A program made the position numbers and the translations under genes. Below the pieces are notes generated by a model. The model ran no database searches, had not been told where the DNA came from, and worked only from the letters and a program-made list of their open reading frames with translations. From assembly GCA_903934795.1 (NCBI GenBank), contig CAIZPE010000165.1:1-49747 (forward strand): 49,747 nucleotides of DNA, written 5' to 3'. Shown piece by piece: positions 1-49,747 of this stretch. How positions within the stretch are numbered: position 1 is the stretch's first letter; each line of letters begins with the position of its first letter. This DNA comes from an uncultured bacterium (GTDB lineage Bacteria > Pseudomonadota > Gammaproteobacteria > Burkholderiales > Burkholderiaceae_E).

Positions 1-1
1 C

Positions 2-91
2 TTCAAGCGCCTGGCCGCGGGCGCCTCGGCCGAGGACAAGACCGCGCTGTTCAGCGGCACGGCCAGCCGGGTGTACCGCATCAGCCTCTGA
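2..91 (+). CDS. Amidohydrolase family protein, C-terminal end only
   Basis: An open frame enters from the window edge and ends at a TGA at 89-91, giving 29 residues. The tail contains the pattern ALFSGTASRVYRISL, which resembles the last helix of amidohydrolase-2 type metal-dependent hydrolases (the 'LF..TA.RVYR' ending). Only the C-terminus is visible, so substrate and active site cannot be judged. It is followed after about 12 bases by remnants of a solute-binding protein gene on the same strand. The family call rests on a short motif and is tentative. Confidence 0.5.
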   Translation, partial: FKRLAAGASAEDKTALFSGTASRVYRISL

Positions 92-103
92 GCAGCGACC
101 AAG

Positions 104-565
104 GTGCTGGCGATCATGAACGCGCTGGGCACGCCCACCAACAGCGCCACCCACAAGTACCTCAACCAGAAGGGCGTGCCGCAGCTGCTACGAGGTGACC
201 GACGCCACGGTCGACTCGCGGGTGATCCCACCTGGGACAACGATGCCGAGATGAAGGAGTTCCTGAAGTTCTGCAAGGAATGGTTCCCCGAGGGCAACCC
301 CATGGACGCCTCGGTGGTGCTGGGCTATGTCACTGCGCACATGATGGTGCACATCCTGAAGAACGCCGGCGACAACCTCACCCGCGAGAACATCCTGACG
401 GTAGCCACCCATGTGCGCGGCCTGAAGCTGCCCTTGCTGCTGCCCGGGGTGCAGGTGAACATCAGTCCTGATGACGACTCCACCTTCAACACCTTCCGCA
501 CCGCGCGCTTCGACGGCAAGCGCTGGGCGCTGTTCGGCGACCCGATCATCGCCGACGGGAAGTAG
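104..565 (+). pseudogene. Decayed branched-chain amino-acid ABC transporter binding protein (LivK-like)
   Basis: An open frame of 153 codons is visible, but family members are about 400 residues. Three homologous blocks remain. Block one (about 104-187) reads LGTPTNSATHKYLNQKGVPQL. Block two (189-228), in another frame, reads YEVTDATVDSRVI, which belongs to the middle of such proteins. Block three (about 225-565), back in the first frame, carries the conserved C-terminus ending RFDGKRWALFGDPI. The N-terminal part with its signal peptide, and roughly 60 residues on each side of block two, are missing. No working periplasmic receptor can be made. The family identification is good; whether the deletions are biological or from assembly cannot be decided here. 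Confidence 0.75.
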
Positions 566-582
566 GCGGCACCGCCCGCGGC

Positions 583-2511
583 CTACACGAACTCCGCAGG
601 ATCGAACTCGCGCGTCATGGCCCAGTAGTCGAGCAGCCGCCAGGGCGAGGTGACGGTGAGCCGGTTGCGCGCGTTCTTGTACCAGCTGGTCACGCCGGGA
701 TGGGTCCAGACCATGTCGGCGGCCTTCTCGTCCAGCCGCTGGTTGTAGCGCTCGCAGACCTCGGGCCGCACCTCCAGGCTGCCCAGCCCATCCTCGATCA
801 GGGCGCGCAGCGCCTGCATGATGTAGCGCACCTGGCACTCGGTGTGGAAGATGATCGAGCCGCCATGGGCGAGGTTGGTGTTGGGCCCGTACAGCATGAA
901 CAGGTTGGGGTAACCCGGGGCGGTCATGCCCAGGTAGGCGCGCGGATCGTCGTCGCCCCACTGCTCGCGCAGGGTCAGGCCGTCGCGGCCGCGGATGGTC
1001 ATCGGCCAGAGCATCTTCGAGGCCTGGAAGCCGGTGGCGAAGAGGATCACATCGGCCTCGTGGCGGGTGCCGTCACGCATCACGATGGCGCCCGGCTCCA
1101 CCCGCGCGATCGGGTCGGTCTCCAGCGACACATTGTCCCGCCGCAGCATGCGGTACCAGTGGTTGTCGCGCAGCATGCGCTTGCCATAGGGCGGGTACGA
1201 CGGGATGCACTTGGCGAGGAGTGCCTCGTCGCCGCCGAGCTCGCCGCGCACATAGTCGACGATCATCTCGCGCATGCGATGGTTCGTGGCATTGAGCGAG
1301 ACCGCCGGCTGGGTCCAGGCCGGGTCCTTGTGCAGCGAGGCGTGGAAGCCGTCGGAGCTGGCCCAGAACTGCTGGAAGCGCAGCCAGTTGGAGTAGTAAG
1401 GGATGTGCCGCAGCGCCCAGTTGTGGCCGGGCTTCACCGGCAGGTGGTAGTTGGGGTTGTTCATCGCCCAGTGCGGCGTGCGCTGGAACACCCGCAGATG
1501 GGCCACCTCGGGCGCAATGGACGGTCCGGTCTGCATGGCGCTCGCGCCGGTGCCGATCATGGCCACGCGCTTGCCGGCCAGCTGCACCGACGAGTCCCAC
1601 TGCGCGGTGTGAAAGGCCGGGCCACCGAAGGTCTCGATGCCCTCGATGTGCGGGATGGACGGCCGGTTCAGCTGCCCCACCGCGGTGATCAGGGCGTTGC
1701 ACTGGCTGCGGCCCGAGCCGCCCTGCCCGTCCTTCCAGTGCACTGTCCAGTGCCCCGTGGCCGGGTCGACCGCCGCTTCGGTGACCTCCACCCCGAAGCG
1801 GATGTGCTCGCGCAGGCCGTGCACCCGGACCACCTCGCGGATGTAGGCGAGGATCTCGTCGCGGCGCGAGAAGTGGCGGCTCCAGTCGTTGTTGACCTGG
1901 AAGGAGTAGGAGTAGAAGTGGTTGGGCGTGTCGACCGCGCAGCCGGGGTAGGTGTTCTCGAGCCAGGTGCCGCCGACATCGGCGTTCTTCTCGAGCAGCT
2001 CGAAGGGGATGCCGAGCTGCTTCAGGCGAATGGCCGCGCACAGGCCACCGAAGCCCGAGCCGATCACCACCACCCGGAAGCCGGCGCGCGCCGCCGGCGG
2101 CTGCGGCTGGCGCCAGCGCACCGAGCGGGTGTCTTCGCCGCCAAAGCTCATCTCCTCGAGCAGCAGCGCAATGTAGTCGGCCGGCACCGGCTGGCCCACG
2201 CCGGCGCTCATCATCGTCTGCAGCACCTCGGGCGCGGGCCGCGGCGGCGCGGCGCGGCCCGCGCTGGCGTAGTCCTGCAGCGCCGCCACCAGGCGGTCGA
2301 TGACGGTCTGGCGCAGATCGGCCGGCACATTCTGCAGAAAGCTCCACGGGCCCTGGATGTGCGGGGCCACCTCGGCCATGAGGTCGAGGTCACCGGTGAG
2401 CTGCACCAGCGACATCAGCAGCGGCGCGATCTCGGCATCAGCCAGCGCGGTGCGCAGCGTGGTCTCGTCGCGCACCGCCTCGCGAACCGTGGCGAGGAAA
2501 TCGGTTGTCAT
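583..2511 (-). CDS. Flavin-containing Baeyer-Villiger monooxygenase, 4-hydroxyacetophenone monooxygenase type
   Basis: The product has 642 residues. A first Rossmann motif GSGFGG lies at 151-156 (FAD), a second, GTGASA, at 320-325 (NADPH). Between them is the type I Baeyer-Villiger fingerprint FGGPAFHTAQWD at 295-306 (F-x-G-x3-H-x3-W-D). An N-terminal extension of about 140 residues before the FAD motif is typical of the HAPMO group, and the total length matches that group (about 640). Such enzymes insert oxygen next to a ketone, using NADPH and O2, to give an ester or lactone. The ATG is preceded by AAGGAG. An SDR lies just upstream on the same strand, and alcohol-to-ketone-to-ester sequences are common in such pairs; the actual substrate is not evident. 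Confidence 0.88.
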   Translation of the reverse strand: MTTDFLATVREAVRDETTLRTALADAEIAPLLMSLVQLTGDLDLMAEVAPHIQGPWSFLQNVPADLRQTVIDRLVAALQDYASAGRAAPPRPAPEVLQTMMSAGVGQPVPADYIALLLEEMSFGGEDTRSVRWRQPQPPAARAGFRVVVIGSGFGGLCAAIRLKQLGIPFELLEKNADVGGTWLENTYPGCAVDTPNHFYSYSFQVNNDWSRHFSRRDEILAYIREVVRVHGLREHIRFGVEVTEAAVDPATGHWTVHWKDGQGGSGRSQCNALITAVGQLNRPSIPHIEGIETFGGPAFHTAQWDSSVQLAGKRVAMIGTGASAMQTGPSIAPEVAHLRVFQRTPHWAMNNPNYHLPVKPGHNWALRHIPYYSNWLRFQQFWASSDGFHASLHKDPAWTQPAVSLNATNHRMREMIVDYVRGELGGDEALLAKCIPSYPPYGKRMLRDNHWYRMLRRDNVSLETDPIARVEPGAIVMRDGTRHEADVILFATGFQASKMLWPMTIRGRDGLTLREQWGDDDPRAYLGMTAPGYPNLFMLYGPNTNLAHGGSIIFHTECQVRYIMQALRALIEDGLGSLEVRPEVCERYNQRLDEKAADMVWTHPGVTSWYKNARNRLTVTSPWRLLDYWAMTREFDPAEFV

Positions 2512-2562
2512 GGAAGCACTCCTTGAAGTCGGGGCAGCCGGCGGGGCGCCGGCCGCGCGGGA

Positions 2563-3330
2563 TCAGACCGTGGTGTAGCCGCCATCAACCGGCATGGCCG
2601 CGCCGGTCATGAAGGCCGCGCGATCGCTGCACAGGAAGACCACCGCCTGGGCGATCTCCTCGGCCTGGCCAAGGCGGCGCAGCGGCACGGTGCCCAGGAT
2701 CTGCTCGCCACGGCGGGCCATGGCCTCGGTGATCATGGGCGTGTCGATGTAGCCGGGGCAGACCGCGTTCACGCGGATGCCGGCGGCAGCGTGATCGATG
2801 GCCGCGGCGCGGGTGAGGCCGACCACGCCATGCTTGGCCACCACATAGGCGTTGGAGCCGGGCAGACCCACCAGGCCGGCCACCGACGCGGTGTTGACGA
2901 TGGCCCCACCGCCGCTGCGCTCCATGGCGGCGATCTCCTGCGCCATGCACAGGAATACGCCGGTGAGATTGACCGCCAGCATGCGCTCCCAGGACTGCAG
3001 GCTGATGTCGCCCATGCGCTGGCCGCCAGCGCCCACATGCATGGCGGCGATGCCGGCATTGTTGAAGGCGCAATGCAGCGGACCGTAGGCGGCAAGCGCG
3101 GCCTGCACCATGGACGCCACCTGATCGGGCTGGGTGACATCGGCATGCACCGCGTGGGCCTCGCCCCCGGCGGCGCGCACCAGCGCCACGGTCTCCTCGG
3201 CGCCGGCGCCGGGCAGGTCAGACACGGTGACCCGCGCGCCCTCTCGCGCCATGGCCAGGCAGGTGGCGCGGCCAATGCCCGAGCCGCCGCCGGTGACCAG
3301 GGCGCTGCGCCCGTCGAGCAGGCCGCTCAT
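2563..3330 (-). CDS. SDR family oxidoreductase
   Basis: A 255-residue classical short-chain dehydrogenase/reductase. The start at 3330 was chosen because MSGLLDGRSALVTGG places the cofactor motif TGGGSGIG at 13-20, as in the family; a longer frame upstream has no homologous look. NNAG is at 90-93, the catalytic Ser at 149 and Tyr/Lys in YVVAK at 162-166. An acidic residue after beta-2 (SDLPG) suggests NAD(H) preference. It is 51 bases upstream of the Baeyer-Villiger monooxygenase on the same strand, so it could supply that enzyme's ketone. Substrate unknown. Confidence 0.85.
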   Translation of the reverse strand: MSGLLDGRSALVTGGGSGIGRATCLAMAREGARVTVSDLPGAGAEETVALVRAAGGEAHAVHADVTQPDQVASMVQAALAAYGPLHCAFNNAGIAAMHVGAGGQRMGDISLQSWERMLAVNLTGVFLCMAQEIAAMERSGGGAIVNTASVAGLVGLPGSNAYVVAKHGVVGLTRAAAIDHAAAGIRVNAVCPGYIDTPMITEAMARRGEQILGTVPLRRLGQAEEIAQAVVFLCSDRAAFMTGAAMPVDGGYTTV

Positions 3331-3550
3331 GGCGCGGGGGCGCCGATGGCGCAGGGAAGGCACAGGGGATCGCGGGTGGGCATCGACGGACCTCGGCGTG
3401 GGTGGGGCGGGCCGGCCGTGAGCCGGCGGGGTGAACCGATGGTACGGCCCGCGAGAGGCCCCCGGCAAAGCTCGCGCAGCGGATTCCGGCCGCAACGCTC
3501 GGCTAAGATCGGAGATTGCCTTCAGCGCCGCGCCCGTGCGGCCCGTGACC

Positions 3551-4732
3551 ATGAAACGCAGCTCGCATCGCATGGATCGGGTGGACACCCCGATCATTCC
3601 GACCATCGCGGCCCTGGTGCGGGCCACCCCGGGCACGATCTCGCTCGGCCAGGGCGTGGTGAGCTACGGGCCACCCACCGATGCCGTGGCCGGCCTGCCC
3701 GCGCAGATGGCCGATGTGCAGCTCAACAAGTACCAGGCGGTGAGCGGCATGGCGCCGCTGGTGCAGGCGATCGAGGCCAAGCTCGCGGCCGAGAACGGCC
3801 TGACGGTGTCGCCGCACAGCCTGGTGATGGTCACCGCCGGCAGCAACATGGCCTTCCTGAACGCGGTGCTGGCCGTGGCCGACCCGGGCGAGGAGTTCAT
3901 CCTGCCCATGCCCTACTACTTCAACCAGGAGATGGCCATCCGCATGGCGGGCTGCGTGCCGGTGCCGGTGCCGGTGCGCGATGACTGGCAGCTTGATGTG
4001 GCGGCGATTGCCGCCGCGATCACGCCGCGCACGCGGGCGATCGTGACGGTGTCGCCGAACAACCCCACCGGCGCGGTCTACCCCGAGGCCGACCTGAGGG
4101 CGGTGAACGCGCTGTGCGCGCAGCACGGCCTCTACCACTTCAGCGACGAGGCCTACGAGTACTTCACCTACGACGGCGCGCGGCACTTCTCGCCGGGCAG
4201 CATTCCGGGTGCGCACGCGCACACCCTGTCGTTCTATTCGTTCTCGAAGAACTACGGCATGGCGAGCTGGCGGGTGGGCTATGTGGTGTACCCGGCCGAT
4301 CTGTTCGATGCGATGAACAAGGTGCAGGACACCAACCTGATCTGCGCCCCGGTGGCCTCGCAACTGCTGGCGCTGCGGGCGCTCGAGCAGGGCCGAGGCC
4401 TGGTGATGCCGCGGGTGGCCGATCTGGCCCGCGTGCGCGCCCAGGTCTTCGAGGCCCTGGCCGGGCTGGGAGATCTGGTTCACTTCCCGCGCACCCAGGG
4501 CGCGTTCTATGTGCTCATGCGCCTGCCCGGCGTGGCCGAGCCGCTGGCCTTCAACCGCGCCATGACCGAGCGCCACAAGGTGGCGACCATTCCGGGGTTT
4601 GCCTTCGGGCTGACCGACACCGCGCGCTGGAACTACCAGCGGCTGTCGTATGGCGCGCTGGATGGCGCCACGGTGGCCGAGGGGGTGCAGCGCTTCGTGG
4701 CGGCGGTGAAGGACTGGTACCGGGGCGGGTGA
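3551..4732 (+). CDS. Pyridoxal-phosphate aminotransferase, class I
   Basis: The product has 393 residues with the fold-type I signature: NNPTG at 171-174, SDEAYEYF at 198-205, the Schiff-base Lys-233 in SFSKNYGM, and Arg-241 in WRVGY. These residues bind PLP and the substrate carboxylate. The frame is open further upstream to 3431, but the chosen ATG (MKRSSHR) sits just before recognisable homology; an ATG at 3572 (MDRVDTPIIPT) is also possible. Such enzymes exchange amino groups between amino acids and 2-oxo acids in the cytosol. It diverges from the SDR at 2563-3330, and the 220-base gap should hold both promoters. Substrate specificity cannot be read. Confidence 0.88.
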   Translation: MKRSSHRMDRVDTPIIPTIAALVRATPGTISLGQGVVSYGPPTDAVAGLPAQMADVQLNKYQAVSGMAPLVQAIEAKLAAENGLTVSPHSLVMVTAGSNMAFLNAVLAVADPGEEFILPMPYYFNQEMAIRMAGCVPVPVPVRDDWQLDVAAIAAAITPRTRAIVTVSPNNPTGAVYPEADLRAVNALCAQHGLYHFSDEAYEYFTYDGARHFSPGSIPGAHAHTLSFYSFSKNYGMASWRVGYVVYPADLFDAMNKVQDTNLICAPVASQLLALRALEQGRGLVMPRVADLARVRAQVFEALAGLGDLVHFPRTQGAFYVLMRLPGVAEPLAFNRAMTERHKVATIPGFAFGLTDTARWNYQRLSYGALDGATVAEGVQRFVAAVKDWYRGG

Positions 4733-4778
4733 GTTGAAACGCAGCCGGTGACCGCAGGGAGCTTCGAGGGGTCTGGCC

Positions 4779-5384
4779 TCAAAGCCTGAGCAGCGGGTAG
4801 AGCGACACCACCAACAGGCCTGCCATCCCGTGGTTGAACAGCCTGAGGTTGCGCGGTCCCTGTAGAAAATGCCGCAGGCGAGCGCCAGACAGCGCCCACA
4901 AGCCAACACTCGGCAGGTTCACCGCGGCAAACAGCAGTGCGGCAAGGACGATGGCCTTGATGCCGCCAGATGCCGGCACATAGGTGCTGAATGCACTCAG
5001 AGCCATGACCCAGGCCTTGGGATTGACCCACTGAAACGCTGCGGCGCCGAGGAAACCCAAGGGCCTGGAGGAGCGACCGCGAGACCCGGGATCGTCCGGT
5101 GGGCCTGAGTGTGCAATGCACCAGGCCAGGTACAGCATGTAGATTGCCCCGACCCACTTGAGCACACCGTGGATCCACGGAAACCGGTTGAAGACTTCAG
5201 CAAGGCCCAGGCCGACCGCCATCACCATGACGAGGAAGCCCAGGCTGATGCCCAGCATGTGCGGCACAGACGATCGGAAGCCGAAGTTGACGCCGGATGC
5301 CAGGAGCATGAGGTTGTTCGGCCCGGGGGTGATTGAAGTCACCAGGGCGAATATCGCGAAGGCGAACAGCGTGTCTGCTGGCAT
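4779..5384 (-). CDS. LysE/RhtB family amino-acid exporter
   Basis: The product has 201 residues and is very hydrophobic, with about five to six membrane segments. Near the N-terminus is the family hallmark ITPGPNN (about residues 18-24), followed by GFRSSVPHMLG. Length and motif order match LysE/RhtB proteins, inner-membrane exporters of amino acids such as lysine, arginine, threonine or homoserine lactone. The gene is convergent with the aminotransferase. A symmetric site in the divergent upstream region may be the operator of a LysR-type regulator, but no regulator gene is adjacent. Exported substrate unknown. Confidence 0.87.
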   Translation of the reverse strand: MPADTLFAFAIFALVTSITPGPNNLMLLASGVNFGFRSSVPHMLGISLGFLVMVMAVGLGLAEVFNRFPWIHGVLKWVGAIYMLYLAWCIAHSGPPDDPGSRGRSSRPLGFLGAAAFQWVNPKAWVMALSAFSTYVPASGGIKAIVLAALLFAAVNLPSVGLWALSGARLRHFLQGPRNLRLFNHGMAGLLVVSLYPLLRL

Positions 5385-5454
5385 GAGGCGGGGGAACTGG
5401 GAACGGCTCGAAAAGCGATGGACTGCTTACACCAGACCACAACGGCCGTGCCCT

Positions 5455-5476
5455 TGCCAGGATTGATACCCTGGCA
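5455..5476. promoter_or_regulatory. Inverted repeat in the lysE-type / crotonase divergent spacer
   Basis: TGCCAGG and CCTGGCA form a perfect 7-base inverted repeat with an 8-base spacer in the 235-base region between the divergent exporter and crotonase genes. The spacing and ends are of the kind bound by dimeric regulators such as LysR-type proteins. Function is inferred from position and symmetry only. Confidence 0.3.
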
Positions 5477-5619
5477 TCCACCACGCGGCTGGCTCGATGT
5501 ACTCGACCATGCTACCGGAGGTGGGTATTGGGACCGCCTCCCGCTTTCCGCCACACCCGCCTTGCCGCGCGACGCGCAATCCCCGACGCTGCTGCCTGCC
5601 CCATCCCAAGGAGACCTTC

Positions 5620-6417
5620 ATGCAGCATGCCTACGAGACCGTGAGCGTCGATGTCCGCGGCGCGGTTCACTGGCTCACCCTGAACCGGCCCGACTCGCTC
5701 AACGCGATCACCACCCAGATGGCGACCGAGCTGTCCGATTATTTCGGCGGCCTGCAGCGCGATCGCCACTGCCGCATCGTGGTGATGCGCGGGGCGGGTC
5801 GCGCGTTCTGCGCCGGGCTGGACATCAAGCGCCGCGGCGAGGGCGAGAAGCCCTTTGGCGGCGGCTTCGGCTTTCAGGGCCTGCTGGCCGATGTCTATGT
5901 GAAGATGCACCACTGCCCGCAGCCGATCATCGCGCTGGTGCATGGCGCGGCCAGCGGCGGCGGCTTCGCCTTCGCGCTGGCGGCCGACATCCGCATCGCC
6001 GCGCAGAGCGCGCGCATGAACGCGGCCTTCATCAAGCTCGGGCTGTCGTCCTGCGACATGGGCGTGAGCTATTTCCTGCCGCGGGTGGTCAGCCGCTCGG
6101 TGGCGTCCGAACTGATGCTCACCGGGCGCTTCATCAACGCCCAGCGCGCGCTGGCCACCGGGCTGGTGAGCGAGGTGGTGCCCGATGACCAGCTCGAGGC
6201 CGCCGCCCAACCCTACATCGACGAGATGCTGGCCACCTCGCCCATGGGCCTGCGCCTGACCAAGGAGGGCCTGAACCTGGCCACCGACGCGCCCTGCCTG
6301 GAAGCGGCCATCGCCATCGAGAACCGCAACCAGACCCTGTGCGCCCGCAGCGAAGACTTCGCGGAAGGGCTGCGGGCCTTCATCGAGAAGCGCCCACCGG
6401 TGTATCGGGACGCCTGA
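5620..6417 (+). CDS. Crotonase (enoyl-CoA hydratase/isomerase) family protein
   Basis: The product has 265 residues. The ATG at 5620 follows AAGGAGA and begins directly with family homology (VSVDVRGAVHWLTLNRPDSLNAI). The oxyanion-hole segments are AFCAGLDIK (about 62-70) and HGAASGGGFAFA (about 108-119), so acyl-CoA thioester binding is expected. The two glutamates of true enoyl-CoA hydratase appear replaced: GGGCE is GGGFA and the PE position is AF. An Asp in SSCDMGVSYFLPR (Asp-146) lies near the place of the catalytic Asp of dienoyl-CoA isomerases. It may therefore be an isomerase or other crotonase rather than a hydratase. It likely works in acyl-CoA degradation. Confidence 0.85.
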   Translation: MQHAYETVSVDVRGAVHWLTLNRPDSLNAITTQMATELSDYFGGLQRDRHCRIVVMRGAGRAFCAGLDIKRRGEGEKPFGGGFGFQGLLADVYVKMHHCPQPIIALVHGAASGGGFAFALAADIRIAAQSARMNAAFIKLGLSSCDMGVSYFLPRVVSRSVASELMLTGRFINAQRALATGLVSEVVPDDQLEAAAQPYIDEMLATSPMGLRLTKEGLNLATDAPCLEAAIAIENRNQTLCARSEDFAEGLRAFIEKRPPVYRDA

Positions 6418-6448
6418 GCCGGCTGTGGGGCGCTGGCCTGGTGGCGCG

Positions 6449-6479
6449 CGGCGCCGCAGCCAAAAAGGCAGCGGCGCCG
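6449..6479. terminator. Hairpin between convergent genes
   Basis: CGGCGCCGC at 6449-6457 pairs with GCGGCGCCG at 6471-6479. After one A-A mismatch, GCC pairs with GGC around an AAAAA loop. The 12-pair hairpin sits between the convergent crotonase and RidA genes and could stop transcription from both sides. There is no long U tract, so intrinsic termination is an inference. Confidence 0.45.
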
Positions 6480-6485
6480 GAGCCC

Positions 6486-6899
6486 TCAGGGCAGCAGCGC
6501 CTCGCCCTCGATCTCCACCTGCGCGGCCGGATCGATCAGGCCCGAGACCTGCACCAGGGTCATGGCCGGGAAGTGCTTGCCCAGGGTCTCGCCCCAGGCC
6601 TTGCCCACCGCTGCGCCGGCGCGGTTGAAGGCGCCGATGTCGGTGACATAGGCGCGCAGCATGATCAGGTGCTCGGGGCGACCGCCGGCCGCACGCAGCA
6701 CCGTCACCAGATTGGCCAGGGCGCGCGCCCACTGGGTGCCCATGTCGGCATCGGCGGCCACGCCGCGCTCACCCGGCAGCACGCCCACCTGACCGGCGAT
6801 GCGCACCTGGGTGGCGCCGCGCGCCACCACCGCATGGGAGAAGCCGCGCGGGCGCGGCCAGCCCTCGGGCAGAACGGTCTGATAGGCGATGTCGCTCAT
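6486..6899 (-). CDS. RidA family protein (YjgF/YER057c/UK114)
   Basis: The product has 137 residues, the usual length for the family, with the recognisable core VRIAGQVGV near 50, TQWARALANLVTVLRAAGG in the middle helix, IMLRAYVTDI and a final AQVEIEGEALLP. RidA proteins are cytosolic trimers; the archetypes hydrolyse reactive enamine/imine intermediates, while other subfamilies serve in catabolic pathways. The arginine normally in the archetypal deaminase signature is not clearly placed, so this may belong to a RidA subfamily with another role. It lies downstream of an SDR on the same strand. Confidence 0.85.
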   Translation of the reverse strand: MSDIAYQTVLPEGWPRPRGFSHAVVARGATQVRIAGQVGVLPGERGVAADADMGTQWARALANLVTVLRAAGGRPEHLIMLRAYVTDIGAFNRAGAAVGKAWGETLGKHFPAMTLVQVSGLIDPAAQVEIEGEALLP

Positions 6900-6956
6900 G
6901 CTCGGCTCCGGGTGGGTGGCAGAGCCGGCCCGGAAGGGCCCGCCCTGCGATCAGCT

Positions 6957-6986
6957 GATGCGATGCGATGCGGTGCGGTGCGGCGC
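6957..6986. repeat. Six-unit pentamer repeat
   Basis: Three GATGC, two GGTGC and one GGCGC unit follow each other between the RidA start and the SDR stop. It is a short imperfect simple-sequence tract, noncoding in the called genes, and no function is apparent. Confidence 0.6.
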
Positions 6987-6990
6987 AGGC

Positions 6991-7773
6991 TCAGCGCGGC
7001 GCCATGCGGATGGCGCCGTCGAGCCGGATGCACTGGCCATTGAAGTAGGAGTTGCGCGCGAGCTCCAGCGCCAGGCTGCCGAACTCCTCGGGCTTGCCCA
7101 GCCGCTTGGGGAAGGGCACCGAGGCGCTGAGGCTGTCGAGCACATTCTGCGCGGCGCCGAGCATGAGCGGCGTGGCGAAGATGCCGGGCATGATCGAGTT
7201 GACGCGGATGCCCAGATCGGAGAGGTCTCGGGCCATGGGCAGCACCAGGCCGTTGACGCCGGCCTTGGCCGAGCCATAGATCACCTGGCCGATCTGGCCA
7301 TCCTGCGCGGCCACCGAGGCGGTGAGCACGATGCAGCCGCGCTCGCCGTCTTCCAGCGGGGGCAGCGTGGCCATGCCTTCGGCGGCATGCGAGGCAAGCC
7401 GGTAGCTGGCCACCAGCGTGCCCTGCACGCCGGCTTCATAGTCGGCGGTGGACAGGCGCTTGAGCTTGCCTGCGGCCTTGTCGAAGGCGAGGGTCTTGCC
7501 GCGGCGCGAGGTCATGGCGCAGTGAATGAGCACGCGCTCCTGGCCGATGGCCGCGCGCGCCTTGGCATAGCCGGCCACCACGCTGTCCTCGTCGTTGATG
7601 TCCACGCGGCAGAACACGCCACCCACCGCCTTGGCCACCTCTTCGCCCTTGGCCTCGTTGACATCGAAGATGGCCACCTTGGCGCCGGCCGCTGCCAGCG
7701 CCATGGCCGCGGCGCGGCCCAGACCCGAGGCGCCGCCGGTGACGACGACGCTGGTGCTTGAATCGATGATCAT
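6991..7773 (-). CDS. SDR family oxidoreductase, 3-hydroxyacyl-CoA dehydrogenase type II-like
   Basis: The product has 260 residues, with TGGASGLG at 12-19, Ser-153, and Tyr-166/Lys-170 in YGSAK. An Asp after beta-2 (IFDVNE) points to NAD. The pattern of a GxxLxxSHAAEGM stretch, a CIVLTASVAAQDGQIGQ active-site strand and PFPKRLGKPEEF near the C-terminus resembles the short-chain type II 3-hydroxyacyl-CoA dehydrogenases (HSD17B10-like). The usual NNAG is replaced by HCAMT at 84-88, which is unusual. A GAGGAG ribosome site precedes the ATG. With RidA downstream it could act in fatty or branched acyl-CoA oxidation. Confidence 0.82.
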   Translation of the reverse strand: MIIDSSTSVVVTGGASGLGRAAAMALAAAGAKVAIFDVNEAKGEEVAKAVGGVFCRVDINDEDSVVAGYAKARAAIGQERVLIHCAMTSRRGKTLAFDKAAGKLKRLSTADYEAGVQGTLVASYRLASHAAEGMATLPPLEDGERGCIVLTASVAAQDGQIGQVIYGSAKAGVNGLVLPMARDLSDLGIRVNSIMPGIFATPLMLGAAQNVLDSLSASVPFPKRLGKPEEFGSLALELARNSYFNGQCIRLDGAIRMAPR

Positions 7774-7932
7774 GTGTGGCTCCTCTGCCCCTGGGGCTGT
7801 GGTTTGAATGGGTGACCGGGCCGCCCGCGGCGGGCGCGATGCCCGATTCTATCGGCGCACGCCGGACCCAAGCGGGCGCGCCGCGGAGCGGGGTTCCGGC
7901 AACCGCGGGATTGGCCGGACGCTCTGAGCGTC

Positions 7933-7998
7933 ACCGAGCCCCTGAGCGATGAAGGTCAGCACCAGGGCATTGAGGGACACGCCCTCCGCACGAGCGCG
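7933..7998 (-). pseudogene. Remnant of a HicB-like (ribbon-helix-helix) antitoxin C-terminus
   Basis: In the 240-base spacer between two SDR genes the minus strand reads RARAEGVSLNALVLTFIAQG followed by LG. This matches the C-terminal DNA-binding segment common in HicB/Arc-type antitoxins ('RAxxEGVSLNxLVxxxLAxGLG'). No start or N-terminal HicB domain exists upstream because the SDR stop at 8014 is immediately adjacent, and the frame then runs into unrelated sequence to a TAG. It is a fragment, not a working gene. The rest of the spacer shows nothing recognisable. Confidence 0.45.
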
Positions 7999-8013
7999 CC
8001 TAGGCCGGGAGCC

Positions 8014-8964
8014 CTACCGCCCCTCCCCCGCCCTCACCACCTCGGCCGGCGCCACGGCCGGCACCACCGGGGTGAGACCCTCGAGCACCGCTGCCGGCAG
8101 CTGCTCGGCGAGCTGCGCCACGGTGAAGAGCGAGCCGTCGTTGCCGAGGGTCTTGAACGCTTCGCCGTACCAGTAGGTGTGGATGCGGCCCTTCTCCACA
8201 TGGAACACATGGCCGTTGATGGCGTGCGCGCCCTCGGTACACAGATAGCCCACCAGCGGCGCGATGTGCTCGGGGCCGCGGCCGACGAAGAAGCGGTCGT
8301 ACTGCTCCTGGGTGATGAGGCCGGACTCGAGCTTGCGCTTCTGGTTGGCGATCACGGCCTCGGTCATCATCATGCGGGTGTCGGCCGCCGGGCACAGCGC
8401 GTTGCAGGTGATGCCGAAGCGCGCGGTCTCCTTCGCGATGGAGCGCGTGAGGCCGATGATGCCGGCCTTGGCCGCACTGTAGTTGCACTGGCCGAGCGAG
8501 CCCTTGAAGGCATCCGACGAGAAGTTGACGATGCGCCCGTAGCCCTCGCGCCGCATGTACTTGATGGCGTGATGCGACATCGCCCAGTGGCCCTTCAGGT
8601 GCACGCTGATGACCGCGTCGAAGTCGTCCTCGGTCATGTTCCAGATCATCCGCTCGCGCAGCATGCCGGCCACATTCACCAGGATGTCGATGCCGCCGAA
8701 GCTCTCGACGCACTGGGCGACCATGCGGCCGGCCTTCTGGTAGTCGGCCACGCTGTCGTGGTTGGCCACCGCGGTGCCGCCAGCCGCGCGGATCTGCGCC
8801 ACCACCTCGTCGGCCGGGCGCTCGTCGGTGGGCTCGCCGCTGCGTCCCACGCCGGTGTCGTTGACCACCACGCGCGCGCCCTCGCGCGCGAGCAGCAGGG
8901 CCACCTCGCGGCCGATGCCGCGGCCGGCGCCGGTGACGATGGCCGATCTTCCTTCCAGGTGCAT
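8014..8964 (-). CDS. SDR family oxidoreductase (multifunctional-enzyme-2 dehydrogenase-like)
   Basis: The product has 316 residues from the ATG at 8964 (MHLEGRSAIVTGAGRGIG); an upstream extension of the frame overlaps the next gene and lacks homology. TGAGRGIG is at 11-18, NVAG at 97-100, Ser-150, and Tyr-162/Lys-166 in YSAAK. The insertion after beta-2 (VVVNDTGVGRSGEPTDERPA) and the ADEVVAQIRAAGG segment resemble the hydroxyacyl-CoA dehydrogenase part of peroxisomal-type multifunctional enzymes. About 60 extra C-terminal residues go beyond the SDR core. It likely oxidises or reduces a hydroxyacyl-CoA or similar compound. It is the last gene of the minus-strand run that begins near 15.2 kb. 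Confidence 0.82.
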   Translation of the reverse strand: MHLEGRSAIVTGAGRGIGREVALLLAREGARVVVNDTGVGRSGEPTDERPADEVVAQIRAAGGTAVANHDSVADYQKAGRMVAQCVESFGGIDILVNVAGMLRERMIWNMTEDDFDAVISVHLKGHWAMSHHAIKYMRREGYGRIVNFSSDAFKGSLGQCNYSAAKAGIIGLTRSIAKETARFGITCNALCPAADTRMMMTEAVIANQKRKLESGLITQEQYDRFFVGRGPEHIAPLVGYLCTEGAHAINGHVFHVEKGRIHTYWYGEAFKTLGNDGSLFTVAQLAEQLPAAVLEGLTPVVPAVAPAEVVRAGEGR

Positions 8965-9028
8965 GGGAGTTCTCCGATTGGGGGTCTGAAGGCGGTCGCG
9001 CAGCGGCGCCCGGCAGTGCGAGGCCGGC

Positions 9029-10000
9029 TCAGCCCAGCAGGCCGCGCTGCGCGGCCAGGCGCAGGCTGGTTGCCACATCGATGACAAGCGGGCCGTCGCG
9101 GCGCACGCACACGGTGGCCTGCTCGCCCGCGGCAAGTTCGCGCAGCCGGTCGCCATCGAAGGCCACCACGCCCGGCCCGGTGAAGACCACCGGCTCGCCC
9201 AGCGCCAGCGCCTGCCAGCGGCTCACCCGCACCTCGCCGAAGAGGCCGGGCGAGATTGGCGCGCGCAGCGCCCGGCCCGAGCCGAGTTCCACCGCAAGAC
9301 CAAGATCATCGGCAAAACCCACCGGTTGCAGGAAGCCGCCGATCGGCGACATGCCTACCGACGCGGGCTCGGCGCGGGTAAGCACCAGCGCTGCCAGCCG
9401 CGCCGGATCGAAGGGCAGCAGATTGCCGGGATGGTCATCGCGCAGCAGCACCGCATCGATCACGCCGAGGTCCTGCCAGTGATCGGCGCTCACATGGACC
9501 AGCTTGCAGCGCGCGCCCGCCTCCTGCGGCGCAAGGCGGCCGCTGGCCACCAGGCCCGCCGCCAGACCCGCGCTGGTGGCCTCGACCATCACCGGGAACA
9601 CATTGTTGGTGCCGGTGGACAGCGGCACCAGCGGCACATCGGGCCAGGCGCTGGCAATCAGGCGGTTGGTGCCGTCACCGCCCAGCGAGACCATGGCCGT
9701 GCAGCCGGCCTCGCGCGCGGCGCGCACCGCGGCCAGGGTATCGGCCGGGCCATGGGTGAGGCCGACATCGAGCACCCGCACCCGTGCGCGCATCGGCAAC
9801 CGTTCCAGTGCCCCTTCCGAGATGCGGTAGGGCTCCTTGAGCACCAGGATCTCGTCCACGCCCATCGCATCGAGCCCGGTGGCGATGCGCGCGACCAGGT
9901 CGCGCTTGAGCTCATGGGTGGTGGTGCTGGCGCGCGCGGCCAGCCGCCGGACATCGCGGCCCGACATGGGATTGGCGATGATCGCGGCCCGACCGGGCAT
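9029..10000 (-). CDS. ATP-NAD kinase-like protein, AcoX type
   Basis: The product has 323 residues. GGDGTNR at 107-113 is the nucleotide-binding signature of the NAD kinase/diacylglycerol kinase superfamily, and STGTNNVFP at 128-136 is the following conserved loop. The N-terminal IIANPMSGRDVRRL matches the AcoX group, first named from acetoin-catabolism operons. The family is predicted to phosphorylate NAD or a small molecule; its true role in most bacteria is unclear. No acetoin dehydrogenase genes are nearby. It follows yghU by 19 bases on the same strand and probably shares its transcript. Confidence 0.78.
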   Translation of the reverse strand: MPGRAAIIANPMSGRDVRRLAARASTTTHELKRDLVARIATGLDAMGVDEILVLKEPYRISEGALERLPMRARVRVLDVGLTHGPADTLAAVRAAREAGCTAMVSLGGDGTNRLIASAWPDVPLVPLSTGTNNVFPVMVEATSAGLAAGLVASGRLAPQEAGARCKLVHVSADHWQDLGVIDAVLLRDDHPGNLLPFDPARLAALVLTRAEPASVGMSPIGGFLQPVGFADDLGLAVELGSGRALRAPISPGLFGEVRVSRWQALALGEPVVFTGPGVVAFDGDRLRELAAGEQATVCVRRDGPLVIDVATSLRLAAQRGLLG

Positions 10001-10019
10001 GGCGGGCAGCGCGCCGGGC

Positions 10020-10892
10020 TCAGCCCTGCGCGAGCTTGTCCTGGGTGCGGGTGTCGAAGTCGCTGGCGTCGTGCCGCTCGTGCAGCTGACTGGCCGGATC
10101 GCCCATCACCCGGTTGACCATGCGCCCGCGCTTGACCGCGGGGCGTTGCGCGACAGCGTCGGTCCAGCGCTGCACATGCCGGTACTCGTCCACCTGCAGG
10201 AACTCGCCGGCGCCGTAGAGCAGACCCTTGGCGAGCGCGCCGTACCAGGGCCAGATGGCGATGTCGGCGATGGTGTAGTCGTCGCCCGCCATGTAGGCGT
10301 TCTCGGCGAGGTGGCGGTCGAGCACATCGAGCTGGCGCTTGGTCTCCATCGCGAAGCGGTCGATGGCGTACTCGATCTTGGTGGGCGCGTACGCGTAGAA
10401 GTGACCGAAGCCGCCGCCGAGGTAGGGCGCGCTGCCCATCTGCCAGAACAGCCACGACAGGCAGGCGGCGCGGGCCTCGCCCTGCGCCGGCAGGAAGGCG
10501 CCGAACTTCTCGGCCAGGTGCATGAGGATGGCGCCCGACTCGAACACGCGGATGGGCTTGGGCCCGCTGCGATCGACCAGCGCCGGGATCTTGGAGTTGG
10601 GGTTGGCAGCCACGAAGCCGCTGCCGAACTGCTGGCCCTCGTTGATGCGGATGAGCCAGGCGTCGTACTCGGCGCCGGTGTGGCCAGCGGCCAGGAGCTC
10701 CTCGAACATCACCGTGACCTTCACGCCGTTGGGCGTGCCCAGCGAGTAGAGCTGGAAGGGATGCCGACCCACCGGCAGTTCATGGTCATGCGTGGGCCCG
10801 GCGATCGGCCGGTTGATGTTGGCAAAGCGCCCGCCGCTGGCCTTGTTCCAGGTCCAGACCTTGGGCGGGATGTATTCGGTGCTGTCGCTCAT
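10020..10892 (-). CDS. yghU: Glutathione-dependent disulfide-bond oxidoreductase YghU
   Basis: The product has 290 residues and matches the YghU/YfcG-type nu-class GST along its length: the start PPKVWTWNKASGGRFANINR, the LPVGRHPFQLYSLGTPNG strand, VNPNSKIPAL-like ANPNSKIPALVDRSG, the FESGAILMHLAEK segment, FGHFYAYAPTKIEYAIDRF and the ending QLHERHDASDF. Characterised homologues reduce disulfides or organic hydroperoxides using two bound glutathiones and no catalytic Cys. The neighbours are a Bug receptor upstream (24 bases) and an AcoX-like kinase downstream. With the upstream thioredoxin-like and selenocysteine proteins this makes a cluster of thiol-redox enzymes. Confidence 0.93.
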   Translation of the reverse strand: MSDSTEYIPPKVWTWNKASGGRFANINRPIAGPTHDHELPVGRHPFQLYSLGTPNGVKVTVMFEELLAAGHTGAEYDAWLIRINEGQQFGSGFVAANPNSKIPALVDRSGPKPIRVFESGAILMHLAEKFGAFLPAQGEARAACLSWLFWQMGSAPYLGGGFGHFYAYAPTKIEYAIDRFAMETKRQLDVLDRHLAENAYMAGDDYTIADIAIWPWYGALAKGLLYGAGEFLQVDEYRHVQRWTDAVAQRPAVKRGRMVNRVMGDPASQLHERHDASDFDTRTQDKLAQG

Positions 10893-10916
10893 GAGAGGGG
10901 GCTTCCGGGGTGGGGG

Positions 10917-11924
10917 TCAGTCGAGCTGGATGTTCTCGCGCCTGATGATGTCGGCCCAGCCAGCCGATTCGATGCGGATGCGCTCGCTGAACTCCTTCGG
11001 GCCGAGGAGATCGACATCGCCGTGGGGCAGCAGCTGTCGCACCAGATTGGGGTCGTCCTTGATCGACGCCAGCGCGGCATGGAGCCTGTCGATGATGGCG
11101 GGCGGGGTCTGCGCGGGCGCGAACAGGCCCAGCCAGAAGGTGACATCGATCTGCGGGTAGCCGGCTTCCTTCAGGGTGGGCACCTCGGGAAGGTCGCGCC
11201 AGCGCCGCGTGCCGGTGACCGCGAGCGCGGTGAGCTTGCCGGCCTTGATGGGCGGCACCGCCAGCGGGGTGTCGATGAAGGCATCGACCTCCTTGGCGAG
11301 CACGCCGAGCTGGGAGGCCACCGCGCTCTTGTAGAGCACCTCGTTGGCCTTGATGCCGGCGTGATTGTTCAGGATGCGGAAGGTCAGGCCGGTGATGTTG
11401 CCGGGGCCGGCCGCCGCATAGCTGAGCGCGCCCGGCCGGGCCCTGGCCCAGCTCACCAGCTCGGCCACCGTGCGGATGGGCCCGGTGCGTTCGTTGGTCG
11501 GGTTGACCACGAGGATCAGCGGCGCCGAGGTCACGGGCGTGACCGGCACGAAGTCCGCCATGCTGTAGCCGAGCTTGCGGTACAGATGCGGATTGACCGT
11601 CATGCTGCTGGAGTTGGTGACCAGCAGGGTGTAGCCGTCAGGGGCGGCGCGGGCCACCTCGGTGGCACCGATGACGCCGTTGGCGCCGGGCTTGTTGATG
11701 ACCACCACCGGCTGGCCGAGGCGGGTGCGCAGCTGTTCAGCCGCCACCCGCGCGATGGTGTCGGTGGTGGTGCCCGCGGCAAAGCCCACCAGGATCTGGA
11801 TGGGCTTGCTCGGGAATGACTGCGCCGGCGACTGCGCGGCGACAGGCGACGCGGCGACGGCGGCACCCGCGGCAAGCAGCCCGCCGAGCATCCGCCGCCG
11901 CCCGGAGGGGGCGGCGGGTTTCAT
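10917..11924 (-). CDS. Tripartite tricarboxylate transporter (Bug-type) periplasmic binding protein
   Basis: The product has 335 residues from the ATG at 11924. Its N-terminus carries RRR, a hydrophobic stretch and an AQS cleavage region, a possible Tat or Sec signal. The mature start FPSKPIQILVGFAAGTTTDTIAR, the PGANGVIGATEVARAAPDGYTLL block and a C-terminal VPTLKEAGYP segment are diagnostic of Bug receptors, which bind carboxylates or small organic acids in the periplasm. No TctA/TctB membrane partners are near, as is common for these expanded families in Burkholderiales. It begins 16 bases after the selenoprotein stop, so the selenoprotein unit and this receptor are probably one transcript. 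Confidence 0.9.
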   Translation of the reverse strand: MKPAAPSGRRRMLGGLLAAGAAVAASPVAAQSPAQSFPSKPIQILVGFAAGTTTDTIARVAAEQLRTRLGQPVVVINKPGANGVIGATEVARAAPDGYTLLVTNSSSMTVNPHLYRKLGYSMADFVPVTPVTSAPLILVVNPTNERTGPIRTVAELVSWARARPGALSYAAAGPGNITGLTFRILNNHAGIKANEVLYKSAVASQLGVLAKEVDAFIDTPLAVPPIKAGKLTALAVTGTRRWRDLPEVPTLKEAGYPQIDVTFWLGLFAPAQTPPAIIDRLHAALASIKDDPNLVRQLLPHGDVDLLGPKEFSERIRIESAGWADIIRRENIQLD

Positions 11925-11940
11925 CAGCAAGGTCCCTGGA

Positions 11941-12462
11941 TCAGGCCTTCTTCTTCACCAGGAGGGCCAGGATGGCCTCGAGGTGGTCGTCGGCCATCTT
12001 GCGCATTTCTTCATCGGTGCGGTCCTGGACCGGATGCGGCACGAACACATACGCCGGATCGGTGCCCAGGGCCTTGGACTGAACCGCGGCCGCATCGATG
12101 AACTCGGTGGTGGCCACCCCCACGCTGGGGATGCCGCTGGCTTCGAGATCTGCGAGGTCATGCGTACAGCACGACGTGCAGGAGCCTCAGTCAGCCAGAC
12201 CTTCGATGACCACATTGACCTCGCCCACGATCTGATGCCGCAGGGGCACCGGCGCGGGCTTGGCCACGGTGGGCTTCATGTAACGCCGCACCGCCACGCC
12301 ACGCTGCGTGAGCAGCGACTCGAGGCGATCAAGGAAGACATCGCCACGCGGCTTGGAGATGTCGAGCAGGCCCACGGTGAGGCCCTGCAACTGCTCGGGC
12401 CGCGCCAGGCGCGGTCGAGACGAGGCCGACTGTTCGGCAGTCGGGTCGAGGATGACGGTCAC
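11941..12462 (-). CDS. UGSC-motif selenoprotein (in-frame TGA read as selenocysteine)
   Basis: From a GTG at 12462 the frame runs to 11941 with a single TGA at 12187-12189, giving 173 residues with Sec at 92. The context is Asp-91, Sec-92, Gly, Ser, Cys-95, Thr, Ser, Cys-98, Cys-99, i.e. a UxxC redox motif plus a Cys pair. Protein-like sequence continues smoothly on both sides: GLLDISKPRGDVFLDRLESL before, VGVATTEFIDAAAVQSKALG after. A SECIS-like hairpin follows the TGA. GGGAGGTG precedes the start, and the GTGA overlap with the upstream gene implies coupled translation. The protein fits the uncharacterised group known by its UGSC motif; the reaction is unknown, but a thiol/selenol redox step is likely. 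Without a selenocysteine system in the genome the TGA would be a nonsense codon. Confidence 0.85.
12150..12181 (-). promoter_or_regulatory. Bacterial SECIS-like hairpin
   Basis: In the RNA sense, CUGC (12181-12178) pairs with GCAG (12153-12150). After a small internal loop (AC/CUC), GUCGUGC (12175-12169) pairs with GCAUGAC (12163-12157), closing a UGUAC apical loop. The loop has G at its second position followed by U, and begins 18 nt after the UGA. Both match the known constraints for SelB-recognised bacterial SECIS elements (apical G/U, about 16-37 nt from the codon). One pair is a G-U wobble. Pairing was done by eye. Confidence 0.72.
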
Positions 12463-13910
12463 GATTTCACCTCCCTGTTGACGGGTACGGATCCGGCGAA
12501 ACCGCCGGAGGTCCATCCCCCGATGATGCCCGAGAACATGCCGGCACCACCGCCGGCACGCACGATCAGCAGCCCGCCATTGCGCAGCTTGTTGCGCGAG
12601 GCGCCGCCCGCCGTGGCGGGCAGGCCTTCATCGATGCCCTTGGCGCCACGCACCAGCTCGGCGATGGGCACCTCGCAGAGCCGGTACAGCTCCTCGAGCA
12701 GGCGGGCCTTGCTCCAGCCGGCGGCACGGAAGGTGCGCTCATGCTCGGGGCTGACCACCAGCATGGCATCGCAGGCCGGCGCGAGCTTGACGTTGTGCAG
12801 CACCTTGAGCGACTCGGCAAAGCTGCGGGCGAGGCTCTCAGGGGTGCGCGATTTCTGGTCGACCACGCCCTGCAGGCCATAGCCGGCGAAGACCGTGACC
12901 GCCGACACGCCGCGGGCCACGCCGAAATCGGCCGACAGCGGCTCCCAGCAGGAGCCTTCCTCGTCTTCGGCGAAGCAGTAGGTGTACTTGCCGGGATTGC
13001 CCAGCGTGGCGCGGTCGACCTCCTGGGGCCGGCCGCCGCCGACATTGCGGATGACCAGCTGCAGCGCGCGGCCGATGGTGGCGTTGGCGCGGTTGCCCTG
13101 GCCCAGCGCATTGCCGCGCGCGTTCATGCCGATCTGGCGGCGTACCGGGCCGTTGACCACCACCACCGGCCCCACGAACATGGTGGTGGCCAGCACCCCG
13201 TGCCATGAGAAGGCGGGGTCGAGCGCAGCCTCGACCGCGGCCAGCACCACCGGCAGGTACTCGGGCTTGCAGCCGGCCATGACGGCGTTGATGGCCACCT
13301 TCTCGACGGTGAGCGGCACCAGGTTGGGCGGGCACAGGCCGAGCAGCTCCTGGGGGTCGCGGGTGGTGCCGCCGAGCATGCGCAGCACACGCTTCTGGGT
13401 GGGCGGCACCACCGGCAGGCCGTCGGTCCAGCCGCGCTCGAAGATGGCCTCGATCTCGTCTTCATCGTCACCGAAGCTCACCTGCCGGGCGGTGAGGCCG
13501 GTCTGGCCGAAGCGGATGCGCAGGTCTTCGAGCTTGCCCGGCTCGACATTGAGCGCGCCGCAGCCCGGACGCAGCGCGGGCAGGCCGGCGCCCAGGCCGG
13601 CCGAGCCGCTGACCCGCTCCCACTCGGCGCGGTCCCAGCCGAAGGTGCGGGCGGTCTCAGCGCCGCCACTGCGGCGGATGAGGGTGGGCACGATCTCGAT
13701 GCCGAGCTGATGGGAGACATCGAGCCCGGTGTCGTCGAGCCGGCCGGCGATGGAGGCCGGAAAGCCGGGGTCGTCCTGGGTGTAGACGGCGAGCGCGCCA
13801 GCGGCGGCAAGCTGGGCGAGCACCGGCTCGATGAGCTCGCAGGTGGGACAGTCGCGCTTGACCACGGCCACGAGGCCATCGGCGGGCAGGCTCACCACGG
13901 GTGCGGTCAT
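12459..13910 (-). CDS. Thioredoxin-like domain fused to a large domain of unknown function; partner of the selenoprotein
   Basis: The product has 483 residues from the ATG at 13910 (GGAG 6 bases upstream). Residues 1-90 look like a thioredoxin fold: strand LVAVVKRD, redox motif Cys21-Pro-Thr-Cys24 and a cis-Pro in IVPT (Pro-75). From about 150 a second domain begins (GWTDGLPVVPPT at 160-171), with conserved-looking blocks GLCPPN (191-196), MAGCKPEYLP (211-220), NARGNALGQGNRANATIGRA (263-282) and LVVSPEHERT (384-393). I cannot assign this domain. There is no signal peptide, so it is cytosolic. Its stop overlaps the selenoprotein start by 4 bases. Inference: the CPTC domain reduces the Sec/Cys centre of the neighbour, or the large domain is the catalytic partner. 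Confidence 0.75.
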   Translation of the reverse strand: MTAPVVSLPADGLVAVVKRDCPTCELIEPVLAQLAAAGALAVYTQDDPGFPASIAGRLDDTGLDVSHQLGIEIVPTLIRRSGGAETARTFGWDRAEWERVSGSAGLGAGLPALRPGCGALNVEPGKLEDLRIRFGQTGLTARQVSFGDDEDEIEAIFERGWTDGLPVVPPTQKRVLRMLGGTTRDPQELLGLCPPNLVPLTVEKVAINAVMAGCKPEYLPVVLAAVEAALDPAFSWHGVLATTMFVGPVVVVNGPVRRQIGMNARGNALGQGNRANATIGRALQLVIRNVGGGRPQEVDRATLGNPGKYTYCFAEDEEGSCWEPLSADFGVARGVSAVTVFAGYGLQGVVDQKSRTPESLARSFAESLKVLHNVKLAPACDAMLVVSPEHERTFRAAGWSKARLLEELYRLCEVPIAELVRGAKGIDEGLPATAGGASRNKLRNGGLLIVRAGGGAGMFSGIIGGWTSGGFAGSVPVNREVKS

Positions 13911-13923
13911 GCGGTCTCCGGAA

Positions 13924-14400
13924 TCAGGGCCCGCTCTCGCGCGGCGGGTGCGTCGAGTGTAAGTCAGGCGTGCCGGGGTGGGGGAACGCCGGTACCGAGA
14001 ACAGCGCGAGTTCATGGCGCGCCACCGCAGCCCGGGCCCAGAAGGCCAGCCCTTCAGGGTTGTTGCGGAACACGGTGAGGTGGGCCTTCTCGATGCCGAG
14101 CGCGCGCAGGCCGGCGATCGAGGCCGCGAGCAGCGCGCTGGCCAGGCCCTGGCGGCGGTGGTCGGTGTCGACCGCGAGGTGGTAGATCATGCCGCGCCGG
14201 CCGTCATGGCCGCACAGGATGGTGCCCACCAGCCGCGGCCCGGCCTGGGCCACGAAGCTCAGCCCGGGGTTGCGGGCCAGGAAGGCCGCCACCGGCTGCT
14301 CGGCATCGGCCGCGCTCAGGCCCACGCCCGGCGTGCGCCGCCACAGCGCCAGCGCCTGGGCATGGTCGGCGGCAACGAAGGGGCGCAGCGGCGGGCGCAT
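13924..14400 (-). CDS. GNAT family N-acetyltransferase
   Basis: The product has 158 residues. The acetyl-CoA binding motif A is visible as IYHLAVDTDHRRQGLASALL (about 90-109), with the R-R-Q-G-L-A pyrophosphate loop, followed by GIEKAHLTVFRNNPEGLAFW, the usual motif B. The N-terminal part (RPFVAADHAQALALWRRTPG) resembles YpeA-type members. It transfers an acetyl group from acetyl-CoA to an amine; the substrate is unknown. It ends 13 bases before the thioredoxin-like gene, so it is probably in the same operon. Confidence 0.85.
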   Translation of the reverse strand: MRPPLRPFVAADHAQALALWRRTPGVGLSAADAEQPVAAFLARNPGLSFVAQAGPRLVGTILCGHDGRRGMIYHLAVDTDHRRQGLASALLAASIAGLRALGIEKAHLTVFRNNPEGLAFWARAAVARHELALFSVPAFPHPGTPDLHSTHPPRESGP

Positions 14401-14426
14401 GGACGGCCGGCGCTGCCGGTGGATGC

Positions 14427-14457
14427 GGGCGGGTGCGGGCGGGTGCGGGCAGGCGGG
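14427..14457 (+). repeat. Tandem GGGTGCGGGC units, G-quadruplex-capable
   Basis: A 10-base unit is repeated about 2.6 times, giving at least six runs of GGG separated by one or three bases on the plus strand. The tract lies just upstream of the GNAT start, which puts C-runs in the coding strand of that gene's leader. Whether it forms a quadruplex is untested. Confidence 0.55.
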
Positions 14458-14475
14458 TACGGACCTGCGCCTGCC

Positions 14476-15234
14476 TCAGCCGCGGCCCACGAAGGGCATC
14501 TTGGTGGCCATGACCGTCATGAACAGCACGTTGGACTCCAGCGGCAGCCCGGCCATGTGCAGCACCGAACGGGCGACATGCTCGACATCCATGCGCGGCT
14601 CGACCCGCATGCTGCCGTCGGCCTGCGGCACGCCGTTGGCCATGCGCTCGGTCATCTCGGTGACCGCATTGCCGATGTCGATCTGGCCGACCGCGATGTC
14701 GTACTTGCGGCCATCGAGCGCGCCCGAGCGGGTGAGCCCGCTCACCGCATGCTTGGTCGAGGTGTAGGGCGCCGAGTTGGGCCGCGGCGCGTAGGCCGAG
14801 ATGGAGCCGTTGTTGACGATGCGCCCGCCCCGCGGGTTCTGGTCCTTCATCACCCGGAAGGCCTGCTGCATGCAGAGGAAGGTGCCGGTGAGGTTGGCAT
14901 TGACCACGGTCATCCACTGAGCGTAGCTGAGGTCCTCCAGCGGAAGGGGCGGCGCGCCGGTGCCGGCATTGTTGAAGAGGAAGTCCAGGCGGCCGAAGCG
15001 GGCCACCGCGGCATCGAAGAGCGCGCGCACCGAGTCGGGGTTGCCGACATCGGTGGGTACCGCCAGGGCGGCCGAGCCGCGCTCGCCGGCGGCGGCGATG
15101 GTGGCGGCCAGCGCATCGGCACGGCGCCCGGCCAGCACCACCTGCCAGCCGGCGTTCAGAAAGGCGAGCGCGGTGGCGCGGCCCACGCCGCTGCCCGCGC
15201 CGGTGATGAGGGCGACTTGGTTCTGTCCAGACAT
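14476..15234 (-). CDS. SDR family oxidoreductase
   Basis: The product has 252 residues from the ATG at 15234 ([18 protein letters not shown]); the frame extends further upstream only into the patatin gene. TGAGSGVG is at 11-18, NNAG at 88-91, Ser-144, and Tyr-157/Lys-161 in YTSTK. An arginine pair after beta-2 (LAGRRADAL) favours NADP(H). The C-terminal [20 protein letters not shown] is the membrane/tetramer segment seen in many SDRs of this subgroup. Substrate unknown. It may head the transcript that includes the GNAT, thioredoxin-like and selenoprotein genes, or be continued from the patatin gene 67 bases upstream. Confidence 0.85.
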
Positions 15235-15301
15235 GGGATGCCTCCGGTGGGGAAGGCCTGCGAGCTTACCCGAGGCGGCTCGAGGGCGGGCGTGGGCGCC
15301 G

Positions 15302-17581
15302 CTAGGGCCGTCCCAGATAGAGGTACAGGGTGGAGCGGCCGCGCTCGCCGAAGCCCAGGCCCAGATAGACCGGGCCGAGCCCGGTGCTCGCCCCCATGAA
15401 GAGGCTGGCACCGGTGTGCCAGCGCGGCTCGGTGAAGGGCACATAGGGCTTCTCCATGCGCCCGGCCTCGAGGGAAGCGCCAAGGTACAGCCCGGTGCCG
15501 AAGGGCCGCGGCAGCGGCATGACCCGGTTGTAGTACATGAGGCGCGCGTACTGCATGGAGGAGCCGAGCAGCTGGTTGATCTGCAGGCCCGACAGGTTGA
15601 GAAAGCCGCCGAGCGTGAACGCGTCGAGCGCGGGCAACTCGCCGCCGGGGCTGGAGCCCACCCGGCCGAGCAGGTTGAAGGTGTGCGGGCCGCGGCTGAA
15701 GGCGCCCTGAGCCAGCGCCGCCCGCCGCGTGTAGCGAAGCTCGCCCCCCAGCATCTCGCGCGCCAGGTAGGCGGCGCTGTCGAGCGCCCAGCCCTGGCGG
15801 GGAAAGTCGAGGGAATCGAGCTGGTCCATGCTCAGCCGCGCGGCAACCCCGCCGTGGCGGTACTTCTCCTCGAGGAGGATGGGCAGACCCACCTGGGTGC
15901 TGTTGCTGCGCCGGCCGGCCACCAGGCCGATGCGGGCATCGAAGAGCGCACTCTGGGCGCCCACCATCAGCTCGGCCTGGTCGTTGCGCACCGAGTAGTC
16001 GGTGACCCGGGTGTCGTTCATGAACAGGCTGAGCGGCCGGCTCTCGGTGCTCAGGCGCGGCAACAGGTACAGGCGGCCATCGGGCGAGAGCGGCTGCATC
16101 AGCTGGGTGAGCAGGCGCTGGGTGCGGCCCACCTGCAGCAGCGAGGTCCACTCGCCGCCCAGGGAGTTGACCCAGGTACGGGTGTGCAGCACCGGCACAT
16201 TGAAGTAGGTGTTCGACTTGGAGTCGACGGCCGCGCCCATGCCGAGCAGCAGATAGTTCGGCCCCAGGCTGCGCTCGCCGGGCTGGATCCAGAGCACACC
16301 GCTGCCCTGCTCGGGAACGATGCGGTAGTTCACCTGCGAGAAGTCGCCGCGGGCCATGAGGGCGGCGATGTCGCGATGCAGGGTCTCGCGGTCGAGCGGC
16401 ACGCCCTCGGCCTGATGGCGCACCTGCGCCTCGACGACCACCGGATTGACGAAGCGGGTGGGGCCGATGCGGATCTGGTCGACGCGCTCCGGGGGCCGGG
16501 CCCAGGCGCGGCGCGCATCGGCGAGCGCCTGGTACTCGGCAGCGGGCACGGCCAGCGCGCGCAGGGCCGGGCCGCGCAGCTGCGCGGCTCGCTCGCCAGA
16601 CGGGATGCCGGCCACACCGCGGCCGAAGTCGGTGGAACCGATGGGGCCGAGGTCAGGGGTGATCAGCAGGTCGCGCCCGTTCAGCTCGGCCAGCGAGCGC
16701 CGGACATTGTCCTCGATGAGGATGTTGACCATCTGCGCGGCCACGCCGATCAGCGACTGCAGTTCGTCCTCGCGCAGCAGCGGGCTGCCGACATCGACGG
16801 CGATGACCACATCGGCGCAGAGCTTGCGCACCACATCCACCGGCAGGTTGCGGCTGAGGCCGCCGTCGACCAGCAGGCGCTCCTGCTCGCGCACCGGCGC
16901 GAAGCCCGAGGGCACCGACATGCTGGCGCGCACGGCGCGCACCAGGCTGCCGCGCTCGAGCACCACCATGTCGCCGCGCACCAGGTCGGTGGCCACGGCG
17001 CGGAAGGGCACGCCGAGCTGGTCGAAGCTGGCGAGCTCGGTGCTCACACCGAGCAGCTCATGCAGCAGCAGCTCCACCTTGTGGCCGGCGCTCAGGCCCG
17101 GCGCGGCGCGCAGGCCGCTGGCATCGACCCCTAGCGTGACGCCGAGCTGGGGCAGGCGCTCGGCCTGCTTGGTCCGGTAGGCCTGCTCGGTGCGCGCGAC
17201 CTCGTCGACGAAGATGTCGCCCCAGTCGACCCGGCGCAGGCGCGCCTCGATCTCGTCGGGCGACAGGCCGGCGGCATAGGCCGCGCCCACCGCCGCGCCC
17301 GCGCTGGTGCCGGCGATGCAGTCGACCGGCACGCGCATCTGCTCGAGCACGCGCAGCACGCCGACATGCGCGAAGCCGCGGGCGCCGCCGCCCGACAGGG
17401 CCAGGCCGATGCGCGGGCGCGCGGACGAGGCGGCGGACGCCGCACCGTCTGACGACGAGGGCTGGCCCCACGCCGCACCCGTGAGGGTGAGGGCGAACAC
17501 GAGGGCAATGGCCCGCGACCGATGCCGGGGCGGCGGGCTGCACGGCACGGTGGCGACTTCCTGGAAGGGCGACGGATTCAT
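15302..17581 (-). CDS. Patatin-like phospholipase with outer-membrane barrel (PlpD-like, type Vd)
   Basis: The product has 759 residues. A signal-peptide-like stretch ([14 protein letters not shown], about 25-40) precedes a patatin domain with the oxyanion motif GGGARG at 64-69, the nucleophile Ser-93 in GTSAG and the catalytic Asp-239 in DGG. After a POTRA-like linker (around 365-430) the last roughly 300 residues alternate polar and hydrophobic strands and end in YLYLGRP, as in surface-antigen/BamA-family 16-strand barrels. Domain order and length match the autotransported phospholipases of type Vd secretion. It probably cleaves phospholipids at or outside the outer membrane. It diverges from the dehydratase gene at 17665. 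Confidence 0.9.
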
Positions 17582-17664
17582 GGACGGCAGGCGAGGTGCG
17601 GCGTGGTGGGTGGCGGCCGCAACCCCGGGATTATCATCGCAGCCACTGTCCGCCGGAGCATCCG

Positions 17665-19404
<1,740 letters not shown>

Positions 19405-19461
19405 CACCGTGAACGCATCCGCCATGCCGGCCCGCCACGTTCCGCAGCCCCGGAGCAACGC

Positions 19462-20034
19462 ATGAACGCCCTCGCGGCCGACGCCTTCGACGCCGACGTC
19501 GCCATCGTGGGCGCCGGCCCGGTCGGCCTCACGCTGGCCAACAGCCTCGGCGCGCACGGCGTCTCGGTGCGGCTGATCGAACGCCTCGAGGGTCTGATCG
19601 ACTATCCGCGCGCGATCGGGATCGACGACGAATCGCTGCGCACGCTGCAGGGCGTGGGGCTGGCCGATCGGGTGCAGGCGCACATCACGCCCGACCAATG
19701 GATGCGCTTCACCACCGCCGACGGGCGCTGCTTCGCCTCGATCGAGCCGCGCACCGACGAGTTCGGCTGGTCACGGCGCAACGCCTTCATCCAGCCGCAG
19801 GTCGATCGCATCCTGCACGAGGGGCTGGCGCGCTTTCCGGGCGTGCAGGTGCTGTTCGGCCAGGCGCTGGCCGGCTTCACGCAGGACGACGACGGGGTCA
19901 CGCTCGAACTCGAGGCCGGCGAGCCGCAGCATGGCGCGGCCTCCGACGGCTCTGCCGCCCCCGACGGCTCCGCGCCCACCGACGCCGGCCCCGCGCGCCG
20001 CGCGCTGCGCGTTTCCCAGGAGCCCACGTCATGA
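19462..20034 (+). pseudogene. mhpA: Truncated MhpA-like FAD monooxygenase (3-(3-hydroxyphenyl)propionate hydroxylase)
   Basis: Only 190 residues remain of an enzyme that is normally about 550. The N-terminal FAD motif GAGPVGL (17-23), [23 protein letters not shown] and [20 protein letters not shown] match MhpA. Homology fades after about residue 155 into an Ala/Pro/Asp-rich tail, then the frame ends. The second FAD motif (GDAAH region), the substrate domain and the C-terminal domain are all absent. The stop overlaps the next gene's start as ATGA, so the operon structure is kept. The product cannot be a working hydroxylase. Confidence 0.8.
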
Positions 20035-20915
20035 ATGCACGCGATGCCGACCGCGCCGTCTCGTCCGCGGCGCACGCCCCATCCCGGGCAAACGCCACCG
20101 CGCCGCGCGCCTTCCTCGGCCTGTCGCATTCGCCCCTCATCGGCCTGAACCCGGTCGCGCCCGAGGTCGGTGCGGCCCTGCAGGCCGCCATTGCCGACGC
20201 CCGCGCGCGGGTGCGCGCCTTCGACCCGGAGCTGGTGGTGATTGCCGGCCCCGACCACTACCACGGCTTCTTCAACGAGCTGATGCCGCCCTTCTGCCTG
20301 GGCACGCAGGCCACCGCGGTGGGCGACTGGGATACGCCGGCGGGCGCGCTGTGGGACGGGCTGGACACGCCGCCGCTGGTGCCGCTCTTCATGAACGCCG
20401 TGGCGCCGCCGGGCATTCCACGGATCGGCCGTTGCCTGGCGCTCGGTCAGGCGATCGGCCGCTTCCTCGATGCGCTGCCGCGTCGCACGCTGCTGATTGG
20501 CAGCGGCGGGCTGTCGCACGAGCCGCCAGTGCCCACGCTCGATCATCCCGACCCGGCGGTGCGCGAGCGCATCACCGTGCGCAGCGACCCCGACCCGGCC
20601 AGCTTCGGCGCGCGCAAGCAGCGGGTGATGGCCCACGGCATGGCGCTGGCCGCGGGCGATGCCCGCCACAAGCCGCTCAATCCGGCATGGGATGCGCGCT
20701 GGCTCGACGCGCTGGAGAGCGGCCGCCTCACCGATCTGCTGGCCCTGGACGAAGACGCCATCACCCGCGAGGCGGGCCTGTCGGCGCACGAGTCCAAGAC
20801 CTGGCTGATCGCGCGCGCCGCCACCGGCGCGGCCACCTGCGAGTTTCGCCACTACCAGGCCATACCCGAGTATGTCGCGGGCTTCGGCGTGATGTTCGCG
20901 CGGAGCACGGCGTAA
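20031..20915 (+). CDS. mhpB: MhpB-like extradiol dioxygenase with an internal deletion
   Basis: The product has 294 residues. N-terminal [45 protein letters not shown] and C-terminal [11 protein letters not shown] match 2,3-dihydroxyphenylpropionate 1,2-dioxygenase, which cleaves the catechol ring meta to the diol with Fe(II). About 40 residues expected between GAL (106) and [10 protein letters not shown] (111-120) are missing, including the segment that holds the first essential histidine (His-115 of the E. coli enzyme, QVDHGF). The second, His-163 here (LSHEPP), is present. About 27 extra residues precede the usual start. It translates through but is probably inactive. It overlaps the truncated mhpA by 4 bases. 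Confidence 0.8.
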
Positions 20916-20937
20916 GCCGGCGCCGGGCGCCCGCGGC

Positions 20938-22173
20938 TCAGCGTGGCGCCCGCCCCGCGCCGAAGACGATCGACTGCCCGGGCACCAGCATCCGGAACCG
21001 CGCCTCAGGGATGCCGGCCCCGCGCAGCGCCGCGCGCAGGTCCTCGATGGGCGCCTCGTAGGGCTCGTCGGTGAGCTGGAAAGTGCCCCAGTGGATACCG
21101 ATCGACAGCGGACCGCCCAGGGCCTGGTGCAGGCGCACCGCCTCGTGCGGGTTCACATGCTGGGCCGCCATGAACCAGCGCGGCTCGTAGGCGCCCACCG
21201 GCAGCGCGGCGAGATCGAAGGGCCCCAGGCGCTGGCCGATCACGGCGATGTCGTTGGTCCAGCCGGTGTCGCCGGCGAAGTAGGCGCGCAGCGCGGGATG
21301 GTGCAGCACCCAGCCGCCCCAGAGCGTGCGGTTGCGGTCCCACAGCCCCCGCCCGCTCCAGTGGTGCGCGGGCACGAAGTGGAAGACCGCCTCGCCCACC
21401 GCGTGGCGCTCCCACCAGTCGAAGCCCTTCACGTTGTCGATGCCCTGCTCGCGCATCCAGGCATCGACGCCGAGCGGCACCAGGAACAGGGGCGAGCCGC
21501 CGGACTGGGCGGCGAGTTCGCGCACGGTGGGCAGGTCGAGGTGGTCGTAGTGGTTGTGCGAGATGAGCACGACGTCGATGCGCCCCAGCCGGCGCGCCTC
21601 CTCGGGCACCGGGTGCAGACGCTTCGGGCCGAGCAGCTGGGGCAGCGGCGAGGCGCGCTCGGAGAAATGCGGGTCGGTGAGCACGCGCAGGCCGCCGACC
21701 TCGAACAGCAGCGTGGCATGACCGAACCAGGCCACCCGGGTGGCCGCGGCCCCGGCGCGCGCGGCCTGAGCGGCGCCGGCCGGTGCACCGCCCGCGCCGG
21801 CATCGACACCCACCGGCAGGACGCGCCAGGTGTCGGCCCCGTCCGGCGGGTCGGCCGCTGGCGAACGCCAGGCCAGGGGCAGCGAGGCCCAGGCCGCGGC
21901 GATGCGATCGGGATGGACCATCGCGTCGAGGTCGAGGTCGCGTCGCGACCACCACCAGCGCAGCAGATCGCCCGGCGGCTTGTTCACCCGCGTGCCGTCG
22001 CTGTTGACGAAGCCGTCATCGCGGTGATGCGCCGCGGGAGGCCGGTTGCCCGAGATGGCCACCGGGGCGCAGGCGCCCAGCAGCAGCGCCAGCGCCAGCA
22101 GCAAGGGCGCGAGCAGCAGCGGCATCCGGAGCGCCGGCCGACCGGCAGCGGCGGGATCGGCCGGTGATGCCAT
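20938..22173 (-). CDS. MBL-fold metallo-hydrolase lipoprotein (NAPE-PLD/RomA-like)
   Basis: The product has 411 residues. A long hydrophobic signal ends in the lipobox LLGAC, so Cys-35 is the likely lipidated residue. The metallo-beta-lactamase metal motif HNHYDHLD is at 206-213, with VAWFGHATLLFEVGG and LRVLTDPHFSERASP before it, and FAGDTGW further on, an arrangement seen in NAPE-PLD/UlaG-like hydrolases. It probably hydrolyses a phosphoester or lactone at the periplasmic face of a membrane. The substrate is unknown. It ends one base after the aldehyde dehydrogenase stop region in the same direction, so it may be the second gene of that pair. Confidence 0.85.
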   Translation of the reverse strand: MASPADPAAAGRPALRMPLLLAPLLLALALLLGACAPVAISGNRPPAAHHRDDGFVNSDGTRVNKPPGDLLRWWWSRRDLDLDAMVHPDRIAAAWASLPLAWRSPAADPPDGADTWRVLPVGVDAGAGGAPAGAAQAARAGAAATRVAWFGHATLLFEVGGLRVLTDPHFSERASPLPQLLGPKRLHPVPEEARRLGRIDVVLISHNHYDHLDLPTVRELAAQSGGSPLFLVPLGVDAWMREQGIDNVKGFDWWERHAVGEAVFHFVPAHHWSGRGLWDRNRTLWGGWVLHHPALRAYFAGDTGWTNDIAVIGQRLGPFDLAALPVGAYEPRWFMAAQHVNPHEAVRLHQALGGPLSIGIHWGTFQLTDEPYEAPIEDLRAALRGAGIPEARFRMLVPGQSIVFGAGRAPR

Positions 22174-22174
22174 G

Positions 22175-23650
22175 TCAGTCCATCTGCGTGACGAACTTGG
22201 TGTTGAGGTAGCCGTCGAAAGTCTCGGTGCCGCCCTCGCTGCCGATGCCGCTGTCCTTGATGCCGCCGAAGGGCGTCTCGGCCAGCGCCTGCCCGAAGTG
22301 GTTGATGTTGACCATGCCTGACTCGATGCCGTTCTGCACCGCCAGCGCGTTCTTCGTGGAGGTGGTGAAGGCGTAGGAGGACAGGCCGTAGGGCAGCGAG
22401 TTGGCGCGGGCCAGCACCTCGTCGACCGTCTTGAAGGGCACGCAGGGCGCGATCGGGCCGAAGGGCTCGCTGGTCATCACCAGGCTGTCGTCGGGCACAT
22501 GGGTGAGCACGGTGGGCGCGAAGAAGTTGCCGATCTCGCCCAGCCGCTCGCCGCCGACCTCCACCTTCCCGCCGCGGGCGCGGGCATCGTCGATGAACTG
22601 CGCCATCGCCGGCAGCCGGCGGTCATGGGCGAGCGGCCCCATGCGCACATCGGCCTGCAGACCCGAGCCCACCTTGACCTCGCGGGTCTTCTCGATGAAG
22701 CGGGCGACGAAGCGGTCGAAGGCCTTCTCCTGGATGTAGAAGCGGGTGGGCGACACGCAGACCTGGCCGGCATTGCGGAACTTGAAGCCCACCAGCAGGT
22801 CGCAGGCGCGGTCGATCTCGGCGTCATCGAAGACGATCACCGGCGAGTGGCCGCCGAGCTCCATGGTGACGCGCTTCATGTGCCCGCCGGCCATCGCGGC
22901 GAGCTGCTTGCCCACCGGCACCGAGCCGGTGAACGAGACCTTGCGCACGATCGGCGACTTGATCAGGTATTCGGAGACCTCGCCCGGCACGCCCCAGACC
23001 AGGTTGAGCACGCCCGGAGGCAGGCCGGCCTCGTGGAACATGCGCGCAATGGCCACCACCGCGCTGGGCGCGTCCTCGGGGCCCTTGATGACGATGGTGC
23101 AGCCCGCGCCGATGGCCGCCGCGATCTTGCGGATGGCCTGGTTGTAGGGGAAGTTCCAGGGCGTGAAGGCGGCGCACACGCCGATGGGCTCGCGCAGCAC
23201 CATCTGGCGCACATTGGGCAGGCGCGGCGGGATCACCCGACCGTAGATGCGCCGGCATTCCTCGGCATGCCACTCGCAGTGCTCCGAGCAGGACACCACT
23301 TCGCCCACGGCCTCGGCCACCGGCTTGCCCATGTCGAGGGTGATGTTGCGGCCGATGTCCTTGGCCCGCTCACGCGAGAGCTCGGCCACCTTGCGCAGGA
23401 TGCGGCTGCGCTCCAGCGGCGAGCTGTGGCGCCAGGTCTGGAAGGCGCGCTGCGCCGCGTTCAGGGCCCGATCGAGGTCGGCGCGGGTGGCATGCGGCAG
23501 CCTGGCGAAGGCCTTGCCGGTGGCGGGGTCGAAGACATCCTGCTCGCGACGGCCGCCGCCCTTGAGGAATTCCCCGTCGATGTAGAGGCAGAGGTCTTCG
23601 TAGCCGGCATAGGCGACGGCGGCCTGCTCGAGCGAGATGGCGGTGTTCAT
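22175..23650 (-). CDS. NAD(P)-dependent aldehyde dehydrogenase
   Basis: The product has 491 residues, the usual length. It carries PWNFPYN (Asn-166), the glutamate motif ELGGHSP (Glu-264), FTGSVPVG and the catalytic Cys-298 in [11 protein letters not shown]. The [10 protein letters not shown] segment replaces the common KPSEETP cofactor strand, a pattern found in succinate-semialdehyde and benzaldehyde-type members. It oxidises an aldehyde to the acid. AGGAG lies 6 bases before the ATG. It diverges from an acyl-CoA synthetase gene, and an aldehyde-to-acid-to-CoA thioester sequence is possible, but the substrate is not determined. Confidence 0.9.
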
Positions 23651-23791
23651 GGTGTCTCCTGGGGGATGCGATGGACCGGCGGCAGGGGCTGCCGCAATGC
23701 AGCGGCGACGGTATCGGCAAACGCGATGCCGCGCAACGGCGTGGCGCCGACGCTGGCATGATCAGGTTTCCAGCCGAACGCCGAGGGCGCC

Positions 23792-25357
23792 ATGACGAGC
23801 TTCAACCTCACCCAGTCGCTGCACCGGACCATCCAGCAGAAGCCGCGCGGCATCGCCACGCGCTTCCAGGGCCGCGAACACACCTGGACGCAGTTCGGCG
23901 ACCGGGTGGCGCGCCTGGCCGGCGCGCTGCAGGCCCTGGGCGTGAAGCCCGGCGACCGGGTGGCCATGATGGCGATGAACGCCGACCGCTACCTCGAGTA
24001 CTACTACGCCACCTGGTGGGCGGGGGCGGTGGTCAATCCGGTGAACATCCGCTGGAGCGCGGCCGAGGTGGCCTATTCGCTCGACGACTGCGACACCCGC
24101 ATCCTGATCGTCGATGATGCCTTCGCCGGCGTGGTGGAGACCCTGCGTGCCCAGACCCGGGTGCCGCTCACCGTGCTCTACTGGGGCAAGGGCGACACCC
24201 CGGCGGGCATGCGCAGCACCGAGGCGCTGATCGCCGAGGCCGCGCCGGTGCCCGACGCGATGCGCTCGGGCGACGACCTCGCCGGCATCTTCTACACCGG
24301 CGGCACCACCGGCTTTCCCAAGGGGGTGATGCTCACCCACCTGAATCTCGCCTCGAACGCGATCTCGAATGTGGCCGAGGGCATCGTGATGCCGGGTGGC
24401 ATCACGCTGTTCGCCGCGCCGATGTTCCACCTCGCCAACGGGGCAGCCATGCTCGCCAGCATGAACCTGGGCAACACCACGGTGTTCGTGCCCTCGTTCA
24501 CGCCCACCGGCGTGCTCGAGAGCATCCAGAACGAGGGCGCCTCGCAGATGCTGCTGGTGCCCACCATGATCCAGATGCTGGTCGACCATCCCGATCTGAA
24601 GCAGTACGACACCCGCGCCCTGCGTCAGGTGCTCTACGGCGCCTCGCCGATCAGCGAGGGGGTGATGAAGCGGGCACTGGAGGCCTTCCCGAACGCCGGC
24701 TTCGCCCAGGCCTACGGCATGACCGAGCTCTCGCCCTGCGCCACCATCCTGCCGGCCTGGTACCACACCGCCGAGGGCCAGAAGGCCGGCAAGATGCGCT
24801 CGGGCGGGCGGGCCACGCTCACCGCCGAGGTGCGCATCGTCGATGCCGACGACAACGAGGTGCCCCGCGGCACCGTGGGCGAGGTCTGCGTGCGCGGCCC
24901 CGGCGTGATGCAGGGCTACTGGAACAAGCCCGAGCTCACCGCCACCGCGCTGCGCGGCGGCTGGATGCACACCGGCGACGCCGCCTACATGGACGAGGAC
25001 GGCTTCGTGTTCGTGGTCGACCGGGTGAAGGACATGATCATCACCGGCGGCGAGAATGTGTATTCGGCCGAGGTCGAGAACGCGGTGGGCCGGCATCCCG
25101 CGGTGGCCTCGTGCGCGGTGATCGGCATTCCCAGCGAGCGCTGGGGCGAGGCGGTGCATGCGGTGATCGTGCTCAAGCCCGGGCACAGCGCCAGCGCCGA
25201 CGAGATCATGGCCCACTGCAAGACACTGATCGCCAATTACAAGTGCCCGCGCAGCGTGGCCTTCGTGGACGCGCTGCCGCTGTCGGGCGCGGGCAAGATT
25301 CTCAAGACGAAGCTGCGCGAGCCCCACTGGGAGGGGCGGCAGCGCAATGTGGCCTGA
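23792..25357 (+). CDS. Acyl-CoA synthetase (AMP-dependent, ANL superfamily)
   Basis: The product has 521 residues. The ATP/AMP P-loop is YTGGTTGFPKG (168-178), the A5-type motif is QAYGMTELSP, then GWMHTGDAAYMDEDGFVFVVDR and IITGGENVYSAEVE mark the hinge, and LPLSGAGKILKTKLR carries the C-terminal catalytic lysine. It activates a carboxylic acid with ATP and joins it to CoA. Length and motifs are those of medium/long-chain or aryl acyl-CoA ligases. It ends 11 bases before the 3' end of the tRNA gene on the other strand. Confidence 0.9.
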   Translation: MTSFNLTQSLHRTIQQKPRGIATRFQGREHTWTQFGDRVARLAGALQALGVKPGDRVAMMAMNADRYLEYYYATWWAGAVVNPVNIRWSAAEVAYSLDDCDTRILIVDDAFAGVVETLRAQTRVPLTVLYWGKGDTPAGMRSTEALIAEAAPVPDAMRSGDDLAGIFYTGGTTGFPKGVMLTHLNLASNAISNVAEGIVMPGGITLFAAPMFHLANGAAMLASMNLGNTTVFVPSFTPTGVLESIQNEGASQMLLVPTMIQMLVDHPDLKQYDTRALRQVLYGASPISEGVMKRALEAFPNAGFAQAYGMTELSPCATILPAWYHTAEGQKAGKMRSGGRATLTAEVRIVDADDNEVPRGTVGEVCVRGPGVMQGYWNKPELTATALRGGWMHTGDAAYMDEDGFVFVVDRVKDMIITGGENVYSAEVENAVGRHPAVASCAVIGIPSERWGEAVHAVIVLKPGHSASADEIMAHCKTLIANYKCPRSVAFVDALPLSGAGKILKTKLREPHWEGRQRNVA

Positions 25358-25368
25358 GTGGCAGAAGG

Positions 25369-25444
25369 TGGCGCGCCCGGCAGGAATCGAACCTGCGACC
25401 CTTGGCTTCGGAGGCCAATACTCTATCCCCTGAGCTACGGGCGC
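25369..25444 (-). tRNA. tRNA-Arg (anticodon CCG)
   Basis: On the minus strand a 7-base acceptor stem (GCGCCCG/CGGGCGC) closes a full cloverleaf. The anticodon arm is TTGGC-CTCCGAA-GCCAA, giving CCG, which reads CGG arginine codons. The T arm contains GGTTCGAATCC and the D arm AGCTCAGGGGATAGAG. The 3' CCA is encoded (TGG at 25369-25371 on the plus strand). All arms pair and the 76-base length is normal. Confidence 0.96.
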
Positions 25445-25600
25445 GTAGCGGGGAGCGCGTGATGACCGCCCCCCGAGAGAAGACGGCGAGGATACCCGGA
25501 TTTCAGGAACCCGTCCAAGCGCGGCCGGGCGCGGCGGGCGCCCCGCAGGCCTGCGGTATCTTGCGTGGATTGCCGCTCTCAGCCACCCGGAAAACACCGC

Positions 25601-26299
25601 ATGGACCCCGACCAGACCCGCGCCGCCGTTGATGCCGCCATCACCACCCGCCGCTCCGTGCGCGCCTTCCTGCCCACGCCGGTGCCGCGCGAGACCGTGG
25701 CCGAGATCCTGGCGGTGGCCAGCCGCGCGCCGTCGGGCACCAACATCCAGCCCTGGAAGATGCATGTGCTGGCCGGCGAGGCCAAGGCCGAACTCAGCCG
25801 TGCCGTGCTGGCCGCGTTCGCCGAGCCCGATGCCGCCACGAAGTACACCGAGCCCTTCCCCTATTACCCGGCGCAGTGGGTGTCGCCGTATGTCGACCGC
25901 CGGCGCAAGATCGGCTGGGACATGTACGGGCTGCTGGGCATCGGCAAGGGCGACACCGAGCGCATGCGCGAGCAGAGCGCGCGCAACTATGTGTTCTTCG
26001 ATGCGCCGGTGGGGATCATCTTCACCATGGACAAGATGATGCGCACCGGCGGCTACATGGACTGCGCGATGTTCATGCAGAACGTGATGGTGGCGGCTCG
26101 CGGCCGCGGGCTGGACACCTGTCCGCAGCAGGCGTTCTCGCGCTTCCACGAGGTGATCGCGCGCACCCTGGGCCTGCCCGAGACCGAGGGCGTGATCTGC
26201 GGCATGGCGCTGGGCCACGCCGATCCCGACGCGGCGATCAACCGGCTGCAGACCGAGCGCGAGCCGGTGTCGGCCATTGCCAGCTTCCGCGGCTTCTGA
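25601..26299 (+). CDS. Nitroreductase family protein
   Basis: The product has 232 residues, starting at the ATG at 25601 (MDPDQTRAAVDAAITTRRSVRAF). The RRSVRAF strand-helix, ASRAPSGTNIQPWKMHVL (FMN phosphate binding), DCAMFMQNVMVAARGRGL and the C-terminal ICGMALGHADPDAAIN are typical of FMN-dependent nitroreductases/flavin reductases. Such homodimers use NAD(P)H to reduce nitro compounds, quinones or enones. Substrate unknown. Upstream lie the tRNA and about 150 bases without other features. Confidence 0.9.
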   Translation: MDPDQTRAAVDAAITTRRSVRAFLPTPVPRETVAEILAVASRAPSGTNIQPWKMHVLAGEAKAELSRAVLAAFAEPDAATKYTEPFPYYPAQWVSPYVDRRRKIGWDMYGLLGIGKGDTERMREQSARNYVFFDAPVGIIFTMDKMMRTGGYMDCAMFMQNVMVAARGRGLDTCPQQAFSRFHEVIARTLGLPETEGVICGMALGHADPDAAINRLQTEREPVSAIASFRGF

Positions 26300-26368
26300 T
26301 CCGCTGGCCGCGCTTCAGCGGCTACAATCAGAGGTTTTGACGAACCGGGCCCTCCCCGAGGAAAGCCA

Positions 26369-26887
26369 ATGAGCGCCGCCGAACACGAAACCTTCATCAA
26401 GACCCCGAAGCAGCTGATCACCGCGGTGGTGCTGTCCTTCGTGGTGCCCATCCTGATCATCGTGCTGCTGGTCAAGTATGTGGGTGCCGGCGACCGCGGC
26501 GGCTCGGGCAACAACGCCCTCACCCCCGAGGCCACCGAGGCCCGCATCCAGCCGGTGGCCCGCTTCGAGCTCAAGGGCGCGGGCGGCGCCAAGGCGCTGC
26601 GCGCCGGCGAAGAGGTCTACAAGGCCCAGTGCTCGGCCTGCCACGCGGTGGGCGCGGCGGGCGCACCCAAGGTCGGCGATGCCGGCGCCTGGGCGGCGCG
26701 CATCAAGACCGGCTATGACGCGCTGCTGAACTCCGCGCTCAAGGGCAAGGGCGCCATGGCCGCCCAGGGCGGCGGCGACTTCGAGGACATCGAGATCGGT
26801 CGTGCCGTGGTCTACATGGCCAACGGCAGCGGCGGCAAGCTCGCCGAACCCAAGGCCCCGGCGCCCGCCGAAGACGCCAAGAAGTAA
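26369..26887 (+). CDS. Membrane-anchored cytochrome c5 family protein
   Basis: The product has 172 residues. A single membrane anchor covers about residues 17-37 (VVLSFVVPILIIVLLVKYVG), followed by a periplasmic c-type domain with the haem motif CSACH at 88-92 and a likely axial Met-130 in KGKGAM. The spacing and the VYKAQCSACH / GDAGAWAARIKTGYDALL blocks match cytochrome c5 (CycB/CycM-like) proteins, which shuttle electrons to terminal oxidases. An Ala/Pro/Lys-rich tail ends the protein. GAGGAAA precedes the ATG, and a TACAAT hexamer at 26323-26328 could be a -10 element, although no good -35 is visible. Confidence 0.9.
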   Translation: MSAAEHETFIKTPKQLITAVVLSFVVPILIIVLLVKYVGAGDRGGSGNNALTPEATEARIQPVARFELKGAGGAKALRAGEEVYKAQCSACHAVGAAGAPKVGDAGAWAARIKTGYDALLNSALKGKGAMAAQGGGDFEDIEIGRAVVYMANGSGGKLAEPKAPAPAEDAKK

Positions 26888-26900
26888 GCGCTCTGCGCCT

Positions 26901-26929
26901 GTCGAGGCCGGCAGCCCGCCCGCCTCGAC
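26901..26929. terminator. Hairpin between convergent cytochrome and rep genes
   Basis: GTCGAGGC pairs with GCCTCGAC, then after a C-C mismatch GGC pairs with GCC around a 5-base loop, giving 11 pairs. It fills the short gap between two convergent stops and can serve both directions. No U tract is present, so the mechanism is an inference. Confidence 0.45.
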
Positions 26930-26936
26930 CTCGCGC

Positions 26937-28979
26937 TCAGCCGGCCCCCGGCGGCTTGCCCGGCCGGGCAAGCAAGGCCTGAAGCGCCGCCAGCCGCGCA
27001 CGGGCATCGGCCTGATCGGTCTGCCGCGCCGGCGGCCTCGCCTCCAGCTGCATCTCCGTCAGAAACCGCGAGGGCTCGCGTCGCACCGCGTCGCGCCCGC
27101 GACGGCGACGCGCGCACCAGCTCAGCGTGAGGCTGCGGCGCGCCCGGGTCACCGCCACATACATCAGCCGCCGCTCCTCCTCGATGCGCGCCCGCCAGGC
27201 CGGATCGGCATCGGCCTCGGACGCATCGGGCTCCTCGCCCTCCAGGCCGCCCTGGTGCGGCAGGATGCCCTCCTCGCAGCCCACCACGAACACATGGCCG
27301 AACTCCAGGCCCTTGGCAGCGTGCACGGTGGACAGGCGCACCGCATCCAGGTCCTCGTCGCGCCGGTCGAGCTGCGAGAGCAGGGCCACGCTCTGGGCCA
27401 CCTGCGCGAGCGTGGCCTTGTCCTCGTCGGCGCGCTTTTTCACCCAGTCGAGGAAGTCGGTGACATGGGTCCAGCGCGCGGCGGCCTGCTTCTCGTCGGC
27501 GGCATCGAAAAGGTGGGCGCGGTAGCCGATGGCCGCGATCAGGTCGTCGAGCACCGGCGCGGCCGGCTCGCGGGTGGCGCGCGCGGCCATGCGGTTGATG
27601 AAGGCGCCGAACTCGCGCAAGGGCGCGAGCTGGCGGGGCGCCAGACGGGCCTCGAGCCCGCTCTCGAAGAGCGCGGCGAACATCGGCCGCTGCCGCTGGC
27701 CGGCGTACTCACCGAGGGCTGCGAGGGTGGCCGTGCCCACGCCGCGTCGCGGGGTGGTCACCGCGCGGATGAAGGCGGGGTCGTCCTCGTCGTTGGCCAG
27801 CAGGCGCAGCCAGGCGAGCAGGTCGCGGATCTCGCTGCGCTCGAAGAAACTCTGCCCGCCCGAGAGCACATACGGGATCTTCTCCTTGCGCAGCGCCTGC
27901 TCGAGCACCCGCGCCTGGTGGTTGCCGCGGTAGAGCACCGCGTAGTCGGCCCAGTGGCCGCGCCGCTCGAAGCGGTGGGCCGAGAGCCGGGCGGCCACCG
28001 ACTCGGCCTCCTGCTCGTCGTCGTCGCAGGCCACCACCGTGACCGGATCGCCCGGGCCGAGCTCGGACCAGAGGGTCTTCTCGTGCAGCTTGGGATTGTG
28101 GGCGATCAGCCGGTTGGCGGCCTGCAGCACATGCAGGCAGGAGCGGTAGTTCTGCTCGAGCTTGATCACCCGCAGCGACGGGTAGTCGCGGCCCAGGCGC
28201 TCGAGGTTTTCCAGCGTGGCGCCGCGCCAGCCGTAGATGGACTGGTCGTCGTCGCCCACCGCGGTGAAGGCGGCGCGCGGCCCGGCCAGCAGGCGCAGCA
28301 GCTCGTACTGGCTGGCGTTGGTGTCCTGGTACTCGTCGACCAGCAGGTAGCGCAGCCGCTCGCGCCAGCGCTGCGCGGCCTGCGGGTCGTCGCGCAGCAG
28401 CTGCACCGGCAGCCGGATGAGGTCGTCGAAGTCGACCGCCTGGTAGGCCGATAGCGTGGCCGCGTACTCGCGATAGGCCAGCGCCGCCGAGGTGTCGGGC
28501 TCGCCGCGCGCCTGGGCGAGCGCCTGCGCCGGGTCGACCATGGCGTTCTTCCAGAGCGAGATGCGCGAGACCACCGCGCGCAGCAGCTGGCGGTCGGTGG
28601 TGGCCAGGGCCTGCTGCACGATCGCCGTGGCGTCGTCGGCATCGAGAATGGAGAAGGAAGGCTTCAGACCCAGCGCGCGGGCCTCGCTGCGTACGATCTG
28701 CACGCCCAGCGAGTGGAAGGTGCTCACCAGCGGGCGCTCGCGCTCGGGCAGGCGGACCAGCGCGGCGAGGCGCTCCTGCATCTCCTGGGCGGCCTTGTTG
28801 GTGAAGGTGATGGCCGCGATGGCCGAGGGCTGGATGCCGGCATCCACCAGGTGGGCAATCTTGTGGGTGATGACGCGGGTCTTGCCGCTGCCGGCGCCGG
28901 CGATCACCAGGCAGGGGCCGTCAAGGTAGCGGATGGCCTCGCGCTGGGCGGGATTCAGGGGGGTGACCGGGTTGGCCAT
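26937..28979 (-). CDS. rep: ATP-dependent DNA helicase Rep
   Basis: The product has 680 residues, the usual size of Rep. The UvrD/Rep motifs are in order: Q motif LNPAQREAI, Walker A GAGSGKT (about 32-38), ITFTNKAAQEM, LLVDEYQDTN (motif II), GDDDQSIYGWRGA (motif III), LEQNYRS, and near the C-terminus STVHAAKGLEF and VAVTRAR. It unwinds DNA 3' to 5' ahead of replication forks and helps clear protein roadblocks and restart forks. It lies 4 bases downstream of priA, another restart factor, so the two are very likely cotranscribed. Confidence 0.94.
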   Translation of the reverse strand: MANPVTPLNPAQREAIRYLDGPCLVIAGAGSGKTRVITHKIAHLVDAGIQPSAIAAITFTNKAAQEMQERLAALVRLPERERPLVSTFHSLGVQIVRSEARALGLKPSFSILDADDATAIVQQALATTDRQLLRAVVSRISLWKNAMVDPAQALAQARGEPDTSAALAYREYAATLSAYQAVDFDDLIRLPVQLLRDDPQAAQRWRERLRYLLVDEYQDTNASQYELLRLLAGPRAAFTAVGDDDQSIYGWRGATLENLERLGRDYPSLRVIKLEQNYRSCLHVLQAANRLIAHNPKLHEKTLWSELGPGDPVTVVACDDDEQEAESVAARLSAHRFERRGHWADYAVLYRGNHQARVLEQALRKEKIPYVLSGGQSFFERSEIRDLLAWLRLLANDEDDPAFIRAVTTPRRGVGTATLAALGEYAGQRQRPMFAALFESGLEARLAPRQLAPLREFGAFINRMAARATREPAAPVLDDLIAAIGYRAHLFDAADEKQAAARWTHVTDFLDWVKKRADEDKATLAQVAQSVALLSQLDRRDEDLDAVRLSTVHAAKGLEFGHVFVVGCEEGILPHQGGLEGEEPDASEADADPAWRARIEEERRLMYVAVTRARRSLTLSWCARRRRGRDAVRREPSRFLTEMQLEARPPARQTDQADARARLAALQALLARPGKPPGAG

Positions 28980-28983
28980 GGGC

Positions 28984-31119
<2,136 letters not shown>

Positions 31120-31193
31120 AAGCTAGACTCCACTTTAAGTTCGACCCCTAACGCGCGAGGTCATTAAGGGTTTTTCGGGTCGTTCACAGAACC

Positions 31194-31202
31194 TGTGGAT
31201 AA
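31194..31202 (-). promoter_or_regulatory. Consensus DnaA box
   Basis: TGTGGATAA on the plus strand is the reverse complement of the perfect DnaA box TTATCCACA. It lies in the AT-richer part of the priA-hemE spacer, about 75 bases upstream of the priA start. Its role may be replication-linked control of priA-rep; it could also be chance. Confidence 0.45.
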
Positions 31203-31371
31203 AACTGTGGCCAACCCGGCCCGACCGCCCGGAAACCCGCGCCAATCCTTGATGACGGGTTCGTTGCACGGTTTTTGATCTGAGAAAAAGTCGTTCTGAA
31301 TCAATGAGTTGCAAAATCACGGTTCGATGACAGGCGAGGGCTGGAACGCACATTTGAGCAGCCTCGTCAAG

Positions 31372-31380
31372 TGTGCATAA
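31372..31380 (-). promoter_or_regulatory. Second DnaA box match
   Basis: TGTGCATAA is the reverse complement of TTATGCACA, which fits the relaxed DnaA consensus TTATNCACA. It has the same orientation as the box at 31194-31202 and lies 169 bases from it in the same spacer. Confidence 0.4.
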
Positions 31381-31553
31381 GTCAAGGCGATTTCAGCGCC
31401 TGGGCCGCGGAAATCGGGGTCGGATCGCGTCATGCCGGTGGATGACGCGGCCGGGTGTCAGACGGCAAGCACCTCCGCCTTGTTCCGATCGGACCCCGGC
31501 CCGGACGCGGCAAAGCGGCAGCCGCCCCGCGGAGCCCGGCGGCCGATGCCGCG

Positions 31554-31582
31554 GCTCGGGCGACCCGCGGCGCAGCCCGAGC
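31554..31582 (-). terminator. Hairpin downstream of hemE
   Basis: GCTCGGGC and GCCCGAGC form a perfect 8-base stem around a 13-base GC-rich loop, one base past the hemE stop codon. It may end the hemE transcript. No U tract follows. Confidence 0.4.
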
Positions 31583-31583
31583 G

Positions 31584-32696
31584 CTACAGGGAGGACGCGC
31601 TTGCGCCGCGCCGGCGCATCTCGCGGCTGTACTGGTGCACCGTCTCGACCAGGGTGTGGACATGGTCGGGCGGGGTGAACTGCGAGATGCCGTGGCCGAG
31701 GTTGAAGATGTGGGCGTGGCCAGGGCTGGGCGGGCCGAAGCTTTCGAGCACCTTCAGCGCCTGAGCCCGCACCTGCTCGTGGCCGGCCATGAGCACCATG
31801 GGATCGAGATTGCCCTGGATCGCGCAGCGATCGCCCACCAGCGCCCGGGCCTGGCCGAGGTTCATGGTCCAGTCGACCCCGACCGCATCGCAGCCGGCAC
31901 CGGCGATCTGCTCCAGCCACAGGCCGCCGCCCTTGGTGAACACGATGGTCGGCACCCGCACCTTGACCCCGCCCTCGTCGCGCTCGAGGCGCAGCGCCCG
32001 CAGCACGCGCCGGGTGTAGGCGAGGGAGAACGCCTGGAAGGCGCCGTCGGCCAGGGCGCCGCCCCAGGAGTCGAAGATCATGACCGCCTGCGCGCCGGCC
32101 TCGATCTGTGCGTTCAGGTAGTCGGCCACCGCCTGGGCATTCACCTCGAGGATGCGGTGGAGCAGGTCGGGGCGGCGGTACAGCATGGTCTTGATCTGGC
32201 GGAAGTCATCGCTGCCGCCGCCTTCGACCATGTAGCAGGCCAGGGTGAAGGGGCTGCCCGAGAATCCGATCAGGGGCACCTTGCCACCCAGCGCCGAACG
32301 GATGGTGCGCACCGCGTCCATCACATAGCGCAGGGACTCGTTGGGGTCGGGCGCCGCGAGCTGGGCGACTGCCGCCTCGTCACGCACCGGCCGCTCGAAG
32401 CGCGGGCCCTCGCCCTCGGCGAAGTACAGCCCCAGGCCCATGGCATCGGGCACCGTGAGGATGTCGGAGAACAGGATGGCCGCGTCCAGCGGATAGCGGG
32501 CCAGCGGCTGCAGCGTGACCTCGCAGGCGAGCTCGGGGTTCTTGCACAGGTTGAGGAAGCTGCCGGCCCGTGCCCGGGTGGCGTTGTACTCCGGCAGGTA
32601 GCGGCCAGCCTGGCGCATCAGCCACACCGGGGTGTGTTCGGTGGGTTCCCGGCGCAGGGCCCGCAGGAAGGTGTCGTTGGCAACGGCAGCGGTCAT
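31584..32696 (-). CDS. hemE: Uroporphyrinogen decarboxylase
   Basis: The product has 370 residues. Family signatures are clear: the N-terminal [19 protein letters not shown] with the substrate-binding arginines, [17 protein letters not shown] with its aspartate, [17 protein letters not shown], and IFDSWGGAL. The enzyme removes four carboxyl groups from uroporphyrinogen III to give coproporphyrinogen III in cytosolic haem synthesis. Its start overlaps the upstream gene's stop by 4 bases, so translation is coupled. Placement next to priA and the atp operon is a common betaproteobacterial arrangement. Confidence 0.95.
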
Positions 32697-33433
32697 GGGG
32701 AGCTCTTTCGGGGTAGATCGGCGGCAGACGGGCGGGGAGCCGCCTCTGGCGCGGTGGGATCCGAGGGGTCGGCAGGGTGAGTGACCGGCGCCAGCAGTGC
32801 CGGGATTCTATCTGCGCCGAGGACACTCACGCCGTCGCGGGCGCGGCGCATGGCGGCCACGGCGCAGCGGGCGAGTTCCTCGCTGCGCAGCACCGGCATC
32901 GAGCGCGGCATGGCGAGCATCTGGAGGCTGGTGTAGATGCTCGCCACCCGTTCCACCCAGCCCATGGCCCGGCCGCCGGCCTCGATCACCGGTCGCAGCA
33001 CGGTGAGCGAGGTCAGCGGCAGCGCCGCCAGGGCAAGCTCGGCCTCGCCCGCCAGCCCGGCGCGCAGGCCGCCCATCTGCTGCCAGACGGGCGTGGGCGA
33101 GACCAGCACCAGGCGGCGCGCACCGGCGGCGCAGGCTGCCTCGGCCACGGCCAGCAGACGCGACGGCTCCACGGCCATCCAGGCGGCATCACGGCCATGG
33201 AACGAGCGGGCCGGGGCGCCGGGCGCGGCCACCGCCACGAAGGCATCGTGTACCGGCGGCAGGTCGTGCAGGGGCGCGAGTGCCAGGCCGCGCACGCCGA
33301 GCGACATCGGCGCCTGGGCGAGCGCCACCACCTCGGCATAGTCGCCATCGGCGAGCACGCGGTTGAGCAGGGCCTCGCCGAAGCGGCCGGTGGCGCCGGC
33401 CACCAGGGCCACGCGCCGGTGGGCATCAGGCAT
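32693..33433 (-). CDS. NAD(P)-binding Rossmann protein, nucleoside-diphosphate-sugar epimerase-like
   Basis: The product has 246 residues. An N-terminal Rossmann motif [16 protein letters not shown] (GxTGxxG) and a later [12 protein letters not shown] strand resemble small atypical SDRs of the NmrA/HTATIP2 kind. No YxxxK active site is visible, so it may bind a nucleotide without classic SDR chemistry. The C-terminal 30 residues are Ala/Pro-rich and look unstructured. The overlap with hemE suggests joint translation, but I know of no established link to haem synthesis. Function unknown. Confidence 0.7.
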
Positions 33434-33481
33434 GGGATCGCATCGCCTCGCGTGGCACCAGCCAGGGATCGGGGCGGGCGC

Positions 33482-35044
33482 TCAGATCACCAGCTCGATC
33501 AGCGTGGGGCCGGGCGTGGCGACCGAGCGCGCGAACTGCTGCGCGAAGTCGCCGAGGTTGTCGGCGCGGGTGGCCGACACGCCCATGCCGCGGGCGAGCG
33601 AAAGCCAGTCGAGCGCCGGGGAATCCAGCGAGAGCATCTGCGAGGCGCGCGGGCCGGGTTCGCCCGCGCCCACGCCGAGGAACTCGCCGCGCAGGATCTG
33701 GTAGGCCCGGTTCGCAAACACCACCACCGTGGCATTGAGCCCCTCGCGGGCCATGGTCCAGAGCGCCTGCAGGGTGTACATGCCGCTGCCGTCGCCCTCG
33801 AGCACCACCACCCGGCGATCGGGGGCGGCGATGGCCGCGCCCACGGCCACCGGCATGGCAAAGCCGATGGACCCGCCGGTGCCGGTGAGCCAGTCATGCG
33901 GCGGCGCGCCGGCGGTGGCCGCGCTGAAGGCGCGGCCGAAGGTGACCGACTCGTCGACCACGATGGCGTTCTCGGGCAACAGGCTCGACAGGATGGCGGC
34001 CACGCCCTCGGAGCTGACCGCGCCGGTGGGCAGCTCGGTTGGCGAAAGCCGGCGGGCCTGGGCAACACCGGCCGGCGCGAGTGCGCTCGCGCCCGTCCGA
34101 TCGGCCAGCGCGGCGAGGGCACCATCGAGGTCTTCATCGACCTCGGCCAGGGTGATGAACTCGCAGGTGGGCGGCGCGAGCAGGCTGGGCTTGTCGGGGT
34201 AGGCGAAGAAGGCCACCGGCGCGGTGGCGCCCACCAGCACGATGCGGCGAAAACGCGACAGCGCCGCCTGCGCCGCCTCGACCACATAGGGCACCCGCGG
34301 GGCCGCCACCCGGCCGGCGCCGCGCTGCACCCGCGCAGCCGCGAACTCGGACATCACCGCGCAGCCGGTCTTGGCGGCAATGCGGCCGGCGCGGGCCAGC
34401 GGCGACTCGCGCAGGGCATGGCCGCCAAGCAGCAGCAAGGTGTCGGGGCCGAGGGCCTGGGCCGCGGCGGCCACCCGCTCGTCGGCCACGGTGCGGGGCG
34501 CAGCCACCGTCAACGGCCCGCGCGGCGCCGCGGCGCCGGCCGAGACCGCGCCCCAGGCCGTGTCGGCCGGCAGGATCAGGGTGGCGATGCGGCCGGGCGC
34601 GGTGCGGGCCTGGGCCACGGCGGCGCGTCCGTCGGTCGCGATGTCGTCAGCGCTGCGGCTGGTGTGCACCCAGTGCGACATCGGCCGGGCCACGCCCTCG
34701 ATGTCGCTGGTGAGCGGCGCGTTCAGGGGGATGTGATAGGTGGCATGCTCGCCGACCACATTGACGATGCCGGAACGCGCCTTGCGTGCGTTGTGCAGGT
34801 TGGCCAGGCCGTTGCCAAGCCCCGGGCCGAGATGCAGCAGGGTGCTGGCCGGGCGTTCGGCAATGCGCCAGTAGCCGTCGGCCGCACCGGTGACCACCCC
34901 CTCGAACAGCCCCAGCACACAGCGCATGCCGGGGATGCGGTCGAGCGCGGAGACGAAGTGCATCTCCGAGGTGCCGGGGTTGGTGAAGCAGACATCCACG
35001 CCCGTCTCGAGCAGGGTGTGGACGAGGCTTTCGGCTCCGTTCAT
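33482..35044 (-). CDS. ThDP-dependent enzyme, acetolactate synthase large-subunit-like
   Basis: The product has 520 residues, with the three-domain ThDP layout: N-terminal PYR domain with FTNPGTSEMHF and the glutamate in GLFEGVVTGAADGY, a central domain, and a C-terminal PP domain where VVVLEGDGSGMYTLQALWTM (GDG...) starts the ThDP-magnesium motif and FANRAYQIL ends it. It is shorter than true IlvB (about 570) and resembles the benzoylformate decarboxylase/acetolactate-synthase-like group. It may decarboxylate a 2-oxo acid. No small subunit is nearby. GGAG lies upstream of the ATG. Confidence 0.82.
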   Translation of the reverse strand: MNGAESLVHTLLETGVDVCFTNPGTSEMHFVSALDRIPGMRCVLGLFEGVVTGAADGYWRIAERPASTLLHLGPGLGNGLANLHNARKARSGIVNVVGEHATYHIPLNAPLTSDIEGVARPMSHWVHTSRSADDIATDGRAAVAQARTAPGRIATLILPADTAWGAVSAGAAAPRGPLTVAAPRTVADERVAAAAQALGPDTLLLLGGHALRESPLARAGRIAAKTGCAVMSEFAAARVQRGAGRVAAPRVPYVVEAAQAALSRFRRIVLVGATAPVAFFAYPDKPSLLAPPTCEFITLAEVDEDLDGALAALADRTGASALAPAGVAQARRLSPTELPTGAVSSEGVAAILSSLLPENAIVVDESVTFGRAFSAATAGAPPHDWLTGTGGSIGFAMPVAVGAAIAAPDRRVVVLEGDGSGMYTLQALWTMAREGLNATVVVFANRAYQILRGEFLGVGAGEPGPRASQMLSLDSPALDWLSLARGMGVSATRADNLGDFAQQFARSVATPGPTLIELVI

Positions 35045-35146
35045 GGCGTCGGTCTCCGGGAGAAGGGCCCGCGGGCAGCGGGCCGACCGACGATGCTAAC
35101 CGGGAACACCGCGAGCCCCCGGCCGCCAGAAGCGGCTTACGGAAGA

Positions 35147-35201
35147 GCCGGGGCGCCCAGGGTGGGCCGGACGGTTCAGACCGGGCCCTGGGCGCTCCGG
35201 C
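35147..35201 (-). terminator. phaP: Long hairpin downstream of the phasin gene
   Basis: Sixteen bases at 35147-35162 pair with 35186-35201 with only one G-U wobble. The 23-base loop itself contains GGCCGG/CCGGGCC complementarity. It begins 14 bases past the phasin stop and is the strongest hairpin I found in the window. It probably ends, or stabilises the 3' end of, the highly expressed phasin mRNA. No run of U follows. Confidence 0.6.
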
Positions 35202-35214
35202 CGGATCGGGCGGT

Positions 35215-35742
35215 TCAGGCCGACTTGCGCCCCGCGGCCTTGGTGGCGGCGGCCACGCCAGCCTGGGCCTGGTCGGCGAGCTGCCGGGTGGCCTTGAAGA
35301 CCTGGTCGTAGGTGGTGGAGGCCGTGGCGATGGTGGTGCGCAGCACCTGCACCACGCCTTCGGAGCCGGCCGGCGCGTTCTTGGCGAGCAGTTCCACCGC
35401 AGCCAGCAGCTGCTTGTTGCCATCGGTGATCTGCTTTTCGGCCAGCGAACTCAGCTCGACACCGGTCTGGCTGGACAGCTGATAGATCTCCTTGGCCCAG
35501 GCGGTGAGCGCCTCGGTGGAGGGCTTGGCCATCTCGCTGATCACGCGGCTGGCCTGCTGCGGGTCCTTGGCGGTGAACAGCGCCTTGAGCTGGTCGCTGG
35601 TCTGGGCCAGGGCCTCGCCGGCGGTCTTCAGGTTGAGCTCGGCCAGCTTGCCGAAGCCTTCCAGCGCGCGGGTGGCGGCGGCCTGAGAGGCGCTCAGGGT
35701 CTCGGCGTGGAGATTCATCAGGTCTTCGGGGGTCTTGATCAT
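35215..35742 (-). CDS. phaP: Phasin (PHA granule-associated protein)
   Basis: The product has 175 residues from the ATG at 35742 (GAGGAC ribosome site); a longer open frame upstream has no phasin features. The protein is helical, rich in Ala, Lys and Gln with almost no aromatic residues. It shows the phasin_2 pattern: FGKLAELNLKTAGEALAQTS, LFTAKDPQQASRVISEMAKP, WAKEIYQLSSQTGVELSSLA, and a basic Ala/Lys tail. Phasins coat polyhydroxyalkanoate granules and set their number and size. No pha synthase is in the window. Two symmetric sites upstream may be operators for the granule-sensing repressor PhaR. Confidence 0.93.
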   Translation of the reverse strand: MIKTPEDLMNLHAETLSASQAAATRALEGFGKLAELNLKTAGEALAQTSDQLKALFTAKDPQQASRVISEMAKPSTEALTAWAKEIYQLSSQTGVELSSLAEKQITDGNKQLLAAVELLAKNAPAGSEGVVQVLRTTIATASTTYDQVFKATRQLADQAQAGVAAATKAAGRKSA

Positions 35743-35799
35743 GGTGTCCTCGGATGGGGTGGGTGGGCCGGTGACGACCGACCGCTGACGCAGGGATGC

Positions 35800-35808
35800 T
35801 GCACTGCA
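35800..35808. promoter_or_regulatory. TGCACTGCA half of a candidate PhaR operator pair
   Basis: This site has the symmetric core TGCA-N-TGCA, upstream of the phasin start. The same core recurs at 35855-35863. PhaR operators in PHA-forming bacteria are TGC/GCA-rich symmetric sites in phasin promoters. The assignment is by resemblance and position. Confidence 0.4.
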
Positions 35809-35851
35809 CAATCGTCATTTTCCCGACGCGCGGCGCGCTGTCAAGCGGATT

Positions 35852-35866
35852 TGTTGCAATGCAACA
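35852..35866. promoter_or_regulatory. Perfect palindrome, candidate PhaR operator
   Basis: TGTTGCAATGCAACA is a perfect 15-base palindrome around a central A. It lies in the 214-base region between the divergent phasin and coaA genes and repeats the TGCANTGCA core found at 35800-35808. The position suits control of phaP, possibly also of coaA. Confidence 0.5.
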
Positions 35867-35956
35867 TCCGGTCTGAAATCAGCGGCCTGGACGCCGTCGC
35901 GGCAGCGTCAACCCCGATTCCGGCGACAATGCCGGATCGACGATCGAAAGGCTTCG

Positions 35957-36982
35957 ATGGATCCCCTGCCCGCCGTCTCCGGTGCCCCGGCCGAAGACCC
36001 CGCTGCCCGCCCCGATCCGCCCCTGCGCGGCAGCGGCAAGACCGAGTATTCCGCCTACATCGAGTTCCCCCGGGACGACTGGGCACGGCTGCGCTCCAAC
36101 ACCCCGCTCACCCTTGCCGAGGACGATCTCACCGCCCTGCGCGGCGTGACCGAGCAGGTGTCCATGCAGGATGTGGTTGATGTCTATCTGCCGCTGTCTC
36201 GCCTGCTCAACCTGCACTTTCGCTCGGCCCGCAGCCTGAGCGGCGTGAAGGACGAGTTCCTCGGCCGACTGGTGGGCAGCCGGCCCTACGTGATCGGCGT
36301 GGCCGGCAGCGTGGCGGTGGGCAAGAGCACCTTCGCCCGGGTGCTGCAGGCTCTGCTCGCGCGCTGGCCCGATCACCCCCGCGTGGCGCTCATCACCACC
36401 GACGGCTTCCTGCATCCGAACCGGGTGCTGCTCGAGCGCGGACTCATGAAGCGCAAGGGCTTCCCCGAGAGCTATGACCGCCGACGCATGGTGGAGTTCC
36501 TGGCCGACACCAAGGCCGGCAAGCGGCGGGTCGAAGCGCCGGTGTATTCCCACCGCAGCTACGATATCGTGCCCGACCAGACCGAAGCGGTCGAGGAACC
36601 CGACATCCTGATCTTCGAGGGCCTGAACGTGCTGCAGACCGGCACGGTGGACCCTGGGCGCACCCGCACGCCCAGCGTGATCGTGTCCGACTTCTTCGAC
36701 TTTTCCATCTATGTCGACGCCGACGAGGCGCACATCGAGCGCTGGTACATCGACCGCTTCCTGCTGCTGCAGCGCACGGTGTTCAGCAACCCGCAGTCGT
36801 ACTTCCACCACTACAAGGATCTGCCGCCCGAAGAGGCGGTGGCGGTGGCGCGCGAGATCTGGAGCAGCATCAACCTGCTGAATCTGCGCGAGAACATCCT
36901 GCCCACCCGCGAACGCGCGAATGTGGTGCTGCGCAAGCGCGCCGACCACACCGTGGGCGAGGTGTGGCTGCGCGAGATCTAG
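35957..36982 (+). CDS. coaA: Type I pantothenate kinase
   Basis: The product has 341 residues. The P-loop GSVAVGKS is at 117-124, followed by [40 protein letters not shown] and [11 protein letters not shown], all signatures of bacterial type I CoaA. It phosphorylates pantothenate in the first step of CoA synthesis and is normally feedback-inhibited by CoA. An N-terminal Pro/Ala-rich stretch of about 25 residues is longer than in E. coli CoaA (316 residues). Many betaproteobacteria instead carry the type III enzyme CoaX, so this variant is noteworthy. Confidence 0.94.
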
Positions 36983-37014
36983 CCTGGGGACGTGGCTGCG
37001 CGAGGCCCGGCCGC

Positions 37015-37028
37015 TTGCATGACTGCAA
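37015..37028. promoter_or_regulatory. TTGCA-N4-TGCAA inverted repeat upstream of the GGT gene
   Basis: A perfect 5-base inverted repeat with 4-base spacer in the 111-base gap between coaA and the gamma-glutamyltransferase gene. Possibly a regulator site; no further support. Confidence 0.25.
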
Positions 37029-37061
37029 CAGACGGGCAATCGACAGGCCGGCAGGGTCAAG

Positions 37062-37074
37062 GGCGATAATCGCC
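37062..37074. promoter_or_regulatory. Palindrome overlapping a possible -10 box
   Basis: GGCGATAATCGCC is a perfect 13-base palindrome. It contains GATAAT (37065-37070), a good -10 hexamer, about 20 bases upstream of the gamma-glutamyltransferase start. TCGACA at 37040-37045 is a weak -35 with a 19-base spacer. A repressor bound here would block the promoter. Inferred from symmetry and position. Confidence 0.35.
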
Positions 37075-37093
37075 GATTACCCAGGAACCGACG

Positions 37094-38686
37094 ATGCTCC
37101 ACAGCCTGACTTGCCTTGGCGGCATGGTGACCGCCCCCCATCACCTCGCCGCTCAGGCGGGCCTCTCGGTGCTTCGCGATGGCGGCAATGCCGTCGAGGC
37201 GATGGTGGCCGCGGCCGCCGCCATTGCGGTGGTCTATCCGCACATGAACAGCATCGGCGGCGACGGCTTCTGGCTGATCGCCGAGCCGGGACGCGATCCG
37301 GTCGCGGTGCGGGCCTGCGGGGCTGCGGCTGCGCTGGCCACGCCGCAGTTCTATGCTGATCACGGCGACGCCGCGATCCCCACCCGCGGATCGCGGGCGG
37401 CGCTCACGGCAGCCGGCGCGGTGGGTGGCTGGGCGCGTGCGCTGGCCGTGGCGGCGCCGTGGGGCAAGCCGCTGCCGCTGACGCGGCTGCTCGCCGAGGC
37501 CCGTCATCACGCCCGACAGGGCGTGCCGGTGACCCGGTCTCAGGTGGCGCTCACCGCCAGCAAATGGGCCGAGTGCGCCCAGGTGAGCGGCTTTGCCGAG
37601 ACCTTCGCACCGCGCGGCCTGCCGGTGCTCAACGATGTCATCGCCAATCCGCGGCTCGGCGACACCCTCGAGCAACTCGGCCGCGCCGGGCTCGATGACT
37701 TCTACCGGGGCGATCTCGCCCGCAGCATGGCAGCCGATCTCGAGAGCGTTGGCAGCCCGGTCCGGCTGGCCGACCTGCAGGCCTGCCGTGCCGAGGTGGT
37801 ACCAGCCCTGTCGGTCGCCGTGTCGGCTGGCCGCATCTTCAACCAGCCGCCACCCACCCAGGGCGTGTCATCGCTGGCCATCCTGGGCATTTTCGACCGA
37901 CTGGGCGTGACCGAGGCCGAGGGCTTCGAGCATCTGCACGGGCTGGTGGAGTCCACCAAGCAGGCCTTCCTGTGGCGCAACGCCCATGTGGGCGATCCCG
38001 CCCTGATGGCGGTGCGTGGCGCCGATCCGCAGGCCTTCCTGTCGGACGCTTCGCTGGCCGCCCGCGCCGCGCGGATCGACACGCGCCGGGCCGCGCCCTG
38101 GCCGCAGCCCACCCTGCCCGGTGACACCATCTGGATGGGCACCGCTGACGCTTCCGGGCGGGTGTGCAGCTACATCCAGAGCATCTACTGGGAATTCGGC
38201 AGCGGCGTGGTGCTGGCCGGGTCCGGCGTCAACTGGCAGAACCGCGGCGCGAGCTTCACGCTGGGCCCCGGGCCCAACCAGCTCGGGCCGGGCCGTTTGC
38301 CGTTCCATACGCTCAACCCGGCCATGGCCCGGCTGCGCGATGGCCGCACCCTGGCCTACGGCACCATGGGCGGTGAAGGTCAGCCTCAGACCCAGGCGGC
38401 GGTGTTCAGCCGTCATGTGCTCTTCGGGCAGAACCTGCAGGCCGCGGTCAGTGCGCCGCGCTGGCTGCTCGGCCGCACCTGGGGCGAGGAGAGCACCAAC
38501 CTGAAAGTCGAGTCACGGGTGGAGCCGGCGGTGATCGCCAGGCTGCGCGCCGCCGGTCACGATGTCCAGGTGGTGGGCGCCTATGAGGACATGATGGGCC
38601 ACGCGGGCGCGGTGCAGGTGCACCCCGGCGGCGTGATCGAGGGCGCCACCGACCCACGGGCCGATGGCGTCTGCGCTGGCTTCTAG
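37094..38686 (+). CDS. Gamma-glutamyltransferase family protein, no signal peptide
   Basis: The product has 530 residues, starting at the ATG after AGGAA. The Ntn-hydrolase precursor layout is present: [31 protein letters not shown] near the N-terminus, then the expected self-cleavage site at Thr-345 in PGDTIWMG, which would release a roughly 185-residue small subunit with [10 protein letters not shown] and a final GATDPRADG. The usual TTHxS motif is changed to DTIWMG, so the second Thr and the His are missing. There is no secretion signal, so it is probably cytosolic and of the YwrD-like branch. Substrate may be a gamma-glutamyl compound other than glutathione. Its stop overlaps that of atpC. 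Confidence 0.85.
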
Positions 38687-39108
38687 TTCCTGTTGCCGCG
38701 CAGTCGCCGCAGCGCGGCGATCTGCGCCGCCATGACCGCAAACTCCGACTGCGCGCGGGCGAAATCGATATCGGTCTTGGCGTTGGCCATCGCTTCTTCA
38801 GCAGCCTTCTTGGCGCTTTCGGCCTTGGCCTCGTCGAGGTCATGGCCACGAATGGCGGTGTCGGCCAGCACGGTGACCCGGCTGGGCTGAACCTCGAGGA
38901 TGCCGCCCGCCACGAAGACGAACTCTTCGTCGGCGCGGCCGGCCACCTTGATGCGGACCGCGCCCGGACGAATGCGGGTGATCAGCGGCGTGTGCTGTGG
39001 ATAGATGCCGAGCTCGCCGGTTTCGCCCGGCAGGGCGACGAACTCCGCCTCGCCCTCGAAGATCGAGGCCTCGGCGCTGACGACATCGACATGAATGGTG
39101 CTGGCCAT
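38683..39108 (-). CDS. atpC: ATP synthase F1 epsilon subunit
   Basis: The product has 141 residues from the ATG at 39108, in line with epsilon subunits. The N-terminal beta-sandwich ([38 protein letters not shown]) is followed by the two-helix C-terminal domain rich in Ala, Lys and Glu. Epsilon sits in the central stalk and inhibits ATP hydrolysis. It is the last gene of the operon. Its TAG overlaps by 4 bases the stop of the convergent gamma-glutamyltransferase gene, so there is no room for a separate terminator. Confidence 0.95.
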
Positions 39109-39180
39109 GGGGGATCCTTCCGGAGCCCGCCGGGGGTCGGCCGCACTGGGTGCGGCACCAACCCCGGGGCGGTCGGGCAA

Positions 39181-40587
<1,407 letters not shown>

Positions 40588-40643
40588 TCAGTCTCTGAAT
40601 GTCTTGCGTTCCGGGGGCTGGATGACCACGGGCCCGGCCGGAA

Positions 40644-41513
40644 TCAAACCGCCGCCGCGCCGGCCACGATCTCGGAGAGTTCCTTGGTGATCGCGGCCTG
40701 ACGGGCCTTGTTGTAGGTGAGCTGCAGATCGTTGATGACCTTCTTGGCGTTGTCCGACGCGGCCTTCATGGCCACCATGCGAGCGCTCTGCTCGCTGGCC
40801 ATGTTCTCGGCCACCGCCTGGTACACCAGCGACTCGATGTAGCGCACCAGAAGGTCATCGAGCACGGCCTGCGCATCGGGCTCGTAGAGGTAGTCCCAGG
40901 AATACTCGCGCGAGGATTCCTGCAGGCGCTCCGGCGACAGCGGCAGCAGCTGCTCGATCACCGGTTCCTGCTTCATGGTGTTGATGAAGCGGGTGTAGCA
41001 GAGGAAGACCTGGTCGATCTCACCCCGGGTATAGGCATCGAGTTGCACCTTGATCGGCCCGATCAGCTTCTCGAGGTGCGGGGTATCGCCCATCTGGACC
41101 ACCTGCGACACCACCTTGGCGCCGATGCGGTTCAGGAAGCCCAGGCCCTTGCTGCCGACGGCGGTGGTGATCACCGTCTCACCCGCGGTGCTGAGTTCCT
41201 TCAGCTTGGCGGTGACCGCCCGCAGGATGTTGGTGTTCAGGCCGCCGCACAGGCCCTTGTCGGTGGTGACCACGATCAGGCCGGCGGCCTTCACGGAGTC
41301 GTGGTGGACCAGGAAGGGGTGACGGTACTCGGGGTTGGCGGTGGCCAGGTGCGCCGCGATGTTGCGGATCTTGTCCGCATACGGACGCGCCCGACGCATG
41401 CGCTCCTGCGCCTTGCGCATCTTGGAGGCCGCGACCATCTCCATCGCCTTGGTGATCTTGCGCGTGTTCTGCACGCTCTTGATCTTGGTCCGGATCTCTT
41501 TGCTTCCGGGCAT
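40644..41513 (-). CDS. atpG: ATP synthase F1 gamma subunit
   Basis: The product has 289 residues. The N-terminal helix [20 protein letters not shown] and the C-terminal helix ending in [19 protein letters not shown] are the coiled pair that rotates inside the alpha/beta ring, and [10 protein letters not shown] is the conserved central motif. Spacing of 90 bases to atpA and 65 to atpD. Confidence 0.97.
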
Positions 41514-41603
41514 GTGGGGTCCTTGTGGGGTCCTCGTGGGGCGGTGTCGGCGCCGTGGATGGGGACGCCCCGCCGCGGCGGGGCGCCGTCCGTGGGAGCT
41601 GCG

Positions 41604-43145
<1,542 letters not shown>

Positions 43146-43191
43146 GAGACTCTCCTGATTCCTTGGTGCGCGTCGGTGAAAAGCCGCCGCG

Positions 43192-43725
43192 TTATGCCTT
43201 CAGCACGCCTGCCAGCTGCGCGAGCTTGCCGCGCACCGACGCATCCATGACCTCGTCGCCGACCCGCACGGAGACCCCTCCGATGAGATCGGCATCGACC
43301 GACACCTTGACCTTCACCTGCCGGCCGTACTTCGCCTGCAGCGTGCCGGTCACCTCGGCCACCTGGGCGTCGGTGAGCGGAAACGCCGAGGTGACATGGG
43401 CGTCGACGATGTTCTCGTGACCGCTGCGCAGGGTCTCGAAGTGCCGGGCGATGTCCGGCAGGACCGACAACCGCTCGTTCTCGGCCAGCACCTGCACGAA
43501 GTTGAACTGCTGCGGCTCGAGCTGCCCGCAGGTCTCGGCCACCAGCTGCGCCACCTGGGCGGTGCTCAGCCGGGGGTTGCTCAGCAGTTCGCGCGCGGCG
43601 TCGTTGCCGGCCACCGAGGCCAGACGCGACAGGGCATCGGACCACGAAGGCAGCGAACCCGCGTCACGGGCCAGCTTGAAGACCGCTTCGGCGTAGGGGC
43701 GGGCGATGGTGAGTGACTCGGCCAT
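43192..43725 (-). CDS. atpH: ATP synthase F1 delta subunit
   Basis: The product has 177 residues. The N-terminal six-helix domain begins [18 protein letters not shown] and the C-terminal part carries [20 protein letters not shown] and the glycine-rich [20 protein letters not shown] motif of OSCP/delta. It links the peripheral stalk to the F1 head. The gene starts 9 bases after the atpF stop. Confidence 0.97.
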
Positions 43726-43734
43726 GCTCGGGTC

Positions 43735-44208
43735 CTAGCGCAGTTCGTTCTTCAGGTCGGCCAGCAGATCGGCGTGACGGTTCGCGTCGATCTCGCGGCG
43801 CAGGATGCGCTCGGCACCGGCAACCGCCAGCTGGGCGACCTGATCACGAAGCTGGTCCTTGGCGCGCTGGGCGGCCAGGGCGGCTTCGTCTTCTGCGGCC
43901 TTCTTGGCCGCCGCCACGATCCGGCCGGCTTCGGCGCGGGCTTCTTCGAGCAGCTGGCCCGCCTGGCGCTCGGCACCCGAACGCACTTCGGCCGCGCCGT
44001 CGCGGGCCTGCTTGAGCTCGTCGGCCACGCGGCGCTCGGCCGAGGCAAGATCTGCCTTGGCCTTGTCGGCAGCCGCCAGACCGTCGGCGATGCGCTTGCT
44101 GCGCTCATCGAGGGACCGGGTGATCGGCGGCCAGACGAACCTGGCGGTGAACCACCAGAGCGCCACGAAGACGACGATCTGGACGATCAACGTCGCATTG
44201 ATGTTCAC
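43735..44208 (-). CDS. atpF: ATP synthase Fo b subunit
   Basis: The product has 157 residues. One N-terminal membrane helix (IVQIVVFVALWWFTARFVWPPI) is followed by a long charged helix with Ala-rich heptads, the dimeric peripheral stalk. The start is a GTG at 44208 with AGGAAG 7 bases upstream, chosen because NINATLIVQ is the standard b-subunit beginning. Confidence 0.96.
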   Translation of the reverse strand: MNINATLIVQIVVFVALWWFTARFVWPPITRSLDERSKRIADGLAAADKAKADLASAERRVADELKQARDGAAEVRSGAERQAGQLLEEARAEAGRIVAAAKKAAEDEAALAAQRAKDQLRDQVAQLAVAGAERILRREIDANRHADLLADLKNELR

Positions 44209-44252
44209 GACTGACTTCCTTTACTGGAGAAGTCGGGAGGATGGAACCCGGT

Positions 44253-45418
<1,166 letters not shown>

Positions 45419-45433
45419 GGCTTCTGTGTGCTT

Positions 45434-45841
45434 CTAGGTATCCGTTGACGACCTCGGTACTTCAGGACCACTGCCCCGGGGCGGCCAGTTCAGTGGCGCA
45501 TCCCGGACCAGCAGCAGCGCGAACAGCGGCACCTTCAGGGCCACGATCAGGCCCAGGACCAGTGGCAACCACCGGACCTCGGGCATGACATGAACCACCC
45601 AGGCCAGCAGACCGGCGGTAAGGCCGATCTTGGCGAACTCGCCCAGGAAGAACACCGCCGGGTAGGACTCCGGCGAGCGACCTTTCTGCAGGGCGAGCCT
45701 CAGGGCGAACAACCCGTTGGGAACCACCGCCGCCATGCCGCCGAGCGCGAAAAAAAACGCGCTCGTCCAGTTGAACGCCAGCCCGGTGAGAACACCGAGC
45801 ACACTGACGGCTCCAACCTGCAAACCCACGGCAGCAAACAT
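45434..45841 (-). CDS. atpI: ATP synthase assembly protein AtpI
   Basis: The product has 135 residues with four membrane helices: GAVSVLGVLTGLAF, ALGGMAAVVPNGLFALRLAL, FAKIGLTAGLLAWVV and LPLVLGLIVALKVPLFALLL. First gene of the atp operon; AtpI proteins help assemble the c ring and possibly handle Mg2+. The ATG at 45841 has no clear ribosome site; a slightly earlier TTG is possible. The promoter found at 45879-45907 supports a start close to this point. Residues 29-31 are Phe-Phe-Phe encoded by a run of eight U between perfect inverted repeats. Confidence 0.85.
   Translation of the reverse strand: MFAAVGLQVGAVSVLGVLTGLAFNWTSAFFFALGGMAAVVPNGLFALRLALQKGRSPESYPAVFFLGEFAKIGLTAGLLAWVVHVMPEVRWLPLVLGLIVALKVPLFALLLVRDAPLNWPPRGSGPEVPRSSTDT
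45742..45765 (-). other. U8 tract flanked by perfect 8-base inverted repeats inside atpI
   Basis: In the mRNA sense, CGAGCGCG, eight U and CGCGCUCG follow each other, a hairpin with the U tract as loop. It lies within codons 27-34 of atpI. Such a homopolymer is the only long one seen in this GC-rich window. Confidence 0.6.
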
Positions 45842-45878
45842 GATTGTTGCGTCGGCTTGCGACAGGCAAAGACTTGAG

Positions 45879-45907
45879 ATTTTAAGGGTTTGCCCCAAGG
45901 GGGTCAA
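45879..45907 (-). promoter_or_regulatory. Sigma70-type promoter of the atp operon
   Basis: On the minus strand TTGACC (45907-45902) and TAAAAT (45884-45879) are separated by exactly 17 bases; both differ by one base from the sigma70 consensus. The predicted transcript start near 45872 leaves a leader of about 30 bases before the atpI ATG. It is the best promoter match I found in the window. Confidence 0.68.
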
Positions 45908-46043
45908 ATCAGACCCTGCTGCGCGCTGTCCGCGACGGCCCGGCCGGAGGACCAAAGACCCCACGCGGCGTTGCGCCGCAGCATCCGCCCGCAGCCCGGG
46001 CGGCGCATGATCCGCCATCGTTCCCTTCGACGCGGAGACCGTC

Positions 46044-47069
46044 ATGCGCGCCCTCGCCTGGAAGCTTTGCCTGTGCGCCTGCCTGCTCGGCGCCGCCCCC
46101 CTGCACGCGCAATCGCCCGCGCAACCCGGCGCGGCCCAGGGTTCCGTCCCGACCGATCCCGCGCGACGCGCGGCTGCCGTGGCCGCCGTGGTGCGCGTGG
46201 ATGCCACCGCGATCGCCGACGCGCCCAGCGCCGCCTCGCTCGGCCCGCGGCGCAGCGGCTCGGGCGTGATCATCGGCGAGCGGCTGGTGCTCACCATCGG
46301 CTACCTGCTGCTCGAGACCGAGACCGTGGAGGTCACCACCGGCGATGGCCGGCGCCTGCCGGCCACGGTGGCCGGCTACGACCATGCCAGCGGTTTCGGG
46401 CTGGTGCGCACCGCGCTGCCCCTGGGCCTGCCCGTGCTGGAGCTCGGCGATTCCGACCGGGTGGCCGAGCGCGACACCGTGCTCACCGTGGGCCAGGGTG
46501 AGCGCGAGGCCACCGAGCTGGTGGTGGTGTCGCGCAAGCCCTTCGCGGGCAGCTGGGAATACCTGCTGGAGCGGCCGATCTTCACCTTCCCGCCGGTGAA
46601 CAACTGGAGCGGCGCCGCGCTGATCGCCGGCGACGGCCGGCTGGTGGGCATCGGCTCGCTGGTGGTGAACGACGCCGGCGAAGACCGCCGCGGCCTGCCG
46701 GGCAATCTCTTCGTGCCGGTGAACCTGCTCAAGCCGATCATGGCCGACCTGCTCGCGCAGGGCCGGCGCGCGGCACCGGCGCAGCCCTGGCTGGGCATGA
46801 GCACGGAGTTCGTCCGCGGCAACCTGATGGTGGTGCGGGTCTCGCGCGGCAGCCCGGCCGAGCGCGCCGGCGTGGATCCCGGCGACATCGTGCTGTCGGT
46901 GGGCGGCCAGCGGGTGGCCGGCCAGGCCGATTTCTACCGGCGGCTCTGGGGCCTGGGGCCGGCCGGCACCGAGGTCACGCTGCGGCTGCTCAAGGGCGGC
47001 GAGGTGCGCGAGCTGCCGGTGCGCTCGGTGGACCGCGCCGAGACCCTGGCGCGACCCACCGGGGTGTGA
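46044..47069 (+). CDS. S1C (HtrA-like) protease homologue with a degenerate catalytic triad, plus PDZ domain
   Basis: The product has 341 residues. A Sec signal peptide covers about 1-22 (cleavage near HAQS). The trypsin-like fold is recognisable: GSGVIIGERLVLTIGYLLLE aligns with the usual 'VLTNxHV' strand but has Tyr-87 where His is expected; DHASGFGLVR has Gly-117 in place of Asp; NNWSGAAL keeps Ser-189. A PDZ domain follows (about 245-325: WLGMSTEFV, GSPAERAGVDPGDIVLSVGG). With His and Asp gone it is probably a periplasmic pseudo-protease or binding protein. GGAG precedes the ATG. It diverges from the atp operon. Confidence 0.85.
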   Translation: MRALAWKLCLCACLLGAAPLHAQSPAQPGAAQGSVPTDPARRAAAVAAVVRVDATAIADAPSAASLGPRRSGSGVIIGERLVLTIGYLLLETETVEVTTGDGRRLPATVAGYDHASGFGLVRTALPLGLPVLELGDSDRVAERDTVLTVGQGEREATELVVVSRKPFAGSWEYLLERPIFTFPPVNNWSGAALIAGDGRLVGIGSLVVNDAGEDRRGLPGNLFVPVNLLKPIMADLLAQGRRAAPAQPWLGMSTEFVRGNLMVVRVSRGSPAERAGVDPGDIVLSVGGQRVAGQADFYRRLWGLGPAGTEVTLRLLKGGEVRELPVRSVDRAETLARPTGV

Positions 47070-47076
47070 GGCCGGC

Positions 47077-47475
47077 TCAGAGCACCATCTGGGTCTGCGT
47101 GACCACCGCCACCAGCTTGCCCTCGGCGCTGGTCACGCGGGTTTCCCAGGTCTGGGTACGACGGCCCTTGTTCAGCGGCGTGGTGGTGCCGGTGACCGTG
47201 GTCTCGACCAGCGCGGGGCGAAAGAAATTGGTCTTGGACTCGATGGTGGCGGTGCCGGCGCTCTCGGGGATGTTGAGCACCGTGGCCACCGCGCCCAGCG
47301 TGTCGGCAAAGGCCATGATCGCGCCGCCGTGCAGGATGCCGCCGGCGGTGCAGAGGTCGGGCCGCACCCGCAGGGTGGCCACCACCCTGTCGGGCTCGGC
47401 CTGGACGAGGGTAAGGCCGATGAGGTCGGAGAACAGCCCGCGCAGGCGGGCTTCGAGGGCGGCGATGTCGGTCAC
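47077..47475 (-). CDS. PaaI family hotdog-fold thioesterase
   Basis: The product has 132 residues. The hotdog signature LHGGAIMAFADTLGA (about 48-62) holds the HGG loop and the catalytic Asp, followed by SKTNFFRPA and a strand-rich C-terminus. PaaI-type enzymes release acids from (aryl)acyl-CoA thioesters. The start is a GTG at 47475 that overlaps by 4 bases the stop of the upstream CoA ligase gene, so the two are translationally coupled. A ligase-thioesterase pair fits CoA-ester metabolism with recycling of stalled CoA. Confidence 0.9.
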   Translation of the reverse strand: MTDIAALEARLRGLFSDLIGLTLVQAEPDRVVATLRVRPDLCTAGGILHGGAIMAFADTLGAVATVLNIPESAGTATIESKTNFFRPALVETTVTGTTTPLNKGRRTQTWETRVTSAEGKLVAVVTQTQMVL

Positions 47476-49064
47476 AGGCGCTCCTGGGCAAGGTCACGCA
47501 GTCGGTGCTTCTGGATCTTGGTGGCGTTGGTGCCCTCGGTGACCGGAAAGGCATCGATGGCGAACACCCGCGTCGGCACCTTGTAGCGCGCCAGGCGCGC
47601 GGCCACATGCGCGCAGACCGCCGCCTCGTCGAGCACGGCGCCGGGCCGCAGCGTGACGAAGGCCACCGGCCGCAGCGCGCCCACAGTGGTCACGCCCACC
47701 ACCTGGCAGCCGTCGATGCCAGGCACCTGCTGCACGCACTCCTCGATCTCGGCCGGGCTGACCAGGAAGCCGCCGAGGCGCAGCGAATCGCCGATGCGGG
47801 CGAGGAACACGAAACGGCCGTCGGCAGTGGTGTAGCCGAGGTCGCCGGAGCGGTACCAGCCCTCGGCATCGCGGGCCTGCGCGGTGGCCTGCGGGTTGCC
47901 GAAGTACTCGACCATGATCGAACCGGGGGCGAGGAACTCGAGCTCGCCCGACTCGCCATGGGGCAGCACCCGGCCGGTCTCGGGGTCACGGGCACGCACC
48001 TGCGCGAGCGGGCTCACCGGGCGCCCTCCCGCCAGACGGCGCTCCTCGGGCGGGGCGTGCTCGGACTGGCGCGAGAACAGCGCCTGGATCTCGCTGATGC
48101 CATACAGCCCCACCACCCGCAGCCCGCGGGCGTCGGCGCGCTCGAAAAGGTCGGCCAGCGCCGGATTGAAGGCGGCGTAGCCCACGAAGCGCAGGCTGGG
48201 GTAGGCCGGCGTGCGCTCATGCAAGGCCAGCAGCTGGTCGATCGCCTCGTCGGTGGCGTTCATGTGCGTGCACTGGTGGCGCGCGATCAGCTCGGCGGCC
48301 AGCCGCGCATCCCAGGCCGGCATCATGGCGAAGGGCCGCCCGGCCGCCAGCATGGCCAGCGCGTTGCACACGCCGAACACGCCACAGAGGGGTGGCGCGA
48401 GCAGCATGGAGGAGGACGCGTCGATGCCCCAGGCGCGCACCACATCACCGGCGTGGCCGACCAGGGTGCGCTGGTCGTGCAGCACGAACTTGGGCGCCTT
48501 GGTGGTGCCCGAGGTGGTGAAGATGGCGCAGCCCAGCTGCGGCTCGGCAAGATCATGCGGGAAGGGCTCGCCGGCCACGCACGACGCGTAGCGGCTGAGC
48601 CGCGCCCGGGCGGGCAGCGCGGCGCGCAGCTCGGCCAGCCGGGCTGCGGCCTGCGGCTCGTCTTCGTCGTAGGCGATGACCGCCTCGAGGGCGGCGAGCG
48701 ACTCGGCCGGGCAGCCGGCCAGGGTGGCCACGAAATCGGCCCGGGTGAAGGCCGGCCAGGTGAGCAGCACCCGCGAGCCCGAGCGCCCGAGGATGTCGGC
48801 GAGCTCGGCGGAGCGGAAGCGGGTGTTCACGGCCACCGCGATCGCGCCCAGCCGCGCGCAGGCGAAGAAGGCGGCCAGCCAGGCGGTGGCATTGGGCAGC
48901 CACACCGCCACCCGATCGCCACGGCCCACGCCCAGCGCGTGCAGGGCACCCGCCAGCCGCGCGCTCTCGTCGGCGAGCATGGCCGGGGTGACCGGGCGAT
49001 CGCGGTCGTGGACCGCGGGCTCGTGCGGCCGGGGGTGACGGGCGAGCAGCTCGGTGAGGGTCAT
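47472..49064 (-). CDS. AMP-dependent acid-CoA ligase
   Basis: The product has 530 residues of the ANL superfamily: P-loop FTTSGTTKAPKF (182-193), VGLYGISEIQALF, GWYRSGDLGYTTADGRFVFLARIGDSLRLGG, and the C-terminal NATKIQKHRLR with the catalytic lysine. The P-loop 'TTSGTTKAPK' differs from the usual 'TSGTTGxPK', with Lys-Ala-Pro. The substrate may be an aromatic or medium-chain acid; it is not shown by the sequence. It lies between a GST gene and the thioesterase gene, all on the minus strand. Confidence 0.88.
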   Translation of the reverse strand: MTLTELLARHPRPHEPAVHDRDRPVTPAMLADESARLAGALHALGVGRGDRVAVWLPNATAWLAAFFACARLGAIAVAVNTRFRSAELADILGRSGSRVLLTWPAFTRADFVATLAGCPAESLAALEAVIAYDEDEPQAAARLAELRAALPARARLSRYASCVAGEPFPHDLAEPQLGCAIFTTSGTTKAPKFVLHDQRTLVGHAGDVVRAWGIDASSSMLLAPPLCGVFGVCNALAMLAAGRPFAMMPAWDARLAAELIARHQCTHMNATDEAIDQLLALHERTPAYPSLRFVGYAAFNPALADLFERADARGLRVVGLYGISEIQALFSRQSEHAPPEERRLAGGRPVSPLAQVRARDPETGRVLPHGESGELEFLAPGSIMVEYFGNPQATAQARDAEGWYRSGDLGYTTADGRFVFLARIGDSLRLGGFLVSPAEIEECVQQVPGIDGCQVVGVTTVGALRPVAFVTLRPGAVLDEAAVCAHVAARLARYKVPTRVFAIDAFPVTEGTNATKIQKHRLRDLAQERL

Positions 49065-49081
49065 GGCCGGATCGGCGGGCC

Positions 49082-49690
49082 TCAGGCCTTCGGGACGGTG
49101 GCCTGCATGGACGGCCGGGCGTTGAAGCCCTCGAACCAGGCCGCGGTGCGGGGATGGCCCTCGCGCCAGGCGAGCTGGGGGAAGCGCAGGTCGAGGTAGC
49201 CGAGCACGCAGCCGAGCGTGATGGTGCCGATGTCGACCCGGTCGGCCAGGCCCTCGGCCTGCGCCTCGACGCGGGCCAGGCCGGTGTGGATCTTGTCGAG
49301 CTGGCCGGCGCTCCAGTCGGACCAGCGCAGCGGCTCGGGCCGCACGCCGGTCTCGTAGCGCACCAGCAGCGCCGCGTCGAGGATGCCGTCGCCCAGCGCC
49401 TGGTCGGTGAGCGCGCGCCAGCGTGCCGGGCCGGCCGCCGGGAAAAGCCGCGCGCCGGCGCGGGCATCGAGGTACTCGCAGATCACGCGGCTGTCGTAGA
49501 GGGCATCGCCCTCGTCGGTGATCAGCGTGGGCACCTTGCCCAGGGGATTGCGCTCGACGATGCTGCGATCGCGATTGACCGGGTGGGCAGCCGAGGGCAG
49601 CAGCTCGATGCGCGCGGCCAGGCCGGTTTCATGGGCAACCACCATGCACTTGCGGACATAGGGCGAGGCGGGGGAATGGAAGAGCTTCAT
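49082..49690 (-). CDS. Glutathione S-transferase
   Basis: The product has 202 residues from the ATG at 49690 (MKLFHSPASPYVRKCMVV). The thioredoxin-like N-terminal domain has SPASPYVRK with the likely active serine, NPLGKVPTLITDEG (cis-Pro) and YDSRVICEYLD for glutathione binding; the helical C-terminal domain follows with DIGTITLGCVLGYLDLR. It resembles the YibF/beta-like bacterial GSTs. It may detoxify electrophiles or reduce peroxides. It is the first gene of the GST-ligase-thioesterase run; 57 bases of sequence without features remain to the window edge. Confidence 0.9.
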   Translation of the reverse strand: MKLFHSPASPYVRKCMVVAHETGLAARIELLPSAAHPVNRDRSIVERNPLGKVPTLITDEGDALYDSRVICEYLDARAGARLFPAAGPARWRALTDQALGDGILDAALLVRYETGVRPEPLRWSDWSAGQLDKIHTGLARVEAQAEGLADRVDIGTITLGCVLGYLDLRFPQLAWREGHPRTAAWFEGFNARPSMQATVPKA

Positions 49691-49747
49691 GGCGGCGTTC
49701 CTGGCGGGGGGTTTCGGGGCAGGCAGCAAACAGGGCAGGCGGCAGGC

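Follow-up and report, generated by a model that had tools for sequence, protein, structure and literature searches.

A UGSC-family selenoprotein gene and its thioredoxin-bearing partner, a Sec/Cys protein, as a putative two-protein selenium enzyme

Analysis of a 49,747-nucleotide stretch of DNA from an uncultured bacterium of the Burkholderiales (the whole stretch is hereafter called the window) revealed a UGSC-family selenoprotein gene whose in-frame UGA at codon 92 is virtually certain to be read as selenocysteine (Sec), directed by a downstream hairpin and by the genome's own SelA, SelB, SelD and tRNA-Sec. The gene adjoins another one coding for a thioredoxin-bearing partner protein, with which it very likely forms one functional unit, and the partner is itself extremely likely, judging from its relatives, to be a member of a Sec/Cys family in which the cysteine of an RPG-Cys motif interchanges with Sec. 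The window UGSC gene as such is a new member of a known family; what appears to be new, as far as seen in the open literature, is a predicted selenium enzyme of two proteins, the second subunit being a Sec/Cys protein as well. The features of the region are listed in Table 1.

Table 1. Features of the UGSC gene, its partner and the adjacent downstream gene, in window coordinates.
Feature	Position	Strand	Remarks
UGSC-family selenoprotein gene	11941..12462	-	173 aa, GTG start, Sec at codon 92, TGA stop
Sec codon UGA 92	12187..12189	-	readable in 74 of 80 loci: UGA 71, UAG 2, UGC 1
Cys95/Cys98/Cys99 codons	12166..12180	-	complete UxxCxxC(C); Cys95 and Cys98 invariant in the 72-protein alignment A4
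bSECIS-like hairpin	12157..12175	-	7-bp stem, 5-nt loop UGUAC; loop GU invariant in 39 aligned sequences
Partner gene, 483 aa	12459..13910	-	stop overlaps UGSC GTG start (GTGA); adjoins UGSC upstream in 71 of 80 loci
CPTC site (Cys21, Cys24), N-terminal thioredoxin domain	13839..13850	-	profile and fold; both Cys invariant in the 52 proteins of alignment A5
Partner Cys117 codon (TGC, motif RPGCG)	13560..13562	-	UGA here in some relatives
GWTDGLP motif, start of the partner's large unnamed domain	13413..13433	-	alignment A5
Partner Cys214 codon (AGC motif)	13269..13271	-	invariant in A5
TctC-family solute-binding protein, next gene downstream	10917..11891	-	possible substrate link (weak)

The UGSC frame runs on the minus strand from a GTG at 12462-12460 to a stop at 11943-11941, its 173 residues and the stop making 174 codons. 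Its motif, U92-G-S-C95-T-S-C98-C99, contains the U/C-G-S-C signature of the UGSC family, and the protein passes the cut-offs of both family models, NF041046, 'UGSC family (seleno)protein' (151 bits against 125), and PF24696 (146.3 bits against 25). Sequence is conserved on both sides of the UGA in alignment A4, which comprises the window protein and those of 71 of the 80 loci described below. A search with PF24696 of 101 genomes, the window's own and those of relatives, found 49 matches in 22 of them, 47 with exactly one in-frame TGA. An earlier note on this DNA had described a single frame broken only by a TGA at codon 92, with the strand left unnamed, and had foreseen that standard gene calling would split it. 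Both statements hold: called mechanically, the gene is cut at the UGA into a 5' piece (109 aa if begun at an upstream ATG, 91 aa from the GTG) and a 3' piece of 60 aa after that codon. A plus-strand gene at 11941-12462 was also considered and set aside, being the antisense of the UGSC gene.

The window genome (4.18 Mb in 353 contigs, 99.27% complete) contains all four components of the Sec machinery that had been proposed for checking, namely selA (565.5 bits), selB (366.4 bits, neighbours in frame included), selD (308.8 bits) and a tRNA-Sec with UCA anticodon (76.2 bits). It also contains a further SelD-like match, weak at 64.1 bits and below the cut-off (G000 C39:14727-15401).

The hairpin downstream of the UGA has the sequence GUCGUGC-UGUAC-GCAUGAC. 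Its UGUAC loop and stem of seven pairs are as the earlier note had given them, but it starts at the 12th nucleotide after the UGA and not at the 18th. In the predicted fold it is extended by outer stems of 4 and 5 pairs, and the minimum free energy of -18.3 kcal/mol (z -2.21) is equalled or bettered by 3 of 200 shuffles. The whole 49-nt fragments of loci L017 and L040 are unremarkable by energy (z -0.38 and 0.00). Covariation was assessed on 39 of 99 sequences (97 with UGA, including the window as L027, and two with UAG), which were picked by eye for diversity and omit, among others, the fused forms L032-L035, whose stem differs. In this set 95.2% of the 273 stem cells are paired, both-side changes occur in 4 of the 7 pairs, and the covariation score of 0.199 was reached by none of 500 shuffles and none of six slid versions of the hairpin (best slide 0.133). 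The version slid by +3 stands slightly above the hairpin in both-side changes (5 against 4) and further pair types (9 against 8), but pairs only 40.3% of cells. In the two Cys-type UGSC genes examined, L116 and L031, the loop GU is gone and 5 of the 7 stem pairs are left, with the protein motif kept.

For comparison with relatives, a pattern scan matched at least 588 stretches, 582 of which were confirmed, and the best 80 were kept as loci, all from named genomes and fetched through the partner gene. Codon 92 is UGA in 71, UAG in two and UGC in one of the 74 loci, from several phyla, in which it can be read; the motif is cut off or was not found in the other six. Homologues thus carry Sec or Cys codons at this position, the second of the proposed checks, and the recurrence of the TGA in many separate assemblies makes a sequencing error, the objection that had been foreseen, very unlikely. 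The two UAG codons (L059:9674-9676 and L092:9656-9658) belong to Blastococcus and Geodermatophilus, both Geodermatophilaceae, and in both genomes, Candidatus Blastococcus massiliensis and Geodermatophilus obscurus, the tRNA-Sec has a CUA anticodon, so that Sec codon and anticodon change together. UAG-coded UGSC proteins of Geodermatophilaceae are already on record in the accessible text of PMC5330540. The genome of L116, the sole UGC form among the 80 loci, has a single match to the tRNA-Sec model RF01852 at E <= 1e-8 (49.2 bits against a cut-off of 47), which ARAGORN calls tRNA-Ser and which scores better as an ordinary tRNA by Rfam. Genome G062 encodes a Cys-type UGSC protein (L031) despite having a tRNA-Sec, which counts against a simple rule that the codon follows the Sec machinery. 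Family cut-offs, selABD with tRNA-Sec, homologue codons and the covarying hairpin all bear out, by sequence comparison, the earlier assignment as a UGSC-motif selenoprotein. The earlier note had not anticipated the conserved partner, its UGA form or the likeness to glycine reductase selenoprotein B, all described below. Two genomes show an unusual expansion of the family, with 19 UGSC matches in G065 (L179-L197) and six in G071, each listed with one in-frame TGA.

The partner protein consists of a thioredoxin domain with the CPTC site, followed by the RPG-Cys motif and a large unnamed domain. Profile and fold both identify the N-terminal part as thioredoxin, the fold evidence coming from structure searches with the whole partner model that probed the thioredoxin part alone, and this part has the CxxC expected in a thioredoxin fold. 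Alignment A5, made of the window protein and the partners of 51 of the 80 loci with rows picked by hand, shows that Cys21 and Cys24 (CxTC), Cys117 (RPGC) and Cys214 are invariant in the 52 partners, Sec being written as C, and that the partners share a conserved domain of about 350 residues. Searches of these 52 proteins against Pfam and NCBIfam gave only weak matches, of thioredoxin, TraF, TrbB and similar type, in a minority of proteins at E <= 0.01. In a sample of the window's order the partner domain occurs in 42 of 399 genomes at E <= 1e-30.

Several observations link the partner with UGSC. A UGSC gene lies directly downstream on the same strand in 71 of the 80 loci, elsewhere in the locus in five, and is absent from the available sequence of four, in two of them because of a contig end; as the partner was the way to these loci, the figures tell how often a partner has UGSC and not the reverse. 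In the window the two genes overlap by GTGA, which suggests translational coupling. The large domain and UGSC are joined in one chain in relatives such as L034, L035 and L045, and in genome G065 the partner domain stands beside or is fused to 18 of the 19 UGSC copies, on either side. Adjacency, overlap, fusions and the arrangement in G065 together argue for a two-protein unit.

The window's own partner carries Cys, not Sec, at position 117. In three of 80 partners, however, a single in-frame TGA replaces the RPG-Cys codon (L099:5338-5340, L103:8349-8351 and L121:8319-8321), and further UGA partners were found at L148, L150-L154, L211, L215-L222, L224, L226-L229, L231, L232 and L234-L239. Since L211, L217 and L236 are at zero tree distance from L121, L099 and L103, the 31 UGA loci that were read represent 28 distinct ones. 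Across 112 loci, a set containing repeats of the kind of L047 and L042, where the same place is covered twice, this codon is TGC in 87, TGT in 16 and TGA in 9. In the related family f188 the partner was detected at E <= 1e-120 in 43 of 74 genomes and contains one TGA in 38 of the 43 (one also has a TAA); among 31 loci read, PG-U was present in 26 and Cys in five. The sequence itself was thus inspected for 26 of the 38 UGA cases, and the other 12 come from the stop count. All nine Sec-partner genomes tested have a tRNA-Sec over the cut-off. Within a 396-genome sample of the phylum of L121, the partner was detected at E <= 1e-120 in 15 genomes, with a TGA in that of L121 only.

The sequence following the partner UGA is also constrained. 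On average, third positions of codons +5 to +11 are 98% conserved in 25 betaproteobacterial UGA partners against 69% outside, and only one of 258 stretches compared is equally conserved, that being the region itself. This freeze is not seen in 31 Cys partners, mostly of the same order (59%, from 2 scorable codons, against 71% outside). The frozen stretch can fold as CUCG-A-GCC-CGGGGU-GGC-CGAG, and all seven pairs of this hairpin are present in 23 of 27 UGA partners against one of 121 Cys partners, which average 4.0 pairs. The four UGA partners that fall short of the seven-pair consensus register have 6, 5, 5 and 2 pairs; in L121 and L154 a different hairpin occupies roughly this position, as judged in part by eye. 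By energy alone the hairpin does not stand out: in the first nine cases, 26 to 163 of 300 letter shuffles are equally stable. It is more stable in UGA than in Cys forms (p 1e-4), but the GC contents of the two also differ (0.73 against 0.65). Its covariation is weak, 44 of 500 shuffles reaching the score, and the one pair that varies is kept through a double change in L238.

On a tree of 132 partners, built by a quick method from 132 of 148 loci, the Sec/Cys label needs four changes, all forced by starred branches; given the method and the long branch of L121, this count calls for caution. Two Cys forms, L223 and L225, are nested in a Sec clade and retain one and none of the seven hairpin pairs. 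In addition, 23 of the 27 Sec-partner loci hold a UGSC motif with UGA, and such loci would therefore encode two selenoproteins. On these sequence comparisons, the UGA-type partner, which in most of the loci has the frozen hairpin downstream, is probably an undescribed selenoprotein family.

In the structural model of the UGSC protein (pLDDT 92.7, pTM 0.87) helices alternate with five main strands, and Sec92 lies immediately ahead of helix 93-108. Its first PDB matches are TIR, flavodoxin, FMN reductase and flavodiiron proteins, with query TM-scores of about 0.36 to 0.5, and a second structure search adds receiver domains and others. From this model UGSC looks like a one-domain flavodoxin-like rather than thioredoxin-like protein. 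The 2008 paper considered a Trx-like fold 'likely' (PMC2398784, accessible text), and the model obtained here does not point to such a fold, with no thioredoxin among the 50 PDB matches listed for each search, an absence that is not proof. Kinship on the basis of fold alone was considered and dropped: the best match of the second search, 8s7v_H (Z 12.4, rmsd 3.1, 132 residues aligned), was only 1.0 above a designed protein.

Profile comparisons point to the selenoprotein subunits of glycine and related reductases. At E <= 0.01, 41 of the 72 UGSC proteins match GrdF and 40 match GrdB, with a best value of 2.8e-6, 14 match the general selenoprotein B model and five the betaine GrdH; GrdF and GrdB are the commonest matches outside the family itself. 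Residues 81-148 of the window protein align to positions 336-398 of 431 in GrdB, the region that carries the Sec of GrdB. Residues U92, C95 and C98 reproduce the UxxCxxC of GrdB, a motif assigned to it in the accessible text of PMC13188914. Several of the 19 UGSC copies in G065 carry W, G or A at the place of Cys98, so the second cysteine of the motif is not needed in all. The likeness to GrdB, GrdF and GrdH (TIGR01917, NF040794, TIGR01918, NF040795) and PrdB is one of motif and of profile similarity in 40-41 of 72 proteins; the GrdB-type models span 431-435 positions against 173 aa in UGSC, and UGSC scores far below their curated cut-offs, the window protein reaching 18.5 bits against the 602.2 of TIGR01917. 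A PF07355 search gave no match in the window genome at E <= 0.001 and, over 143 genomes, matches in two, both weak and partial. The companion subunits of GrdB are GrdA, GrdC and GrdE; electrons for UGSC, unlike GrdB, would probably come from the partner's thioredoxin domain. A working similar to that of GrdB is plausible on the sequence comparisons, and GrdB-like chemistry is a tentative assignment, put at slightly under even chances.

The reading favoured here, by a modest degree, is that the UGSC selenoprotein is made together with its thioredoxin-bearing partner and that selenium is where the two proteins reduce or cleave a small substrate. Sec would sit at a helix start within UxxCxxC, as in glycine/sarcosine reductase selenoprotein B. 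A small substrate would be held by the partner's GWTDGLP domain and attacked by the UGSC selenolate, after which Cys95 or Cys98 would free the reduced product, leaving an Se-S or S-S bond. Electrons resetting UGSC would then come through the RPG-Cys/Sec site and the CPTC thioredoxin site of the partner. The pair could reductively cleave a bond such as C-N, C-S or C-halogen, or reduce an oxidised group. A bolder and rather speculative version, unlikely to be right in every part, is that of a glycine-reductase-like enzyme in aerobes (aerobic by taxonomy), in which UGSC and the thioredoxin-fused partner could each carry Sec, the partner (RPG-U, then the GWTDGLP domain) would be an undescribed selenoprotein family, and the pairs would have multiplied within genomes for different small organic substrates.

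An alternative of limited likelihood makes UGSC a general thiol or peroxide redox enzyme, of antioxidant, disulfide or sulfoxide type, with a dedicated thioredoxin. The UxxC beside further cysteines, the thioredoxin domain of the partner and statements in the accessible text of PMC2398784 agree with it. No thioredoxin was found among the best 50 PDB matches listed in each of the two UGSC-model searches, an absence which is not proof, and the preference of the profiles for GrdF and GrdB, as well as the conserved domain of about 350 residues in the partner, also speak against a general role, while the 19 UGSC copies of G065, 18 of them with the partner domain, suggest specific substrates.

Around the window gene are genes for three SDR proteins, GST, enoyl-CoA hydratase, TctC, GNAT, patatin-like, IlvD-like, Ribonuc_L-PSP and LigB proteins. 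Neighbour clustering over the 80 loci, many of which are ended early by contig ends, found nothing as constant as the UGSC-partner pair. A cluster identified as selA, by profile of one representative, occurs in 10 of the 80 loci on the partner's strand (five times downstream of UGSC and five upstream of the partner), and selB also in 10. Other recurrent genes, present in 8 to 15 loci, encode acyl-CoA dehydrogenase, thiolase, enoyl-CoA hydratase and flavin reductase; the acyl-CoA dehydrogenase-like cluster occurs in 15 of 80 and thiolase in 8 of 80. These neighbours fit the catabolism of small organic compounds, with neither a single pathway nor a consistent substrate.

TctC-type receptors were considered as a link to the substrate and found weak for this purpose: in G065 they number at least 149 (149 of 386 candidates scored), and only four of the 80 loci have one. 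In the G065 neighbourhoods, where 129 neighbour genes were selected and 70 scanned, TctC accounts for 21 of the 154 genes left after 37 UGSC and partner genes are set aside. Two further observations concern the window itself. A FAD-monooxygenase-like frame at 19462-20034 on the plus strand, assigned to its family by eye, is only 190 aa long, overlaps the start of the LigB gene at 20031 and looks like a deletion-truncated or short form. The tRNA-Ala that ARAGORN places at 17092-17178, also on the plus strand and antisense to the patatin-like gene at 15302-17581, is probably spurious.

A function of the pair in dealing with compounds of metals or metalloids (arsenic, mercury or selenium) is improbable: such roles are proposed for some other selenoproteins, as listed in the accessible text of PMC13188914, but none of the eight neighbour-cluster representatives scanned (one without a match) is so named, nor is any among the best 25 of the 83 neighbourhood families of G065. 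That the gene is no selenoprotein at all, being a pseudogene, an assembly error or a truncated product of 91 residues, is suggested by the stop of mechanical gene calling at the UGA and is scarcely credible given UGA in 71 of 74 readable loci from several phyla, UAG in two with matching tRNA-Sec, conservation on both sides, a covarying hairpin and the full Sec machinery.

UGSC has been a published selenoprotein family since 2008, covered in PMC2398784, PMC9312934, PMC5029168, PMC9402790, PMC7435645, PMC7539508, PMC5330540 and PMC13188914, all cited from their accessible portions. With this family (NF041046/PF24696; PMC2398784, PMC13188914) the window protein agrees in score, motif and Sec codon. 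The earlier observation that the family has a name but no proven reaction agrees with Table 1 of PMC13188914 in its accessible form. The open literature on UGSC, supplements aside, describes in its accessible parts no reaction, no link to GrdB and no Sec in a partner, and no entry among the 119 families tabulated in PMC13188914 fits the partner by name and motif, compared by eye. In the ocean survey of 2008 (PMC2398784, accessible text), the UGSC/Unknown_1 fusion has an extra conserved domain, as have L034, L035 and L045; in the window, by contrast, the partner's large domain is in a separate gene and accompanied by a thioredoxin domain and the RPG-Cys/Sec site. The VPGUxxT thioredoxin-like selenoprotein NF041383 is alike by its name only, as a thioredoxin-like protein with Sec after Pro-Gly; its model is matched by none of the 52 partners in A5 at E <= 0.01, nor by the three UGA forms among them at E <= 1.

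The 2008 survey contained 255 UGSC sequences (PMC2398784), UGSC makes up 8.2% of selenoprotein genes in PMC9402790, as their accessible texts state, and it is among the commonest selenoproteins of aquatic metagenomes. A partner with a thioredoxin domain and a Sec/Cys site, together with the link to GrdB, would make what has been the name of a motif a two-protein enzyme open to testing. With the partner comes a probable additional selenoprotein family, one that ordinary gene calling splits in two, and its nested Sec-to-Cys reversions, accompanied by hairpin loss, may serve as a natural experiment on selenocysteine recoding.
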